Below, in pieces: positions 1 through 64,000 of a stretch of DNA of 64,000 bases. The stretch spans positions 734,808 through 798,807 of the forward strand of contig NZ_JARRAG010000001.1 in assembly GCF_029589435.1 (NCBI RefSeq), read 5' to 3'. The notes below the pieces were generated by a model. That model had not been told where the DNA came from. It saw nothing but the letters and a program-made list of their open reading frames with translations, and did not search any database. Position numbers and translations under genes: made by a program. Position 1 is the stretch's first letter, and every line of letters begins with the position of its first letter. Source of the DNA: Paludisphaera mucosa. Its GTDB lineage: Bacteria; Planctomycetota; Planctomycetia; Isosphaerales; Isosphaeraceae.

Positions 1-600
1 CAGAGTTCCGTGCCCCAGGGTTACGCGGGCACCAACTACCGGGCCAGCGAGGGCTCGAACTTCCTGTTCGGCTCCGGCAAGTCCGACCCCGGCGGCGTGA
101 ACGCCTCGATGAGGGCCCCGGACGGCCTCTTCTTCGCGAACGAGGCGAAGGGGATCGCCGAGGCCACCGACGGCACGTCCAACACCGCGATGTTCAGCGA
201 GCACGTGAAGGGCGACTTCAGCCAGGCCCTCGCCACCGAGAACGCCGACACCTTCCAGCCCGGCGTCTACCCGACGACCCAGGACGAGGTCGTCCAGATC
301 TGCCGCGACGTGAACTGGCGCGACATCACCAAGCAGGGCTTCTCGGACGTCGGCGCTCCCTGGCTGTACGGATATCACTCGACGACCGCGTATTACCACG
401 TCGCCCCGCCGTCGACCCGCTCGTGCATGTTCCCGCCCTTGCGGATCTCGACCACCGCCAACAGCCGGCACCCCGGCGGCGTGAACGTGCTGCTGGGCGA
501 CGGATCGGTCAAGTTCGTCAAGGACTCGATCAGCATCCAGACGTGGCGGGCGATGGGCTCTCGCAACCTGGGCGAGATCATCAGCAGCGACGCCCTGTGA
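1..600 (+). CDS. DUF1559 domain protein, C-terminal part (5' end outside window)
   Basis: The frame is open from the first base, so the N-terminus (normally a type IV pilin-like signal helix) lies outside the window. The C-terminus carries the family hallmark H-x9-DG (a His, nine residues, then Asp-Gly, within RHPGGVNVLLGDGSVKF), and the text 'ATDGTSNTAMFSEH' upstream is also typical of these proteins. DUF1559 (SBP_bac_10) proteins are pseudopilin-like secreted proteins found in very large numbers in planctomycetes; their function is unknown. A small lipoprotein gene follows 14 bases downstream on the same strand, so the two are probably cotranscribed. The family assignment is secure; the role is not. 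Confidence 0.93.
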   Translation, partial: QSSVPQGYAGTNYRASEGSNFLFGSGKSDPGGVNASMRAPDGLFFANEAKGIAEATDGTSNTAMFSEHVKGDFSQALATENADTFQPGVYPTTQDEVVQICRDVNWRDITKQGFSDVGAPWLYGYHSTTAYYHVAPPSTRSCMFPPLRISTTANSRHPGGVNVLLGDGSVKFVKDSISIQTWRAMGSRNLGEIISSDAL

Positions 601-614
601 CCGGAGCCTTTGAC

Positions 615-1013
615 ATGTCCGCTCGACCATGCGTCCGACCTTTATGGACCGTCGCCTTCCTCGCCGCCTGGTGCGCGGCGGGGTGCGGCGATTCGGCCCC
701 GCCGGCCACCGACGCGGCGGCCGCGAAGCAACACCTCTCGGCGGCCCTCGACGCCTGGAAGGCCGGCGGCGCGCAGGCCGACCTCGCCAAGCAGTCGCCG
801 CCGCTGCACGTCCTCGACCGCGACTGGGAGAAGGGGGCGAAGGTCTCCGCCTACCAGATCGAGGGCGAGGGCCAGGCGCTCGGCGCGGGCGTGCAATGGC
901 CCGTCTCGCTGACCCTCACCAACGACAAGGGCAAGACGGCCAGCAAGCGCGTCGTCTACGTCGTCAACACCGGCGACGTCGTCTCGATCGCCCGGCAGGA
1001 CGCCGATTTCTAG
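615..1013 (+). CDS. Small putative lipoprotein, hypothetical
   Basis: 132 residues. The N-terminus has a positively charged start, a hydrophobic stretch and a Cys after Ala-Ala-Gly near residue 24, which fits a weak lipobox; the mature protein would be a small soluble domain of about 108 residues, ending in a beta-rich stretch (VVYVVNTGDVVSIARQD). I chose the ATG 14 bases after the DUF1559 stop because it places the signal sequence at the start. Small secreted proteins directly behind DUF1559 genes are common in planctomycetes and may work with them, but that is inference. The stop codon overlaps the end of the convergent folA gene by four bases. Confidence 0.75.
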   Translation: MSARPCVRPLWTVAFLAAWCAAGCGDSAPPATDAAAAKQHLSAALDAWKAGGAQADLAKQSPPLHVLDRDWEKGAKVSAYQIEGEGQALGAGVQWPVSLTLTNDKGKTASKRVVYVVNTGDVVSIARQDADF

Positions 1014-1534
1014 CCCGATGCGGCCTCCGCCGGGGCCGCCACTCGCTCGTAGATCCGATACGACGCGTCGAACGGATTCGACGCGTCGGCCTCCCATCGC
1101 TCCTCGTGTTCGAGCCGCCATCCCGACGATCCCGTCAGGTCGAACGGGAAGTAGGTGTCGCCTTCGAAGGCCCCCTCGACCAGCGTGAGGTGGATCGTCG
1201 AACAGAGCGGCAGGAACGCCTCGTAAACCTGGCCGCCGCCGATGACCGCGGCCTCGTCGCTACCGGTGAGCCGGGCCAGTTCCAGGGCTTCCTCGACCGA
1301 GCGCGCGACCTGCACCTCGGGCGGGTGCGGGAGCGACCCGCGCGAGAGGACGATGTTCGTCCGCCCCGGCAGGGCGCGGCCGAGCGATTCGTAGGTCTTA
1401 CGACCCATGATAATTGGCTTACCCATTGTAAGCCGTCGGAATAGCTTCAAATCCCGAGGGAGTCGCCACGGAAGATGCCCTTCGTAGCCGATCACACGGT
1501 CTCGAGTCGTCGCGACCACTAATGAAACATCCAT
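1010..1534 (-). CDS. folA: Dihydrofolate reductase
   Basis: 174 residues, the usual length. It reduces dihydrofolate to tetrahydrofolate with NADPH in the cytoplasm. Visible features are the N-terminal MDVSLVVATTRDRVIG strand and loop, the substrate-loop LPWRLPRDLK, the NADPH-binding MGRKTYESLGRALPGR and the later IGGGQVYEAFLP. The ATG is preceded by a strong Shine-Dalgarno (AAGGAGGAG) on the minus strand, which fixes the start; longer in-frame reading would run into thyA. It lies 23 bases behind thyA in the same direction. This is a classical pairing, since thymidylate synthase makes the dihydrofolate that this enzyme recycles. Confidence 0.97.
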   Translation of the reverse strand: MDVSLVVATTRDRVIGYEGHLPWRLPRDLKLFRRLTMGKPIIMGRKTYESLGRALPGRTNIVLSRGSLPHPPEVQVARSVEEALELARLTGSDEAAVIGGGQVYEAFLPLCSTIHLTLVEGAFEGDTYFPFDLTGSSGWRLEHEERWEADASNPFDASYRIYERVAAPAEAASG

Positions 1535-1557
1535 TCGCCGACTCCTCCTTGAGTCGC

Positions 1558-2391
1558 TCACACCGCTACCTCGCCACGCAGTGCGGGGAGTGATCTGTAT
1601 CCAACCAGCGTGAATTGGGCCCGCTCGACGCTCGCCAGGTCGACCACCGCCGGGTCGATCTCCAGCCGGGGCAAGGGGAGGGGCTCGCGACCGAGCTGCT
1701 CGTCCACCTGGTCCAGGTGGTTCGTGTAGATATGGGCGTCGCCGAACGTGTGGATGAACTCGCCGGCCTGCAGGCCGGCCACCTGCCCCGTCAGGTGGGT
1801 GAGCAAGGCGTAGCTGGCGATGTTGAACGGGACCCCCAGGAACAGGTCGGCCGAGCGCTGGTAGAGCTGGCAGGAGAGCCGGCCGGCGGCCACGCTGAAC
1901 TGGAAGAGCGTGTGGCAGGGGGGGAGGGCCATCTCGCCGACCTCCGCGGGGTTCCAGGCCGAGACGATCAGGCGACGGCCGACGGACGCGGTCGGGTCGG
2001 CGACCACGGCGCGGATGCCGGCGACGACGTCGGCGATCTGGTCGATGACGCGGCCGTCGGGGGCCTGCCACGACCGCCACTGCTTGCCGTACACCGGCCC
2101 AAGCTCGCCGTCCGCGTCGGCCCACTCGTCCCAGATGGAGACGTCGTGCTCGCGGAGATAGGCGATGTTCGTCGAGCCCCGCAGGAACCAGATCAGCTCG
2201 TGGGCGATCGCGTTGAACGCCGTCTTCTTGGTGGTGACCAGCGGGAAGCCGTCGGCCAGGTCGAACCGGATCTGCCGGCCGAAGACGCTGAGGGCGTCGA
2301 TCTTGGCGCCCGTCGAGCGCAGGACGGCCCGCGTCGGCTTGCGCAGGCCGTTCTCGCGGACGTCTTTCAGCAGGTCGAGATACTGGCGCAT
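1558..2391 (-). CDS. thyA: Thymidylate synthase (ThyA type)
   Basis: 277 residues, close to the 264 of the E. coli enzyme. It methylates dUMP to dTMP using methylene-tetrahydrofolate. The catalytic Cys lies in [12 protein letters not shown] (Cys159), followed by the dUMP-binding [13 protein letters not shown] segment and the C-terminal HIYTNH region. The start [11 protein letters not shown] matches the family N-terminus; an upstream in-frame ATG would add 17 unconserved residues. It is the first gene of a two-gene minus-strand operon with folA. A perfect TATAAT hexamer on the minus strand lies 43-48 bases upstream of the start. Confidence 0.97.
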
Positions 2392-2433
2392 GGGCGGCTT
2401 CCGGCGATCGGCGATCGTGATCGGCAATCCTCG

Positions 2434-2439
2434 ATTATA
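2434..2439 (-). promoter_or_regulatory. Candidate -10 hexamer for thyA-folA
   Basis: The minus strand reads TATAAT here, a perfect sigma-70 -10 hexamer in otherwise GC-rich sequence, 43-48 bases upstream of the thyA ATG and in the short gap after the preceding gene. I see no convincing TTGACA at 16-18 bases, so the call rests on the -10 alone. Confidence 0.45.
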
Positions 2440-2463
2440 CACCGTCCGAGCAAGCCCCTGCGA

Positions 2464-3360
2464 TCAGGGCTTCGCGGGGGGCGTCGCCGGCGCGGCTTTA
2501 GGCTTCTCGACGACGGCCGGGACCTGCTCGATCCGGGCGGTGACGAGGATCAGCCGCTCCTCGTAATGGTGGCGCCCGGCGTTGGCGCCGAGGGAATGCG
2601 GCCCCATGCTGATCAGCATCGCCCCGTCGGAGGGGATCATCCAGTCGCCCTCGATCCGCCGCGAGGAGACCTCGGGGACCTGGAGGGTGGCGTTGATCGA
2701 GAGCTTGTCGGAGCCTTCGGGGCGGAGCTTGGAGAGGAGCGACGTCTTCACCACGCCCGGGTCGCTCTCGGCGTTCACCACCGACTCCGTGTAGTTCGTC
2801 GTCGTGAAGCCGAGCAGCTTGTTGTGCTGGATGACCACGTGGGCGAGCAGGACCGGGCCCTTCAGGCGGGTCTGGGTCAGCTCGACGCGGATGCCGTCGT
2901 GCACCTCGTCGACGATCGGCTCGAAGGCGACGCTCGTCCCCCGGTTGGGCGGGGAGTCCGAGATCCGCCTCATGTGGGCGACGTATTTCGAGGTATCCTC
3001 GTTCGTCATCCGGACCGGGTCGCCCAGCCGGGCCACCATGCGGGGGGCCTGCAAGACCTTCGCCTTGGGGTCGGCCTGGCAGGCGGCGAGCAGGGCGACG
3101 ACCCCCTCCTGATCGAGGGCCCAGGCGGCGACGCTCTCCTGGCGGGCGACCGGCTGGAGCTTGGGGAGGGTCCGCCCGCGCCAGTCGGGGCTGGTCGTGG
3201 TGACGTCGTGGATCTCGAACGCCACGTGCGGGACGGCCGTCGCGGGCGTCGCCGTCGCCGACGAGACGTCCTTCACGGCGGCCTCGGCCAGCTTGGTCGG
3301 CGCGGGGGCTTGCCCGACGGCGATTCCGGCGACCATGAGCAGGGCGTTCAGGCACGGCAT
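2464..3360 (-). CDS. Secreted hypothetical protein with secretin-like segment
   Basis: 298 residues. The ATG at 3360 has a good Shine-Dalgarno (GGAGG) and begins a short signal-like segment (MPCLNALLMVAGIAVGQA). The middle holds ALLAACQADPKAKVLQAP followed by RMVARLGDPVRM; this 'leave out, list of bad values, boundary' pattern resembles the N-terminal part of the secretin (type II/III secretion) domain that occurs in many planctomycete secreted proteins without a full secretin. The C-terminus is rich in Pro, Ala and Lys. It does not contain a full secretin barrel, so it is probably not a pore. The role is unknown. It is transcribed in the same direction as thyA. Confidence 0.7.
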   Translation of the reverse strand: MPCLNALLMVAGIAVGQAPAPTKLAEAAVKDVSSATATPATAVPHVAFEIHDVTTTSPDWRGRTLPKLQPVARQESVAAWALDQEGVVALLAACQADPKAKVLQAPRMVARLGDPVRMTNEDTSKYVAHMRRISDSPPNRGTSVAFEPIVDEVHDGIRVELTQTRLKGPVLLAHVVIQHNKLLGFTTTNYTESVVNAESDPGVVKTSLLSKLRPEGSDKLSINATLQVPEVSSRRIEGDWMIPSDGAMLISMGPHSLGANAGRHHYEERLILVTARIEQVPAVVEKPKAAPATPPAKP

Positions 3361-3466
3361 GCGGGCGCCTCCTTGCGCGACGGGCGAATTCCGATCGGCG
3401 CGGACCCTCCGCGCAGTCGCGATGGTGCGCGAGGCCCCGAGTTCGGTCAAGGCGAGAACGACCTCT

Positions 3467-4438
3467 TCACTGCGACCAGGCGGTCGGCGTGCGGTCCCAG
3501 CGGTGCTTGCGGAGTTCGGCCATGAGGCCGGCGGGGAGCGGGCGGCCGTCGCTGGCGGCGAGGTTGGCCTCGACGTTGCGGATCTTCCGCATGCCCGGAA
3601 TGATCGTCGAGACGGTCCGTTCCTGGAGGATGAAGCGGAGGGCCAGTTCGGGCATCGTCATGACGGCCGGGATCAAGGGCCGCAGGGCCTCGGCGCGGTC
3701 GACGCTGCGCGACAGGTTCTCGGGCACGAAGTAGGTATTCCGCCAGTCCCCTTCGGGCCACTTCGCATCCTTCGTCAGGGTGCCGGTGAGCGTCCCCTCG
3801 TCGAACGGGACGCGGGCGATGACGGCGATGTTCCGCTCGCGGCAGAGCGGGAACAGCTCGTCCTCCGGAGCCTGGTCGAAGATGTTGTAGATGACCTGGA
3901 CGGCGTCGATCGCGCCGGTTTTGAGGGTCTCGACGACGTTGGTGGGCTCCCAGCGGTTAACGCTCACGCCGAAGCCCCGGACGAGGCCCTCGCGCCTGAG
4001 GTCCTCGACGGTGCGCAGCCAGCGATCGTCCCGCGCCCAGGCGTCTTCCCAGACGTGGAATTGCTGGAGGTCGATCGTTTGGACGCCGAGGTTCGCCAGC
4101 GACTTCTCGGTATACTCGCGGATGTGGTCGGGCGGGAAGCATTCGTCGAGCGTGGAGCCGCGGCGCGAGGGCCACTGGAAGTTCCTGGGCGGGATCTTGG
4201 TGGCGACGTACAGCCGCTTGTCGGCGTGCTTCTTGAGGAGTGCGCCGAGGATGCGCTCGCTGCGGCCCTCGCCGTAGCCCCAGGCGGTGTCGAAGAAGTT
4301 GCAGCCGAGCGCGACGGCCCGCTCCAGGGCGGCGGCGGTCTCGTCGTCGTCGTTGCCGGTCCAGCCGGCCAGCCCCCACATGCCGTAGCCGATCTCGCCG
4401 ACGTCCCAGCCCAGCCGTCCGAACACGCGCTCTTGCAT
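3467..4438 (-). CDS. Aldo/keto reductase
   Basis: 323 residues, a full-length (alpha/beta)8 NAD(P)H-dependent oxidoreductase of the aldo/keto reductase superfamily. The catalytic tetrad is visible: Asp50 and Tyr55 in FFDTAWGYGEGRSE, Lys81 in VATKIPP and His128 in QQFHVW. The C-terminal ERTVSTIIPGMR fits the cofactor phosphate-binding region. The start MQERVFGRLG is the family N-terminus, and longer in-frame reading is unconserved. It is divergent from the beta-helix protein gene. The substrate cannot be read from sequence. Confidence 0.92.
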   Translation of the reverse strand: MQERVFGRLGWDVGEIGYGMWGLAGWTGNDDDETAAALERAVALGCNFFDTAWGYGEGRSERILGALLKKHADKRLYVATKIPPRNFQWPSRRGSTLDECFPPDHIREYTEKSLANLGVQTIDLQQFHVWEDAWARDDRWLRTVEDLRREGLVRGFGVSVNRWEPTNVVETLKTGAIDAVQVIYNIFDQAPEDELFPLCRERNIAVIARVPFDEGTLTGTLTKDAKWPEGDWRNTYFVPENLSRSVDRAEALRPLIPAVMTMPELALRFILQERTVSTIIPGMRKIRNVEANLAASDGRPLPAGLMAELRKHRWDRTPTAWSQ

Positions 4439-4476
4439 CGTCCTCGCCTCCCGCCCGCGGATCGAATCGAGGCCCC

Positions 4477-4482
4477 ATTCTA
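4477..4482 (-). promoter_or_regulatory. Candidate -10 hexamer for the aldo/keto reductase
   Basis: The minus strand reads TAGAAT (five of six bases of TATAAT), 39-44 bases upstream of the ATG in the divergent gap. The -35 is weak. Confidence 0.3.
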
Positions 4483-4611
4483 AACCCGCCCGCGACCGCA
4501 GGCGACGGGGAGGCGGCCGGTGCACCGTTGAGGGCCGACGCGGGACGGTCCAAGATGAACCCTGGGCCCCGGCGAACCGGCCCGGGGCGATCGACTTCGA
4601 AAGGGACGACG

Positions 4612-6339
4612 ATGAGGACATCCTTCCGGACCCTTTTGGCGGCCGTGGCGATCACCTCGGCGACGCTCTCCCTCGCGGCGGCGCCGACGTCCACCCGGAC
4701 GTGGCACGTCGCCCCCGAGCCGTTGCGCGGGCTGCCGCCGGACGTCCAGCTCCGTACGATCTCGGAGGCCGCCGCGAAGGTCGAGCCGGGCGATCGGGTC
4801 GTGATCCACGGCGGGGTCTATCGCGAGTCCGTCACCGTGGAGGCGAGCGGCACGGTCGAGCGGCCCATCCGGTTCGAGGCCGCTCCCGGCGAGGCCGTCG
4901 TCGTCAGCGGCGCCGACGTGATCCGCGAGTGGACAAGGGAGCCAGGCGGCCGGGACGTCTTCAGCGCCCCGTGGCCGCACCGCTTCATCGCGTGGGACCC
5001 GTCGGGGACGCATCCGGGCGACGACTACCACAGGATGATCGGCCGCTGCGAGCAGGTCTTCATCGGGGGCTACCCGCACCTGCAAACGCTCGGCCGCGAG
5101 GGACTCGGACGGGGGACGTTCTACGTCGACCCGGAAGCCAAACGGCTCTACGTCTGCCCGCGCGACGATACGGACCTGACCAAATCGCCGCCGCTGGTCG
5201 AGGCGTCGAGCCGGCAAGAGCTGTGGCGGAGCAAGGGGGCTTACACCCATCTCCGCGGTGTCCGGTTCCGCTACGCGGCCAACATGGCCCAGCATGGAGC
5301 GGCGATCTTCGAGGGCGATCAAGGCCTCGTCGAGGACTGTATCTTCGAAGCGATGAACTCCAGCGGCGCGACCTTCGCGGCCCCCAACCTGACGGTCCGC
5401 CGCTGTGCGTTCCGGGGCAACGGGCAGCTCGGATTCGGGGCCGCCGGCGCGCACAACCTGCTGTTCACCGAGTGCGAGGTGAGCGGCAACAACGTCAAGG
5501 GATTCAACCGGGGCTGGGAGGCCGGCGGCGACAAGCTCACGCTTTGCCGCGGCGCGGTGCTGGAGAAGTCGCGGTTTGTGGCCAATCGGGGCTGCGGCGT
5601 CTGGTTCGACATCGGCAACGAGCAAAGCGTCGTCCGCAACTGCCTGATCGCCGACAACGAGGACGCCGGCGTCTTCTACGAGATCTCCTACGGCCTGCAC
5701 GCGCACGACAACGTGATCGTCGGCAACGGCTTCCGCGACACCCCGGGCGCCTGGGGCGCGGGCGCGGGGATCGCGCTCTCGTCGTCGCCGGGCTGCCTCA
5801 TCGAGCGCAACCTGATCGTCGGCAACCGCGAGGGCTTCAGCTTCCGCGAGCAGGGCCGCACGACGCCGACCATCGACGATCCCGCCGAACGCCCGGTGTG
5901 GAACCACGACGAGCGGATCCGTCGTAACGTCCTGGCGCTCAATCGCGACGCCCAGGTCCGAGGCTGGTTCGACCAGGACGACGGCCGGCACTGGCCCGCC
6001 GCGCTGCAGCAGCCCGGCGAGAAGGCGAAGGGCGGCCCGTCGGGTCCGAGCCTGGAGACGCTCAAGATCGCCTTCGAGGGCAATTTCTACGACGCGCGAC
6101 CCTGGCAGCCCCTCTTCGTCTGGGGCGTCGACTGGAAACGCCACATCGCGTTCGCGAGCCTGGAAGACGTGCGATCCGCGCTGGGCTTCGAGCGCGAAGG
6201 CCGGGCCGGCGAATTCCGCGTCGCGGACCTCCTCGCGCGCGACTTCCGCACGCCTGCCGACGGCCCGGCTCGGGAGATGGGCTGCTATCCCCAGGGCGAC
6301 GTGCCCGGCGTGAGGCTGGGTATCCTTCCGGCCCGTTGA
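4612..6339 (+). CDS. Secreted right-handed parallel beta-helix protein (DUF1565-like)
   Basis: 575 residues. The start gives a clear Sec signal peptide of about 24 residues (MRTSFRTLLAAVAITSATLS..AAA). The N-terminal part TISEAAAKVEPGDRVVIHGG followed by VYRES is the DUF1565 motif that opens many parallel beta-helix polysaccharide-active proteins. Repeated short 'N-x-V/I-x-N/G-N' turns (GNNVKG, NRGCGVWFDIGNEQ, DNEDAGVF, HDNVIVGNGF, ERNLIVGNREG) show the helix coils at about residues 210-430. Such proteins bind or cleave polysaccharides; substrate and catalytic residues cannot be assigned. It probably acts in the periplasm or outside the cell. Confidence 0.88.
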   Translation: MRTSFRTLLAAVAITSATLSLAAAPTSTRTWHVAPEPLRGLPPDVQLRTISEAAAKVEPGDRVVIHGGVYRESVTVEASGTVERPIRFEAAPGEAVVVSGADVIREWTREPGGRDVFSAPWPHRFIAWDPSGTHPGDDYHRMIGRCEQVFIGGYPHLQTLGREGLGRGTFYVDPEAKRLYVCPRDDTDLTKSPPLVEASSRQELWRSKGAYTHLRGVRFRYAANMAQHGAAIFEGDQGLVEDCIFEAMNSSGATFAAPNLTVRRCAFRGNGQLGFGAAGAHNLLFTECEVSGNNVKGFNRGWEAGGDKLTLCRGAVLEKSRFVANRGCGVWFDIGNEQSVVRNCLIADNEDAGVFYEISYGLHAHDNVIVGNGFRDTPGAWGAGAGIALSSSPGCLIERNLIVGNREGFSFREQGRTTPTIDDPAERPVWNHDERIRRNVLALNRDAQVRGWFDQDDGRHWPAALQQPGEKAKGGPSGPSLETLKIAFEGNFYDARPWQPLFVWGVDWKRHIAFASLEDVRSALGFEREGRAGEFRVADLLARDFRTPADGPAREMGCYPQGDVPGVRLGILPAR

Positions 6340-6468
6340 AAGCCGCCCTGGCAGCCCGAAGAATGTCGGAGAGACGGGATCCGCCTGTCCGACCGGGCCC
6401 TCGCGGAGTACGCTGGAAGGGTCCGCCACTCTTCCCTCCCCCGCGCGAATCTCAGGGGACGCCGGCCC

Positions 6469-8250
6469 ATGAACGGTGACGCTCCGGACGAATACAACCT
6501 GGCCGACCTCCCGGAGTCGGATCAGCCCGAGGCCGATCCGCCGCCCGTCAAGCCGACCCCGCCCCGCGCGCCGGGACAGCCCTTGCCGCGGATGTGGAAG
6601 GCGGACCCGGACGACGAGCCGCTCCCGCCCGCGACGCCCTCGAAATCCAAGGCGAAGGCTCCCGAGCCGCCCCCCCAACGCCGACGCTCGTCTTCCGACG
6701 ACAGCGGGGTCGGGCGGAAGACCGGGATCAAGGCCAAGGCCGAGCTGAACGACAAGGGCGAGAAGAAGGTCCTGATCGAGGACACCCCGGTCCTCGACAC
6801 GTACGAGACCCGCCAGCGGATCCGCGTGGCCTCGGGCGGGCTGATCCTCTTCGTGGTCGGCCTGGCGTGCTACCTCGTCTACAGCTTCTTCCTCTACGAC
6901 CCGTTCCCGATGGGCGCCCTGCCGCCCGAGGACGGCTACGTGGTCGAGACCGCCCCCGCGGTCACCAAGCCGGACCTGGAGTCCGAGGCCCGCGCCATGC
7001 TCGCGCGGGCGCGGGAGTCGGCCAAGAACGGCCGCACCGACGAGGCCGTCGCCCTGCTGGAACAGCTCGCCAAGGGCTACAAGAACACCAAGACGGCCGC
7101 CGAGGCGCAGGAGGCCCTCAAGCGGCCGTCGCAGAACATGCCGCTCTTCCTGGAAGGCCCGACCGTCGCCGCCGCGGCCCCCGCGCCCCAGCCTCCGACG
7201 CAGCCCGCGCCCCCGCCGGCCGTGGTCGACGCTCGCCCGCCGACCGTCGAGGTCCGCGGCAACGCCAGCCTCGTCCCGCCGGTCAATCCGCCCGAGACGA
7301 TCGCGGCCCCCGGCGGCGTCGCGGCGACGGTCCAGCCCGAATCGCCCGGCGAGCTGCCCGATCGTCGGCTCCCCGCCGGCTTCGCGGCCAAGCCCGGGGC
7401 CGGCTCGGACCCCTCCGGCTGGCCCCTCGTCATCCTCGGCGACCGCGACGGCGCGCCGATGGTCTTCGTCCCGGGCGGCGTCTTCCTGATGGGCGAGGAA
7501 CGCGACCAGCAATTCGCCTCGCCCGAGCACAAGGTCCGGCTGTCGGCGTATTACATCGACCAGCACGAGGTGACCGTCGGCCAGTTCCGACGCTTCCTGC
7601 TCGAGACCCGCTACCGGGGACGTCCCGCCATGACCTGGCCCCTGAGCGACGACAAGGACAAGGTCGAGGCGGAGGCGAAGCCGATGGTGATGGTCAACCT
7701 GGCCGACGCCGCGGCCTTCGCCGAGTGGGCCGGCAAGGCGCTGCCGAGCGAGGCCCAGTGGGAGGCCGCCGCGCGAACCACCGACGGCCGCATCTACCCC
7801 TGGGGGGACGAGCCCGCGCAATACGCCAAGAAGCGGGCGCCCCGCCAGGTCGACGCGGTCATGTCGTTCCCGGAGGACAAGTCGCCGTATGAGGTCTTCG
7901 ACCTCGCCGGCAACGTCCTGGAATGGACGGCCGACGTCTTCGACCGCGGCTATTACCGCACCCTGGCCGGCCAGGTGGTCGACGACCCGGTCGGCCCGGG
8001 GGCCAGGGCGGGCAAGTACGACGTGGTCGTGAAGGGGGGCAAGCTCGGCGCGGCTTCGAGTCGCGAGCCGATCGGCCCCGAGAAGCGGCTCAACTACGTC
8101 GGCTTCCGCTGCGCCCTGCAGGTCGAGCGGTCGGCGGCCCGGACCGAGACGATCGCCGCCCCCGCCCCCGCCCCGGCTACGGCTCCCGCTCCGACGCGGC
8201 CGGCGTCGAATCCGGCGACGAAGGCGGCCCAGCCGGTCGAGCCGTTCTGA
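6469..8250 (+). CDS. Membrane-anchored SUMF1/FGE-domain protein, probably non-catalytic
   Basis: 593 residues. Residues 1-115 are a Pro- and charge-rich cytoplasmic tail, 121-142 form one membrane helix, 170-220 look like a short TPR-like helical segment (ARAMLARARESAKNGRTDEA), 230-315 are a Pro/Ala linker, and about 328-550 form a formylglycine-generating-enzyme-like (SUMF1/EgtB/PvdO) domain, with VPGGVFLMG, YYIDQHEVTV, LPSEAQWEAAAR, YPWGD, DLAGNVLEWTAD and VGFRCA. The usual RGGSW block is replaced by KGGKLG and the catalytic Cys pair of true FGE is absent, so a binding role is more likely than sulfatase activation. It overlaps the convergent epimerase by 74 bases. Confidence 0.88.
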   Translation: MNGDAPDEYNLADLPESDQPEADPPPVKPTPPRAPGQPLPRMWKADPDDEPLPPATPSKSKAKAPEPPPQRRRSSSDDSGVGRKTGIKAKAELNDKGEKKVLIEDTPVLDTYETRQRIRVASGGLILFVVGLACYLVYSFFLYDPFPMGALPPEDGYVVETAPAVTKPDLESEARAMLARARESAKNGRTDEAVALLEQLAKGYKNTKTAAEAQEALKRPSQNMPLFLEGPTVAAAAPAPQPPTQPAPPPAVVDARPPTVEVRGNASLVPPVNPPETIAAPGGVAATVQPESPGELPDRRLPAGFAAKPGAGSDPSGWPLVILGDRDGAPMVFVPGGVFLMGEERDQQFASPEHKVRLSAYYIDQHEVTVGQFRRFLLETRYRGRPAMTWPLSDDKDKVEAEAKPMVMVNLADAAAFAEWAGKALPSEAQWEAAARTTDGRIYPWGDEPAQYAKKRAPRQVDAVMSFPEDKSPYEVFDLAGNVLEWTADVFDRGYYRTLAGQVVDDPVGPGARAGKYDVVVKGGKLGAASSREPIGPEKRLNYVGFRCALQVERSAARTETIAAPAPAPATAPAPTRPASNPATKAAQPVEPF

Positions 8251-9331
8251 ACCCGCCCAGGGCGCGGCGGACGGCGACCATCGCCGGCGTCCGGCGGTGC
8301 GGCACCCGCGCGGCCTCGTCTTCCAGGAACCAGCGCACCGTGCGGTCGAGGCTCTCGCGGTAGGTCAGGGCGGGAGTCCAGCCCAGCTTGCGGCGGGCCT
8401 TCTCGGTGCTGTAGCTGAGGCGGCGGCCCAGCAGCCAGGCCCCGTACCGCGTGACGCGGGGGGGCTTCGGGTTGCGCAGCAGGCGTTCCCGAAGCTCGAG
8501 CGCGAACCCGCCGTAGAACGCGTACCAGGAGGGATACCGCCAGGTCACTCGGGGGACGCCGATCGCGTCGGCGAGCATGTCCAGGAACTCGCGCTGGGTG
8601 ATCGGCGAGTGGCTGGTGATGTTGTACGCCTCGCCCTTCGAGCCCGGGTCGTCGGCCGCCAGGATCGCGGCGTCGGCCACCACGCCGGCGTACACGGCGC
8701 TCAGGGGGTTGTCGCCCTTCCCCACGATCGAGACCCGGCCCCAGCGGAACTCGCGGATCAGCCGGGGGATCGTGGTCCGATCGCGTTCGCCGAAGATCCA
8801 GCTCGGGCGGATGACGGTCAGCGGCAACCGGCCCTCCTCGGCCATCCGCCACAGGATCCGCTCGCACTCGACCTTGCTCCGGGTGTAGTAGTCGAGGACC
8901 CAGATGTTCTCGCCCAGCGGATGCGACTCGACGATCGGCTCCTCGCGGTCGCGGGGATGGCCGTAGGCGCTCGTGGAGCTGACGTGGACGAACCGCGCGA
9001 CGCCGGCGCGGGCCGACGCCTCGGCGAGATTGCGGGTGGCGTCGATGCCGCCGACCTGGAACTCGCGCCAGGGTCCCCAGTCGCCGACCTTCGCCGCGCA
9101 GTGGTAGACGACGTCCACGCCGTCCAGGGCCCGCTCGACCGAGGCCACATCGAGCAGGTCCCCCGGAGAGGACTCGACGCCCAGCTCGTCGAGGAACGTC
9201 GTGTCGCTGGACGCCCGGACGAGCGCCCGGACGCCGTCGCCCCGCGCCCGCAGGCGTTCGACGAGATGGCTCCCCAGCAGCCCGGTCGCGCCGGTGACGA
9301 GGGCCCGACGAGGGGCGTTGGACTGGCTCAT
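8177..9331 (-). CDS. NAD-dependent epimerase/dehydratase (extended SDR)
   Basis: 384 residues. It has a Rossmann N-terminus with the GATGLLGS nucleotide motif (residues 14-21) and the catalytic Tyr149-x3-Lys153 (YTRSK) preceded by HVSSTSAYG. The overall pattern resembles the 3-beta-hydroxysteroid dehydrogenase/NAD-sugar epimerase branch of extended SDRs, and VIRPSWIFGERD is the usual substrate-binding 'RP' segment. The C-terminal 30 residues are Pro/Ala-rich and encoded opposite the end of the SUMF1 gene. The exact substrate is unknown: nucleotide sugar or hopanoid/sterol-like alcohol are both possible. Confidence 0.9.
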   Translation of the reverse strand: MSQSNAPRRALVTGATGLLGSHLVERLRARGDGVRALVRASSDTTFLDELGVESSPGDLLDVASVERALDGVDVVYHCAAKVGDWGPWREFQVGGIDATRNLAEASARAGVARFVHVSSTSAYGHPRDREEPIVESHPLGENIWVLDYYTRSKVECERILWRMAEEGRLPLTVIRPSWIFGERDRTTIPRLIREFRWGRVSIVGKGDNPLSAVYAGVVADAAILAADDPGSKGEAYNITSHSPITQREFLDMLADAIGVPRVTWRYPSWYAFYGGFALELRERLLRNPKPPRVTRYGAWLLGRRLSYSTEKARRKLGWTPALTYRESLDRTVRWFLEDEAARVPHRRTPAMVAVRRALGGFRTARPAGPPSSPDSTPAASEREP

Positions 9332-9392
9332 GCGGTCGACCTCGATCCTTCGCGACCCGACTTCACGTCTCGTCGACCCCCTGCTTCGCCTC

Positions 9393-9436
9393 AGGTTTCG
9401 CCCCCGGGACGATTATCGGCATCGCCGCCGAAACCT
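9393..9436. repeat. 8-bp inverted repeat between porin and epimerase
   Basis: AGGTTTCG (9393-9400) is repeated inverted as CGAAACCT (9429-9436) with a 28-base loop. It surrounds the candidate epimerase promoter and also lies just behind the porin stop, so it could be an operator or a weak porin terminator. Confidence 0.35.
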
Positions 9437-9439
9437 CAA
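9412..9439 (-). promoter_or_regulatory. Candidate promoter of the epimerase gene
   Basis: On the minus strand TTGAGG (four of six of TTGACA, 9434-9439) and GATAAT (five of six of TATAAT, 9412-9417) are separated by 16 bases, about 80 bases upstream of the start codon. Confidence 0.4.
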
Positions 9440-9468
9440 GGGCGACCGAGGCGTCGGCGGCGTCGGGG

Positions 9469-11115
9469 TCAGTAGTAGAGCTGCCCGCGGATCCAGAAGA
9501 GGTCGTTGGTCAGGCTGCGCAGCTCGGAGTTGAGCTGCACCGGGCTGTCATAGTACGAGCGTTGCCAGTCGAAGTAGAGCTTCAGGTAGCTCGTCAGGTA
9601 CCAGTTGAAGCCGACGTCGGTCATGCCCATGCCGTTGGTCCAGAGGTTGCGGTCGGCCAGGCCGGCGCGGAAGACCTCGTCGCCCAGGCTCAGCTCGCTG
9701 TAGCGGGCGAACGGCTCGATGGCGCCGGGGCCCCACGAATTCCGCCCGGGGTCGAAGGGGCGGAGGGGATCGACCCGGCTGCGGTCGCGGACCTTCTCTC
9801 CGGTGAGGAAGTAGGCGAGCGTGAAGTGGTTGCCGCTCACCGGCACCGAGAACAACCGGAAAGGGATGCCGCTGCGAGTGTAATGGTCGCGGCTCCCCTG
9901 CCATTCGGCCTCGAACGACATCCCGCCGGCGTACCAGGCGAGGTGGGCCGCCAGGGCGGAGTGCTCGCCGCTGATGTAGGCGTCCTCGTTGAACACCATG
10001 AAGACCGAGGTCGCGCGCTGGGCGGCCTCGTCGTTCTCCGACGACTGGAGCGAGGTCCGCATCGGCAGCGGCTGCTGGGGCAGGACCTGGTTGCCGATGT
10101 AGCCCGAGACGCCGACGTTGAGGTCGCGCAGCAGGCTCATCCCCTCGGACTTCAGGAACGGCTTGAAGTTGAGGTACGAGACGACGTCGCGCGTCGTGTT
10201 CTCGTCGGCGACTCCGCTGAGATGGCCGTCGAAGCCGCCGACGGCGTACTGCAGGCGTTCGTCGAACAGGAGCCCATGGGCCATGAGGCCGGCCGACCGC
10301 GAAAGGCCGAAGTTGAGCGGGAAGAGCGACCGCTCGGGGGTGATGAAGTACTGCTCCAGGTGGTCGTACCAGTCGTAGCTGTACGGCACCAGGGTCCGGC
10401 CGAACTTGAGGCGGAAGCGCGGGCTGAAGTTGACGTCGACGTTGCCGTCGAGCAGGTCCCAGACGCCTTCGACGCTGCGCTGGATCGAGACCTCGTAGTC
10501 GAACAGCTTGGTGAGCCGGCCCTCGAAGTAGACGCGCACGCGGGGGATGTACAGGCCGCTGGCCGCGGGGACCTGGTTCCCCGGCGAGAAGACCTTGAAG
10601 TCGGTCTGGTCCAGGACCCGGAAGCGGAGCTGGTACTCGTCGTCCCACGACCGCAGGCCGAAGCCCTCGTCGTTGAGCAGGGCCCGCAGCGGAAGCTCGT
10701 CCCACGGCCGAGGGCCGGCCGACTCGTCCGCCTGGTCGCCCGTCGATTCGTCGCGATCCGAGGGCGAGTCCTTGAAAGCTTCCGAGCGGGGCAGGGGGTC
10801 GAGCCCGGTCGCGGCCTCGCCCTCGGGTTCGGCCTTCGGTCCGCGAGGGCCTTCGTCCTCGCCGTCGAGCTGACGACGCAGCTCGTCGTACCGGTCCTCC
10901 AGGGACCGGTAGCGTTCGTCCGCCGCCTTTCGCTCGCGTTCGGAGCGGTCGAGCCGTTCGAGAATCGCCCGGTTCATGGCCTCCAGGTCGCGGAAGCGGG
11001 CGTCGAGCGCGCCGGCGTCGGCGGCCGCGCGGGAGGGCGTCGTCGGCTCGTCGGCCGCAAACGCCCCGGCGGGCAAGAAGCACGACGCCAGCATGACGAA
11101 CAACCTGGACCGCAT
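9469..11115 (-). CDS. Outer-membrane porin of the phosphate-selective porin O/P type
   Basis: 548 residues. A signal peptide (MRSRLFVMLASCFLPAGAFA) is followed by a heptad-rich coiled coil of about residues 30-90 (LEAMNRAILERLDRSERER..), an acidic linker, and then a beta-barrel of alternating aromatic strands (for example YIPRVRVYFEGRLTKLFDYE, RFRLKFGRTLVPYSYDW, LKLYFDWQRSYY at the end). The strand pattern and the RLKFG-x-x-x-P segment fit OprO/OprP-like porins (PF07396). The C-terminus is aromatic (LYY), as expected for BAM insertion. It is divergent from the GAF-HlyD operon, which makes a functional link possible. A ten-base G tract lies just upstream of the start. Confidence 0.85.
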   Translation of the reverse strand: MRSRLFVMLASCFLPAGAFAADEPTTPSRAAADAGALDARFRDLEAMNRAILERLDRSERERKAADERYRSLEDRYDELRRQLDGEDEGPRGPKAEPEGEAATGLDPLPRSEAFKDSPSDRDESTGDQADESAGPRPWDELPLRALLNDEGFGLRSWDDEYQLRFRVLDQTDFKVFSPGNQVPAASGLYIPRVRVYFEGRLTKLFDYEVSIQRSVEGVWDLLDGNVDVNFSPRFRLKFGRTLVPYSYDWYDHLEQYFITPERSLFPLNFGLSRSAGLMAHGLLFDERLQYAVGGFDGHLSGVADENTTRDVVSYLNFKPFLKSEGMSLLRDLNVGVSGYIGNQVLPQQPLPMRTSLQSSENDEAAQRATSVFMVFNEDAYISGEHSALAAHLAWYAGGMSFEAEWQGSRDHYTRSGIPFRLFSVPVSGNHFTLAYFLTGEKVRDRSRVDPLRPFDPGRNSWGPGAIEPFARYSELSLGDEVFRAGLADRNLWTNGMGMTDVGFNWYLTSYLKLYFDWQRSYYDSPVQLNSELRSLTNDLFWIRGQLYY

Positions 11116-11128
11116 CGATTCCGCCGTT

Positions 11129-11138
11129 CCCCCCCCCC
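11129..11138. repeat. C10/G10 homopolymer tract upstream of the porin start
   Basis: Ten consecutive C on the plus strand (G10 on the porin strand) lie 13 bases upstream of the porin ATG. A weak Shine-Dalgarno-like GGCGGA sits between tract and start. Slippage would alter the leader, not the reading frame. Confidence 0.9.
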
Positions 11139-11266
11139 GTCGCTCCAGCCTCTCTGGACCCCCATGGTCCGGGACGGCCGCACCCCTCCCGGGATTTTTC
11201 GACGCGGATCCGTCCTCGGAGAGTATCGGCCGACGGCGCGCCCGGCTTGATCGCCCGACCGTCAAA

Positions 11267-11278
11267 GTCGGATCCGAC
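11267..11278. promoter_or_regulatory. 12-bp palindrome, possible operator
   Basis: GTCGGATCCGAC is a perfect palindrome midway between the two divergent genes, a position where a dimeric regulator could act on both. The palindrome is directly visible; the role is a guess. Confidence 0.25.
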
Positions 11279-11551
11279 GGGATGGGCCCCCGCGGAATCC
11301 GGCACGCGTTCGATGTCCGGGCGGATCCGTGGGTTCGGGCGGGCGAGGGGCGCGGGCGGAGGGCCTCTCGAGGATTTTCGACGGCGACGTCAGGAAAGTG
11401 GCGATCGACGCCGTCCCGTTGTCTGCGTCAGGCTGCATCGCGCGCCGATTCGCTCGTGGGCGGCGGGGTGCGTCGCGGCGGCAGCCGAGTGGACGAGGAA
11501 CCCGCCGGGGTGTATCCAGACGGCCCGGCCCCTTCAAGAACTGGTACCACC

Positions 11552-13648
11552 ATGCCGGAAGAAACCATCGACGCCGGTCTGCTCGAGCAGACGAAGAATC
11601 AGATCCGCAAGCTGGTGGCCGAGATCGCCGACCTGGCCGAGTCGGACGTCCAGCCGGCCGAGTTCTACGGGGAGTTCCTCAACCGGGCCGTGGCGGCCAC
11701 CGCCGCGTCCGGGGGCGCCTTCTGGCTGCTGGACGGCCGCGGCGGGCTGAGGCTCCAGTACCAGCTCGACTTCGCCCAGACGGGCCTGATGGACGGCCGC
11801 GTCAAGACGGCCCCGCACGACGCGCTGCTCGGCTGCATGATCCAGGCCACTCAGCCCCAGGTCATCCCCCCCGGCGCGGTGATCGAGGGCATGCCCCAGG
11901 CGTTCAACCCGACCCACCTGACGGTGATCCTGGCCCCGCTGATCGTCGACAAGCAGGTCGTCGGCCTGCTCGAGATCCTGATGGATCCCTCGCGGCGGGC
12001 GGCCCAGCAGAAGAGCACGCTGCGGTTCGTCGGCGACCTCACCGACCTGGCCGCGAACTATCTGAAGAACCGCCAGATGCGGCAGATGGTCTCGCAGCAG
12101 CGGATGTGGAACCAGCTCGAGACCTTCACCCACCAGATCCACCACACGCTCGACTTCAAGGAGACGTGCTACGCGGTCGTCAACGACGGCAAGCGGCTCG
12201 TCGGCTGCGACCGCCTGAGCGTCGCCCTGAAGCTCTCGGGGCGGACCCTGGTCGAGGCGATCAGCGGCCAGGAGGTCGTCGAGCAGCGGTCGAACCAGGT
12301 CCGCGAGCTGACCAAGCTCTGCAAGGCCGTCCTGCGGTCGGGCGAGGACCTGGTCTACACCGGCCACACCGAGGGCTTCGCCCCCGACATCCGCGACGCC
12401 CTGGAGCTGTACGTCGACGAGTCGGGCTCGAAGGCCGTCGCCGTGGTCCTGCTCTACAAGCCCGAGAAGGAAGAGGGGACCGAGCGCAAGGAGAAGGTGG
12501 CCTACGGCTGCCTGATCGCCGAGCAGATCGGCGACGAGGTCGCCCCGACCGACATGCACGCCCGGACCGAGGTGGTCTCGCGGCACGCCTCGACGGCCCT
12601 CTGGAACGCCCAGGAGCACCACCGGATCTTCCTCCGGCCGGTGCTCAAGGCGATGGGCTCGCCCTGGCGGCTGCTGCGGGGCCGGACCCTCGCCAAGATC
12701 CTGGCCGTGCTGGCCCTGGTCGTGGCGATCATCGCGGCCCTGACCTTCGTCCCCTGGAACCTGCGGATCGAGGGCCGCGGCTCGCTGCTCCCCGAGAAGC
12801 GGAGCATCGTCTACGCCCCCAACCCCGGCATCATCGTCGACGTCCCCGTCGAGCACGGCGGCCACGTCAAGCAGGGCGAGGTGATCGCCCGCCTCGACAG
12901 CCGCGAGCTGGAGAAGGAGCTGAAGAAGCTCCAGGCCGAGTACAACAAGGCCAACTCGCAGGGCCTGATCCTCCGCCAGCAGGAGCAGGCGGCCAACCAG
13001 CGCGAGCAGAACAAGCAGGAGGCGCTGCAGCTGGAGGCCCAGCTCACCGAGGCCCAGATCACCGCCCGCAGCACCAAGGAGCAGATCGACATCACCAAGG
13101 AGCAGATCCAGGCGATGTCGGTGGTCGCCCCCCACGACGGCATCATCACCACCTGGCAGGTCAAGCAGAACCTGCTGGGCCGGCCGGTCGACATCGGCAC
13201 CGAGCTGCTCCAGCTCGCCGAGACCGACGGCGAGTGGGTGCTGGAGGTCGAGGTCCCCGACGACGACATGGGGCCCATCCTCGCCGCCCAGTCGAAGCTC
13301 GACGCCGAGGTCGCCGCCGGGGCCAAGCCGGCCGGCTCGGCCCTCTCGGCCTACTTCGTGGTGATGACCGAGCCCGAGCACCGGTACCAGGGCTACATCC
13401 GGCGGATCGCGTCGAAGGCGGAGACCAAGACCGAGAGCGCCGAGCAGCGGCACACGGTGAAGGTCGTCGTCGGCTTCAACGACGCGGTCCGCAACGAGTT
13501 CCTGGCCCGCAACCAGGAGTTCCGCCCCGGCGCCGAGGTCCGCGCCCGGATCGACTGCGGCGACGCCCGCCTGGCCTACGTCCTGTTCCGCAAGGTCGTC
13601 CAGGTGTGGCACGAGTCGGTCCTCTTCCGGTGGCCGTTCCTCCGCTGA
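11552..13648 (+). CDS. GAF-GAF-TM-HlyD hybrid: cytoplasmic sensor fused to periplasmic adaptor
   Basis: 698 residues. Residues 1-170 and about 190-355 look like two GAF domains (AFWLLDGRGGLRL..., then GCDRLSVALKL...), cytoplasmic ligand-binding modules. One membrane helix follows at 382-402. The rest is an HlyD/membrane-fusion adaptor: first lipoyl half at 412-450 (IVYAPNPGIIVDVPVEHGG), a long Glu/Gln-rich coiled coil at 450-522, second lipoyl half from 522 (VVAPHDGIITTW) and a beta-barrel to the C-terminus. The GAF domains would lie inside the cell and the adaptor in the periplasm. It is first gene of an operon with two more adaptor genes. No kinase or output enzyme domain is present. Confidence 0.88.
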   Translation: MPEETIDAGLLEQTKNQIRKLVAEIADLAESDVQPAEFYGEFLNRAVAATAASGGAFWLLDGRGGLRLQYQLDFAQTGLMDGRVKTAPHDALLGCMIQATQPQVIPPGAVIEGMPQAFNPTHLTVILAPLIVDKQVVGLLEILMDPSRRAAQQKSTLRFVGDLTDLAANYLKNRQMRQMVSQQRMWNQLETFTHQIHHTLDFKETCYAVVNDGKRLVGCDRLSVALKLSGRTLVEAISGQEVVEQRSNQVRELTKLCKAVLRSGEDLVYTGHTEGFAPDIRDALELYVDESGSKAVAVVLLYKPEKEEGTERKEKVAYGCLIAEQIGDEVAPTDMHARTEVVSRHASTALWNAQEHHRIFLRPVLKAMGSPWRLLRGRTLAKILAVLALVVAIIAALTFVPWNLRIEGRGSLLPEKRSIVYAPNPGIIVDVPVEHGGHVKQGEVIARLDSRELEKELKKLQAEYNKANSQGLILRQQEQAANQREQNKQEALQLEAQLTEAQITARSTKEQIDITKEQIQAMSVVAPHDGIITTWQVKQNLLGRPVDIGTELLQLAETDGEWVLEVEVPDDDMGPILAAQSKLDAEVAAGAKPAGSALSAYFVVMTEPEHRYQGYIRRIASKAETKTESAEQRHTVKVVVGFNDAVRNEFLARNQEFRPGAEVRARIDCGDARLAYVLFRKVVQVWHESVLFRWPFLR

Positions 13649-13747
13649 GCCTCGGCCCCCCGGATCCCGAACCTCGCGAGCCCGGCGCGTCCCACCGGGC
13701 CCCCCTTACACCGCTTCCGAACGTCTCGAGTGGAGGATCGCCCCGAA

Positions 13748-14680
13748 ATGACCACCTGGAAGACCGCCGCATTCGTGGGCCTGAGCGCCCTGGCGACCCT
13801 GTCCATGGCCGCCGTCGGCCAGAGCGGGCCCGCCCAGTCTCCCGCCGCCGCCACCCTCGTCCTCGACTCCCACGACCAGCTCGCCACCATCGACTGGATC
13901 GAGAAGTCCGACGTCGCCGCCCTCCGCGAGGGCGTCATCGAGAAGATGGAGCTGCGCCTGGGCGACGCCGTCCAGGAGGGCGCGGTCATCGGCACGCTCC
14001 ACAAGGAGATCGCCGAGCTGACCGTCGCCAAGAGCAAGCTCACGGCCGAGAACGAGGGCCCGATCCTGAAGGCCGACGCCGCCAAGGAGGTCGCCGCCTC
14101 GGTCGTCGCCCGCAACCGCCGGCTGGTCGCCCGCAAGGCCGACATGGTCTCCCAGGAGGAGATGACCAAGTCCGAGGGCGAGTTCAAGGTCGCCATGGCC
14201 CAGCTCAAGGAGGCCCAGGAGCAGGACGCGATCAACGAGGCCGAGCTGGCCCTGGCCGTCCAGATGCTCAAGGAGCACACGATCGCCGCGCCGTTCCCCG
14301 GCATCGTCATCAAGCGCTACAAGGAGCCCGGCGAGAGCGTGCGGGCGAACGAGGCCGTCGTCCAGATCGGCAACCTGGCCCGGCTCTCGGCCACCGCGTT
14401 CGTGCCCATCGACTACGCCTTCCGCGTCAAGGTCGGCCAGGTCGTCGAGCTGCAGGCCCGCCTCGAGGGGAGCCGCGGCGACCAGCCGATCGAACGCAAG
14501 GTCTTCCGGGGCGTCATCAAATTCGTCGACCCCCAGGTCCAGGCCATCGCCGAGAGCGCCGTCCGCGTCCGCGCCGAGTTCGAGAACCCGAACCTCGAGC
14601 TGCGGCCCGGCGTGAAGGCGGCCCTGACCATCTTCCTGAGCGACGACGTCGCCGCCCGGCCGTCGCCGACGGCCCGCTGA
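13748..14680 (+). CDS. HlyD/RND-type periplasmic adaptor protein
   Basis: 310 residues. The ATG at 13748 starts a signal peptide or anchor (MTTWKTAAFVGLSALATLSMAAVG). Then come a first lipoyl half (VAALREGVIEKMELRLGDAV), a short alpha-hairpin of about residues 90-175, the second lipoyl half (HTIAAPFPGIVIKRYKEPGE) and a beta-barrel ending with the typical NPNLELRPGVKAALTIF. Membrane-fusion proteins of this family bridge inner-membrane transporters and outer-membrane channels. It lies 99 bases after the GAF-HlyD gene and 67 bases before the M50-HlyD gene on the same strand. It is shorter than E. coli AcrA (about 370 processed). Confidence 0.92.
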   Translation: MTTWKTAAFVGLSALATLSMAAVGQSGPAQSPAAATLVLDSHDQLATIDWIEKSDVAALREGVIEKMELRLGDAVQEGAVIGTLHKEIAELTVAKSKLTAENEGPILKADAAKEVAASVVARNRRLVARKADMVSQEEMTKSEGEFKVAMAQLKEAQEQDAINEAELALAVQMLKEHTIAAPFPGIVIKRYKEPGESVRANEAVVQIGNLARLSATAFVPIDYAFRVKVGQVVELQARLEGSRGDQPIERKVFRGVIKFVDPQVQAIAESAVRVRAEFENPNLELRPGVKAALTIFLSDDVAARPSPTAR

Positions 14681-14747
14681 ATTTCGTCGCGTCGAACCGG
14701 GCCGGGACGAGGACCTTCCGCACGGAACCGCCGAGGAACGCCGATCG

Positions 14748-16934
14748 ATGAGCGCCGCCCCCTCCACCACCCCGGCCCCCTACGGACAGGCCGCCGAGCA
14801 CCTCCGGGTGAAGCTCCGCCCGGATCTCGTGGTCCAGCCCCAGTTCTACGAGGGGATGACCCACTACGTCATCAAGGACCCGCTGGCGCTGAAGTACTTC
14901 CGATTCAAGATCGAGGAGTACTTCCTGCTGCAGCAGTTCGACGGCAAGAACAACCTCCAGGACGTCAAGCGGGCCTTCGAGCGCAAGTACCGGCCCCAGA
15001 CGATCTCGATCGACGACCTGACGCGGTTCGTCGCCCAGCTCCACGAGGCGGGCGTCGTCCAGATCGACAGCCCGGAGCAGGCCGCCGCCCTGATCCGCCG
15101 CCGCCGCAAGAACAAGTGGCGGAAGGTCTGGGGGTTCCTCGCCAACATCCTGTTCATCAAGATCCCGGTCCTCGACCCCGAGCGGCTGCTGACCTGGATG
15201 TACCCGGCCTTCCGCTGGATCTTCACCCGCTGGTTCGTCGTCGGGAGCGTCGCCCTGATGCTCGCCGCCTTGACCTTGGTCGTCAGCGAGTGGAGCCAGT
15301 TCTACGCCAAGCTCCCCGAGTTCCAGAGCTTCTTCAACTGGTGGACGATCTTCACGTTCTGGATCAGCCTGGCCGTCGTGAAGATCATCCACGAGTTCGG
15401 CCACGGGCTCACCGCCAAGCATTACGGCGGCGAGGTCCACGAGATGGGGATGCTCTTCCTCGTCCTGACGCCGGCCCTCTACTGCGACGTGACCGACAGC
15501 TGGCTGCTGCCCAACAAGTGGCACCGGATCTGGATCTCGGCCGCCGGCATCTACGTCGAGCTGTTCCTGGCCAGCATCGCGACCTTCGTCTGGTTCAACA
15601 CCGAGCAGGGGCTGCTGAACAGCCTGTCGATGGCCGTCATGTTCATCTGCTCGGTGAACACGGTGCTGTTCAACGCCAACCCGCTGCTGCGGTACGACGG
15701 CTACTACGTGATGTCGGACTGGCTGGAGATCCCCAACCTGCGGATCAAGAGCACCCAGTTCTTCACCTACCTGATCCAGGAGAAGGTGCTCGGCCTGGAA
15801 GTCCCCGTCCAGAGCTACATGCCGCGGTCGCGGCGGTCGCTCTTCGTGACCTACGCGGTGGCAAGCTACCTGTACCGCTGGGTGGTCACGTTCAGCATCC
15901 TGTTCTTCCTGTCGCAGGTCCTCAAGCCGTACAAGCTGCAGGCGGTCAGCTACATGCTGGCCCTGGGCTCGCTCGTGCCTCTGCTGGCCATGCCCATCTA
16001 CCAGATCGGTAAGTTCCTACGCACGCCCGGGAGGATGCGCAAAGTGAAGAAAGCTCGCGCGGCCGCGTTCGCCGCGGCGTTCGCAGCCGCCGTGGCCGGG
16101 ATCCTGCTGATCCCCACCCCGCTGCGCGTCCAGGGCACGTTCGTCCTGTCGCCCGCCAAGCCCACCGAACTCTACACCGAGGTCGAGGGCCAGCTGGTCG
16201 AGCTCAACGTCCGCGACGGCGACTGGGTCAAGGAGGGCGCGGTCCTCGCCAAGCTCGTCAACCGCGACAAGCAGAAGGAGCTGATCCAGCGCCAGTCGGA
16301 GCACGACACGTACTGGTTCAAGGCCCTCCACTACAGCCGCAGCCCCGAGAACGAGGGCCGCGCGACGGCCCGCCAGTGCGTCCGGATGGCCGAGGAGCTG
16401 GAGCCGGCGCTGGCGAAGATCAGCGAGCAGCTCGGCAAGCTGGTCATCACCGCCCCCCGCGACGGCCAGGTGCTGGGCGTCCCGCTCCCCGAGACCCTGG
16501 GGCAGTGGATCAAGCCCGGCAAGGCCCTCTGCGAGGTGGCCGACCCCCACCACCTGGAGGCTCACCTGATCGTCGACCAGTCGGACATCGACCTGATCCG
16601 GCTCGACCGCAAGGTCCCGGCGTGGGTCAAGGTCTACGGCCGGTCCGAGCTGACGCTCAAGAGCGAGGTCGCGCAGATCGCCAAGCGCAACCGCGAGGAG
16701 ATCCCCCCCGAGCTGTCGAACACGGCCGGCGGCGAGATCGCCGCCAAGCCCGACCCCAAGACCGGCCAGGTCAAGCCCCAGTCGGCCGTCTACGAGGTCG
16801 TGATCCCGATCGAGAACCCCAACCTGGAATTCCATCCCGGCCAGCGCGGGTTCGCCAAGCTCGACGCCGGCACCCACACCTTCGGCTGGTGGCTCTGGCG
16901 GCTCCTCACCAAGACCTTCCACTTCACCATCTGA
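14748..16934 (+). CDS. PqqD-like / M50 zinc metalloprotease / HlyD fusion protein
   Basis: 728 residues. Residues 18-107 (LRVKLRPDLVVQPQFYEGMT..., ending LHEAGVVQI) fit a PqqD-like winged helix, the fold that binds leader peptides in ribosomal peptide pathways. Residues 155-420 are a polytopic M50 (site-2) protease: HEFGH at 215-219 supplies two zinc ligands and Glu216, and NPLLRYDG at 311-318 supplies the third ligand Asp317; CDVTDSW at 246-252 is also characteristic. A membrane helix at 436-455 leads into an HlyD part with a lipoyl-type motif (ELYTEVEGQLVELNVRDGDW) and a C-terminal barrel. The nearest known architecture is the 'putative peptide zinc metalloprotease' group, which includes Bacillus YydH. 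It is last in the operon. Confidence 0.9.
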   Translation: MSAAPSTTPAPYGQAAEHLRVKLRPDLVVQPQFYEGMTHYVIKDPLALKYFRFKIEEYFLLQQFDGKNNLQDVKRAFERKYRPQTISIDDLTRFVAQLHEAGVVQIDSPEQAAALIRRRRKNKWRKVWGFLANILFIKIPVLDPERLLTWMYPAFRWIFTRWFVVGSVALMLAALTLVVSEWSQFYAKLPEFQSFFNWWTIFTFWISLAVVKIIHEFGHGLTAKHYGGEVHEMGMLFLVLTPALYCDVTDSWLLPNKWHRIWISAAGIYVELFLASIATFVWFNTEQGLLNSLSMAVMFICSVNTVLFNANPLLRYDGYYVMSDWLEIPNLRIKSTQFFTYLIQEKVLGLEVPVQSYMPRSRRSLFVTYAVASYLYRWVVTFSILFFLSQVLKPYKLQAVSYMLALGSLVPLLAMPIYQIGKFLRTPGRMRKVKKARAAAFAAAFAAAVAGILLIPTPLRVQGTFVLSPAKPTELYTEVEGQLVELNVRDGDWVKEGAVLAKLVNRDKQKELIQRQSEHDTYWFKALHYSRSPENEGRATARQCVRMAEELEPALAKISEQLGKLVITAPRDGQVLGVPLPETLGQWIKPGKALCEVADPHHLEAHLIVDQSDIDLIRLDRKVPAWVKVYGRSELTLKSEVAQIAKRNREEIPPELSNTAGGEIAAKPDPKTGQVKPQSAVYEVVIPIENPNLEFHPGQRGFAKLDAGTHTFGWWLWRLLTKTFHFTI

Positions 16935-16975
16935 GCGAGGCCCGGCCGGCGGCCGGAACCGACGAGGCCCGCGAC

Positions 16976-17010
16976 GGCCCGGACGCGATCCCCTCGATCG
17001 CGCCCGGGCC
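16976..17010 (+). terminator. Strong hairpin closing the GAF-HlyD/M50 operon
   Basis: GGCCCGG (16976-16982) pairs with CCGGGCC (17004-17010), and after one A/C mismatch CGCGATC (16984-16990) pairs with GATCGCG (16996-17002) around a five-base loop: fourteen GC-rich pairs in total. An outer 11-bp repeat (16961-16971 with 17005-17015) offers an alternative fold. There is no T-run behind it, so it may act with Rho or as an mRNA-end stabiliser. Confidence 0.5.
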
Positions 17011-17134
17011 TCGTCGCGTCGACGGCCGGACGCTTTTCCGGCGAACTTTCGAGGGGGCGACGTCGAATGATAGGTGTACCGATGAGGAGGTCGTCGATCC
17101 CCCGTCGTTCACCATAGAAGGAAGCGCAGCCCCG

Positions 17135-17902
17135 ATGAGACTCTCCTGGAAACTCGGCCGGATCGCGGGGATCGACGTATTCCTGCACCCGACCTTCTTC
17201 CTGATCTTCCTTTTCGAGGAAGCCCGCACGCGCCTGCCGCTGCTCCTGGCGATGTTCGGCTGCGTGCTGCTGCACGAGTTCGGCCACGCCCTGGCGGCCC
17301 GGCGTTTCGGCATCGAGACGGCCGACATCACCCTCTACCCGATCGGCGGCGTCGCCCGCCTGACGCGAATGCCCCGCGCCCCGGGCGTGGAGCTGGCGAT
17401 CGCGCTGGCGGGGCCCGCCGTGAACCTGGCGATCGCGGCCGGTCTCTATCTTTCGCTCGGCGTCTTTTCGACCGCCGGGATGGGCGAGTTCTTCGCCGAG
17501 CTGCTGGTGGTGAACCTGGTGCTGGCCGCGTTCAACATGATCCCGGCGTTCCCGATGGACGGCGGCCGCGTGCTGCGGGCCATGCTCAGCGGCTGGCTCG
17601 GCCGGGCGCGGGCCACGACGTTCGCGGCGAGCGTGGGCCGGGCGCTGGCGGTCGGCTTCGGGGTCTACAGCCTGCTGAACCTCGACCTTCTCCCGGTCGC
17701 GCTCGCCGCCTTCATCTACATGGCGGGGGGGGCCGAAGAGGCGGGCGTTCTGGCCGAGGAGCGGCGTCGGGGGGGCTCCGTCGAGGGCGTCGATTGGAGC
17801 GCGCCGGCGGGCTACCGCTGGGTCCAGACCGATCAGGGCGTCTGGCGGCTGGCGCCCGCCTCGGCCGCGTCGCGGGCCTCCTCGTGGGGCGGCGTGCGAT
17901 GA
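17135..17902 (+). CDS. Site-2 protease family protein (peptidase M50)
   Basis: 255 residues with about six membrane helices. Zinc ligands are His47 and His51 in HEFGH with Glu48 as the general base, and Asp142 in NMIPAFPMDGGRV, the standard third motif. MRLSWKLGRIAGIDVFLHPT at the start is the family N-terminus, so I take the ATG at 17135, which has GAAGG at a suitable distance. No PDZ or CBS domain is present, so it is the minimal SpoIVFB/Rip type. Substrates of this group are membrane-bound regulators. It lies 200 bases behind the M50-HlyD operon, separated by a hairpin, and its stop overlaps the next gene's start. Confidence 0.93.
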   Translation: MRLSWKLGRIAGIDVFLHPTFFLIFLFEEARTRLPLLLAMFGCVLLHEFGHALAARRFGIETADITLYPIGGVARLTRMPRAPGVELAIALAGPAVNLAIAAGLYLSLGVFSTAGMGEFFAELLVVNLVLAAFNMIPAFPMDGGRVLRAMLSGWLGRARATTFAASVGRALAVGFGVYSLLNLDLLPVALAAFIYMAGGAEEAGVLAEERRRGGSVEGVDWSAPAGYRWVQTDQGVWRLAPASAASRASSWGGVR

Positions 17903-18126
17903 GCTTGAAGCCGGTGGTCGAACTGGGGGTCGCGGAAGCCTACGCGATTCTCGCGGCGCGGCCGGAGGGCGAGGGGCTGCCGCCGCTCGACGCGATCGAG
18001 AACGAGGACTGGGGGCGGGACTTCCTGCTCAGCCGCTTCGAGGACGTCCCCGCCGCCGAGCTGGCGGCCCTCGGCCTGCGCTGGGACGACGGGACCCGCG
18101 ACGAGGCGGGACATCAGTCGGGCTGA
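17899..18126 (+). CDS. Small hypothetical protein coupled to M50 protease
   Basis: 75 residues, soluble, acidic, with no signal and no cysteine. The ATG overlaps the protease stop (ATGA), so it is likely translationally coupled. I recognise no domain; the central ENEDWGRDFLLSRFEDVPAAE may be a helical segment. The last 13 bases overlap the convergent DUF1080 gene. The coupling suggests work with the M50 protease, but this is inferred from position only. Confidence 0.65.
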   Translation: MSLKPVVELGVAEAYAILAARPEGEGLPPLDAIENEDWGRDFLLSRFEDVPAAELAALGLRWDDGTRDEAGHQSG

Positions 18127-18728
18127 ACCCGGATCGTCAGGTTCTTCCACTCGTAGGGCCCGGTCTTGTCGTACAGCCCGAGGTGCCCGCCCGCGGGATC
18201 GACGTCGTCGGCCACGGTGACGAGCACGTCGTTGAGGCTGACTTCCACGTGGGGGCCGATCGCCTTGAGCGACAGCTTCTGCCAGGCGCCCGGCTCCTTC
18301 GCGGCCGTCTTGAGGGCGTCGGCCTTGCGCTCGAACCGGGGCGGATTGGTGCCGTGGCCGAAGAGCATGAGCCTGCCCTCGCCGTCGGCCAGCGGGATCT
18401 GGTAGCCGCGTGCGGGCCAGAACGGCTCGGCCGGCGCGGATTCGGGGTTGGTGCGGAAGAAGAGCCCCCCCTCGGAGCCTTCCTTCAAGATCCGGAACTC
18501 CAGGTCGAGCTGGAAGTTCTTGTACGCCTTGGCGGTCCGCAGCCAGCCGCTGCCGGGCTTGCTCGTCAGGACCTCGTCGCGGACGACGAATCCGTCGCCG
18601 TGCTCGGCGACCCACCCTTCCAGCGACTTGCCGTCGAAGAGGGGGGCCGCCGGGGGGGGCTCGTCGAATCCGAGCAGGAGCACCGTCGACAGCAGGACGG
18701 TCGGGATCGCCCCCAGCAGACGTCTCAT
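18114..18728 (-). CDS. DUF1080 (3-keto-disaccharide hydrolase-like) secreted protein
   Basis: 204 residues. A signal peptide of about 21 residues (MRRLLGAIPTVLLSTVLLLG) is followed by a single jelly-roll DUF1080 domain: LFDGKSLEGWVAEHGDGF, YKNFQLDLEFRI, GGLFFRT, GYQIPL, and YDKTGPYEWKNLTIRV at the end. The family is abundant in planctomycetes and includes 3-keto-glycoside hydrolases and laminin-G-like sugar-binding proteins. The catalytic role cannot be confirmed. The minus strand reads CATAAT at 18837-18842, a possible -10. Confidence 0.9.
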   Translation of the reverse strand: MRRLLGAIPTVLLSTVLLLGFDEPPPAAPLFDGKSLEGWVAEHGDGFVVRDEVLTSKPGSGWLRTAKAYKNFQLDLEFRILKEGSEGGLFFRTNPESAPAEPFWPARGYQIPLADGEGRLMLFGHGTNPPRFERKADALKTAAKEPGAWQKLSLKAIGPHVEVSLNDVLVTVADDVDPAGGHLGLYDKTGPYEWKNLTIRVQPD

Positions 18729-18899
18729 CGTGGAAGCCTCGCGGTGCAGGATTCGGGAGCCGGATCTCGGGGCGGCCCGGCGTTGGGACGCGTCTGGACG
18801 CGGGGGTCGATGGGCGACGCGCCCGCATCCACACTGATTATGCCCTATCCCGAAGCCGATGGGTGGATCCGGGTCGGCTTCTGCGAAATTCGGCCGGGG

Positions 18900-20126
18900 T
18901 TAAGAGGGCTCCGCCTCCCCGGCCTGGATCCGGGCGGCCAGGTAATGGACCGGGTTCTTCATCCGGACCGCCGCCGCGGCCAGCCGGTCCAGCCGGCCCG
19001 AGCGCTGGCACAGCTCGGCGATCGAGGGGCAGGCGAGCAGGCCGTCGGGCACGTCCAGGAGATGCTCCGTCGCGACCTCGACCGCCTCGTCCTGCCGGCC
19101 CACCCGCATCAGCAGGTTGACGAGGACCTGGGCGGGGATGGTGCTCTGGACGTCCCCGTCCTCGGACGGGTCGCGCTCGTCCAGCTTGGCCCGGAAATGG
19201 GCGACGGCGGCGTCGACGTCGCGGCCCGTGAGCGCCTTCAGGTAGACGTTGTGGTCCTCGAAGGTCCGCTCGAACGGCGGCGCCGAGTCGTACTGGAGCC
19301 GCGGCGAGAGCCGGCGGCCGTACTCGGTCAGGTCGAGCGCCAGGCGGAGGGCCTCGGGGTCGGCCGCCGTCGCCGACCAGCGGACGACCGTGGTCAGGTG
19401 CGAGACGTCGGTGTGGTAGGCGTCGTCCGAGAAGAGCCAGTCGCGGCCCGCGATCAGCTCGGCGATCCCGGCCCCCGCCGCGGCCTGGGGCTGGCCGCGG
19501 CGGGTGACGTCGGCGCGGATGTTGTCGACGAGCGACTCGTGGAGGTGGCGGATCAGCCGCTCGACGCAGGCCGTCCGGACGGCCGGGTCGGCGGGGCCCG
19601 ACTGCTCCAGGGCCGTGATCGCCGGGCAAGGCCCGTAGCTCCGCAGGATCCACTCGAAGCCACGCGTCGGGTTCGCCCCCTGGTGGAAGGCGACGTCGAT
19701 GAGCGGGCCGATCCGGTCCGGGTCGTCGGGGGTCGGCAGGGCGGCGAGAGCCTCGGCCACCGGGCCGGGCTCGCCGATCGCCTGGAAGTAGGCCCAGGCG
19801 GTCGGGATCTCGCCGGCCGCCAGGAACCGCGAGCCGACGTGGCGCAGGGCCTCGACGTAGCGCTCTTCGAACCGCAGCCGATCGGCCTCGGGCAGGTCGG
19901 CGTAGCGGCCGACCTGGATCAGGGGGAGGCCCAGCTCGTGTCGGGCCTTCAGCAGGAGCGCGTCGAGCAGCAGGCGGTAGTTGCCGTCGCGCTCCAGGTC
20001 GGCGACGAGGCGGTCGATGGCCTCCGCGGGGCCGCCGCCGTCGAGCCGGGCGTCGAGGTCGGGGAAGCCGGGCTCGGCGACGGCGGTGGCGGCCGGGCTC
20101 GGCTCCGGCGTCTTGGGGTCTTTCAT
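18900..20126 (-). CDS. Conserved hypothetical protein, helical
   Basis: 408 residues, soluble, no signal peptide or membrane helix; predicted to be mostly helical with short TPR-like stretches near the end (VLVNLLMRVGRQDEAVEVATE). The start ATG at 20126 has AAGGGG just upstream on the minus strand. I recognise no named family. It lies 32 bases behind the LOG-family gene and is probably cotranscribed with it. A scaffold-like role is plausible from the helix repeats but not shown. Confidence 0.75.
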   Translation of the reverse strand: MKDPKTPEPSPAATAVAEPGFPDLDARLDGGGPAEAIDRLVADLERDGNYRLLLDALLLKARHELGLPLIQVGRYADLPEADRLRFEERYVEALRHVGSRFLAAGEIPTAWAYFQAIGEPGPVAEALAALPTPDDPDRIGPLIDVAFHQGANPTRGFEWILRSYGPCPAITALEQSGPADPAVRTACVERLIRHLHESLVDNIRADVTRRGQPQAAAGAGIAELIAGRDWLFSDDAYHTDVSHLTTVVRWSATAADPEALRLALDLTEYGRRLSPRLQYDSAPPFERTFEDHNVYLKALTGRDVDAAVAHFRAKLDERDPSEDGDVQSTIPAQVLVNLLMRVGRQDEAVEVATEHLLDVPDGLLACPSIAELCQRSGRLDRLAAAAVRMKNPVHYLAARIQAGEAEPS

Positions 20127-20158
20127 CGTCGGTCCCCTTCGGGTCGGGTCGTTCGGCC

Positions 20159-21118
20159 TTACTGGGCGTCGGCCTTGGTCGGGTCGACGGCCGTCGCGGG
20201 GGCGCCGGGCGGGTCGGCGTCGAGGCTGGCGCCGACGGAGTGCTTCCAGGCCTCCCAGCACCGGGTCTGGTAGCATTCTACGAGAACGTCGCGGATCTCT
20301 TCGAGCGAATCCGTGGCGATTAGGAGATTCATGTCCTCGGGCGAGATCGTCTTGCGTTCCAGCAGGGTCGACACGACCCAGTCGATCAGGCCCTGCCAGT
20401 AGGCCTTGCCATAGAGCAGGATCGGGAACCGCTTGATCTTCCGCGTCTGGACCAGCGTGAGGGCCTCGAACAGCTCGTCGAGCGTGCCGAAGCCGCCGGG
20501 GAAGATGACGAAGCCGTCCGAGAACTTGACGAACATCGTCTTGCGGACGAAGAAGTAGCGGAAGTTGATCGAGAGGTCGGTGTACGGGTTGGTCGCCTGC
20601 TCGAAGGGCAGCTCGATGTTGCAGCCGATCGAGTAGCCGCCGGCCTCCTGCGCGCCGCGGTTCGCCGCCTCCATGATCCCCGGGCCGCCGCCGGTGATGA
20701 CGGCGAAGCCGGCCTCGGAGAGCAGCCGGCCGAGCTTCCGCGCGTCGGCGTAGAGCGGGTCGGCCTCGCCCAGCCGGGCCGAGCCGAAGACGCTCACCGC
20801 CGCGCCGACCTCGGCGAGGGCGTTGATGCCGTGGACGAACTCGCCCTGGATCCGCAGGACCCGCCAGGGCTCCTCGTGGGTGAACGCGCCCAGCTCGGGC
20901 ATGCGGGGCGAGGGGGGCCGCTTTTCGCTCGTCGTCGCACGATTCAGGAGCTGCTCGTCCTCGGTGGGCTCGGCGGCCTTCATCCGCGGGTTCAGGCCGC
21001 GCCGGGCCCCCGGGGGCCTCTGGATGATTCGGGTTTTCCGGCCGTCCGCCCCATCGCCCTGGCGTCCATTCGCCAGCCCCCCGCAGGACGACTCGGGGGC
21101 GTCTTGATCGTGATCCAT
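20159..21118 (-). CDS. LOG family protein (TIGR00730, lysine decarboxylase-like Rossmann fold)
   Basis: 319 residues. The core motifs are GGGPGIMEAANRGA (residues 143-156) and PGGFGTLDE (207-215), with Arg192-Lys193 between them, which are the nucleotide-binding and catalytic signature of cytokinin phosphoribohydrolase/LOG proteins. Many bacterial members cleave the N-glycosidic bond of AMP or similar nucleotides. The first 75 residues are a charged extension without known motif; the true start could be the ATG at 20983 instead. It is followed by the 408-residue gene and is divergent from galT. Confidence 0.9.
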   Translation of the reverse strand: MDHDQDAPESSCGGLANGRQGDGADGRKTRIIQRPPGARRGLNPRMKAAEPTEDEQLLNRATTSEKRPPSPRMPELGAFTHEEPWRVLRIQGEFVHGINALAEVGAAVSVFGSARLGEADPLYADARKLGRLLSEAGFAVITGGGPGIMEAANRGAQEAGGYSIGCNIELPFEQATNPYTDLSINFRYFFVRKTMFVKFSDGFVIFPGGFGTLDELFEALTLVQTRKIKRFPILLYGKAYWQGLIDWVVSTLLERKTISPEDMNLLIATDSLEEIRDVLVECYQTRCWEAWKHSVGASLDADPPGAPATAVDPTKADAQ

Positions 21119-21186
21119 GAAACCGTCTGCTTTCCTCGTAGCGTGGGAGAGGCGGGTCGCGCCGTCGTGCTTTCTCGTCTATTCGC

Positions 21187-21192
21187 ATTATA
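21187..21192 (-). promoter_or_regulatory. Candidate -10 hexamer for the LOG gene
   Basis: The minus strand reads TATAAT in an AT-rich patch of the divergent gap, 69-74 bases upstream of the LOG start. No clear -35 is present. Confidence 0.4.
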
Positions 21193-21369
21193 CGCGCCGG
21201 GGCCGCCGGGAAACGGGTCGCGGCGGGGGGCCCCGCGGGGCCGCTGTCGGCTGGCGGAGCGGCGACCGGTCGGATACGGTGGTGGGCGTGCGAGCCGATC
21301 GGCCCCGCCGCGGGGGATCGATCGCCTGTGCGGAGGCTCGCCTATCGGCCTTCAGGGCCAGGGTCGTCG

Positions 21370-22414
<1,045 letters not shown>

Positions 22415-22422
<8 letters not shown>

Positions 22423-23860
22423 CGTCGAGGCGTTCCTCCGTTCGCTCGCGGCGGCGGGCTCCGGCGCCCTCTTCGAGGCCGGCCTGCCGATCGCGGTCGC
22501 CCGCGCGCCGGGGCGGCTCGACGTCATGGGCGGGATCGCCGACTACTCGGGCTCGCTGGTGCTCCAGATGCCGATCCGCGAGGCGGCCCTCGTCGCCGTG
22601 CAGGAGGTCGGGGAAGGGGAGGGACTGCGGATCGTCAGCGAGGCCGTCGAGGCCGGCGGCCCCTCGCGATCGTTCGCCCTCGACCGCGACGCGCTGGACA
22701 TTCTGCTGGACGCCTCCTACGAGCGGGCCCGGGAACTCCTGGGCCGCGTCCCGGACGCCTCCTGGGCCGGGTACGTCGCCGGGGTGCTGGTGGTTCTGGC
22801 CCGCGAGGAAGGGGGGCGGTTCGGCCGCGGCCTGCGGATCCTGGTGCGGTCGGAGGTCCCCGAGGGCAAGGGGGTCAGCTCCTCCGCGGCGGTGGAGGTC
22901 GCGACGATGCGGGCCGTCGCGGCGGCGACCGGCCTGGAGCTGGAAGGGAGTCGGCTGGCGTCGCTCTGCCAGCGGGTCGAGAACTACGTCGTCGGCGCGC
23001 CGTGCGGGATCATGGACCAGACGGCCTCGGCCCTGGGCCGGGAGGGCGAGCTGCTCGCGTTGCTCTGCCAGCCGGCCGAGGTGCGAGGCTTCGTGCCGAT
23101 CCCGGCGTCGATCGGCTTCTGGGGGGTCGACTCGGGGATCCGCCACGCGGTCGGCGGCAGCGACTACGGGGCCGTCCGCACGGGGGCGTTCATGGGCTAC
23201 CGGATCCTCGCAGACCTGGCGGGCCTGCGGCCCTCGGGCCGCGACGAGGCCGGCGTCCTGACCATCGACGACCCGGCCTGGCGCGGGTTCCTGGCGAACG
23301 TGACGCCCGAGGAATTCGAGCGCCGGTTCCGCGACCGCCTGCCCGAGACGATCTCCGGCGCGGAGTTCCTCGAACGCCACCAGGGGCTGACCGACCCCGT
23401 CACCCGCGTCGACCCGGCCCGGACGTACGCCGTCCGGCAGCCGACGGCCCACCCCGTTTACGAGAACGACCGCGTGCGCCGGTTCGCCGCGCTGCTGGGA
23501 TCGGCCCATGACGAGGCTTCGCTGCGGGCGATGGGCGAGCTGATGGCCGGCTCGCACGCCAGCTATTCGGCCTGCGGCCTGGGCTCGGGCGGCACCGACC
23601 GGCTCGTCGAGCTGGTCCGCGAGGCGGGCCCGGCCGCCGGCCTGTATGGGGCCAAGATCACCGGCGGCGGCAGCGGCGGCACGGTCGCGATCCTGGGAAA
23701 GGCCGACGCCGGCGCGGCCGTCGCCGAACTGGCCCGCCGCTACGGCCGCGAGACCGGCCGTGCGGCCCACGTCTTCGAGGGGTCGTCTCCCGGCGCCTGC
23801 CAGTTCGGGACGCGACTGCACACGATCAGCCGGGAGGAGCGAACGTGCCCGACGCCTTGA
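22415..23860 (+). CDS. GHMP-family sugar kinase, L-arabinokinase/galactokinase type
   Basis: 481 residues, longer than the 380-residue GalK. Motif 1 is [16 protein letters not shown] (31-46), where galactokinases have GRxNxIGEHTDY; this variant is characteristic of plant arabinokinase ARA1 and its bacterial relatives. Motif 2, the ATP phosphate loop, is [15 protein letters not shown] (149-163), and motif 3 is [11 protein letters not shown] (412-422). The enzyme should phosphorylate the anomeric carbon of a sugar to give a sugar-1-phosphate for the upstream GalT-like enzyme. It overlaps galT by eight bases and the mutase by 16, indicating coupled translation. Galactose and L-arabinose are both possible substrates. 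Confidence 0.9.
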
Positions 23861-25356
23861 ACCTCTCGATGTTCCGCGCCTACGACATCCGCACGCCCTC
23901 GGCCGACCTGACGCCCGAGCTGGCCGAGCGGCTGTCGCACGCCGAGGCCCTCTACTTCCGAGACGTCCTCAAGGCCCCCGGCGTGGTCCTCGCCCACGAC
24001 GCCCGCTCCACCGGCCCGAAGTACCTGACGATCGCCGCCGAGGTCTATCGCAAGGCGGGCCTGGACGTCGTCTGGCTCCCCGGCGTCGCCTCGACGTCGG
24101 CCTTCTACTTCGCGGCGATGCGGCGGCCCGAGCTGGCGGCGGTCATGGTCGGGGCCTCGCACAACCCCGCCGGGGATACGGGACGGAAGATCCTCGGCCC
24201 CGGAGTCGCGCCCATCGCCCGCGCGATCGGCCCGAGCGGAGGGCTCGACGAGATCCAGCGTTTCTACGAGTTCGGGCTTTCGTCCGCCGCGTCCGCGCCG
24301 GGCCGCATCACGGCCGACGACCCGACCGACGAATTCGTCCGCTTCAGCATGGACCTCGCCGGCGTCGAGCCGGGCTCGCTGCGGGGCGTGAGGCTGTTCC
24401 AGGACTACCTGTTCGGCGCCGCCGGCCGCGAGATGGGGCTGGCCTTCACCCGCGCGGGCGCGGCGCTCCATCCGATGCACTTCGCCGCCGACGGCGCGTT
24501 CCCGCTGGGCGACCCCAACCCGGTGAAGCCGGCGGTGATCCGCGAGGGGCTGGAGGCGATGACGGCCGGCGGGTTCCTGGCCGGCATGTTCTTCGACGGC
24601 GACGGCGACCGGCTCGACGTCTACCGGGGCGACGGCGCGTACCTCTCGTCGAGCTTCGTCTACGCGGCGATCCTCCCCGAGATCCGCAAGCGGTTCCCGG
24701 GCGAGGGCCTGGGCGTCTTCGCCGACCTCAAGTGCAATCCGCTGGCGATCGTCGAGATGGCCCGCTGCGGCCTGACCGTCGACGTGATCCGCAACGGTCA
24801 TTCCCAGATCAAACAGAGCCTGATCGACGACCCGAGTCGGCTCGGCGCCGTCGAGGAATCGGCCCACTTCTACGAGGCCTTCTCGCCCCCCGGCGGCGGC
24901 CGATACTGCACCGAGAACACGCTCTACCTGGCCCTGCTGGTCGCCCGCGTCTGGTCGGAGGATCCCGAGCGGTTCGACCGTCTGTTCGAGATCCAGAAGA
25001 CGACGGCCCGCGAGCGGGAATGGGGCTACAAATTCCCGACCGACGCCCGCCGCCAGGAGGCGCTCGACGCCGTCCGCGAGCATTTCGAGGCCCGCGGGGC
25101 GGCGACGATGAGCCGGATGAAGAACGGCATGGACCTGGAGGCCACCCTCCTGCGCCGGGGGCTGCCGTTCGACGTCGACCAGCACACGCGGCTGCCGGCC
25201 GACTGGCTCCAGGTCTGCCAGCGGGTCTCGCAGAGCGAGGACGGCCTGGCTCGCTGGGAGGTCGTCGCGGCCGTCCCCGAGCTGGCGAGCCGGGCCCGGC
25301 GCGAGATCGCCGAGGTCGTCGCCCGCCACGGCGCCGGCGCCGAGTACCAGGGCTGA
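23845..25356 (+). CDS. Phosphoglucomutase/phosphomannomutase
   Basis: 503 residues, alpha-D-phosphohexomutase superfamily. The catalytic phosphoserine is Ser105 in VGASHNPAG, the magnesium loop is DGDGDR (251-256) and the sugar-binding loop is EESAHF (337-342). The GTG at 23845 is chosen because GGGAGGAG lies just before it. It interconverts hexose 6- and 1-phosphates and would feed glucose-1-phosphate from the GalT reaction into central metabolism. It is the third gene of the operon; a symporter gene follows after 52 bases. Confidence 0.93.
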   Translation: MPDALNLSMFRAYDIRTPSADLTPELAERLSHAEALYFRDVLKAPGVVLAHDARSTGPKYLTIAAEVYRKAGLDVVWLPGVASTSAFYFAAMRRPELAAVMVGASHNPAGDTGRKILGPGVAPIARAIGPSGGLDEIQRFYEFGLSSAASAPGRITADDPTDEFVRFSMDLAGVEPGSLRGVRLFQDYLFGAAGREMGLAFTRAGAALHPMHFAADGAFPLGDPNPVKPAVIREGLEAMTAGGFLAGMFFDGDGDRLDVYRGDGAYLSSSFVYAAILPEIRKRFPGEGLGVFADLKCNPLAIVEMARCGLTVDVIRNGHSQIKQSLIDDPSRLGAVEESAHFYEAFSPPGGGRYCTENTLYLALLVARVWSEDPERFDRLFEIQKTTAREREWGYKFPTDARRQEALDAVREHFEARGAATMSRMKNGMDLEATLLRRGLPFDVDQHTRLPADWLQVCQRVSQSEDGLARWEVVAAVPELASRARREIAEVVARHGAGAEYQG

Positions 25357-25408
25357 CGAGGCCCGCGTTCCGATCCCCCCCTCTCCCCATCGACCCTGGA
25401 CGCGAACG

Positions 25409-27139
25409 ATGAACGGACTAGCAACCGCCCCCTGGCTCCTCGCCCAGCAGGCCGCCGTCGAGGCCCCGTTGATCTCGCTGGGGGTCCTCGACCTGGCGAT
25501 CATCGTCGTCTACTTCGTGATGGTCCTGGGGATCGGCTGGTACCTCAAGCAGCAGACCACCACGGGCGAGGACTTCTTCCTCGCCGGCCGCGAGATGACC
25601 GCCTGGATCGCCGGCCTCAGCTTCCTGTCGGCCAACCTGGGCTCGCTGGAGCTGATGGGCTGGGCCGCGGCGGCCTATCAGTACGGCATCCTGGGGACGC
25701 ACTGGTACTGGATCGGCGCGATCCCGGCCATGCTGTTCCTGGGCCTGATCATGATGCCCTTCTACTACATTTCCAAGACCCACTCCGTCCCGGGCTACCT
25801 GAAGCTGCGGTTCGGCGAGGCCAGCCGGGGCTTCGCGGCGATCTCGTTCGCGTTCATGACGATCCTGATGAGCGGGATCAACATGTACTCGATGGCCCTG
25901 GTGATGAAGGTCGTCCTGGGCTGGGACATCCACTTCAGCATCTGGGTCTCGTCGCTCACCGTGGCGGCCTACGTGGCCCTCGGCGGCCTCAAGTCGGCGA
26001 TCTTCAACGAGGTCCTGCAGTTCGTGTTGATCTGGGCGGGTGCCCTGCTGGTGCCGATCCTGGGGCTGTACGAGGTCGGCGGCTGGGGCGGGCTGAAGGA
26101 GCGGATCGCGCAGAACCTGGGGCGCGGCGACTACGTCCACCTGTGGAGCACGCTGGGCTCGTTCCAGGACAACCCGATGGGCATCCACTGGACGGGCATC
26201 GTGCTGGGCCTGGGCTGGGTGATCTCGTTCGGCTACTGGACGACCGACTTCCTGGTCGTCCAGCGGGTGCTGGCGGCGAAGGACCTGAGGGCGGCCAAGG
26301 CGGCCCCGGTCATCGGCGCGGCGTTCAAGATGGCCGTGCCGTTCATCGTGATCCTGCCCGGCCTGCTCGGCCTGGCCCTGCTCGACGTCAAGCTGATGCC
26401 CGAGGCCGAGGCCCTCAAAACCGGGGGCCACAGCTACAACGAGGTGCTCCCCCTGATGCTCGCGCGGTACTGCGGCCCGGGGCTGCTGGGGCTGGGGATC
26501 ACGGCCCTGATCGCCGGCTTCATGGCGGGCATGGCCGGCAACGTGAGCGCCTTCGCGACCGTCTGGACCTACGACGTCTACCGGGCCTACATCAACAAGG
26601 ACGCGACCGACGCCCACTACCTGAACCACGGCCGGCTCTGCACCATCGTGGGCGTGGTCGTGAGCATCGGCGCGGCTTACCTGGTCATGCATTTCGCCAG
26701 CATCATGGACTACGTCCAGGCGCTCTTCAGCTTCTTCATCGCCCCCCTGTTCGGCACGGTCCTGCTGGGGATGCTCTGGAAGCGGGCCTCCCCCGCGGGC
26801 GGCTTCTACGGCCTGCTGGCGGGCACCCTGTCGTCGATCGGCATGTGGATCTGGGTCCGGCTCGACCCGGGCGCCCTGGCGATCGTCGCCCTGTCGAGCC
26901 ACGCCCAGGCGATGGCCGAGAACATGTACCGGGCGCTCTGGTCGTGGATCGTCTGCGTCGTCGTGACCGTGGCGGTCAGCTACGCCACGAAGCCCAAGCC
27001 CGACTCCGAGCTGGTCGGCCTGGTCTACGGCTGCACCGAGCTGCCCGACGAGGGCGACGCCCCGTGGCACGAGCGCCCGGCCTTCTGGGCGGCGGCCGTC
27101 GGGGTTGTCTTCGTGATCCTGAACGTCCTCTTCTGGTGA
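25409..27139 (+). CDS. Sodium:solute symporter (SSS family)
   Basis: 576 residues with about 13-14 membrane helices. LKQQTTTGEDFFLAGREM after the first helix is the family signature, followed by SFLSANLGSLELMGWAAAAY and the LGGLKSAIFNEVLQ segment. Members import sugars, amino acids, vitamins or carboxylates with sodium. The position right behind galT, sugar kinase and mutase suggests a sugar as substrate. A 74-residue membrane protein gene follows 22 bases later and is likely part of the same transport unit. Confidence 0.93.
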   Translation: MNGLATAPWLLAQQAAVEAPLISLGVLDLAIIVVYFVMVLGIGWYLKQQTTTGEDFFLAGREMTAWIAGLSFLSANLGSLELMGWAAAAYQYGILGTHWYWIGAIPAMLFLGLIMMPFYYISKTHSVPGYLKLRFGEASRGFAAISFAFMTILMSGINMYSMALVMKVVLGWDIHFSIWVSSLTVAAYVALGGLKSAIFNEVLQFVLIWAGALLVPILGLYEVGGWGGLKERIAQNLGRGDYVHLWSTLGSFQDNPMGIHWTGIVLGLGWVISFGYWTTDFLVVQRVLAAKDLRAAKAAPVIGAAFKMAVPFIVILPGLLGLALLDVKLMPEAEALKTGGHSYNEVLPLMLARYCGPGLLGLGITALIAGFMAGMAGNVSAFATVWTYDVYRAYINKDATDAHYLNHGRLCTIVGVVVSIGAAYLVMHFASIMDYVQALFSFFIAPLFGTVLLGMLWKRASPAGGFYGLLAGTLSSIGMWIWVRLDPGALAIVALSSHAQAMAENMYRALWSWIVCVVVTVAVSYATKPKPDSELVGLVYGCTELPDEGDAPWHERPAFWAAAVGVVFVILNVLFW

Positions 27140-27161
27140 CGGCGGCGAAGGGAGAACTCTC

Positions 27162-27386
27162 GTGATCGAAGGCGGCCGACTCTCGATCTGGTTCTTCGTG
27201 GGCCTGATGCTCACGATCTACGGCGTCATGATCCTGGGGGCGGGCCTCTACGGCCTGGCGCATCCGCCGGCCGTGAAGCTCGCCTGGCTCCACGCCGACC
27301 TCTGGTGGGGCGCGGTCCTGCTGGCCGGGGGCCTCATCTACCTCCGCGCCTTCAACCCGTACAAGGTCCGCCGGCCCTCGCGCTGA
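27162..27386 (+). CDS. Small two-helix membrane protein behind the symporter
   Basis: 74 residues with two hydrophobic segments (about 10-31 and 45-63) and a basic C-terminal tail. The start is a GTG 22 bases behind the symporter stop, with GAAGGGAG upstream. No named domain is recognised. Small membrane subunits next to SSS transporters are known in some bacteria to stabilise or regulate the transporter; that role here is inference. Confidence 0.75.
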   Translation: MIEGGRLSIWFFVGLMLTIYGVMILGAGLYGLAHPPAVKLAWLHADLWWGAVLLAGGLIYLRAFNPYKVRRPSR

Positions 27387-27523
27387 GGCCTCGGCGGTGA
27401 TCGGCTTCGGATCGGCTCCCTTCGTCAGCTCCGCTCGGCGGCTGATCGGCCCCTAATCCTTTTGTAGTATCATCTTACGCCTGTTTTGAATTGGCTTTGT
27501 TGGCGAAAAAAAACTTGTAAACG

Positions 27524-27565
27524 GGACCTCGGCCTGTCTCCATCCCCGGGTCGCGGCCGAGGTCC
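27524..27565. repeat. 11-bp perfect inverted repeat
   Basis: GGACCTCGGCC (27524-27534) and GGCCGAGGTCC (27555-27565) form a perfect 11-pair stem around a 20-base loop. On the minus strand it would be followed, after about ten bases, by T8, so it could also terminate minus-strand transcription, but no gene lies there. Its more likely place is in the leader of the PEP-CTERM gene. Confidence 0.6.
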
Positions 27566-27584
27566 GGGCGCACCGCCCCCCCAT

Positions 27585-27607
27585 CCTGATCATGGGACAT
27601 GATCGGG
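27585..27607. repeat. Imperfect 23-bp inverted repeat
   Basis: GATCATG (27588-27594) and CATGATC (27598-27604) are separated by GGA, with two further outer CC/GG pairs after a mismatch. Short symmetric element upstream of the PEP-CTERM gene; could be an operator or an mRNA hairpin. Confidence 0.45.
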
Positions 27608-27752
27608 CATTGCAGAGCCCGCGTCGCATTTTCGCCCCACGCCGTCCTCGGCTCGGGGCGCCCGGGTCAGGCTCGTTTCCGCGACATAGGCTTTCAATAA
27701 GGGTGTGAAATTCCATGGGATAAAAGGCAGTTGCTATGAAGAAAGCATCGTA

Positions 27753-28538
27753 ATGAACAGGCGGATTCTCGGGATCGCGGCGTTCCTCGTCCTTTGCGGC
27801 CTCGGATTCTGTCGGGCCGAGGCGGGAGTCCTGATCCCTTCGAGCGCCTCGGTCGGACCTGCTGGGACCGAGGCCGGGACGGGCCTCGACGGCGCGTTCT
27901 ACAACGGCGGCGGGTCGACGTACCTGACCTCGCTCGCCATGGCCGATGCGATCATCGCCGCGGGCCGTCCGACGGCCACATTCCTCTCCACGTCGGTCGA
28001 CTATCCCCGCGGGGCGACGACGTCGGTCACGGACGCGACGACGCTGGGCGAGTTCCTCGGCCCCGACGCCGCGAGCCTTTCCGGGGGCGGGGCGAGCCTG
28101 CTCAGCACCTCGGTCTTCCACTTCACCGGCTACCTCAAGATTACGGGCGACCTCGACCAGGTCGCCGGCAACTCGAGCATCGACGTGAACTTCGCCGTCG
28201 CGTCCGACGACGGCTTCCGCCTCTCCATCGGCGGGGTCGAGGTCATCCGGTACGACGGGGTACGATCCTTCGCCGCATCGGGGGCGCTCGCGAGCTTCCA
28301 GGTCGCGGGACTCTACGCGGTCGACCTCGTCTACTACGAAAACCAGGGATCCACCGGCGTCGAGTTCTACGCCGGGATACCCGGGAGCCCCGGCTCGCAC
28401 GCCCCGGCCGGCACCCTGGGGCTGGTGCCGACGTCGTCGCTCTCCACCGCGATCTCGACGCCCGAGCCGCCCTCGCTCGTGCTGATGGGATTCGGGGCCT
28501 TGGGCTTGGTCATCGTCCGCCGCCGCCGTCGCCGTTGA
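27753..28538 (+). CDS. PEP-CTERM secreted protein with PA14-like domain
   Basis: 261 residues. Signal peptide at about 1-24 (MNRRILGIAAFLVLCGLGFC), a beta-rich body of PA14-like character with SDDGFRLSIGG (152-162) preceded by HFTGYLKITGD, and a C-terminal PEP-CTERM sorting signal: TPEPPSLVLMGFG, a hydrophobic helix and an Arg run. PEP-CTERM proteins are cut and anchored by exosortase, which is not in this window. PA14 folds usually bind carbohydrate. It is preceded by an AT-rich promoter region. Confidence 0.9.
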   Translation: MNRRILGIAAFLVLCGLGFCRAEAGVLIPSSASVGPAGTEAGTGLDGAFYNGGGSTYLTSLAMADAIIAAGRPTATFLSTSVDYPRGATTSVTDATTLGEFLGPDAASLSGGGASLLSTSVFHFTGYLKITGDLDQVAGNSSIDVNFAVASDDGFRLSIGGVEVIRYDGVRSFAASGALASFQVAGLYAVDLVYYENQGSTGVEFYAGIPGSPGSHAPAGTLGLVPTSSLSTAISTPEPPSLVLMGFGALGLVIVRRRRRR

Positions 28539-28696
28539 CGTGAGGGATCCGCGAACGGGAGAGGAGGGAGACCGAAACGATCCGGGTCGCGACGCGGCGA
28601 CGTCCTGCGGACCCTCGCCCGACGGGCGATCGGCGGCTACGATGGGGAGTCCGGACTTCTCCCCCCTCGCCGACGCCCCGCGGGACGACCTGATTC

Positions 28697-29770
28697 ATGA
28701 CGAGCGAGCCCTCCACCCAGGACCCGACGATCCCGGACGCCCTCTGGAACAGCCGGTTCCTTAAAGCGTGCCGCCGCGAGCCCGTCGACGCCACGCCCGT
28801 CTGGCTGATGCGGCAGGCGGGGCGGTACATGACCGAGTACCGCTCGCTGCGGGCCAAGGTCTCGTTCCTGGAACTCTGCAAGAACCCCGAGCTGGCGGCC
28901 GAGACCACGATCTTCGCCGCCGAGACCCTGGGCGTCGACGCGGCCATCCTGTTCGCCGACATCCTCCTGATCCTGGAGCCGCTCGGCTTCGGCCTGGAGT
29001 TCTCCAAGGGCGAAGGGCCGGTCATCCACGACCCGATCCGCGAGGCGGCCCACGTCGCCGGGATGATGCCGCTGGAGGACCTCTCGGCGCTCTCGTACGT
29101 CTTCGACGCCATCCGCCTGATCCGGGCCGGCCTGCCCGCCGGCCTGCCGCTGATCGGCTTCGCGGGGGCGCCGTTCACCCTGGCCTGCTACGCGATCGAG
29201 GGGGGTGGCTCCAAGAACTACGAGCGGGCCAAGGCCTTCATGTACGGCGACCCCGGCGCCTGGAACGCCCTGATGACCGTGCTGACCGACTCCACGGCGC
29301 GTTATTTGAACGCCCAGGTGAAGGCCGGGGTCCAGGCGGTGCAGGTCTTCGACAGCTGGGTCGGCTCGCTCGGGCCCGACGACTACCGGCGATTCGTCCT
29401 GCCCCACATGCGTCGGCTGTTCGACCAGATCGACCCCGGCGTGCCCGCCATCCACTTCGGGGCCGACACCGGCTCGCTGCTGGAGCTTCAGCGCGACGCG
29501 GGGGGGACGGTGATCGGCCTGGACTGGCGGGTGGAACTCGACCGCTGCTGGGAGCGGCTCGGCCCCGAGGTCGCCGTGCAGGGCAACCTCGACCCCGTCG
29601 TCCTGTTCGCCCCGCTCTCGGAGATCGCCCTCCAGACACGCCGCATCCTGGGGCAGGCGGGCGGTCGGCCCGGCCATATCTTCAACCTGGGCCACGGGAT
29701 CCTGCCGCACACGCCGGTCGACCACGTGCGAGCATTGGTGCAGATGGTTCATGAGTTCTCCGCGCGATGA
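28697..29770 (+). CDS. hemE: Uroporphyrinogen decarboxylase
   Basis: 357 residues, full length. It removes four carboxylates from uroporphyrinogen III to give coproporphyrinogen III in haem synthesis. PVWLMRQAGRYMTEYR (residues 34-49) is the first family signature and GFAGAPFTLACYAIEGG the second; NLGHGILPHTPVDHVRALV closes the protein as usual. The ATG is the only start that gives the family N-terminus. Protoporphyrinogen oxidase follows after 84 bases on the same strand, so haem enzymes are clustered. Confidence 0.97.
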   Translation: MTSEPSTQDPTIPDALWNSRFLKACRREPVDATPVWLMRQAGRYMTEYRSLRAKVSFLELCKNPELAAETTIFAAETLGVDAAILFADILLILEPLGFGLEFSKGEGPVIHDPIREAAHVAGMMPLEDLSALSYVFDAIRLIRAGLPAGLPLIGFAGAPFTLACYAIEGGGSKNYERAKAFMYGDPGAWNALMTVLTDSTARYLNAQVKAGVQAVQVFDSWVGSLGPDDYRRFVLPHMRRLFDQIDPGVPAIHFGADTGSLLELQRDAGGTVIGLDWRVELDRCWERLGPEVAVQGNLDPVVLFAPLSEIALQTRRILGQAGGRPGHIFNLGHGILPHTPVDHVRALVQMVHEFSAR

Positions 29771-29854
29771 ACCCCTGGCGAAATCGAGAAGGATTGGCGA
29801 AGATGGCGATCTGAGAAGAGGGATCCTCGGGAGTTGGGGAAGGGAATCGATTCG

Positions 29855-31339
29855 ATGAAGACGATGATCGAGCGGGCGTCGGGCTCGAAAGGCTCGGACC
29901 GGGTGGTGGTGATCGGCGGGGGCCTGTCGGGCCTGGCCGTCGCCAGCCGCATCCAGCAGTCCGGGCAGGCCTTGCGTCGGCCGGTCGAGGTGGTGGTGCT
30001 GGAGTCGAAGGACCGCGTCGGCGGCGTGATCGCGACCGATCACCGCGACGGCTTCATGCTGGAGCGGGGCCCCGACTCGTTCATCACCAACAAGCCCTGG
30101 GCGATGGACCTCTGCCGCCGGCTGAACCTCGACGACCAGCTCATCGAGGCCGACCCCACCTACCGCCGCTCGTTCGTGGTCCGCAAGGGGAAGCTCGCGG
30201 CGGTCCCCGAGGGCTTCGTCCTGATGGCCCCCCACCGGCTGGCGCCGGTCCTCTCGTCGCCGATCCTCTCGCTGCGGGGCAAGCTCCGCCTGCTGGCCGA
30301 GGCCCTGATCCCCCGTCGCGAGGGCCCCGGCGAGGAGAGCCTGGCCGCCTTCGCCCGCCGCCGCCTGGGTCGCGAGGCGTTCGACCGCCTGGTCCAGCCG
30401 CTCGTGGGCGGCATCTACACCGGCGACCCCAACAACCTCAGCCTCCGCGCCACGCTCCCGCAGTTCCTGGCCATGGAGAACGAGCACGGCGGCCTGATCC
30501 GGGCCGCCTGGCGGCGCCGCAAGGAGTCCGACGCGCGGATCGAGACCGAGTCGTCGGGCGCGCGCTACGGCATGTTCGTCTCGCTGGCCGAAGGCATGGG
30601 CGCGCTCCCCCAGGCGCTCGCGGCCTCGCTGGACGCCGGGACGGTGAAGACCAATTCGCCGGTGCGCCGGATCAGCCGGTCGAGCACCGGCTCGGGCTGG
30701 GTCGTCGAGCTGCTCAACGGCCCGGCGCTCGAGGCCGACGCCGTCGTGGCGACGACCGAGGCCCACGCCGCCGCCCGCATGATCGACGGCCACGACGCGT
30801 CGCTGGCGCTGCAGCTGCGGGCTATCCCCTATGCGTCGTCGATCATCGTCAACGTCGCCTACCGCTGCGACCGGGTCAAGCATACGCTCGACGGCTACGG
30901 CTTCGTCGTGCCGGCCGTCGAGAACCGGCGGATCTTCGCGGCCTCGTTCCTCAACGTGAAGTTCCCCCGCCGGGCCCCCGAGGGGACGGCCCTGATCCGC
31001 GTCTTCGTCGGCGGGGCCTCGCAGCCCGAGCTGTTCGACCTCGACGACGACGCCGTGCGGCAGGTCGTCGCGGCCGAGCTGGGCGAGCTGATCGGCGCGA
31101 CGGGCCCGCCGCTGCTCCTGGAGATCGCCCGCCACGCGCGGACGATGCCCCAGTACGTCCTGGGCCACCTGGAGGCCGTCGAGTCGATCCGCCGCAAGGC
31201 CGCGATGCACTCGAACCTGTTCCTCACCGGCGTCGCCTACGACGGCGTCGGCATCCCCGACTGCATCCGCGCCGCCGAGGCCACCGCCGACGCCGTCGTC
31301 GCCCGCCTCGCCGCCGCCGGCTCCATCGCCGCCGCCTGA
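29855..31339 (+). CDS. hemG: Protoporphyrinogen oxidase (HemY type)
   Basis: 494 residues. FAD-dependent, oxidises protoporphyrinogen IX with oxygen. The N-terminus VVVIGGGLSGLAVASRI is the FAD dinucleotide fold, ERGPDSFI follows, and VQPLVGGIYTGDPNNLS and LTGVAYDGVGIPDCIRA are family signatures. I take the ATG at 29855, with AAGGGA just upstream, over a TTG seven codons earlier. It stands behind hemE. This is the oxygen-dependent HemY form, not the small HemG flavodoxin of E. coli or HemJ. Confidence 0.95.
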   Translation: MKTMIERASGSKGSDRVVVIGGGLSGLAVASRIQQSGQALRRPVEVVVLESKDRVGGVIATDHRDGFMLERGPDSFITNKPWAMDLCRRLNLDDQLIEADPTYRRSFVVRKGKLAAVPEGFVLMAPHRLAPVLSSPILSLRGKLRLLAEALIPRREGPGEESLAAFARRRLGREAFDRLVQPLVGGIYTGDPNNLSLRATLPQFLAMENEHGGLIRAAWRRRKESDARIETESSGARYGMFVSLAEGMGALPQALAASLDAGTVKTNSPVRRISRSSTGSGWVVELLNGPALEADAVVATTEAHAAARMIDGHDASLALQLRAIPYASSIIVNVAYRCDRVKHTLDGYGFVVPAVENRRIFAASFLNVKFPRRAPEGTALIRVFVGGASQPELFDLDDDAVRQVVAAELGELIGATGPPLLLEIARHARTMPQYVLGHLEAVESIRRKAAMHSNLFLTGVAYDGVGIPDCIRAAEATADAVVARLAAAGSIAAA

Positions 31340-31346
31340 TCGCCGC

Positions 31347-33044
31347 TCAATCGCGAGCGGCCATTCGCCCCAGGCGTCGCGGGACCGAGCGGCACGCGGC
31401 TCGGAAGAGCATCCGCGAGGCCAGGAGATGGATCGGCGTCCACGCGACGAGGCCGCACGACATCTCCACGAAGTAGGCCGTCGGCGCGTGCCCCGAGAGC
31501 AAGGCCATGCCGAGGAGGGGGCCGTAGACCGGCGAGCCCAGGTCCGTCCCGGATTCGAGGTTGCCCAGTCGGCCGAACAGGCCGAACGAGACGAAGAGCC
31601 ACCCCACCGATGCGGCCAGGAAGGCCCCTGCGCTCCAGGCCGGGGCGCGACTCGTCCCGCCGGCCCAAACGGCCGTCGCCAGCCCCAGGCTCGTGGCCGA
31701 CGCCGCATAGGCCGCGATCAGGGCCGCGTACGCCCCCAGCTGCAGCCAGAGCCCCGTATGCAGGCAGGCCACCGCGCCGATCGCCGCGGGGCCGGCCGCC
31801 ACGAACACCGTCAGGCGGTAGGTCGCCCACCACTTGCCGCCGAGGATCTCGGCCGTCGACAGCGGCGTCGCCAGCAGCACGTCGAGGTTGCCTTGCGCGG
31901 CTTCCTCCGACAGCGACGCCGCGGCCCGGACGTTCAACAGCAGCAGCCCCAGGACGCTCGTGACGAAGGCGGCGAACGGGCTGAAGTCGCCGGCCGGCAG
32001 GCCCAGGGCCCCGATCACCCAGACGACCGTCACCCCGAAGAGGAAGAGGGTGATCGCGTTGTACGCCCTCCAGAGGGCGTGGTCCCAGCTCGACGCATGG
32101 AGTCGCCTCCACTCGCGCCAGAGGACGGGATCGGCGTCGAGCGACGGCTCGCGGAGCAGCCGCAACGGGCCGCGGCGACGCCGTCGCGCCGCCCGGTTCA
32201 CCTCGGCCGGGGTCGGCGTCCTCACCTCCGCGCGATGGTCGAGGGCCGCCGGCCGGACGGTCCGGATCGAGTATCGGATCAAGGCGGTCGTCCCGAGGAC
32301 GGACCACGCGAGGGAGAGCGTCGTCGCGGCGAGCGGATTCGTCGGAAAGAAGTCCGACCAGTCCGCGATCACGATGTAAGGCTGCATCGCGAAGAGCGGG
32401 ATGGCCAGGCCGACGAGGACGGTGCCCGGGAAGGCGAGCCCCAGAATCCCCCCGATGACGCTCGGAAAGATGAGCCAGGCCACGAGGATCGCGTAGGACA
32501 GGCCGAGCACGGCGTGCGGCTTCGCGCCCCGGATCGAGAGCGTGAATCCCAGCGAGCCGGCCAGGACGGCCGTGGCCAGGGTCACCACGAAGGCTCGCAG
32601 CGGCTGGATCGGATCGACGCCCCCGAGAAGCGTCGTCAGCATCAGCACCGGCTGCGCCGCGAGGACCAGGCCCACGACGGGGAGCAGGCCCGCGGCGAGC
32701 CGTCCCAGGACGATCTCCGAATCGGCCAGGCCGGTCGCCATCTCCAGCAGCAGCGACCCGCTCGTCTTGTCGCGACAGACGGACCCGGCGGTGGCCGCGG
32801 GCGCGAGGAGCAGGACGAGCGTCAGCTCCAGGTTGGCGAGGGTCGCGTACAGCGAGGAGCCGAACCAGGCCAGCCGCCGCCGATCCAGGCCGTCGGCCCC
32901 CGCGTCCCAGGACTGCCAGACGGAAGCCATCCCCGCCAGCAGGACCGCCACGAAGGCCGATCGCAGGGCGTAGATCCGCCGCCGTCGCGAGACGCGGAGC
33001 CACTCGTAGGCGAACACGGGGCCGGGAACGAGCCGAAACGCCAT
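31347..33044 (-). CDS. ABC-2-like duplicated permease, copy 3
   Basis: 565 residues, about 12 membrane helices in two halves. The first half opens with GPVFAYEWLRVSRRRRIYAL and the second, near residue 300, with a related PVLWREWRRLH, so the protein looks like a fused tandem duplication of an ABC-2 permease module. It is the third of three tandem paralogues on the minus strand; the neighbours are 24 and 41 bases apart. No ATP-binding partner is in the window. It may act as a membrane exporter part or in gliding/secretion-type complexes. It is the most diverged of the three in the C-terminal part. Confidence 0.8.
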   Translation of the reverse strand: MAFRLVPGPVFAYEWLRVSRRRRIYALRSAFVAVLLAGMASVWQSWDAGADGLDRRRLAWFGSSLYATLANLELTLVLLLAPAATAGSVCRDKTSGSLLLEMATGLADSEIVLGRLAAGLLPVVGLVLAAQPVLMLTTLLGGVDPIQPLRAFVVTLATAVLAGSLGFTLSIRGAKPHAVLGLSYAILVAWLIFPSVIGGILGLAFPGTVLVGLAIPLFAMQPYIVIADWSDFFPTNPLAATTLSLAWSVLGTTALIRYSIRTVRPAALDHRAEVRTPTPAEVNRAARRRRRGPLRLLREPSLDADPVLWREWRRLHASSWDHALWRAYNAITLFLFGVTVVWVIGALGLPAGDFSPFAAFVTSVLGLLLLNVRAAASLSEEAAQGNLDVLLATPLSTAEILGGKWWATYRLTVFVAAGPAAIGAVACLHTGLWLQLGAYAALIAAYAASATSLGLATAVWAGGTSRAPAWSAGAFLAASVGWLFVSFGLFGRLGNLESGTDLGSPVYGPLLGMALLSGHAPTAYFVEMSCGLVAWTPIHLLASRMLFRAACRSVPRRLGRMAARD

Positions 33045-33068
33045 GGCGACCGCATCCTCCCATCCCGC

Positions 33069-34829
33069 TCACGCGGGAGAGATCGGTGTTTCGGCCGCGT
33101 CGTCGCGCTCGCGACCGAACCGCGGGATCAGGGCCCTGAGATGTCGCCAGCGCGCGCGTCGCTCGCTGCGATCGGCGATGCGGCCGAGGCCCTCGTCGAA
33201 CGTCTCGCAGGCCGCCCGGAAGAGGAAGACCGAGGCCACGCCCTGGATGACGGCCCAGAGGGTCATGTAGAGGAGCCAGGTCAGGCTCTCGATGTCGAGA
33301 CCGTCGTCGCGCAGCCGGAGCGTCCCGACGACGGCCCCGGCGATGGGCGACCCGAGCACGAACATGATCGCCGGTGAGGAGCCGCCGCCGCTCATCAAGG
33401 AGAAGAACGGCCAGCCGACGCAGGCGGCCACGTACGACCCGACGCAGACGCCCGCCGCCCGGCCCTGCTGCGCGATCCAGACGGAGATCGCCAGGCCGAA
33501 GCTGGCGGCGAGCGCCGCATAGGAGGCGAGCAGCAGGAGGTAGGCCGCCAGGCTCGGCCAGTTCCCGGAGCGCCGGCACATCAGGCCGCCGATCGCGGCC
33601 GGGAGCAGCAGGATCGAGGGGGCGAGCCGGAACGTCCCCCACCACTTGCCGGCGAGGATCGACGGCGTCGACATCGGCGTCGACAGCAGGACGTCCAGGC
33701 TCCCGCGCATCCGTTCTTCCGAGAGCGAGGTGGACGCCCTCACGCTCAGCAGCAGCAGGCCCACGCCGACGATGTAGAGGTTCGCGAGGATCGCCGTCTC
33801 GGAGATCGGCCCGCCCTGGTCGATGTGGTAGATCGCCATGGCGGTCAGAGACAGCGCGAAGAGGCCGTGGAGGATCCCGACGACGCGCCCCCACCGCGTC
33901 GGCCTCGACCGGCTCCACTCCCGCCAGAGGACCGGGTTGGCGTCGAGCGAGGGCGTCGGCAGCAGGCCGACCCGCCATCGTCGGCGAGCCCGCGAGGACG
34001 CTTCCCTCTGCGTCCGCTGCCCCACGGCGACGCGACGGATCGTCGCGATGCAGGCCGCGATCATCGCCGCCGAGACGACCAAGCAGGCCGCGAGGTAGAT
34101 CAGAGCCTGCGCCAGGTGGGCCTCGGTGGGCTCGTCGTACGCCGGATGCATCAGGGCGTAAGGGTTGGTCGCGGCGACGGCGGCCGTCAGCGGGGCTTCC
34201 AGGTAAGGGACGTAGCCGGAGCTGTCGACGATGACGACGAACAGCGGCGCGAACGCGACCCAGCCGACGACGATCAGGTAGGTCGCGCCCAAAACCTCGT
34301 GGGTCTTCCGCCCCCAGACCGAGAGGGTGAACGCCAGGGTGCAGACGAGCACGGAGGTGCCCAGCGTGACGAGGAACGACCCGAACAGGAGCGCGGGGTC
34401 GATGCCGCCCAGCAGCGAGGCCAGCATCATCATGGGCAGGACGCAGAAGACCAGGCCGACGACCGGCACGAGCGCCGCGCCCAGCTTCCCCAGGACGATC
34501 TCCGAATCGGAGAGGTCGGTCGCCATGACCTGGATCAGCGAGCCGCGGGCCTTGTCGAGGCAGACGGCCCCGGCCGTCGCCGCCGGCGCGGCGAGCAGGA
34601 CGAGCGTCATCTCGATGTTGACGATCATGGCGTAGGTCGCCTGGCCGAGGTACGCCAGCTCGTTCCGCTCATACCCCTCGGGCCGGTCCGACCACGCCCC
34701 CCAGGTCAGGAACAGGCCGAGCAGGAGGATGGCGACGAAGGCCGATCGGCAGGCGTAGAGCTGCCACCGCCGCGCGATCCGCAGCCATTCGTACACGAAC
34801 ACCGGCCCCGGGCCCCACCGCATCGCCAT
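33069..34829 (-). CDS. ABC-2-like duplicated permease, copy 2
   Basis: 586 residues, same two-half plan: GPVFVYEWLRIARRWQLYAC at the start and PSLDANPVLWREWSRSRPTR in the middle. ATAGAVCLDKARGSLIQVMA and LSDSEIVLGKLGAALVPVVG follow the first helices and are almost shared with copy 1. LSEERMRGSLDVLLSTPMST in the second half is the equivalent segment of the repeat, which supports the internal duplication. Start MAMRWG chosen by similarity to copy 1. The function is unknown beyond membrane transport. Confidence 0.8.
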   Translation of the reverse strand: MAMRWGPGPVFVYEWLRIARRWQLYACRSAFVAILLLGLFLTWGAWSDRPEGYERNELAYLGQATYAMIVNIEMTLVLLAAPAATAGAVCLDKARGSLIQVMATDLSDSEIVLGKLGAALVPVVGLVFCVLPMMMLASLLGGIDPALLFGSFLVTLGTSVLVCTLAFTLSVWGRKTHEVLGATYLIVVGWVAFAPLFVVIVDSSGYVPYLEAPLTAAVAATNPYALMHPAYDEPTEAHLAQALIYLAACLVVSAAMIAACIATIRRVAVGQRTQREASSRARRRWRVGLLPTPSLDANPVLWREWSRSRPTRWGRVVGILHGLFALSLTAMAIYHIDQGGPISETAILANLYIVGVGLLLLSVRASTSLSEERMRGSLDVLLSTPMSTPSILAGKWWGTFRLAPSILLLPAAIGGLMCRRSGNWPSLAAYLLLLASYAALAASFGLAISVWIAQQGRAAGVCVGSYVAACVGWPFFSLMSGGGSSPAIMFVLGSPIAGAVVGTLRLRDDGLDIESLTWLLYMTLWAVIQGVASVFLFRAACETFDEGLGRIADRSERRARWRHLRALIPRFGRERDDAAETPISPA

Positions 34830-34870
34830 GGTCGTTCGATCCCCCTCGTCCCGCCCCATCCCCCCTCGTC

Positions 34871-36664
34871 TCAGGCCGGCTCCGTCGCCGGGGGGATCGC
34901 GGGGGCCTTGTCGCGCGACTCGCGGCGGAATCTCGGGAACAGGGCCCCAAGGCCGTCCTCAGCCGGATCGTAGGCGCCCCAACCAGGGACCCGACCCAGG
35001 CATCGGTCGAAGGTCTCGCAGGCCATGTGGAAGAGGACGATCGCCAGGATCCAGTAGGCCACGTTCCAGACGACGATCCCGATCGGGACCATCGTGATCA
35101 TCTCGGCCGGTCCCGGGGCGGTCTCGCCGAGGACCCCGAACATCGCGAAGACCGGGCCGTAGAGGGGCGAGCCCATGACGATCAGCGGGACGAACTTGCT
35201 CGACCCGTGTTCCGACAACACTGCCACGACGACCCAGCCGACGCAGGCGGCGACGTAGAGCCCCACGCTCAGGGCGAGCACGCGGCCCTGGCGGACCACC
35301 CAGACCGAGATCGCCAGCCCCACGCTCGTCACGGCCGCCCCGTAGGCCACGATCAGGCCGATCATGCCCACGAGGCACCCCCATTTCCCGCTCTGGAGGC
35401 AGGCGACCGCGCCGATGAGGCCGGGCAGCACGGCCAGGCAGGGGACGAGCCGGAACGTCCCCCACCACTTGCCCGCCAGGATCGACGGAGTGCTCATCGG
35501 CGTGGCGAGCAGGACGTCGAGGCTCCCCCGCACCCGTTCCTCCGAGAGCGACGTCGCGGCGCGGACGCTCAGCAGCAGCAGGCCGATTCCGACGAGGTAC
35601 ATGTTCGCGAAAACCGCCAACTCGCCGACCCGGCCCCCGTTCATCACGTCGACGAGGGCCAGCCAGGTCAGCACGAGGGCGAACGCCGAATAGGCGAGCC
35701 AGGTCCAGGCGGCCCAGCGCGAGGGGCGCATGCGAGTCCATTCGCGCCAAAGCACCGGGTTGGCGTCGAGTGAGGGCGTCGGCAGGACTGTCGGCAGCCG
35801 CAACCCCGGCCGCCCTCTTCGGCTTTTCGAAGGTGCGGCCTCGGCCCGCTGGTTCAGCGTCAGCGACCGGATGCGGCGGATCGTCGCGATGGTCATCAGG
35901 GCGGAGATCGCGAGGCAGATCACGAGGAACACCGAGACCGACAGCAGGTGCGTCGAGGCCGGCTCGTTGTACGACGGGGCGATCAGGTTGAAGGGATTCG
36001 TCCAGGCGAAGAAGTGCAGGAAGGAGTCGAACCAGCCGCTCGGCGAGAAGCCGGCAATCCTAAGGCCCGTGGCCAGGAAGGGCGTGACGGTCACCCAGAA
36101 GATCAGGAAGAGATACGTCGCGCTGAGGACCTCGTGGGTCTTCCGGCCCCAGACCGACAGCGTGAACGCCAGAGTGCAGCCCAGGACCGCCGTGCCCAGC
36201 GAGACGGCGACCGAGCCGAGCAGCGTCACCGGATCGACGCCGCCGAGCAGCGTGGTCAGCATGAGCACCGGCAGCACGCAGAAGACCAGGCCGACCACCG
36301 GGATGAGCGCGGCCCCGAGCTTGCCGAGGACGATCTCGGCGTCCGTCAGGTCGGTCGCCATGACGTGGAGCAGCGTCCCCCGCGCCTTGTCGAGGCAGAC
36401 GGCCCCCGCCGTCGCCGCGGGCGCGGCGAGGAGGATCAGAGCCAGTTCGACCGTGACGATCGCGTTATACACGGTCTGGCCGAACTCGGCGATCCGCCGG
36501 AGGTCGAGGGCGTCGAGGTTCCATCGCTGGCTCATCCAGACGACGACGAGGCCGCCCAGGATCGTCGCCACGAAGGCCGCGCGGAGGGCGTAGAGCTGCC
36601 ATCGCCGCGAAGTTCGAATCCACTCGTACGCGAAGACCGGGCCGAGCGCGTCCTGCATCGCCAT
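34871..36664 (-). CDS. ABC-2-like duplicated permease, copy 1
   Basis: 597 residues, first in the direction of transcription. GPVFAYEWIRTSRRWQLYAL starts half one and PSLDANPVLWREWTRMRPSR starts half two. The 'D-K-A-R-G-T-L' (half one) and 'E-R-V-R-G-S-L-D-V-L-L' (half two) segments are the counterpart positions of the ABC-2 coupling region seen in other exporters. Downstream copies 2 and 3 share the plan, so this is a tandem gene family. An iron-type permease gene lies 60 bases upstream in the same direction. An unlinked ATPase must exist if this is an ABC transporter. Confidence 0.8.
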   Translation of the reverse strand: MAMQDALGPVFAYEWIRTSRRWQLYALRAAFVATILGGLVVVWMSQRWNLDALDLRRIAEFGQTVYNAIVTVELALILLAAPAATAGAVCLDKARGTLLHVMATDLTDAEIVLGKLGAALIPVVGLVFCVLPVLMLTTLLGGVDPVTLLGSVAVSLGTAVLGCTLAFTLSVWGRKTHEVLSATYLFLIFWVTVTPFLATGLRIAGFSPSGWFDSFLHFFAWTNPFNLIAPSYNEPASTHLLSVSVFLVICLAISALMTIATIRRIRSLTLNQRAEAAPSKSRRGRPGLRLPTVLPTPSLDANPVLWREWTRMRPSRWAAWTWLAYSAFALVLTWLALVDVMNGGRVGELAVFANMYLVGIGLLLLSVRAATSLSEERVRGSLDVLLATPMSTPSILAGKWWGTFRLVPCLAVLPGLIGAVACLQSGKWGCLVGMIGLIVAYGAAVTSVGLAISVWVVRQGRVLALSVGLYVAACVGWVVVAVLSEHGSSKFVPLIVMGSPLYGPVFAMFGVLGETAPGPAEMITMVPIGIVVWNVAYWILAIVLFHMACETFDRCLGRVPGWGAYDPAEDGLGALFPRFRRESRDKAPAIPPATEPA

Positions 36665-36724
36665 GATCGATCGACTCCTCGCGAAACGGTCGGACTCCGT
36701 CGACGGCCGTTCATCCTACACTCG

Positions 36725-38380
36725 TCACGGGTCCGGCGACACCGCTTTCCGCAAGAGCCCGGCCGCGAGGGCCCCGGCCGCCGCGATCGCCGCCAGGGTC
36801 GTCAGGGCGACGCCCGCCAGGTGGCTCTCGACGCCCGTGTGGAGCAGGCTCCAGATGAGCTGGCTGATCGTCGACACGCCCGGCGGCGTCAGCAGGTTCG
36901 TCGCCGGCAGCTCGCCCAGGCCGAGCACGAACGCCGTCGCCCACGCGGCCGGCGACGCCCGCCGCGTGAGCGGCAGCGCCACGCGCAGCACCCGCGAGGC
37001 CGGCCCCCAGCCGTCGACGGCCGCGGCGTCGAGCGCCTCGTCGGGCAGGCCCCGCAGAGCGGGCCAGAGGATCAGGACCGCGTAGGGGAGCGTCCGCGCG
37101 GCCATCCCCAGCACGAGGATCGCCGGCGCGTCGTAGATCCGGTCGATCGACCGATAAGCCAGCATCAGGGCCATCCCCGCCACCGGCCCCGGCGCGGCGA
37201 GCGTCAGGGCGACGGTCATGAGCGCGATGGCCCGCCAGGTCCGCGAGGTCCGACCCATCCAGCAGAGGCCCCAGGCCAGCGCGACCACGAACGTCGCCGC
37301 GGCCGCCGCCAGGATCGCGCTCGTGACGAGCGGCTCGCGGCATTCCTCGGCCGCCGATCGCAGCGTGCCCAGGAATCCCGCGAGCGACCAGGAAGGGGGC
37401 GAGCCGAGCCGAGCGCGGCCGCCGACGCGGCCGGCGCGCCAGACGAGGCTGTAGAGCGGCAAGGCCATCAGGTCGCCGAGCGCCGCGACCACGACCACGC
37501 CCAGGGGGATCCGCCATCGGCCCAGGCGCCAGGTCTTCGACCGTCCGAAGGCCGTGGCCAGCTTCGCGGGGGCGTCGCGCGCCAGCAGGCGGGCGACGAG
37601 GAAGATGGCGACGCCCAGGATCAGGAGCGGCGGCAGCGCCGTCGACGCAGCGCCGGCCGGTCCGCGGCCGAGGGAGAACTGGACGTACGCCTCCTCGGCG
37701 TAGGTGCGGACTTGCAAGAGGTCCGTCACCGTCATGTCTCCGGCGGCGAGCACGGCCACGGCGATCGCGGCGGCGGCGATCGCGCCCAGGCTGCGCCGGA
37801 GGGTGACGGTCCAGATCACCCGCCGGGCCGGCATGTCCAGCAGGGCCGATTCCTCAAGCTCGGGCTCGACCAGGCGCAGGCCCACGCCCGACAGCAGGAC
37901 GACCCAGGGCAGGGCGGCCAGGGCCGAGACCACGATCACGCCCGGCCGGCCGATCAGGAACGGCCGCACGCCGAACGCCTGCATCCGGCCGGCGTCGCCG
38001 AACGCGCCCAGCCAGGCCGTCGCGTGCAGCGGCAGGGGGACGAACAAGGCCAGACCGAGCGCGGCCAGCAGGGGGCCACGGCCCCAGACGTCCGTGCGAA
38101 AGAGCAGCAAGGCCAGCGCCACGCCCATCGGCAGCGCCAGGGCCTCCGTCCCCGCGACCACGATCAGCGTCTCCAGCGCCAGCCGGGCCGGCCGGGCGAG
38201 CCCGCCGGTCTCGGCCGCGACGGCCGCCGTCGCCGCGGGGTCGAGCGAAGTCCCGGGGGCGCCGTCGCCCGTCGTCGGCCGCGCCGCTTCGAGGATCGTC
38301 GCCGCCAGCGGCCAGAAGACGAGCAGGGCGAGCCCGGCGAGGACCAGCACGCCCGCGAGCCGCCCCGGCCGATCCCTCAC
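36725..38380 (-). CDS. Two-domain ABC transporter permease, iron(III)/thiamine type
   Basis: 551 residues, about 12 helices in two BPD_transp_1 domains. Each half carries an EAA-like loop: EESALLDMPARRVIWTVTL in the first and EALDAAAVDGWGPASRVLRV in the second. This fused-permease plan is that of FbpB/SfuB/ThiP-type importers. No substrate-binding protein or ATPase is encoded nearby, so the ligand is unknown. Its start ATG overlaps the stop of the isomerase gene by four bases, so translation is coupled. Confidence 0.88.
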   Translation of the reverse strand: MRDRPGRLAGVLVLAGLALLVFWPLAATILEAARPTTGDGAPGTSLDPAATAAVAAETGGLARPARLALETLIVVAGTEALALPMGVALALLLFRTDVWGRGPLLAALGLALFVPLPLHATAWLGAFGDAGRMQAFGVRPFLIGRPGVIVVSALAALPWVVLLSGVGLRLVEPELEESALLDMPARRVIWTVTLRRSLGAIAAAAIAVAVLAAGDMTVTDLLQVRTYAEEAYVQFSLGRGPAGAASTALPPLLILGVAIFLVARLLARDAPAKLATAFGRSKTWRLGRWRIPLGVVVVAALGDLMALPLYSLVWRAGRVGGRARLGSPPSWSLAGFLGTLRSAAEECREPLVTSAILAAAAATFVVALAWGLCWMGRTSRTWRAIALMTVALTLAAPGPVAGMALMLAYRSIDRIYDAPAILVLGMAARTLPYAVLILWPALRGLPDEALDAAAVDGWGPASRVLRVALPLTRRASPAAWATAFVLGLGELPATNLLTPPGVSTISQLIWSLLHTGVESHLAGVALTTLAAIAAAGALAAGLLRKAVSPDP

Positions 38381-39201
38381 GGCCGCAGGCCGGCGTCGCG
38401 CATCAGGGCGGCCGTCCCGTCATACGCTTCCTCGACCCACTCGACGATCCGCTCGGGGTCGGGCGAGTATTCCAGCTCGATCGACACGACCACGTCGTCG
38501 ATCCCCAGCGCCTTGATCGCGTCGAGATAGGGCGGGAAGTCGACGACTCCCCGTCCGGGGGGCAGGTCGCCGTGGACCTTGCCGTCGCAGTCGGAGATGT
38601 GCACGTGGGCCACGCGTCCCCGCAGGGCCTCGATCGACGACGGGGGTTGGTTCGACAGGACGAGGTGCGAGATGTCGACGTTCGCCTTCACCGCCGGCCG
38701 ATCCACGTCGGCCAGGAACCGGGCCATGCTCGGCACGTCGTTGAGCAGCGACATCGCGAACGGCTCCAGCTCCAGGGCGATCTCCAGGCCGAGCCCGGCC
38801 GCGTGGTCGCCCAGCTCCTGCAGGCGGCGGACGCCGATCGCCCACTGCTCGGCGGGCGGGATGACCTCCTTCTGCCAGATGTACTCGCCGATCACCAGCA
38901 GGACGTTCTTCGCCTCAAGCTCGTACGCGAAGTCGAGGTAGGCCCGGACGCGGTCCGCGTGGAAGCGCTGGACGCTGGGGTTGAAGTCGACGAGGCCGAC
39001 GGCCACGCACGGCAGGCTCACGATGGGCAGCCCGGCCCGGGCGCACTCGGTGCGGATCAGCCGCCGCTCGCGGGCGTCGAGGTCGAGCGGGTCGGCGAAG
39101 ACGTCGATGCAGTCGAAGCCGATCTCGCGGGTCTTGCGGATGCCGAAGGCCGTGCCCCGGCCCGCCTGCACCCACGCCGAATTGATCAGGCCGAGCCTCA
39201 T
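38377..39201 (-). CDS. Sugar phosphate isomerase/epimerase family TIM barrel
   Basis: 274 residues, xylose-isomerase-like AP endonuclease 2 superfamily. Metal-ligand segments are visible in order: ALELEPF, NVDISHL, HVHISDCDGKVH and SIELEYS. LINSAWVQAGRGTAFGIRKT at the N-terminus leads into the first barrel strands. Family members isomerise or epimerise small sugars or hydroxy-acids; the substrate is not readable. It overlaps both neighbours by four bases: the histidine kinase before it and the permease after it. Confidence 0.9.
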   Translation of the reverse strand: MRLGLINSAWVQAGRGTAFGIRKTREIGFDCIDVFADPLDLDARERRLIRTECARAGLPIVSLPCVAVGLVDFNPSVQRFHADRVRAYLDFAYELEAKNVLLVIGEYIWQKEVIPPAEQWAIGVRRLQELGDHAAGLGLEIALELEPFAMSLLNDVPSMARFLADVDRPAVKANVDISHLVLSNQPPSSIEALRGRVAHVHISDCDGKVHGDLPPGRGVVDFPPYLDAIKALGIDDVVVSIELEYSPDPERIVEWVEEAYDGTAALMRDAGLRP

Positions 39202-40844
39202 GACGACGAACCTCCGGGCGGCGACTTCCGGAACGACGGGCCGTCGCGACCGGTCGCGTGCGCGGCCGCGGGCGTCGGGGCCGGGGGGACGCGCTCCTCG
39301 ACCACGGGCCGCGCGCCGTCGCCGGGCGGGCCGCCCGCGGACGTCGCCAGGTTGCTGTAGGGCGAGCGCGAGGGCTCGATGGGCATGTGGATGGAGAAGC
39401 ACGAGCCGTAGCCGACCGTCGACTGCACCTCGATCCGGCCGTTGTGCTCGATCACGATCCCGTAGCTGATCGAGAGCCCGAGGCCGGTCCCCTGGCCCAG
39501 GGGCTTGGTGGTGAAGAACGGGTCGAAGATGCGGTCGCGGATCTCGGGCCGGATGCCGCAGCCGTTGTCGTCGATGTCGACGCGCACGCCCAGGGAGTCG
39601 GCCTCGGTCTCGGTCCGCACCGTCACCTGGCCGTTCTCGCCGCAGGCGTCGATCGCGTTCGTCAGCAGGTTGAGGATCACCTGGTGGATCCGCGCGGCGC
39701 GGCAGCGGACGGCCGGCAGCGCGCCCAGGTCCATCACGATCTGCACGCCCTTCTTCCGCGCGTAGCCCTTCACCATGTTGATCGACGACTCGATGCCGGG
39801 GTTGAGGTCGACCTCGTTCCACTCGCCCTCGTCGACCCGGGCGAACAGCCGCAGCTCCTTGACGATCCGCTCGATCCGCCGCAGCCCCTCGCGGGTGCGC
39901 TCGATCAGCCGGGGGAAGTTCTCCAGGCAGTACGCGAGGTCGGTCCGCTCGGAAATCCGCGCGATCTCGGCGGCGAGCTCGGGGTCGCGATGCTCGGCCG
40001 CGACGTGGTCCTCGTGGAAGATCTCGACCAGCCGCAGGAGGTCGCGCAGGTCGCGTTCCAGGACCGCGACGTTGTTGCTGACGAAGGCCAGGGGGTTGTT
40101 GATCTCGTGGGCGACGCCGGCCACGAGCTGGCCGAGGCTGGCGAGCTTCTCGTTCTGGACGAGCAGGCTCTGGGCCTGCTTGAGCTTCTCGTGCGCCTGG
40201 TGCTCCGAGCGGGCCAGGCCCTCCAGCTCGACGTTCTTCTCGCGGAGCTGCTCCTCGGCGCGGATGCGGGCGGTCACGTCCCAGAAGATCGCCTGTGTGC
40301 CGATCAGGCCGCCGTCGGCCGCGTAGAGCGGCGCCTTCATGACCTGGACGTGCAGCGTCTCGCCGCGGGGCGTGACGTGCTGCTCGATCACATCGAGCAC
40401 GCGGCCGGAATCGGCCACCCGGCGGTCGTCGATGCGATACTTCTCGGCGAGCGCCTTCGGGAAGAAGTCGTAGTCGGTCTTGCCCAGGATCTCCTCGCGC
40501 GTGTAGCCCAGCTCGTTGCAGAAGCGCTGGTTGGCGAAGGTGAATCGGCCGTCGAGGTCCTTGCGGAGGAACGACTGGGGCAGGGTCTCGACGAGCGAGT
40601 GGTAGACGGCCTCGGTCTCGCGGGTCGCCCGCTCGGCCTGCGTCCGCCGCTCGGCCTCGTCGGTGGTCTTGGTGGCCAGGGCCCCGAGCCGGGCCCGCAG
40701 GCGGAGGGCGTAGGCGATCGCGCCCAGGGCCGCGAGGCCCGCGGCGATCGCCAGGCTCAGCGGCGCGGGGCCGGCCTCCAGCGCGGCGGAGGCCGCCAGC
40801 AGGGTCGGCCCGTCCAGTCGTTCCACCGAGAGCACCGTTTCCAT
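39198..40844 (-). CDS. PAS-domain sensor histidine kinase
   Basis: 548 residues. A single N-terminal hydrophobic helix (about 27-50), a PAS domain at about 80-193 ([20 protein letters not shown], with a following PAC segment), a coiled coil to 235, then the kinase core: phospho-acceptor His246 in [13 protein letters not shown]-box NLLTNAIDA (392-400), G1 DNGCG (426-430), F-box [10 protein letters not shown] and G2 GTGLGLS (452-458). The C-terminal 55 residues are Pro/Ser-rich. No response regulator is in the window, so it is an orphan kinase. It is coupled to the isomerase gene by an ATGA overlap. Confidence 0.93.
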
Positions 40845-40912
40845 TCGAGGAAAACTCGTCCAGAAGTCCGGCGAAGGACGCCCGGGGCTCGCACGACCGA
40901 TCTCAACACATC

Positions 40913-42019
40913 TTATCCGCCCCATCCCGCGAACGATACCACGCGGTGCTCGGTCGCGGCGGCCAGGACGGCCTCGCAGAGCGCGATCGTCTTGAGGTTG
41001 TCCCGCCCGGAGACGTCGGGCTCCGTCCCCGTCTCGATCGCGATCAGGAGCCCGGCCATCGTGCCGGCGAAGGCGTCCGGGAACCAAGCCTCGGGCCAGC
41101 GCGGGCGACGCCAGGCGCCGCCGTCGGCCGTCGTGCTGTAGTCGATCGTGCTGGGCTGCTTTCGGGGCCACGAGGGCCAGCCGATCGACCCCAGGGCCAG
41201 GCCCCCGGTCCCCTCGAACCGCCAGCGGACGCCGAGGTCCGCGGCCGACCCCTCGCGCGCCGGGCCCGCCCAGACGTCGTCCCAGCATGAGCCGCGGGCG
41301 CCGTCGGCGTACTCCAGGATCACCAGGTTGAGGCCGTCGACGTGCGGGAATTTCGTCCGCGGGTCGGGCCGGGTGCTGGCGAGGACCCGTTCGGGGTCGC
41401 CCAGCCAGTAGCGCATCGTGTCGAGGTGGTGGATGCTCATGATGAACGTCGAGAGCGACCGGCCGTCGCGGGCCCAGGGCATCCAGTGCGGGATCGCCCG
41501 CAGCTCGATCGTGGCCAGCACCGGGTCGCCCAGGGCGCGACGATCGAGGAGCCGGCGCAGGGCGCGGACCGAGTGGTCGTAGCGCATGTTCTGGTTGACC
41601 TGCAGGGCGATCCCCGCCTCGTCGCAGGCTTCGACCAGCTCGCGGGCCTCGGCCAGCGAGAGGGCCAGCGGCTTCTGCGCCAGGATCCCCTTGACCTTGC
41701 GGGGATGGGCGACGATCCGCCGCATCACCTCGGGCTGCTCGGCCGGCGGCACGGCGACGTCGACGACCTCGATCGCGGGGTCGTCGAGCATGGCTTCGAG
41801 CGTCGTATAGACCCGGGGCGCCCCGCGCAGGGCGGCGACCTCGCGGGCCGTCGACTCGGTTCGCGACGTGATCGCCGAGGCCGGGAAGCCGGCGTCGCGA
41901 TAGGACGGCAGGTGGCAGTCGCGGACGATGAAGCCCGCCCCCACGACGCCGATCCCCCAGTCGCGACGCGTGGGCAGTTCCGGCAGGTGGGCCCGCGCGT
42001 CGAGCAAGTCGTCGGTCAT
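40913..42019 (-). CDS. Gfo/Idh/MocA family oxidoreductase
   Basis: 368 residues. The N-terminus has a Rossmann fold (WGIGVVGAGFIVRDCHLPSY) with the AQKPLALS variant of the EKP motif and LQVNQNMRYDHSVRAL; HHLDTMRYWLG is the conserved catalytic-region His segment of the family. NAD(P)-dependent enzymes of this family act on myo-inositol, sugars or related polyols and are abundant in planctomycetes. It is 68 bases upstream of the histidine kinase and on the same strand. Confidence 0.93.
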   Translation of the reverse strand: MTDDLLDARAHLPELPTRRDWGIGVVGAGFIVRDCHLPSYRDAGFPASAITSRTESTAREVAALRGAPRVYTTLEAMLDDPAIEVVDVAVPPAEQPEVMRRIVAHPRKVKGILAQKPLALSLAEARELVEACDEAGIALQVNQNMRYDHSVRALRRLLDRRALGDPVLATIELRAIPHWMPWARDGRSLSTFIMSIHHLDTMRYWLGDPERVLASTRPDPRTKFPHVDGLNLVILEYADGARGSCWDDVWAGPAREGSAADLGVRWRFEGTGGLALGSIGWPSWPRKQPSTIDYSTTADGGAWRRPRWPEAWFPDAFAGTMAGLLIAIETGTEPDVSGRDNLKTIALCEAVLAAATEHRVVSFAGWGG

Positions 42020-42061
42020 GGCGAAGGTCCGGGACGCGTCGGGAGGCCGGCGACGCGAACC

Positions 42062-42982
42062 TCACGCCGCCTCGACCGCACGATGAACCGCACCCGTTGA
42101 TACATCGTCGGCGACGGCCGCGTCCAGGGGGCGATGACCGGAAGCCACGTCCGCGCCCGCATCCAGGGGCCGGAACCACGCGCGGAACTCGGCCTCCGTC
42201 GCCCCCCGGACGATGGCGCGATGCACCCTCGCCGCGGCCAGGAACGGGGCGAGGACCGCCATCGTCGCGACGCCCCCGCGCCAGGACGCGTCCCACGCCG
42301 CCGGTGCGACCGCCGCCAGGCCGGCCACGCCCGTCAGCCCGAGCAGGACGACGTGCGGCTCGCACGCCTTGTACGCCGGGTAAGTCAGCACGCCCAGCCC
42401 CCGTCGCGGCCAGCCCGGCGGAGGAGCCGGACGGCCTCCCGAACCGCCGTCGACGCGATAGCTTCTCGCGGTGCTCTTGAGCCGCTGGACGAACGCCTTG
42501 TAGCGACAGTCGTTGTGCAGGCCCAGCAGGGCCCAGCCGACCGCGATCGCGAAGCCGGCCGCCGCCCAGGCGACCTCGCCGGTGCGCACGGCCAGGCCGA
42601 AGCCCAGGGCGAAGCCGACCGCCATGTTCTGGACGTGGTGCATCAGGTAATCGAAATACACCCCGTCGAGGCTCGCGGAGCCCCGCCAGCGGGCGACCTG
42701 GCCGTCGACGTGGTCGAGCCAGAACGCCAGCCAGAGGAATCCGACCCCGACGGCGAAGCCCCGGCGATCGCCCGTGGCGACGGCCGCCGCGCCGGCCAGG
42801 CCGGCGAGCAGGGCCGCCGACGTCACCTGATGGGCCGACGCCCCCCATCGCACGGCCGCCCAGGTGCCGTACACGGCCGACGGCCGCGCGACGCGGCGGG
42901 CGAGCCAGTTGCCGATCTCGCGATGCCGCCCCTTCTGCACGACCGCCCGCAGTTGGGCGAGCGTGGGGCGGTCGGCGCTCAT
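42062..42982 (-). CDS. CDP-alcohol phosphatidyltransferase family protein with altered active site
   Basis: 306 residues, about six membrane helices. The motif D-x2-D-G-x2-A-R-x8-G-x3-D-x3-D is present as Asp90, Asp93, Gly94, Ala97-Arg98, Gly107 and Asp111, but the last Asp, the presumed catalytic base, is His115. The family joins CDP-activated lipid or polyol headgroups to an alcohol. The start overlaps the stop of the upstream membrane glycosyltransferase by four bases, so both likely work in one envelope pathway. The His may still serve as base, or the protein may be inactive. Confidence 0.85.
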   Translation of the reverse strand: MSADRPTLAQLRAVVQKGRHREIGNWLARRVARPSAVYGTWAAVRWGASAHQVTSAALLAGLAGAAAVATGDRRGFAVGVGFLWLAFWLDHVDGQVARWRGSASLDGVYFDYLMHHVQNMAVGFALGFGLAVRTGEVAWAAAGFAIAVGWALLGLHNDCRYKAFVQRLKSTARSYRVDGGSGGRPAPPPGWPRRGLGVLTYPAYKACEPHVVLLGLTGVAGLAAVAPAAWDASWRGGVATMAVLAPFLAAARVHRAIVRGATEAEFRAWFRPLDAGADVASGHRPLDAAVADDVSTGAVHRAVEAA

Positions 42983-44865
42983 CGCGTGAGGCCCTTGGCC
43001 CCGGCCGCGCCGGTGGTCTCGCCGCCCAGCTCGTAGATCGAGTAACGGCGGACGAGGCCGTCGGGCTCGGCCAGTTCCTCGTTGTAGAGCGGCCGGTGCG
43101 ACGCCAGCCAGGGGGCCAGCAGCTCGCCGAGCGTGGCGTCGAATTCGACGTCGGCCGCGCCCTGGGGCGGGCAGAGCATGACGTGCGTGTAGCCCTCGCG
43201 ACGGAGCGTTTCGACGACCTCGCGGTCGGTCTCGCCGTGCTCGCCCAGGTCGGTGCGACGGCGGTGGGCCAGCTCCATCGTGTAATCGCGGGGGATGTAG
43301 AAGCCGCGGTGGTCCTGGCCGATCACGCGGGCGTCGGGCGGCAGGTGCTCGCCGATCCAGCGGCCCACGCGGAAGGTCGGCTCGCAGCGGGCGAGGAACT
43401 GCATCGACGTCTCGGCCCCCAGCACCGAGCCCGCCGCGCGGCCCGCCCGGGTCATCGCCACGCAGGTCTCCAGGCCGAGCACGCCGACCAGGGCGATCGT
43501 CAACGCCCGCGCCGGGATCGTCGGCCGGTCGCGCCAGGTCGAGGCCAGCCAGGCGACCCCGATCGACAGCGGGCCGACCGCGATCAGCAGGAACCGCATG
43601 CTCTGGCGCTGGGTCATGCAGAGCATCAAGAAGACGTAGCCGAACATCACCAGACCCAGCACCCGCCGCGGCGCCCGCTCCAACAGCAGGGCCGGCAGGA
43701 AGAGCAGGAAGACCGGCCCGAACTGGTGCGCGAAGCTGTCGAACCGGTGCGGCTCCAGCGTCAGCGGCGCGAGCGACGTCAGCATGTTCCACGCCGTCAC
43801 CGGCAAGGGCCGCTTGATCGGGTCGAGGACCTCGTCGAGCCCCGAGCCGAACCAGGGCCGGAAGAACGGGAACACCGGGTTGCCCGTGTGGACGTAGGCC
43901 CGCAGGTACCACGCGCCGCCCGCCGCGATCAGGGCCGGGACGAACAGGGCTGAGGCCTCCAGCGCGTCGGCCCAGCCGGCCTTCAGGGCACCCTTGCGGG
44001 CGTACAGCGGCCTGAGCAGGACCCCGGCCGCGAGCATCGCGGCGAGCACCAGCGCGGGATATTTCACCCCCGCCGCCAGACCGGCGAGGACGCCGCCCAG
44101 CAACGCGGCCTTTCGGCTCGGCTCGTCGTACAGCCGCATCCAGGCCGCGAGCGCGGCCGTGCCGAACGCCGCCAGCGCGACGTCGTTCAGCGGCGCGGCC
44201 ATGCCGTTGGTGACCGCCGGGACGAGCAGGGCCCCCGCGCCGGCCCACCACGCGCGGTTGCCCAGCGTCGGCCGCGCGAGGGCCGTCACGTTCGCGGCCA
44301 TCGCCAGGCCGAGCATCCACTGCAGGCATCGGCAGGCGATCGGCCCCCGGAACGCCAGGGCGACCAGGTAGAGCATCTCGGTCGTCAACGGGTAGATCGT
44401 CTCGTGCAGGTCGGGGTCGAAGACGGCCGAGCCCTGCATCAGGAAGACTTTCGGCACCTGCAGATGGTAGCACAGGGCGTCGCCGTCCATCACCGGCGCG
44501 AGCGACGAGATCGCCGTCGCCGCGATCGTGGCGACCAGGAAAACCCGCATCAATCGGTCGACGCCCGTCGCGGCCGCCTCGCCGCCCCGGCCGGGTACGC
44601 CCGCCAGCTCCGCGACCAGGCGGATCCCGGTCAGCAAGCCGATCTCCGCGACGACCGCGAGCATCACCGCGAGCCCCACCGCGTTGAGCGCGTGGAACTG
44701 CCCGAGGAGCAGGGCGGCCAGCGCGACGAGCCCCGCCCCCAGCGGGAAGGCGAGCCCGAACCGGTCGACCGGGTGCGCGGGGGCGAGGTCGAATCGCCGG
44801 AGGATCCACGCTCCGAGACCGGTCGCGAGGAGCGTCAGCAGCAGGGCGAAGCCGAGGTCCAGCAT
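42979..44865 (-). CDS. Membrane glycosyltransferase of the GT39/ArnT-PMT type
   Basis: 628 residues with about a dozen membrane helices and a C-terminal soluble domain of about 120 residues. MDGDALCYHLQVPKVFLMQG after the first helices holds the acidic GT39-type motif, followed by DLHETIYPLTTEML, which is the usual periplasmic loop. GT39 enzymes transfer a sugar from a polyprenyl-phosphate donor to lipid or protein in the periplasm. It overlaps the CDP-alcohol transferase start by four bases and lies 42 bases behind the methyltransferase on the same strand. Confidence 0.8.
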   Translation of the reverse strand: MLDLGFALLLTLLATGLGAWILRRFDLAPAHPVDRFGLAFPLGAGLVALAALLLGQFHALNAVGLAVMLAVVAEIGLLTGIRLVAELAGVPGRGGEAAATGVDRLMRVFLVATIAATAISSLAPVMDGDALCYHLQVPKVFLMQGSAVFDPDLHETIYPLTTEMLYLVALAFRGPIACRCLQWMLGLAMAANVTALARPTLGNRAWWAGAGALLVPAVTNGMAAPLNDVALAAFGTAALAAWMRLYDEPSRKAALLGGVLAGLAAGVKYPALVLAAMLAAGVLLRPLYARKGALKAGWADALEASALFVPALIAAGGAWYLRAYVHTGNPVFPFFRPWFGSGLDEVLDPIKRPLPVTAWNMLTSLAPLTLEPHRFDSFAHQFGPVFLLFLPALLLERAPRRVLGLVMFGYVFLMLCMTQRQSMRFLLIAVGPLSIGVAWLASTWRDRPTIPARALTIALVGVLGLETCVAMTRAGRAAGSVLGAETSMQFLARCEPTFRVGRWIGEHLPPDARVIGQDHRGFYIPRDYTMELAHRRRTDLGEHGETDREVVETLRREGYTHVMLCPPQGAADVEFDATLGELLAPWLASHRPLYNEELAEPDGLVRRYSIYELGGETTGAAGAKGLTR

Positions 44866-44907
44866 GCCGGGTTCACCAGGATGGGGGGAGGGGGGATTGC
44901 GTCAGGG

Positions 44908-45630
44908 TCAACCGTCGAGGCGCACCACGCAGAACTGCGAGGTCTGGGCGTCGGCGTCCACCGGGATCGGGCCGACCTCGGCGATGCGACGCCCCTCGGC
45001 GCGGTACCACGCGGCCGTGTCGTAGCCGTAGCGGTTGTAGCTGAGGTTCATCTCCTCGTTGTGCGCGGCGAACCGGCGCGCGACGCGGACGACCTCGCGG
45101 CGGATGCGGTCGGCGACCTCGGGCGGGTTGTGCAGGATCACCGCCGAGGTCACCACCATGTCGAACGAACCGTCGGCGAACGGCAGCCGGTCGCCCCGGC
45201 CCAGGAACAGGTCGACGCCGTCGACGCCGTCCAGGAACCCGCGGGCGCAGCCGAGCTGCGTGGGGCTGAAGTCCAGGCCCGCCAGGGGCGCCTCGATCCG
45301 CTCGCGGAGCGCGAAGAGCAGCTTGCCGTAGCCGCAGCCGACTTCCAGGACGGACGTCGGGCGATAGGCCGCCAGCCGGCCGGCGATCCACTCGGCGCGG
45401 AGCGTCCGGGCGACCTGCCCTTCCTGCTCGCGGAAGTAGTCGGCCCCGCCGCGGAGGGTCCAGTAGCGGCGGGGGTCGGCGTAGATCAGACGGCGCTTCC
45501 ACGAGGGCCAGCGGCCGCTCGTGCGCCGCAGGGCCTTGTGCCAGGCGTAGCCCGCCCCCCTCGTCCGCAAGGCCCGCCAGGCGCGGAGCGGCAGGGGGGG
45601 CTCGGCGGTGATCGTCGTATCCATGGGCAT
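44908..45630 (-). CDS. Class I SAM-dependent methyltransferase
   Basis: 240 residues. Motif I VLEVGCGYGKLLFAL binds AdoMet, GLDFSPTQLGCARG is motif II, and VVTSAVILHNPPEVADRIRR is motif post-II/III, all Methyltransf_11-like. ADYFREQEGQVARTLRAEWI precedes the fold. The start MPMDTT is 1-3 codons ambiguous. It is the first gene of the long minus-strand run with a glycosyltransferase and a lipid phosphotransferase, so it may modify a glycolipid, but that is inference. Confidence 0.9.
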   Translation of the reverse strand: MPMDTTITAEPPLPLRAWRALRTRGAGYAWHKALRRTSGRWPSWKRRLIYADPRRYWTLRGGADYFREQEGQVARTLRAEWIAGRLAAYRPTSVLEVGCGYGKLLFALRERIEAPLAGLDFSPTQLGCARGFLDGVDGVDLFLGRGDRLPFADGSFDMVVTSAVILHNPPEVADRIRREVVRVARRFAAHNEEMNLSYNRYGYDTAAWYRAEGRRIAEVGPIPVDADAQTSQFCVVRLDG

Positions 45631-45700
45631 CGACCATCCCTGGTCCCGATCGGTGCGGCCCGGGGAGCGCGTCGGCCTCCCCCCGCGTTTCGCGACGCAA

Positions 45701-45715
45701 TGTACGAGAGGTACA
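45701..45715. promoter_or_regulatory. Short inverted repeat upstream of the methyltransferase
   Basis: TGTAC-GAGAG-GTACA, 71-85 bases upstream of the methyltransferase start in the divergent gap. A small dyad suits a repressor half-site pair. Confidence 0.3.
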
Positions 45716-45765
45716 AAGGAGGGTCAAGCCAAGGCGGGGCGGAAACCGATCGCGCGCGAGAGCCG

Positions 45766-45795
45766 TTTGCCGGCGGCGGCGAGCCGTCCTATACT
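45766..45795 (+). promoter_or_regulatory. Candidate promoter for the DUF2617-like gene
   Basis: TATACT (45790-45795), five of six of TATAAT, with a weak TTTGCC at 18 bases upstream, about 90 bases before the ATG at 45885. Confidence 0.4.
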
Positions 45796-45884
45796 TGGCT
45801 TCAGCATCCTTTCTCGGTTCGACGCAAGTTCGGCAGCGGATCCGCCGGGGCGATCCGGGATCGCCCGCAACGGAGGACGTGGTA

Positions 45885-46439
45885 ATGGGCGTGAGTCCCG
45901 ATGGAGCACGGGTGGCCGACAGGGCGTTCCAGGTCTTCCAGCGCGCCCTGCACCCGGAATGGTTCTCGATCCGGGCGCACGAGCGGTTCGCCCTGGGGCC
46001 GTGGGAGGCCGACGTCCGGATCGTCGAGGGGGGCCACGCCGTCGTCTTCGGCTCGCAGCAGGTCGGCCTGACCGAGGTCCTCGGCGGCCCCGAGACCTGC
46101 CTCCCCCCCGAGGGGCTGCTGCTCAACTCCCCCGTCCGCCGCGAGCGCACGACGGTCCTCCGCCCGGGAGGCCTCATGCTCTATCAGGCCTGCCTCGAAG
46201 TCGAGCGGGTCGACCTGGCCGTCTTCCGGCACCTGTGCGACGAGATGACGATCGCCTCCCGCCACGGCTGCCTCGTCCACTCCTTCCCCGCCGTCAACCG
46301 CATGGCCCCCCGGCCCGTCAGCCACATCCGGGTCGACCGCCTCGCCCGCGGCCTGTCGATCCAGACCTTCCACTCCTTCCCCGACGACCTGGCCATCCTG
46401 AGGTCCCAGTCGCTCTTCGAACTGACCGATCCCGGCTGA
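45885..46439 (+). CDS. Conserved hypothetical protein, DUF2617-like
   Basis: 184 residues, soluble, no signal. The ATG has GGAGG upstream. Recognisable segments are RALHPEWFSIRAHERFALGP, LTEVL, LVHSFP, SHIRVDR and SIQTFHSFPDDLAILRSQSLF at the end; the last is, to my memory, typical of DUF2617 proteins of planctomycetes and actinobacteria. Function unknown. It is divergent from the methyltransferase and followed by a small hairpin. Confidence 0.75.
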   Translation: MGVSPDGARVADRAFQVFQRALHPEWFSIRAHERFALGPWEADVRIVEGGHAVVFGSQQVGLTEVLGGPETCLPPEGLLLNSPVRRERTTVLRPGGLMLYQACLEVERVDLAVFRHLCDEMTIASRHGCLVHSFPAVNRMAPRPVSHIRVDRLARGLSIQTFHSFPDDLAILRSQSLFELTDPG

Positions 46440-46809
46440 GCCCGTTTTCGGAAAACGGCCCCCTTCGTCGATTGACAAACATGGTTTTGACCGGCATTTT
46501 ATAGCAACCGTGTCAGGGAGCATCCATGGCGTCGCCGCGGCCTGTCCCGGCGCGTTCGCTGACTTTCTTGATATGACGATATGCCTTTCTTGCCTGCGCC
46601 TGCGTCGCGTCTTAGACTGGAGCGACGTCGGCCGCATCGCGCGGAGTGGCGGAGGGTCGTCGTACCAGAAGCATTCGCAAGTCGTCGTCCGGTTCGCGAG
46701 GTCCCCGGCCTGACGGCCGACCCAAGTGGCCTGGGCGGCTTCACGGGTCCAGTTCCGCTTCCGAAGCCCGAAACAGGGGCGGCTTCGACCGTCCCGGGGG
46801 AGGTCGACG
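46440..46809. other. Intergenic region with promoter-like TTGACA
   Basis: 370 bases without a convincing gene. After the hairpin, TTGACA (46472-46477) stands upstream of an AT-rich patch with TTTATAG at 46498-46504; spacing is 20 bases, too long for a standard promoter, while CATTTT at 17 bases is a poor -10. A promoter for the 95-residue gene probably lies here. The remainder is GC-rich without repeats that I can see. Confidence 0.5.
46442..46458 (+). terminator. Short hairpin after the DUF2617-like gene
   Basis: CCGTTTT and AAAACGG pair seven bases around a three-base loop, directly behind the stop codon. No T-run follows, so a terminator function is uncertain. Confidence 0.4.
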
Positions 46810-47097
46810 ATGGAACGGATGGAGCATATTCACGGTTCGTTGATCGACGGCGAAGACGTCGTCCTGCAAGAGGTCGACGGCTATCTCGCCAGCCACGACC
46901 ACAAGGGGGGCCGAAAGACGCTTTACGGCTATTTCGAGATGCCCACCGCCGAGCTGCAGCGCCTGAACCACGACCGCTGCTACCGCCTCGTGCTGAGCGA
47001 CGGCCGGAAGGCGAACATCTACACCGAGGTGATCCCCAGCAATGTGCCGGGGAAGTCCATCGCCGAGTTCCACATCAGCGGCGCCCTCAAGAAGTGA
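46810..47097 (+). CDS. Small conserved hypothetical protein
   Basis: 95 residues, soluble; no signal and no cysteine-rich motif except one Cys in HDRCYRLVLSDGRKANIYTE, which looks like a short beta-sheet domain. ATG at 46810; an ATG three codons later (MEHIHG) is possible. HIHGSLIDGEDVVLQEVDG fits the start of a small beta-barrel. Function unknown. It is alone on its transcript, with a promoter-like region before it and a strong hairpin after it. Confidence 0.6.
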   Translation: MERMEHIHGSLIDGEDVVLQEVDGYLASHDHKGGRKTLYGYFEMPTAELQRLNHDRCYRLVLSDGRKANIYTEVIPSNVPGKSIAEFHISGALKK

Positions 47098-47696
47098 GCC
47101 CCGCCGGCCCCGGCCGGCGGCGACGCGGGGAGGCTTCGAGCCGGCCGCCCGGCCGGGGCCTCCCCGCCGGCGCGTTGGGGGAAGGGGGGGCGGGTCCGTG
47201 GGGTCGCGACGATCGCTCCGGTTACGCCCGAGTCGTCCGGCCGGCCCCGGGAATCCCCCGTCGGTAGTTTGCTCCGGGAGGGACCGTGATCCGATAACCA
47301 GGGTTGCGGACGCGGCCCCGCGGCCGGCCCACGCCCAACCTTCCCGGCTCCCGTCGTCCTCCGCGACCGCGGGTCGGCGGACGCTCGGAGCCGCCCGGAT
47401 CGGTGGAATCGTCGAATGCTCTTCCTGCAGGCTTCGCCGTGCGATCGCGGGGGGGAGTGCTCCCCGAGAAAATCGCGAGCCGGAAAAAATCCGAGTAGGC
47501 CTCCGGATCGACCCTAAGTGACTCGGGCGGCACGCTCCGCCAGTGTCAGGGCGTCGTCGCATCCCCGGCCCGAGGGGGCTCGGCGGCAAGAAAACGGTTG
47601 GCTAGGTCGACCCAGGTGGTTATCTTGCGTTCGTCCCGACGGGGGACGTCGCCGAGCCGACGGAGAGCGGGTCGGCGCCCGAGGAGCATTGCCACG
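47098..47696. other. 599-base intergenic region
   Basis: Behind the 12-bp inverted repeat I see no gene, RNA or repeat. Frames that stay open (for example on the minus strand at 47222-47533) have no start signal and Arg/Pro-rich composition typical of noncoding GC-rich DNA. The last 60 bases hold the Shine-Dalgarno of the ADP-ribosylglycohydrolase gene. A small regulatory RNA cannot be ruled out from sequence alone. Confidence 0.5.
47106..47160 (+). terminator. 12-bp GC-rich inverted repeat behind the small gene
   Basis: GGCCCCGGCCGG (47106-47117) pairs perfectly with CCGGCCGGGGCC (47149-47160) around a 31-base loop, starting nine bases after the stop codon. No T-run. Confidence 0.45.
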
Positions 47697-48881
47697 ATGC
47701 CGCACACGTCCCGAACCGATCGAGTCCGCGGGTGCCTCCTGGGCCTGGCCGTCGGCGACGCCCTGGGGGCGCCGCTGGAAGGCCTCACGGCCCAGCAGAT
47801 CAAGACGCACTACGGCCGGGTGAAGAACTACGTCGACGGCGTCCAGGCCTGGAAGCGCAAGCCCTACCGCTGGCGGATGCGCGGCCTGTATTCGGACGAC
47901 ACCCAGCAGTCGCTGGCGCTCTGCGACGTCCTGCTGGAACGCGGGGGCGTCGACCAGGCCCGACTGGCCGAGATCTACGTCGCCATGGCCGAGGCCCAGG
48001 GGCCGTTCCTGGGGGTCCACCGCGGCATCGGCCGCAGCTTCCGCCAGGTGCTGATCGACCTGCGGCGGGGGATCTCGCCGCGCTGGAGCGGCCAGACCAA
48101 GGCCGGGATCGGCGCCGCCATGCGGATCGCCCCCGTCGGCCTCTTCTGCGACGAGGCCGACTCCATCTTCGCGGCCGTCATGGAAGCCAGCCTGACCACC
48201 CATCGCGACGTCCGCAGCCTCAGCGGCGCGCTGACCGTGGCGCACGCCGTCCGCCGCCTCGTCGCAGCCGAGCCCCGCGACCCGAGCCTGCTGCTCTGGC
48301 TGGCGTCCGACGTCGCCCGCGACGAGGGCCGCATCGCCGCCGAAGGCTACGGCGAGGTCGTCCTCTCGCTCGAGAACCACGCCCGATCGATGTCGAAGGC
48401 CCTGGCGCACGCCGAGACCCTCCTGGAGACGCGCCGCGAGCGGGCCCTGCCGGCCCTCGCCGAGGAGGCGAACCGCCACGGCGCCGAGCCCGACTGCAAA
48501 CGCCCCACCATGGGATTCCCCCCCGCCTGCATCCCGACCTGCCTGTACATCCTGCTCACGACCGACTCGTTCGAGGAGGCGATCCTCGAGGTCGTCAACC
48601 TCGGCGGCGACGCCGACACCACGGGCGCGATCCTCGGCGCCATGGCCGGCGCCCACTACGGGGTCGACGAGATCCCCCACCGCTGGCTCGAAGGGCTCCA
48701 GAACCGCGAGGGGATCGAGAACCGGGCCCTCGCCCTCGCCCGCGGCTCGGCGGCCGGGCTGGTCATCCCCGACCTGATCGCCACCGAGCAGGACCTGAAC
48801 GCCCAGGAATCCGCCCACCTGGCGCGTCACGCCGCCCTCGCCCGCCAGGGGGGCGACCTCGGGGCCAACCAGGTCATCTGA
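47697..48881 (+). CDS. ADP-ribosylglycohydrolase family protein
   Basis: 394 residues. The binuclear magnesium-binding motifs are present: GDALGAPLEG (20-29), SDDTQ (66-70, metal ligands Asp67-Asp68-Thr69) and the C-terminal GGDADTTGAILGAMAGAHYG. Such enzymes remove ADP-ribose from modified proteins (DraG, ARH) or cleave related substrates. ATG at 47697 has GAGGAG upstream. The gene stands alone, so the target is unknown. Confidence 0.92.
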   Translation: MPHTSRTDRVRGCLLGLAVGDALGAPLEGLTAQQIKTHYGRVKNYVDGVQAWKRKPYRWRMRGLYSDDTQQSLALCDVLLERGGVDQARLAEIYVAMAEAQGPFLGVHRGIGRSFRQVLIDLRRGISPRWSGQTKAGIGAAMRIAPVGLFCDEADSIFAAVMEASLTTHRDVRSLSGALTVAHAVRRLVAAEPRDPSLLLWLASDVARDEGRIAAEGYGEVVLSLENHARSMSKALAHAETLLETRRERALPALAEEANRHGAEPDCKRPTMGFPPACIPTCLYILLTTDSFEEAILEVVNLGGDADTTGAILGAMAGAHYGVDEIPHRWLEGLQNREGIENRALALARGSAAGLVIPDLIATEQDLNAQESAHLARHAALARQGGDLGANQVI

Positions 48882-49074
48882 CGCCTCGCGCGTCGCGGCA
48901 GGGGCTCGGCGGTCCCCAAGCACGCACGCGCCCCCTTTTTCGGCGCGGGCGCGCGGAGTAGGATAGACTGGTACGCGACGTTTGCGCGCACCCTCCCGTC
49001 CGGCGCGACGGGACCGGGCCGCCCCCGCGGGCGGCGCGTGCGCATCCCTCCGTCCCGCTCGGAGCGTCTGACCG

Positions 49075-49599
49075 ATGAGCACGACCACCCCCGTCCGGAT
49101 CCGGCGGCAGCTCGACGAGGCCGAGGGCTACCTCATGCTCGAGATGCCCCGGTACGCGCTTCGGATCCTGGAGAGTCGGTCCGATTGGCCCCTGATGACC
49201 TTCGAGGCCAACTTCCTCAAGGGCGAGGCGCTGCGCTGCCTGAACCGCAATCGCGAGGCCCTGGCCTGCCTTGAGGCCGCCGCCGCGCTGCGGCCCGACG
49301 ACGTCGCGGTGGCCCTGGCGCAGGGCTGGTGCTACAAGCGGACGAACCGCCTGGCCCAGGCCGTCGACGCCCTGGAGCGGGCCCGCCGGCAGGAGCCCGA
49401 CAACGCCCTGATCCATTACAACCTGGCCTGCTACTGGAGCCTCGCCGCCAACGCCCCCAAGGCGCTCGAAGAGCTGGCCGCGGCCCTGCAGCTCAAGCCC
49501 GAGATGCGGCGGATGATCGCCGAAGAGGGCGACTTCGACTTCCTCCGCGGCGATTCGGCGTTCGAACGCCTCGTGAAGGACGCGACCCCGTCGATTTGA
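49075..49599 (+). CDS. TPR-repeat protein
   Basis: 174 residues. At least three TPR units are visible: EAEGYLMLEMPRYALRILES, GEALRCLNRNREALACLEAA and the pair ALIHYNLACYWSLAANAPKA / LEELAAALQLKP. No signal or membrane helix, so it is a cytoplasmic scaffold. The C-terminal DFDFLRGDSAFERLVKD is a common cap of these small planctomycete TPR proteins. Partner unknown. Confidence 0.85.
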   Translation: MSTTTPVRIRRQLDEAEGYLMLEMPRYALRILESRSDWPLMTFEANFLKGEALRCLNRNREALACLEAAAALRPDDVAVALAQGWCYKRTNRLAQAVDALERARRQEPDNALIHYNLACYWSLAANAPKALEELAAALQLKPEMRRMIAEEGDFDFLRGDSAFERLVKDATPSI

Positions 49600-49714
49600 T
49601 CTGGAGTGCGGGGCGAAGGCGAAGGAGGGGAGGTGGGAGCGATGGGCCGGGGCCGATCGCTGGCCCGTCGCCGCCCCGGTGAATACGGGGCGGGACGGCG
49701 TCGCGAGGATCGGC

Positions 49715-50038
49715 TCAGACCTCGTCGAGGACCCGCTGAGTGATCTCTTTCTCGCAGTACTTGCACCACTTCCAGCGCTTGGCGCCGACGGTCTCGTCGA
49801 GGTGCTTGTGGGCCAGGCGGACGCTGCGGAACCAGATCTTGGTCTCGTCGTCGCCGATCTTCTCCAGGCGGGGGCAGCGGGCGAAGTGGAGCAGGTTGGT
49901 GGCCGCCGAGCCCGGGCCCTTCCCTTTCACGACGGGAAGCGTACCGTGGAAGATGAACCCGATGGCCTCCACCTTCGCCTCGGCGAAGTCGTCGAGGGAC
50001 TCGATGACGTGGATTCCGGCCTGTTCTTGGATCGGCAT
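49715..50038 (-). CDS. Small hypothetical protein with C-terminal CxxC
   Basis: 107 residues from the ATG at 50038; a TTG 28 codons earlier would add an AT-rich-encoded, less likely extension. Only one CxxC is present, WCKYCEKE near the C-terminus, plus one Cys in HFARCPRLEK, so it could be half of a zinc ribbon that needs a partner. FIFHGTLPVVKGKGPGSAAT precedes. No family recognised. It is divergent from the UbiB-type kinase gene, with a small inverted repeat between them. Confidence 0.65.
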   Translation of the reverse strand: MPIQEQAGIHVIESLDDFAEAKVEAIGFIFHGTLPVVKGKGPGSAATNLLHFARCPRLEKIGDDETKIWFRSVRLAHKHLDETVGAKRWKWCKYCEKEITQRVLDEV

Positions 50039-50061
50039 GCGAAGGATCCCCAAAGAGGATA

Positions 50062-50083
50062 GGTCGACTTCATCGATTCGACC
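50062..50083. promoter_or_regulatory. Small inverted repeat in the AT-rich divergent gap
   Basis: GGTCGA (50062-50067) and TCGACC (50078-50083) flank ten bases, between the divergent starts at 50038 and 50124. The gap up to 50115 is AT-rich compared with its surroundings, so it likely contains both promoters. Confidence 0.3.
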
Positions 50084-50123
50084 GATAAGTGAGAGTTTAA
50101 ACAAATTGTAAGAATTCCGCAAG

Positions 50124-51854
50124 GTGAACGGGACCGCGGGCGCGTCGGACGCCCCCGCCGAACGTCGTCCGCCGGGCGGGAGGCCCGGTGGGGCCCCGGG
50201 TGAACCCTTGATCCGAGAGACGGTCGGACACCTCCGCGACCTGCCGCGCTATCGGCAGATCCTCACGACGCTGGCGCGTTACGGATACCAGGACGTCGTC
50301 GCGGCGCTGCGCCTGGAGACCATCGTCCGGCCGCTCGAACGGGTCGCGCTCGGCGAGGAGGTCGCGCAGCTCGACCGCCCCCGCCGCCTCCGCCTCATCT
50401 GCGAGGAGCTGGGGCCGACGTTCGTCAAGCTGGGCCAGCTCCTGTCGACCCGGCCCGACCTGCTGCCGGAGAGCTACACGAACGAGCTGGCCGCCCTGCG
50501 CGACGACGTCCGGCCGTTCCCGTCGGAGCAGGCGGAGGCGATCCTCGTCGAGGAGTACGGCCGGCCGCTCGCCGCCTGCTTCGCCTCGATCGACCCCACG
50601 CCGGTCGCCTCGGCGTCGATCTCGCAGGTCCATCGCGCGGTCCTGCACGACGGCCGGACCGTCGCCCTCAAGGTGCGGAGGCCGGACCTGCACAAGGTCG
50701 TCGCGGCCGACCTCGACATCCTCAAGAACCTGGCGCAGCTCGCCGAGCGGCGGCTGCCGGCGCTGGCGGTCTACCGGCCGCTCGCGCTGGTCCGGGAGTT
50801 CGAGCGGACGATCAAGCGCGAGCTGGATTTCAGCATCGAGCTGCGGACGATCAAGCGCTGCCAGGCCCAGTTCGCCGGCGACGCCACGGCCCACATCCCG
50901 TTCGTCGTCGAGGAATTCTCGACGCCCCGCGTGCTTGCGATGGAGTTCATCGGCGGCGTCCGGGTCGACGACGTCGCGGCGATCCGCGGGCTCGGCCTCG
51001 ACCCGGGCGAGGTCGCCGTCGCCGGGGCGCGGATCCTGATCAAGCAGATCTTCCAGTTCGGCTTCTTCCACGCCGACCCCCACTCGGGCAACCTCCGCGT
51101 GCTCGGCGACGGCGTCGTCGCCCCGCTCGACTACGGCATGTTCGGCCAGCTCGACCCCCGCACCCGCGAGCGGATCGCCGACCTCCTGATCGGCCTGCTG
51201 GCGCAGGACGTCGACGGGGTCCTCAAGGCGCTCGACGAGCTGGAGGTCCGCGGCGAGGCCGTCGACGCCCGCGAGCTGCGCCGGGACGTCGGCGAGCTGG
51301 TCCAGAGTTACTGCGACCTGACGCTGGCGACGATCGACCTTGGCGTCCTGCTCCGCGAGCTGGTGGGCCTGATCCGCCGGCACCGCCTCCTGATCCCGCC
51401 CGACCTGGTGCTCCTGATCCGCTCGCTGGTGACGATCGAGAGCACCGGCCGCGCGCTCGACCCGAAGTTCGACATCGCCCGCCAGCTCGAACCGATCCTC
51501 CGCAAGCTGGCGCTGCGACGATACAGCCCGCGTCGCCTGATGACCCAGGCCGCGAGCACCGCCAAGGACGTCCAGCGCATCGCCACGCTCCTGCCCGACC
51601 TCCTCAGCCACTCGCTGGAGTCGATCAAGCGCGGCGAGCTGAACGTGAAGTTCGACCTGCAGGGCTTCGAGCGCCTCGTCCGCCAGCTCACCCGGGCGAG
51701 CAACACGCTGGCCGTGGGGATCGTGATCGCCGGGCTTTTGGTCGCCTCTTCGCTGATCTTCCGGGGAGGCGCGAGTTCCCTGGCCCAGCTCGGCTACGGG
51801 CTCGGCATGGCGCTGAGCCTGTGGCTGATCTGGAACATGTCGCGCAATTCCTGA
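50124..51854 (+). CDS. UbiB/ABC1/AarF-type atypical kinase
   Basis: 576 residues. ADCK-type signatures: KxGQ motif KLGQLLSTRPDLLP (102-115), the Ala-rich loop ASASISQVHRA (162-172) replacing the P-loop, Lys183 in VALKV, FFHADPHSGNL as catalytic loop and LDYGMFGQL in place of DFG. Two C-terminal membrane helices (about 520-570) anchor it. Family members act as ATPases/kinases needed for ubiquinone or lipid metabolism. The GTG at 50124 has no strong Shine-Dalgarno; a TTG at 50209 is an alternative start. Confidence 0.93.
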   Translation: MNGTAGASDAPAERRPPGGRPGGAPGEPLIRETVGHLRDLPRYRQILTTLARYGYQDVVAALRLETIVRPLERVALGEEVAQLDRPRRLRLICEELGPTFVKLGQLLSTRPDLLPESYTNELAALRDDVRPFPSEQAEAILVEEYGRPLAACFASIDPTPVASASISQVHRAVLHDGRTVALKVRRPDLHKVVAADLDILKNLAQLAERRLPALAVYRPLALVREFERTIKRELDFSIELRTIKRCQAQFAGDATAHIPFVVEEFSTPRVLAMEFIGGVRVDDVAAIRGLGLDPGEVAVAGARILIKQIFQFGFFHADPHSGNLRVLGDGVVAPLDYGMFGQLDPRTRERIADLLIGLLAQDVDGVLKALDELEVRGEAVDARELRRDVGELVQSYCDLTLATIDLGVLLRELVGLIRRHRLLIPPDLVLLIRSLVTIESTGRALDPKFDIARQLEPILRKLALRRYSPRRLMTQAASTAKDVQRIATLLPDLLSHSLESIKRGELNVKFDLQGFERLVRQLTRASNTLAVGIVIAGLLVASSLIFRGGASSLAQLGYGLGMALSLWLIWNMSRNS

Positions 51855-51861
51855 TCGCGGG

Positions 51862-53034
51862 TCAGGTGCGGATCTGCCCCCAGCGGTACGTCGCCAGCAT
51901 GCCGAAGATGAAGAGCGGCATCCAGGCGGCCAGCGCCGGCGAGAGCACCCCGTCGCCGCCGAGGTACTGGCAGACGATGCCGGCCCCGTAGAACACGGCC
52001 GAGTTCCCCAGCGCGAAGCCCAGGTTGATGAACATGTTCCTCCCGTAGCCGCCGAGGACCAGGGGCAGGCTCATGAACATCAGCGTCAGGGCCAGGAAGG
52101 GCCGCAGGGCTCGCGCGTGGATCGTCCCCTCGATGCTGACCCGGTCGTGGCGGTCGGTCGAGGGGTCGACCAGGCCGTTCACCAGCTCGTACATCGTCCC
52201 GTACTGATACCAGCTCGACTTGCGGATCATCACGTCGAACGAGAGCGAGGTGTGCACGAAAACCAGGTCGCCGCTATGCGTCGCGGCGTCGCCGACCGGG
52301 GGCGGGAAGCCCTTCGGGTCGGCGACCTTCACGACGATCGAATCGGGCCGGGTCAGCTCCTCCTCCGGGACCGGCGGCGAGATCTTGGCGCCGCGCACCA
52401 GCCAGCCGCCGCGCAGGGGGGCCGTGGGGTGGTCCTGGGGGATGTAGGTCGCCTCGTCGCCCTCGATCTCGCGGGTCGCCCCGAAGACCTGGATCGGCAC
52501 CGTGACGTTGAACCGCTCCAGGATCGTCCGATGCGCCCGGTCGGCCTTCCGGCCCGAGAACATCAGGAGCCGCGAGTCGTAGGGCGTGGTCTGGACGATG
52601 ACCGCGCTCGTGCCGTCGTCGGCGTGCGACTTCTGCAGCTCCTCGGCGTAGCGCGGGATGATGAACTCCTGGTTGGCGATCGAGAAGAAGCTCACGATGA
52701 TCGACGAGATGATCACGGGCCGGATGATCCGGTGCGTGCTCACCCCCGCCGCCAGCATGGCGAGCTGCTCGTTGGCCCGCTGCATCCAGGTCACGGTGAA
52801 GATCGCGGCCATCATGCTGATGACGCCGCCGAGCTTGTCGAAGTACTCGGCCTGGCGGACCAGGTAGTAGCGGCCCATCGCCGACATCAGCTGCCCGAAG
52901 CCGACCGTCCGCTTGGTGAACTCGTCGACGTTCGAAAACGCGTCGAGCACGATCCAGAGGCCGACGAACGAGACGTAGCAGGTGACGTAGGCCTTGAAGA
53001 AGGCCCAGAACCGCTGCCGATCCAGGATTCGCAC
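51862..53034 (-). CDS. LptF/LptG family permease (second of pair)
   Basis: 390 residues. YjgP/YjgQ fold: three N-terminal helices (MRILDRQRFWAFFKAYVTCY..), a periplasmic beta-jellyroll of about 200 residues, and three C-terminal helices from about 305. It moves lipopolysaccharide out of the inner membrane with LptB, LptC and LptA. The position after its partner suggests LptG. It lies 31 bases behind the first gene of the pair. LptB is not in this window. Confidence 0.93.
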   Translation of the reverse strand: MRILDRQRFWAFFKAYVTCYVSFVGLWIVLDAFSNVDEFTKRTVGFGQLMSAMGRYYLVRQAEYFDKLGGVISMMAAIFTVTWMQRANEQLAMLAAGVSTHRIIRPVIISSIIVSFFSIANQEFIIPRYAEELQKSHADDGTSAVIVQTTPYDSRLLMFSGRKADRAHRTILERFNVTVPIQVFGATREIEGDEATYIPQDHPTAPLRGGWLVRGAKISPPVPEEELTRPDSIVVKVADPKGFPPPVGDAATHSGDLVFVHTSLSFDVMIRKSSWYQYGTMYELVNGLVDPSTDRHDRVSIEGTIHARALRPFLALTLMFMSLPLVLGGYGRNMFINLGFALGNSAVFYGAGIVCQYLGGDGVLSPALAAWMPLFIFGMLATYRWGQIRT

Positions 53035-53065
53035 GACGCGTCCCCCCCCACCCGGCGTAAACCGA

Positions 53066-54310
53066 TCAGTATTTGATGATCCGAGGGTACACCCAGCCCG
53101 CCAGCAGCGCCAGGACGAGGTTGCTGATCCAGAGCGACTTGTAGGGGGCCATCGTCCCCTCCTTGCCCATGTTGATGCCCAGCAGCATGAGCGGGTAATA
53201 CAGGCCGATGATCGGCAGGAAGCAGGTCATGAACGCGCTCAGGAAGTCGCGCTTGGCGAAGCGGATGCCGATCGGCGCGCCCAGGACCACGAACAGGATG
53301 GAGCCGAAGGCCATCGACGTCCGGAGCTGCTTCTCGGTCTCGAACTCGTCGCTCCGCTTCTTGTAGAAGCTGTTCATGACGAACGACTCCTTGACGTCGT
53401 CCCACTTCACGTCGCCGATCCGGCCGGCCGCGAAGAGCAGGCCGGCGGACATCGCCTCTCGCTTGCGATCGACGGCCAGGTGCTCGCGGGCCTTGGCGAG
53501 CTCGGCGTCCAGCTCCGCGTTGGTGTGCTCCTGGATCGACTTGAGGCCGATCTTCTTGTTGTCCTCCGGCAGCGGGAATTCGAAGGTCTGCCCCTTCTCG
53601 GGCAGGAGCGTGACCTCCTGGCCGCTGCCGTAGTTCTGCACCACGCCCTCTTCCAGGTAGACGACGACCATCTTGCGGTCGAGGTCGAAGTGGAGCCGCG
53701 CGGCCTTCGCCTGGATCGTCGTCGTGTACGTCTCCGACCCGTCGGGGAGCCGGCCCTTCTTCTTGAACGTCGGCTTGATCAGGACCCGGTCCTCGACGTC
53801 GAGCACCTTGATCGAGATCGGGCTGCCGGGGAGCGTGAACTGCTTGTCGCGCTTGAGGAACTTGTAGACGACGTCTTCCATGTCGCGGAAGAGGACGAGC
53901 TTGGCCTCGTGGGCGCTGACGGGGATCCACGTCCGGCTCAGCTGCCAGAGCGTGCCGCTGACCACGCCGCCCAGCAGGATCGTGGGCCAGATGACGGTCA
54001 TGACGCTGAGGCCGGCCGTCTTGACGGCGATGATCTCGTTGTCGCCGGCGATCCGGCCGTACACCACCGTCACCGCGAAGAGCAGCGAGACCGGCGTGGT
54101 GTAGGGGAGGGTGCTGGGGATGATGTACGGGATCAGGTGGAGCATGTCGCGGGGCGTGAGCATCTTGCTGTTCATCGCCTCGGCGGCGACCATGAACAGG
54201 ACGAAGATGCCCGTCATCGTGATCAGCGCCATGGCGAAGGCGCGGAACACTTCCCCCCAGACGTAGCGTTGAAGGATTCCCAAGGCGAGCCCTCCCAGCC
54301 CAGCATCCAT
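53066..54310 (-). CDS. LptF/LptG family permease (first of pair)
   Basis: 414 residues, same fold: helices at about 20-45, 60-80 and 100-125, then a long periplasmic domain of about 170 residues with KPTFKKKGRLPDGSETYTTT, and three helices from about 320. Slightly longer than E. coli LptF (366). It is first in transcription order, so LptF is the likely equivalent. The start MDAGLGG may be a few codons too long; GILQRYVWGEVF is the conserved N-terminus. Together with its neighbour it shows that the cell exports an LPS-type lipid. Confidence 0.93.
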   Translation of the reverse strand: MDAGLGGLALGILQRYVWGEVFRAFAMALITMTGIFVLFMVAAEAMNSKMLTPRDMLHLIPYIIPSTLPYTTPVSLLFAVTVVYGRIAGDNEIIAVKTAGLSVMTVIWPTILLGGVVSGTLWQLSRTWIPVSAHEAKLVLFRDMEDVVYKFLKRDKQFTLPGSPISIKVLDVEDRVLIKPTFKKKGRLPDGSETYTTTIQAKAARLHFDLDRKMVVVYLEEGVVQNYGSGQEVTLLPEKGQTFEFPLPEDNKKIGLKSIQEHTNAELDAELAKAREHLAVDRKREAMSAGLLFAAGRIGDVKWDDVKESFVMNSFYKKRSDEFETEKQLRTSMAFGSILFVVLGAPIGIRFAKRDFLSAFMTCFLPIIGLYYPLMLLGINMGKEGTMAPYKSLWISNLVLALLAGWVYPRIIKY

Positions 54311-54410
54311 GCCCCCTGGGAAGGGGCTCGTTCTCGGTCCGTGATTCCAAAGGCCGCCGGTCGGGCCGTCGCGTCCTGCGAGGGTCCGGGCCGGCGTCGG
54401 GCCGTCGCGG

Positions 54411-55709
54411 CTATTCGTCGGGGGCCGGCCGGAGCGTCGCGCGGACGGCTTCGGCCAGCCGGCGCGCGCCCTCGGCGAGCGTCGCCTCGTCGGGGACCCC
54501 GAACGAGAGCCGCAGGTGGTGGCGAGGGGCCGCGGTCGGCTCGGGGGCGAAGGCGAATTCGCCCGGCACGTAGATCACGCCCTCGGCCAGACACCGGGCG
54601 AAGAGCGGCCCGTCGAAGCCGGCGTCGACCTCTTCGGGCAGCGTCATCCAGACGTACAGGCCGCCGTTGGGCCGGGTCCAGCTCACGCGGTCGCGGATGG
54701 GCGCGAAGTAGCGTTCCAGGGCCTCGACGAAGACGTCGCACTTGCGGGCGTAGAGGGCCCGGAGGTGCTCGACGTGGCGATCGTACTCGCCGCCGGCGAG
54801 GACCAGCCGGACGAGCTTCTGGACGAAGTTCGAGGTCCCGAAGTCGTGATTCCCCTTGAGCGCCAGGATCGGGTCGACGAGGGCCTTCGGCAGCACGCCG
54901 TAGCCCAGCTTCATGCCCGGGCTGAACGTCTTGCTGAACGTCCGCGCCAGGATGACCGTCTCGCCCTCGGGGTCCAGGCTCCAGAGGCTCCGGCCTTCCT
55001 TGTGGTCGTAAGAAAGGCCGTGGTACGCCGAGTCTTCCAGCAGGTAGATCCGGCGCCCCGCCTTCTCCGACCAGCGCCGGACCAGGTCGACGAGCGGCTT
55101 GCGGCGGTCGTCGGCCAGGCTGATTCCGGTGGGGTTGGCGTGCTCGGGGATGGTGTAGATCAGCTTCACCTTCTCCAGCAGCCCCTCGTCGCGGAGCCGG
55201 CCGAGCGTCGCCTCCAGGGCGTCGATCTGCAGGCCGTGCTCGTCGATCGGCGTGCGGATCGCGCGGGCGCCGCGGGTTTCGAGCGGGCCGAGGAAGACGA
55301 AGTACGTGGGCGATTCCACGATGACGATGTCGCCGGGGTCGAGCAGGGCCTCGCCGACGAGGTAGATCAACTGGGCCGAGCCCGTGGTCAGGACCGTGCG
55401 GCCGACCGCCTGGCGGTAGGTCCCGGGGGGGACGCCGTGCTGCACCTCGAGGCGTTCGACCAGGATCGCCCGCAGGGCCTCGTCGCCGATCGTCGTGCCG
55501 TACTGGAGCGCGGAGCGGCCCGCCGGCTCGTCGCCGAGGATCTGCGCGGCGGCGTGGGCCGTGGTGGCGATCGGGAGCGACTGCTGGTCCACGAACCCGG
55601 CCGCCAGCGAGACGATCTCCGGACGCTCCAGCGCGAGCTTCATCAGGCTGCTGATCGAGGGGGCGCTGGTGCGGGCCGTGGCCGCGCTGAGGTGGGTGGA
55701 TAGTGTCAT
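54411..55709 (-). CDS. PLP-dependent aminotransferase class I/II (MocR/LysN-like)
   Basis: 432 residues. PLP-binding lysine in ILARTFSKTFSPGMKLGYG, phosphate/ring segments EHANPTGISL and YLLEDSAYHGLSYD. The N-terminus ISSLMKLALERPEIVSLAAG resembles 2-aminoadipate/aromatic-type transaminases of the MocR-related group. ATG at 55709 chosen because upstream extension is unconserved. No DNA-binding domain is present, so it is an enzyme and not a regulator. Substrate unknown. Confidence 0.92.
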   Translation of the reverse strand: MTLSTHLSAATARTSAPSISSLMKLALERPEIVSLAAGFVDQQSLPIATTAHAAAQILGDEPAGRSALQYGTTIGDEALRAILVERLEVQHGVPPGTYRQAVGRTVLTTGSAQLIYLVGEALLDPGDIVIVESPTYFVFLGPLETRGARAIRTPIDEHGLQIDALEATLGRLRDEGLLEKVKLIYTIPEHANPTGISLADDRRKPLVDLVRRWSEKAGRRIYLLEDSAYHGLSYDHKEGRSLWSLDPEGETVILARTFSKTFSPGMKLGYGVLPKALVDPILALKGNHDFGTSNFVQKLVRLVLAGGEYDRHVEHLRALYARKCDVFVEALERYFAPIRDRVSWTRPNGGLYVWMTLPEEVDAGFDGPLFARCLAEGVIYVPGEFAFAPEPTAAPRHHLRLSFGVPDEATLAEGARRLAEAVRATLRPAPDE

Positions 55710-55868
55710 CGTAAGTCGAGGCCGGCTTCGGGAAAAAGGGGCTTCGGGACGGGTCCAGGGGTACTCTAGCGACGGCGCGGGGACTGTCAAGCTCGCCTGG
55801 CGGGGCGGATCCGCGTCGCGGCCCGTCGGTTCAGACAGTCGAGGTCGGCGTCCGGTTCGGCCGGGCGG

Positions 55869-56792
55869 TCAGGCCGCGGCGTATTCGTCGCCCCAGAAGA
55901 GGTATTCGTTGCTGTCGGCCGGATAGCGGCGGATCTGGTCCTGGAGCTGGTCGAGGAAGCCCTGGACGTGGCCGCCGGCCTGGGCCTCGTCCTGGGCGTC
56001 GCGGGGCAGGACGAAGTGGGGATGGAACTGCATGTGGTACCGCGAATCCTCGCCCACGCGGCAGAAGACCGGGACGACGGGCGCCTGGGTCATCGCCGCC
56101 AGGGCGATCCAGGTCGTCGAGAAGGTGTAGCGGCGGTCGAGGAACCGGGCCGTGGTCGTCAACTGGCCGCTCCAGCGGACGTCCCCAGCCAGGAACAGGA
56201 GCATCCCCGACTTGAGCACGCGGGCGGCCCGCAGGATGCTGCTGGCGGCGTCGGAGGCGTCGCCCTTGCGGGAGATGAACAGCTTGTCCTGGCTGAGCGG
56301 GCCCTCGTGGTCGAAGCGCGAGGCCATGAACTTCGAGAGGCTGCGCGGCTTCTCCATGTAGAGCTTGACCGGGTAGTCGTTGCGGTAGAGCCAGTGCGCC
56401 GGCAGCATGTGCGCGCCGAAGTGGCTGGTGAGCACGATGCACCCCTTGCCGAGCGCGCGGGCGGCGTCGAGGTGCTCGCGGCCCTCGACGTCGAACATGC
56501 CCAGGGCGCGGGCGTTGGAGGGGACGTCGACGAGCAGGTCGCGCGACCGCCAGAGGATGTGGTTGCCGGCGAGGCGGTTGCTGACCGCGGGGACGTCCCA
56601 GTCGCAGCCCAGGATCCGGCCGCCGCGGGCGACGGCCTCGTCGAAACGCAGCCGCAGGGCCCGGTTCAGGCGATGCTCGAAGCGGCCGATGCCCGAGACG
56701 ATCCGGGCGGCCGTCGGCAGGGGGAGCAGGCGCACCACCGGGAGCGTCCCCCGCAGGAATCTCTTACGGATCTTCACCCCGCGCCGATCCAT
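55869..56792 (-). CDS. LpxL/HtrB-like lysophospholipid acyltransferase with altered motif
   Basis: 307 residues. The lipid A acyltransferase fold is recognisable: FDVEGREHLDAARALGKGCI before the active site and YLFWGDEYAAA at the end. The motif H-x4-D/E reads His124-x4-Met129 (in TSHFGAHMLP), so the acidic partner of the catalytic His is missing. It stands 123 bases behind the ketoacyl synthase gene on the same strand. It may add acyl chains to an envelope lipid. Start ATG at 56792 by position of the first conserved segment; a longer Arg-rich extension is less likely. Confidence 0.82.
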   Translation of the reverse strand: MDRRGVKIRKRFLRGTLPVVRLLPLPTAARIVSGIGRFEHRLNRALRLRFDEAVARGGRILGCDWDVPAVSNRLAGNHILWRSRDLLVDVPSNARALGMFDVEGREHLDAARALGKGCIVLTSHFGAHMLPAHWLYRNDYPVKLYMEKPRSLSKFMASRFDHEGPLSQDKLFISRKGDASDAASSILRAARVLKSGMLLFLAGDVRWSGQLTTTARFLDRRYTFSTTWIALAAMTQAPVVPVFCRVGEDSRYHMQFHPHFVLPRDAQDEAQAGGHVQGFLDQLQDQIRRYPADSNEYLFWGDEYAAA

Positions 56793-56915
56793 CGACGTCA
56801 CCTCGATCTTCCCTGCAGGCGGCCGTCGCGCGACGTCGCCGTGACGCCGGCGCCGGCCGGGGCGGAGTTTGGCACGCATGGACGGAAGCGGCAACGCCAA
56901 AATCCGCGCGAGGCG

Positions 56916-58175
56916 TCAGCCGCGGGGCTTCCGGAAGATCAGCACGTTGTTCGTCCCGCCGAAGCCGAACGAGGCGCTCATCACGGCGTCGAGCCGCGCG
57001 GCGCGGGCCTCGTCGGGGACGTAGTCCAGGTCCAGCTCGGGGTCGGGGACGTGGTTCACGGTCGGCGGCACGACCTGGTCGCGCAGCGCCCGCAGGCAGG
57101 CGGCGGCCTCGACGGCCGACGCCGCGCCCAGCGTGTGGCCGATCGCCCCCTTGATCGAGCTGACCGGCGGGGCCTTGGCCCGGTCGCCGAAGACCTGCTT
57201 CACCACGCCGGTCTCGACCTGGTCGTTGATCGTCGTGCTGGTGCCGTGGGCGTTGTAGTAATCGATCTCCTCGGGGCCCATCCCGGCCTTCTCCAGCGCC
57301 AGCTCGACGCAGCGGCGGATCCGCTCGGGGCTGGGGGTGGCCATGTGGTAGCCGTCGGAGTTCATCGCGTAGCCCGCCAGCTCGGCCTGGGGCGTGAGGC
57401 CGAGCCGCTCGACGGCCTTCCCCGTCGCCAGCACGACCATCCCGGCGCCTTCCGACATCACGAACCCCGATCGATCGCGGCTGAACGGCCGGCTGGCCTG
57501 CGAGGCGTCGGCCTCGGAGCGATCGCCGGGCCGGGCGTTGAAGAGGGCCTTCATGGTCGAGAAGCCGTTCACGATCGCCGGCGTGAAGGCGCTCTCGCCC
57601 GCGCCGCAGAGGGCGAGGTCGGCGTCGCCGGCCCTCAGCATCATCGCCCCCATGATGATCGCGTGGCCGCCCGACGCGCAGGCGTTCGCGGGGGCGACGC
57701 CCGGCCCGTAGAGCCGGAGCTGCTGCGAGATCTGGCCGCCCGCCTGATTGACGAGCAGGCCTGGGACCAGGAACGGGCTGGTCGACAGGTCCTTGCGCTT
57801 CCGCATCCGGGCCTGCTGGGCTTCCAGGAAGTCCATGCCGCCGAAGGCCGAGCCGACCGCCACCGCCACCCGATCACGATCGATGCGGTCCTCGACGCCT
57901 CCCAGCCCGGCGTCGGCCCAGGCGGCGCGGGCCGCGACCATCGCCAGCGAGAGGAACCGGGCCGAGAGCCGGGCGAACTCGCGGTCCTCGTTCCGGGACG
58001 CCGCCTCCAGGCCCTCGACGAGGCCGGCGACGTCCTGCAGGTATTGTTCGCGGTCGAGCGACGCGTGTCGGCGGATGCCGGACTCGCCGGCGATCAGCCC
58101 CCGCCAGGTCGCGTCCATGTCGATGCCCAGGCAGGTGATCGCGCCATGCCCCACCACGAAGACCGGTTCCGCCAT
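56916..58175 (-). CDS. Beta-ketoacyl-ACP synthase (KAS I/II type)
   Basis: 419 residues. Catalytic triad Cys166 in NACASGGHAI, His310 in YNAHGTSTTIND and His347 in KGAIGHTLGA, with Lys342 nearby. This is the condensing-enzyme fold of FabF/FabB. It uses malonyl-ACP to extend an acyl chain. The next gene on this strand is the LpxL-like acyltransferase and an acyl carrier protein lies 1.8 kb away, so the three may serve a special acyl lipid. Whether it is the housekeeping FabF cannot be told from the window. Confidence 0.95.
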   Translation of the reverse strand: MAEPVFVVGHGAITCLGIDMDATWRGLIAGESGIRRHASLDREQYLQDVAGLVEGLEAASRNEDREFARLSARFLSLAMVAARAAWADAGLGGVEDRIDRDRVAVAVGSAFGGMDFLEAQQARMRKRKDLSTSPFLVPGLLVNQAGGQISQQLRLYGPGVAPANACASGGHAIIMGAMMLRAGDADLALCGAGESAFTPAIVNGFSTMKALFNARPGDRSEADASQASRPFSRDRSGFVMSEGAGMVVLATGKAVERLGLTPQAELAGYAMNSDGYHMATPSPERIRRCVELALEKAGMGPEEIDYYNAHGTSTTINDQVETGVVKQVFGDRAKAPPVSSIKGAIGHTLGAASAVEAAACLRALRDQVVPPTVNHVPDPELDLDYVPDEARAARLDAVMSASFGFGGTNNVLIFRKPRG

Positions 58176-58253
58176 CGTCGCCTCGCTCCCTCGGATCCGA
58201 TCGGCTCCCGCGCCGGGCCGGCCGACCTGCTGATTTTCCATCCCCGATGATCG

Positions 58254-58259
58254 TATGAT
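58254..58259 (+). promoter_or_regulatory. Candidate -10 hexamer for the FAH-family gene
   Basis: TATGAT (five of six of TATAAT) 46-51 bases upstream of the ATG at 58305 in the gap divergent from the synthase gene; no good -35. Confidence 0.35.
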
Positions 58260-58304
58260 GACGGCGTCGTCCGCAAGCCGATCGCCTGACCGAGGGACCT
58301 CTCC

Positions 58305-59156
58305 ATGCGGCTCGTCAAGTACACCCTGGCCCCCGAAGGCTCCCCCCGCGTCGGGCTTCTGGACGGCGACTCCATCGTCCCGCTGGGCGAGGGGCCGCTG
58401 CGGCTCTCGGAGATCCTCCATGACATCGACCCGGCTTCCGCCGTGCGGGCCCTCGCCGCTGCGGCCCAGACGCGGCACCAAATCGCCTCGGTCCGCCTGC
58501 TCGCCCCCATCGACCGCCAGGAGGTCTGGGGCGCGGGCGTGACCTACGAGCGGAGCAAGAAGGCCCGCGAGGAGGAGTCGGAGCGGGCGGCGACGTTCTA
58601 CGACCTGGTCTATCGGGCCGAGCGGCCGGAACTCTTCTTCAAGGCCACGCCCCATCGCGTCGTCGGCCCGGGGACGCCCATCCGCATCCGTCGCGACGCG
58701 CGCTGGACCGTGCCCGAGCCCGAATTGGCGCTCGTCGTCTCGCCGAGCCTGAAGTTGGTCGGCTTCACGATCGGCGACGACGTCAGCTCGCGCGACATCG
58801 AGGGCGAGAACCCGCTGTATCTCCCCCAGGCCAAGGTCTACGACGGTTGCTGCGCGCTGGGGCCCGGCGTCGTCCTGGCCGCCGCGGACGACTTCCGCGA
58901 CCGGGAGATCCGCCTGGAGATCGAGCGGGGGGGGAGCGTCGTCTTCCAGGGGGCGACCTCGACCGCCCGGATGGCGCGACGGTTCGAGGACCTGATCGCC
59001 TGGCTGGGACGCGACCAGTCGTTCCCGGACGGCCTGATCCTGCTGACGGGGACCGGGATCGTCCCGCCCGACGACTTCACGCTGGAGCCCGGCGACGTGG
59101 TCCGGATCGCGATCGACGGGCTGGGCTCGCTGGAGAACCCCGTCGCCCGGGGCTGA
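58305..59156 (+). CDS. Fumarylacetoacetate hydrolase family protein (KDA-dehydratase-like)
   Basis: 283 residues. Metal ligands Glu138 and Glu140 in [10 protein letters not shown] and Asp159 in [20 protein letters not shown] are the FAH set. The combination with '[16 protein letters not shown]' and 'CALGPGV' resembles 2-keto-3-deoxy-D-arabonate dehydratase and related sugar-acid enzymes more than true FAH. The ATG is the first after the divergent promoter region. It acts on a 2-keto acid in the cytoplasm. Neighbours do not fix the pathway. Confidence 0.88.
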
Positions 59157-59277
59157 GGGTCGAGGACGCCGTGGTCGATCGGCTGGAGGCGGAGAAGTCC
59201 GCCGAAGGGTGAAGTGATTCGGGGGTCGGAGCGACCCCCGAACAGTTGACGATCGCGGACGGAGTCCGCCGAGGCGG

Positions 59278-59565
59278 TCAGGGGGTCTTGGTCTCTTCCT
59301 TGGGGGCTTCGACCTTGGGCTCCTCCTTGGGAGCTTCGACCTTCGGCTCTTCCTTAGGAGCTTCGACCTTGGGCTCCTCCTTCGGGGCCTCGACCGGAGG
59401 GGCCACGGCCGGCGGCACGTCGGCCTTCGGCCCGGCGGGCGCGACGGCGGCCGGGGGCGAGGGCGGCGGGGTGGTCGGCGGGACCTCTTCGGTGTTGCAG
59501 CCGCTGATCACCACGCAGAGCCCGAGGGCCGAAGCCGGCAGCAAAGCCTTCAATGCCGTTTTCAT
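59278..59565 (-). CDS. Lipoprotein with VEAPKEEPK tandem repeats
   Basis: 95 residues. The signal peptide ends in a lipobox (VISGC), so the mature protein is a lipid-anchored, Pro- and Lys/Glu-rich rod. Residues 58-93 are four copies of the nine-residue unit VEAPKEEPK (the last ends ETK); before it stands a Pro/Ala linker. It has no folded domain and may be a spacer or a cell-surface tether. The ATG at 59565 is chosen because it starts the signal peptide. Confidence 0.8.
   Translation of the reverse strand: MKTALKALLPASALGLCVVISGCNTEEVPPTTPPPSPPAAVAPAGPKADVPPAVAPPVEAPKEEPKVEAPKEEPKVEAPKEEPKVEAPKEETKTP
59287..59394 (-). repeat. Four 27-bp in-frame tandem repeats
   Basis: Four nine-codon units inside the lipoprotein gene; the DNA units differ at several third positions while the protein repeat is almost exact. 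Confidence 0.9.
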
Positions 59566-59954
59566 CTTGGATGCGCTCCTAACATGAGGGAAGATGCGGA
59601 CGGAGACGTCGATTCGACGTTTCCGGGGCGTCGTTGCTCCCGGCCAGCACACTTGCGTGATGGCCCCGTCTCGCGGAAATCCGGGTTCATTCTAGTGCGA
59701 CGGCGGGGGGGCTTCAACGACCTACCGTCGTTTCATGGCGAGTCTCTTTTTCTACGGGGACTTCGGGTTGCGGCCGATCGCCGCGACCCCCGCCGCCCGC
59801 CACGTCCGACCCGGTCCGAGCCGTCGCCGGAGGCATATCCACCTCCACCGAGGATGCCTTCAAGTTCCCGTCCGGCGACGGCCGATCTGATACGATGAGT
59901 CAGAAGAGCGTCGCCGGATGCGCGACGGTCGCCCCCGAGGACAGGAGGTCTCGC
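59566..59954. other. Divergent gap, lipoprotein / acyl carrier protein
   Basis: 389 bases; only the last 60 could be coding if the ACP began at an upstream ATG (59895). I see no clear promoter pair and no repeat. TACGAT at 59891-59896 is a weak -10-like element. Confidence 0.45.
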
Positions 59955-60233
59955 ATGATCCCATCGACGGTAGCCGCGGACAAGGTCGAGGAAGTCATGC
60001 CGACCGTCGTGGAACTGCTGCGCTCGGTCTCGGAGAAGGCGAAGCTCAGGTCCATCCAGGCGGACACCTTGCTGCTGGAAGACCTTGCGCTCGACTCGCT
60101 GGACATGGTCCGCGTCGTCATGTCGATCGAGGACCGCTACGGCGTGAGCATCGACCTCGACGAGGTCGCCGACATGAAGTCGGCCGGCGACGTCGCCCGG
60201 ACCCTGCTCCGGGAATCGAAGTCCGCCGCCTGA
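59955..60233 (+). CDS. Acyl carrier protein
   Basis: 92 residues, typical size. The phosphopantetheine attachment Ser48 is in LEDLALDSLDMVRVV, followed by the helix EDRYGVSIDLDEVADMKSAGDVA. AGGAGG six bases before this ATG fixes the start over an upstream ATG. It carries acyl chains for a synthase; the nearby ketoacyl synthase on the other strand is a possible partner. Whether it is AcpP or a special ACP is open. Confidence 0.93.
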   Translation: MIPSTVAADKVEEVMPTVVELLRSVSEKAKLRSIQADTLLLEDLALDSLDMVRVVMSIEDRYGVSIDLDEVADMKSAGDVARTLLRESKSAA

Positions 60234-60888
60234 CCCTCGCCCGCGCATCCGGGCGAGTCCGACCGGCTCGCCCTGCTCCCAACGCCCCGCGCGACGACCC
60301 TCCTCGGCGTCCTCCCACCTCGGCGCGATGGTCCTTTTCGAGTCCGATCCGACTCGCCCTTCCTCCTCCCGTCGCGGGTCGCTCGACCCTTCTCGACGAG
60401 GCTCGCCTCCATCAAGGTCGTCCGAATCGAAGGTCCCCTATAGGGGCCGACTTCCGCGTTCGACGACGTCGATCGTGCGGGCGGATCTCACAATCGCGAT
60501 TGTCCGCGTTACACGGGTTTTGTAAGAACTTCCCGCGGCGACATCTTGAATCGCACTGCGCAGCGAAGGGGTTGCGACCCCGCGACGAAATGAGGTCGAC
60601 CCGTAAAGCCCTGATAAATCATCGATTAGAGTGTGACCACGACGGTGCGACGGGCGATCCGACCGTGTCCGGGGATTTCTTCCGCACGGACGGCGCGGGC
60701 TTTGCTATCTAGGGGAAACGCTTCAACAGATCCGCCGGACGCCGTCGCCGATGCGGATCGTTCCCTCCAGGGCGGCGCACGACGACAGCCGGGTCAGACG
60801 ATCGATGTTTGCGACGACGCGACGGATCGAATGCAGTCCCGCCGACCGTTCAGGATGACTGGTCGGACGCAGGAACACGGAGGTGTGT
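60234..60888. other. 655-base intergenic region before the PEP-CTERM metalloprotease
   Basis: No gene recognised. 60480-60640 is less GC-rich than its surroundings and holds the palindrome at 60490-60503, a five-pair hairpin GGGGT-TGCG-ACCCC at 60568-60581 and AT-rich stretches such as GATAAATC. TGCTATCT at 60703-60710 is an extended -10-like element. Long leader or a small RNA are both possible. Confidence 0.5.
60490..60503. promoter_or_regulatory. 14-bp perfect palindrome
   Basis: ACAATCGCGATTGT is a perfect palindrome in the long gap upstream of the metalloprotease gene, with outer GCGG/CCGC. A likely binding site for a dimeric regulator, by symmetry only. Confidence 0.4.
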
Positions 60889-62055
60889 ATGGCCCGGATC
60901 AGGACGTTGGCTGGTGGGATCGCCGCTTGGATCGCTGTGTCCACCTCCGCGGCGGCGGCCCCTTTGTCCTGGTTCGATTCGCAGGCCACCCTCACGGCGT
61001 GGTACGCCACCCAGTTGAATAGCGGCGGCAACATCTACGCCCCGCCCTCGTCGGCCAATGCGGTCACGAATCTCACCTCCAATTGGTACGCCCGATCGGT
61101 CCCGGCGCCCGTCGCCGCCCCGGTGGCGAGGACGACCTCCACTTACGCAACCGTCGTGCCGGCGGCCACCTCGAATGTGAGCGTCCTGCCGGCCCCCGTC
61201 GCCGCCGCCGCGCCGACGGTGACGGCCGCCTCGATCACGCCGACGTCGTCCTCCACCACGCCCGCCGCGCTCAGCTACACGCCCCAGGCCACGTTCGGCA
61301 GCTCGACGGGGAAGGCCGACGCCTTCATCAACCTGGGGGGCCAGCCGTACGCCGAGGCCTCGAGCCTGACCGTGGGCGACGCGAAGCCCTGGTACCAGAG
61401 CCCGGCCGCCGCCTCGGCGTTCGGCGGCACGCCCACGGCGGACCAGCAGGCGGGGTTCACCCAGGACGTCCTGAACAAGGTCGAGAAGACGTTCCAGCTC
61501 AGCGGCCTGAACGTCAACCTGACCGCCGACCCCAACGTCCCGGCCTCGCACACGATGAGCGTCGTCTCGGGGGCGTCCTACGGCCCCAACGCCAACGCGA
61601 TCGGCATCACCGACGTCGGCAACAACGGCTTCACCTTCATCGACAAGCTGAACTACGCCACGAACGAGGATCAGCTCTCCTGGGCCGTCGCCCACAACGT
61701 GTCTCACGAGCTGATGCACGCCTTCGGCATCGGCCAGCACCCGGACCAGACCGGCGACTTCATCGACGCCGCGACGGCCAACTGGAATCTGCTCACCGAC
61801 CCCAACACCACGTTCAGCCCGTCGGCCGTCGCCCTGCTCAAGAGCCAGAGCGCCAGCGGCGTCGACGCCGGGAGCATCGGGGCCGAGGTCATGAAGAGCG
61901 GCCTGCTCGCCGCCCAGGAGGACGCCTTCAACGTGGACGGCGACCAGGTGCTGGCGGCGCCCGTGCCCGAGCCGGCCACCCTGGCCGTCTGGGTCGTCGC
62001 CGGCCTCGGCGGGGGCCTCGTCCTCCGGCGTCGCAACGCCCGCCAGGCCGCCTGA
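60889..62055 (+). CDS. PEP-CTERM secreted zinc metalloprotease (putative)
   Basis: 388 residues. Signal peptide at 1-24, a Ser/Thr/Ala/Pro-rich linker, then a domain with HELMHAFGIGQH (273-284), a zinc-protease motif of HExxHxxGxxxH form; Glu274 would be catalytic. The C-terminus VPEPATLAVWVVAGLGGG plus Arg-rich tail is a PEP-CTERM sorting signal for exosortase. The ATG at 60889 has GGAGG upstream; a GTG two codons earlier is possible. Probably exported and attached to or released from the surface. The NF038122-type PEP-CTERM metalloprotease group may be the family. Confidence 0.87.
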   Translation: MARIRTLAGGIAAWIAVSTSAAAAPLSWFDSQATLTAWYATQLNSGGNIYAPPSSANAVTNLTSNWYARSVPAPVAAPVARTTSTYATVVPAATSNVSVLPAPVAAAAPTVTAASITPTSSSTTPAALSYTPQATFGSSTGKADAFINLGGQPYAEASSLTVGDAKPWYQSPAAASAFGGTPTADQQAGFTQDVLNKVEKTFQLSGLNVNLTADPNVPASHTMSVVSGASYGPNANAIGITDVGNNGFTFIDKLNYATNEDQLSWAVAHNVSHELMHAFGIGQHPDQTGDFIDAATANWNLLTDPNTTFSPSAVALLKSQSASGVDAGSIGAEVMKSGLLAAQEDAFNVDGDQVLAAPVPEPATLAVWVVAGLGGGLVLRRRNARQAA

Positions 62056-62187
62056 TCCGCAAAGCCCTCTCGCACCTCCCGCCGGCTGCCTGACCCGGCC
62101 TTGACCCCTCGCCCCTGCTCGTGGTCCGATGACGGATGTCGAGGAATCGCCTCGTCGGTCGAAGCTCCCTACCGCACCCGTGACTCC

Positions 62188-62970
62188 ATGACCGCCTGGG
62201 TCCCCATCGGCCTGACCGCCGTCCTGCTCCTCCTGCCCAGGCTCCTCGGCCCCGGCCGTCGCCCGTCCCGACCGGCCGAGATCGGGTGGAGCCTCATGCC
62301 GCTCTGGTGGCTGGCCCGCCTCTACACCCGCCTGGTGCACGGCCTCCGCAACGAGGGCTGGGCCCCTTTGCCCGAGCACGGGCCGGCGATCTTGATCGCC
62401 AACCACACGTGCTGCGTCGACCACTTGCTCCTGCAGTCGCGATGTCGCCGCGTGCTCGGCTTCATGATCGCCAGGGAGATGTACGAGCTGCCGATCGTGC
62501 ATCGCTTCTGCGTGCGCACCGGCTGCATCCCGGTGAACCGGGACGGCCGCGACATCCAGGCCACCCGCGCCGCGCTTCGGGCGCTCGAAGAGGGCCGCGT
62601 CGTGCCGATCTTCCCCGAGGGCCGGATCACGCCCGAGTCGGGCCGGGCCCTCGGTCCCGTCCGCTCGGGCGCGGCGTTCATCGCCGTGCGATCGGGCGCG
62701 GTGGTGGTCCCGGCGTTCATCTCCGGGACGCCGCCGACGATCGAGATCGGCCCGGCGCTCTGGACGCCCTCGGATTCGAGGGTGGTCTTCGGGGATCCGA
62801 TCGACCTCTCCGACTTCAGCCGCTCTCAGGCCGCCGACAAGGACGTCCTGGCCCAGGTCTGCGAACGGTTCCAGAACGCCCTGCGCGAACTCCAGACGCG
62901 GAGCCTCGGCCGGGACGTGATCGCGCCCGATCCGTCCGACGAGCCCGCCGCCGTCGGTCCGGTCGAGTGA
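62188..62970 (+). CDS. PlsC-type 1-acylglycerol-3-phosphate acyltransferase-like protein
   Basis: 260 residues. One N-terminal helix (about 5-20), then NHTCCVDH (the H-x4-D motif) and FPEGRI (the substrate-binding motif 3) as in PlsC. It transfers an acyl group to a lysophospholipid or similar lipid at the inner membrane. ATG at 62188 gives the membrane helix at the start; a TTG 29 codons earlier is less likely. Its stop overlaps the GTG start of the next gene by four bases. Confidence 0.93.
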   Translation: MTAWVPIGLTAVLLLLPRLLGPGRRPSRPAEIGWSLMPLWWLARLYTRLVHGLRNEGWAPLPEHGPAILIANHTCCVDHLLLQSRCRRVLGFMIAREMYELPIVHRFCVRTGCIPVNRDGRDIQATRAALRALEEGRVVPIFPEGRITPESGRALGPVRSGAAFIAVRSGAVVVPAFISGTPPTIEIGPALWTPSDSRVVFGDPIDLSDFSRSQAADKDVLAQVCERFQNALRELQTRSLGRDVIAPDPSDEPAAVGPVE

Positions 62971-63980
62971 GCCCGCTCGACGTCCGAGCCGTGCTGGATC
63001 GCTACCCGCCGCCCGAGCGACCGCTGGGACCTCCGATCCCGCTGGGGGGCGGCGGCGGCCTGAGCGGGTCGCGATTGTGGCGATACACGTCTCCGCACGG
63101 CGAGCGGGTCCTCCGCGCCTGGCCGCCGGCGACGTCGAGTCCCGAGCGGGTCGTCCGGGTCCACGCCTGGCTGGCGGCGGCCGCCGACCTCGCCTTCGTC
63201 GCCCGCCCGCTGACGACGCACGACGACGCGACGGTCGTCGTGTTCGACGGCCGTTGCTGGGAGCTGACTCCCTGGCTGCCGGGCGAGCCCGGCTCGTCGA
63301 AATCGCCCACGTCCGAGCGCGTCCGCGCCGTCTTCGGGGGACTGGCGGAGCTGCACGTCCGACTCGCTCGCGTGGAGGGCCGGCGCGGCCCGAGTCCGGG
63401 ACTGAACGCCCGTCTTGGCGAGCTGAAATGGCTGATCTCCGGGGGCTTCGACGCCCTGGCTTCGAAGCTCGCGACGAATCGCGACGACCGCTGCTCGCCA
63501 CCGGCGCTCGCCTGGCTGGAGTTGGCGAGGATGGTCGCCCCCCGGGTTTCGACCTCGGCCGCGGCCGTTTCCCGGCGGATCTTGCCCTTGCAGCCCAGCC
63601 TCCGCGACGCCCGGACCGAGCACTTCCTCTTCGCGGGGGACGTTCTCACGGGCCTGATCGATTTCGGGGCGATGGACGTCGAGTCGGCGGCGGGCGACCT
63701 GGCTCGGTTGATGGGGGAATGGCTGCCCGGGGGCGAGTTCGAGCCGCTGCGGTCGGATGGGCTGGCGGCGTATCAGGCGATCCGGCCGCTGGCGGCCGAG
63801 GAGCTTGCGGCGGCCTCGGCGTTCGAGGAGCTCGCCGACGTCCTCATCGCCGAGCGCTGGATTCGCTGGCGGTTCGTGGAGGGGAGGCGGTTCGACGACG
63901 ATCGGGCCTTCGACGAGGGGATCGCCCGGGGCTCGGCCCGCCTGCACAAACTGGCGGCCCGGATCGGGCCGGAAGCCTGA
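62967..63980 (+). CDS. APH-like phosphotransferase
   Basis: 337 residues. Phosphotransferase-family (PF01636-like) kinase. The active site is degenerate but readable: Asp214 in LRDARTEHFLF as catalytic Asp, with His219 at the usual Asn position, and Asp232 in GLIDFGAMD as the metal-binding Asp. The GTG start overlaps the acyltransferase stop (GTGA). Substrate unknown; antibiotic resistance cannot be concluded from this. It is coupled to a lipid acyltransferase, so it may phosphorylate a lipid or amino-sugar precursor. Confidence 0.8.
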   Translation: MSPLDVRAVLDRYPPPERPLGPPIPLGGGGGLSGSRLWRYTSPHGERVLRAWPPATSSPERVVRVHAWLAAAADLAFVARPLTTHDDATVVVFDGRCWELTPWLPGEPGSSKSPTSERVRAVFGGLAELHVRLARVEGRRGPSPGLNARLGELKWLISGGFDALASKLATNRDDRCSPPALAWLELARMVAPRVSTSAAAVSRRILPLQPSLRDARTEHFLFAGDVLTGLIDFGAMDVESAAGDLARLMGEWLPGGEFEPLRSDGLAAYQAIRPLAAEELAAASAFEELADVLIAERWIRWRFVEGRRFDDDRAFDEGIARGSARLHKLAARIGPEA

Positions 63981-64000
63981 GTCAGGGTCGGCGGCCCGAA

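Follow-up and report, generated by a model that had tools for sequence, protein, structure and literature searches.

A conserved GAF-HlyD, HlyD and M50-HlyD locus of Paludisphaera mucosa: probable membrane core of an export apparatus for LEPR-XLL-tagged proteins

Background

Type I secretion relies on HlyD-type adaptors working with an ABC transporter and TolC, and the usual signal of its substrates is C-terminal. In accessory SecA2 systems a second SecA serves a subset of the substrates.

A locus in which HlyD-type proteins are encoded together with SecA was described by Kamneva, Poudel and Ward in 2015 (PMC4452313), whose sections on it report GAF-HlyD, HlyD/biotin_lipoyl and M50-HlyD proteins beside a secondary SecA_DEAD protein. 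According to these sections the SecA_DEAD locus is conserved across several phyla, has no ABC transporter and is sometimes adjacent to OEP proteins, and there are also genomes in which SecA is unlinked from it. Its authors suggested that SecA takes the place of the ABC ATPase, with the M50 helices as a possible pore, and called the wider role of the locus completely unknown; the sections devoted to the locus name no substrate. A term search of the main text of that paper retrieves neither DUF3467 nor PqqD, and no M50-prefixed word except Peptidase_M50.

An M50 intramembrane protease joined to a PqqD/RRE-like domain is the arrangement of the proteases MpaP and YydH/LiaK. MpaP has been described as an RRE-dependent intramembrane peptidase that removes the daptide leader (PMC10036551).

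Domain organisation of the three gene products

The window analysed here is a stretch of 64,000 nucleotides of the genome of Paludisphaera mucosa. It encodes three consecutive genes on the + strand, separated by gaps of 99 and 67 bp and referred to below as the trio, with the following features.

11552 to 13648, + strand: gene 1, 698 residues, with GAF domains, one strong membrane segment and a HlyD/MFP part (Pfam, hydropathy)
11657 to 12070, + strand: gene 1 residues 36-173, GAF-like domain at the N-terminal end, under the Pfam cut-off (GAF_3 and GAF_2, E 8.7e-4)
12152 to 12535, + strand: gene 1 residues 201-328, GAF domain (PF01590, E 2.1e-8)
13748 to 14680, + strand: gene 2, 310 residues, HlyD/RND-type adaptor with a hydrophobic N-terminus (profile matches, hydropathy)
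14748 to 16934, + strand: gene 3, 728 residues, with a PqqD-like domain, an M50 intramembrane protease and a HlyD/MFP part (profiles, model)
14799 to 15068, + strand: gene 3 residues 18-107, PqqD/RRE-like domain that may bind the tag (model secondary structure, profile matches of homologues)
15390 to 15404, + strand: gene 3 residues 215-219, HEFGH zinc motif (H215, E216 and H219 invariant)
15678 to 15701, + strand: gene 3 residues 311-318, NPLLRYDG (N311, P312, R315, D317 and G318 invariant)
16113 to 16916, + strand: gene 3 residues 456-723, MacA/MexA/AcrA-like adaptor part (Foldseek E 6.9e-14; PF13437)

The three genes, their order and their domain content had been recognised in an earlier, sequence-only reading, and ORF coordinates and profile matches confirm them. 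That reading gave gene 1 two GAF domains, of which the second is securely matched and the first falls short of the Pfam cut-off. The HlyD part of gene 1 is matched by HlyD_3 (E 6.1e-10, Pfam) and its strongest hydrophobic segment comprises residues 383-401. Gene 2, for which an alternative in-frame GTG start at 13730 is possible, matches HlyD_D23 (E 1.2e-16) and exceeds the cut-off of RND_mfp.

The product of gene 3 shows all the marks of an M50 peptidase, namely the Pfam score (E 3.8e-9, 36.7 bits against a cut-off of 27.2), the HExxH motif and the NPxxRxDG region. Both motifs lie where the earlier reading had placed them, and alignments of 18 and of 45 homologues show no variation at their eight key positions. 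HlyD_3 (PF13437) also exceeds its Pfam cut-off in this protein (E 1.4e-13). The AlphaFold model (mean pLDDT 84.7) consists of an N-terminal domain, a helical membrane part and an adaptor, in that order; the adaptors AcrA, MexA and MacA are among the 50 of 357 Foldseek matches listed for the whole model. When the gene 3 profile is compared with PDB sequences, its C-terminal part matches chiefly adaptors and biotinyl-type domains, and there is a single weak M50 match (MJ0392, E 0.055).

A plain M50 protease gene, separate from the trio and not mentioned in the sequence-only reading, is situated at 17135-17902. The divergent neighbour, already recognised as a porin, matches Porin_O_P, and with this assignment the gene was dropped as a candidate for a TolC channel.

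Conservation of the trio and comparison with type I secretion

The M50-HlyD protein encoded by gene 3 has been identified in all 59 genomes of a sample of relatives. Among the matches listed for 199 genomes of the phylum it is present in 46 at E <= 1.5e-20; relaxing the threshold to E <= 0.001 extends the profile to 77 genomes, many of them with HlyD parts only. Gene order was read from the 80 best loci out of at least 555 relatives among named genomes, all 80 being planctomycete by name except one "bacterium". The order GAF-HlyD, HlyD, M50-HlyD is kept in 47 of the 57 loci that had at least 4 kb upstream. Since every one of the 59 relatives carries the M50-HlyD protein and the order is so widely kept, the trio is more than a chance grouping; it is a core locus of the relatives sampled.

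The arrangement had been taken in the sequence-only reading for a possibly undescribed one. It is not new, because the locus sections of PMC4452313 describe the same proteins, and as in that locus GAF-HlyD, HlyD and M50-HlyD are encoded together in Paludisphaera mucosa. The two differ in the position of SecA, which is encoded in the neighbourhood of the 2015 locus and elsewhere in the genome in Paludisphaera mucosa.

The trio shares HlyD-type adaptors with type I secretion and, in some proteobacterial loci, TolC as well. It differs from type I secretion, with its ABC transporter partner, in having no ABC ATPase as a constant companion. The neighbours scanned in the window include no ABC transporter, RND pump or radical-SAM enzyme, as had been noted earlier. 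Nor does the operon always stand beside an ABC exporter: in 119 stretches whose neighbouring ORFs were clustered, an ABC ATPase family occurs in nine, at scattered positions and on both strands. A TolC-type gene adjoins the operon only in some proteobacterial loci, and 31 OEP domain matches are found elsewhere in the genome of Paludisphaera mucosa.

LEPR-XLL tag and giant neighbouring genes

The idea that large proteins with the LEPR-XLL / Planc_extracel tag are the cargo of this locus was formulated before the tag was counted. A first count with the Pfam model Planc_extracel (PF07595) was weak, with matches in 16 of 199 genomes, seven of which have M50-HlyD, and this family was dropped as a genome-wide counter.

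The counts for LEPR-XLL (NF012209), like those for SecA and DUF3467 below, were compiled by hand from match lists of phylum samples in which scoring covered some of the candidates of each genome (2 of 18 for the gene 3 protein and 21 of 57 for LEPR-XLL, for example). Among the matches listed, the model exceeds its cut-off in 21 of the 199 genomes, and 20 of these have M50-HlyD. By family, again among the matches listed, it is present in 13 of 25 with M50-HlyD and in 1 of 56 without. The lone exception in this sample (G165) looks like a non-coding frame. When the sample is extended to 392 genomes, a LEPR-XLL match at E <= 0.05 is listed in 52 genomes, 47 of them among the 98 with M50-HlyD. The 193 new genomes by themselves give 27 of 52 with M50-HlyD against 4 of 141 without (Fisher 1e-14, among the matches listed), an association that within one phylum is partly one of shared descent. 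The model is short, and 51 of the 98 genomes with M50-HlyD have no LEPR-XLL among the matches listed; the five LEPR-XLL genomes without M50-HlyD include, besides G165, one match below the cut-off (G249) and one that holds a stop (G355). In at least 11 of the 47 genomes with both, by a hand count of the matches listed, tag and M50-HlyD gene lie on one contig at most 15 kb apart (G107, G155, G160, G173, G248, G278, G279, G331, G385, G402 and G415).

Twenty tag places were fetched for reading and one (L234) was left out. All seven places in Paludisphaera mucosa that are flagged by two models carry the tag after a stretch rich in R/K, 20-38 residues from a possible start. The tag is absent from the 132 complete ORFs of at least 150 residues in the window. 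The literature searched, with few subscription papers in it, contains neither a link between LEPR-XLL and the trio locus nor an export route for such proteins.

Loci on proteobacterial plasmids associate the operon with giant genes. Searches by tblastn matched 79 records, 27 of them covering at least 80% of the M50-HlyD protein, and 19 plasmid loci, chosen for variety from the 79 and not at random, were read. In 17 of these 19 the immediate 5' neighbour of the operon is a gene of about 2,300-16,200 residues; two of the 17, those of Ensifer and Pseudohalocynthiibacter, are ORFs without annotation that run off the end of the sequence read. The Tistrella locus has large ORFs 4.4 kb 3', and the Magnetospirillum locus has a 492-residue ELWxxDGT protein, untagged from its annotated start.

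Of the 16 N-termini that could be read, 15 have (L/M/I)E(P/S)R-x-(L/M/V)-(L/F/M/Y) close to the start; for Alisedimentitalea and Rhizobium johnstonii the annotated start comes shortly after the tag, and three of the giants are annotated as LEPR-XLL proteins in their records. The strict tag occurs within the first 120 residues in only 5 of 866 complete ORFs (at least 150 residues) of those plasmid loci, and all five are large genes of their locus, with 1,872-4,242 residues. With three unannotated plasmid loci left out of the sorting, the proteobacterial loci fall into two arrangements, one with DUF3467 and/or SecA at the operon and the other with TolC and two HlyD genes, beside which SecA and DUF3467 are not annotated.

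Export as the theme of the locus, proposed in the sequence-only reading, is supported. We consider it probable that the three proteins make up the membrane core of an export apparatus of type-I-like design for proteins tagged by LEPR-XLL / Planc_extracel, which are often giant. The signal so proposed is N-terminal, in contrast to the usually C-terminal one of type I secretion.

Of the other readings, the one that survives best would confine the trio to maturation and anchoring. The tagged proteins would cross the inner membrane by some other route, and M50-HlyD would remove the tag and hand them to the surface in the manner of a sortase. A protease site invariant in 45 homologues fits this view, and so does the second proteobacterial arrangement, which shows no SecA. 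It accounts poorly for the several HlyD genes and TolC that adjoin the giants in proteobacteria, and no ordinary signal peptide is seen by eye around the tag, such that we regard it as unlikely, though it is the strongest competitor of the export reading.

Short SecA as candidate motor

The genome of Paludisphaera mucosa encodes two proteins matched by SecA_DEAD, neither of them in the window. One is the canonical SecA, with SecA_SW and SEC-C matches. The other is a short SecA at C1:1128025-1129203, some 0.38 Mb away from the operon. It is matched by SecA_DEAD, PP-binding and P-loop models, and the profile search gives neither SecA_SW nor SEC-C for it. The description of the trio as being without a pump is thus correct locally, and has to be amended for the short SecA elsewhere in the genome and for some other genomes in which SecA adjoins the trio.

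In a tree that included one canonical SecA, the short SecA clusters with nine planctomycete SecAs encoded next to the operon and is separate from the canonical one (support 96/93). The short SecAs of five proteobacteria are placed outside this planctomycete group, with the canonical SecA in between, and those of three further planctomycete genomes (two f6 genomes and G107) lie outside likewise. With these outside positions the tree does not establish a single origin of the short SecA.

Across genomes a second SecA tends to occur together with the M50-HlyD protein. Among the matches listed, at least two SecA_DEAD matches are present in 34 of 46 genomes with M50-HlyD against 7 of 153 without (Fisher 2e-21), a count in which five of the seven (G011, G032, G097, G133 and G156) and, likewise, three of the 34 (G094, G126 and G197) have paired weak matches, with best E of 1e-69 to 1e-77, that may represent a single canonical SecA divided between two matches; all were kept. 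By family the figures are 20 of 25 against 5 of 56, among the matches listed. The complete genome G024 has the M50-HlyD protein and one SecA only.

The short SecA resembles the accessory SecA2 in being a second SecA, proposed to serve a subset of substrates, and differs from it in lacking a SecA_SW or SEC-C match. Against four SecA2 models a relative scores 615, 547, 456 and 434 bits, where the cut-offs are 1085, 930, 725 and 1100.

SecA may not be the motor, because it is rarely near the operon (7 of the 47 named loci that provide 6 kb of room) and not annotated beside the second proteobacterial arrangement. On that account the trio would still export, SecA would serve some other step, and the energy would come from canonical SecA/SecYEG or another source. 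SecA is indeed often unlinked from the operon, but a second SecA and the M50-HlyD protein co-occur strongly, which counts against this account, and we hold an apparatus not driven by SecA to be decidedly improbable, more so than the maturation account.

A putative PqqD/RRE-like domain and related proteases

A PqqD-like fold had been proposed at residues 18-107 of gene 3. Its own sequence gives little (Pfam E 0.2, 12.4 bits against 23.4), and no PqqD chain is among the matches listed for the gene 3 profile against PDB sequences. The order of strands and helices in the AlphaFold model fits PqqD/RRE, and PqqD profiles match 9 of 45 gene 3 homologues at E <= 0.01. PqqD-type models also match 3 of 10 proteobacterial homologues and the Methylosinus homologue, all under the cut-offs; TIGR03859 reaches 1e-5 and 7e-6 in two of the proteobacterial proteins, both under the cut-off of that model. 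The N-terminus of gene 3 may be a PqqD/RRE-like domain, with a weak match in its own copy and backing from some homologues and from the secondary structure of the model.

The protein matches the model of the daptide protease MpaP (NF041824) with an E-value of 4.5e-54 and 184 bits, the cut-off being 300, and that of YydH/LiaK (NF058609) with 45.1 bits, the cut-off being 225. It shares with these proteases the M50 intramembrane protease and, putatively, the PqqD/RRE-like domain, and differs from both in its extra HlyD part and in its scores. Its neighbours are adaptors and giant genes, unlike the peptide-modifying enzymes found with MpaP and YydH/LiaK. The binding and processing of a leader by this protein, as put forward in the earlier reading, stays its likely role, and the removal of the daptide leader by MpaP (PMC10036551) offers a precedent for cutting of the tag by gene 3.

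The small-peptide form of that proposal, in which the locus would process and export RiPP-type peptides from small precursors, found no support. It draws on the PqqD-like and M50 domains and on the matches to the two protease models; these matches are both under their cut-offs, the protein occurs in all relatives sampled, unlike a patchy peptide cluster, and giants are encoded beside the operon in proteobacteria. RiPP processing was rejected as the main account on these grounds and is given a very small probability. An equally faint chance is left to regulated proteolysis, in which a GAF and M50 sensor would cut membrane-bound regulators and the HlyD parts would only sense the periplasm, as the presence of both domains and of a plain M50 protease gene after the operon might suggest, against the TolC, HlyD and giant genes in homologous operons and the association with the LEPR-XLL tag.

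DUF3467 partner

Clustering of the neighbouring ORFs has also identified a protein of 110-130 residues in 37 of 119 stretches, which was assigned to DUF3467 by profile search (E 1.4e-22 for one member). In 24 of the 37 it follows gene 3 on the 3' side at no more than 0.3 kb and shares its strand; in seven it is encoded about 4-6 kb upstream, in one 15.6 kb upstream, and in five 6-9 kb downstream on the other strand. Paludisphaera mucosa has one DUF3467, encoded close to canonical secA at a distance of 1.4 Mb from the trio and adjoining a large gene with the N-terminus ...TPLEGRALLAP...; in a close relative (G199) the trio, a similar large gene, DUF3467 and canonical secA are all situated within about 20 kb.

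Among the matches listed for the phylum, DUF3467 occurs in 28 of 46 genomes with M50-HlyD against 12 of 153 without, and since these 12 have it, it is not exclusive to the apparatus. A role as SecB-like chaperone was considered and set aside: Foldseek gave the AlphaFold model of DUF3467 (mean pLDDT 82.5, pTM 0.57) no PDB match at E <= 0.001, and SecB is not among the 50 of 447 matches listed. Comparison of its sequence with PDB gave nothing convincing, and the literature searched on DUF3467, as far as accessible, consists of unrelated work.

Proposed mechanism

On the precedent of MpaP the product of gene 3 is read as a single protein that would bind the tag, cut it and act as an inner-membrane adaptor. 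Gene 2 would be a further adaptor, and gene 1 an adaptor combined with cytosolic sensing.

The N-terminus of a substrate would have a stretch rich in R/K followed by the tag, roughly xExLExRxLLxAD, which the PqqD/RRE-like domain of gene 3 may bind in the cytosol. The short SecA, which has the ATPase parts, is the candidate for an ATP-driven motor, with DUF3467 as its possible small cytosolic partner. The HlyD parts of all three proteins could then build a conduit across the periplasm to an outer-membrane channel of the TolC type, as suggested by their fold and, in proteobacteria, by gene order. The M50 site would cut the tag within the membrane, by analogy with the action of MpaP on daptide leaders, and the GAF domains of gene 1 may gate the apparatus or report its state.

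Taken as a whole this would amount to a distinct secretion system of diderms, in which the N-terminal LEPR-XLL tag directs proteins as large as about 16,000 residues into a conduit of the HlyD/TolC type driven by SecA. Its inner-membrane core would be a fusion of RRE, intramembrane protease and adaptor that recognises the tag and takes it off, and cytosolic control would fall to DUF3467 and the GAF domains. We put it forward tentatively, as possible rather than probable in all its parts; that the operon, the short SecA and DUF3467 are mutually unlinked in Paludisphaera mucosa counts against the proposed apparatus.

Conclusion

The trio itself was already known. The current analysis adds the DUF3467 partner, the likely class of substrates, the tag-reading mechanism proposed above and the precedent of MpaP. 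If the proposal is correct, the LEPR-XLL tag would be an export signal, the locus described in 2015 without a substrate would gain one, DUF3467 would gain a context, and a SecA would be seen to work without the wing/scaffold part. Surface proteins of enormous size are found in planctomycetes and in many proteobacteria; for these the trio would offer a testable route of export.

Genes of the secA/DUF3467 group

The canonical secA, a gene for the small protein DUF3467 and a large gene adjoin one another (L063, 9346-19901, and L064). The large gene encodes an N-terminus that includes ...LEGRALLAP.... This group is situated 1.4 Mb from the GAF-HlyD, HlyD and PqqD-like/M50-HlyD trio in the genome of the window, and in the related genome G199 no more than about 20 kb separates the trio from the canonical secA, DUF3467 and the LEGRALLAP large gene.

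The planctomycete genomes G024, G048, G069, G087, G105, G137, G152, G181, G194 and G198 contain open frames, about 215-320 residues long, with two DUF3467 matches each; in 6 of these genomes a single-domain DUF3467 gene is encoded nearby.

Plasmid-borne loci

A version of the locus that lacks SecA is found on E. coli plasmids (L198 and L209; pKL53-L), where an Ig-like gene of 13.4 kb bears LESRQLF. The M50-HlyD gene of this locus has matches in 24 of the 5,426 complete E. coli genomes. Genes annotated as 'tail fiber protein' occur repeatedly near the proteobacterial TolC-type loci L194, L207, L208, L217 and L219 (Kosakonia, Niveispirillum, Azospirillum, Burkholderia), and two of them open, on inspection by eye, with a signal-peptide-like stretch.

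In two plasmid records (L191, 14177-16093; L193, 15032-17056) the short SecA, the candidate motor, goes under the name 'prepilin peptidase' and is thereby missed by text searches. In two giant genes (L206 and L212) the N-terminal LEPR-XLL-type tag is situated upstream of the annotated start, and database copies of such proteins may therefore be devoid of it.

Other genes in the window

17135-17902, + strand: plain M50 (site-2 type) protease, a separate gene 200 bp 3' of the trio operon
51862-54310, - strand: two LptF/LptG-type permease genes, side by side

The paired permease genes are consistent with lipopolysaccharide export in Paludisphaera mucosa.
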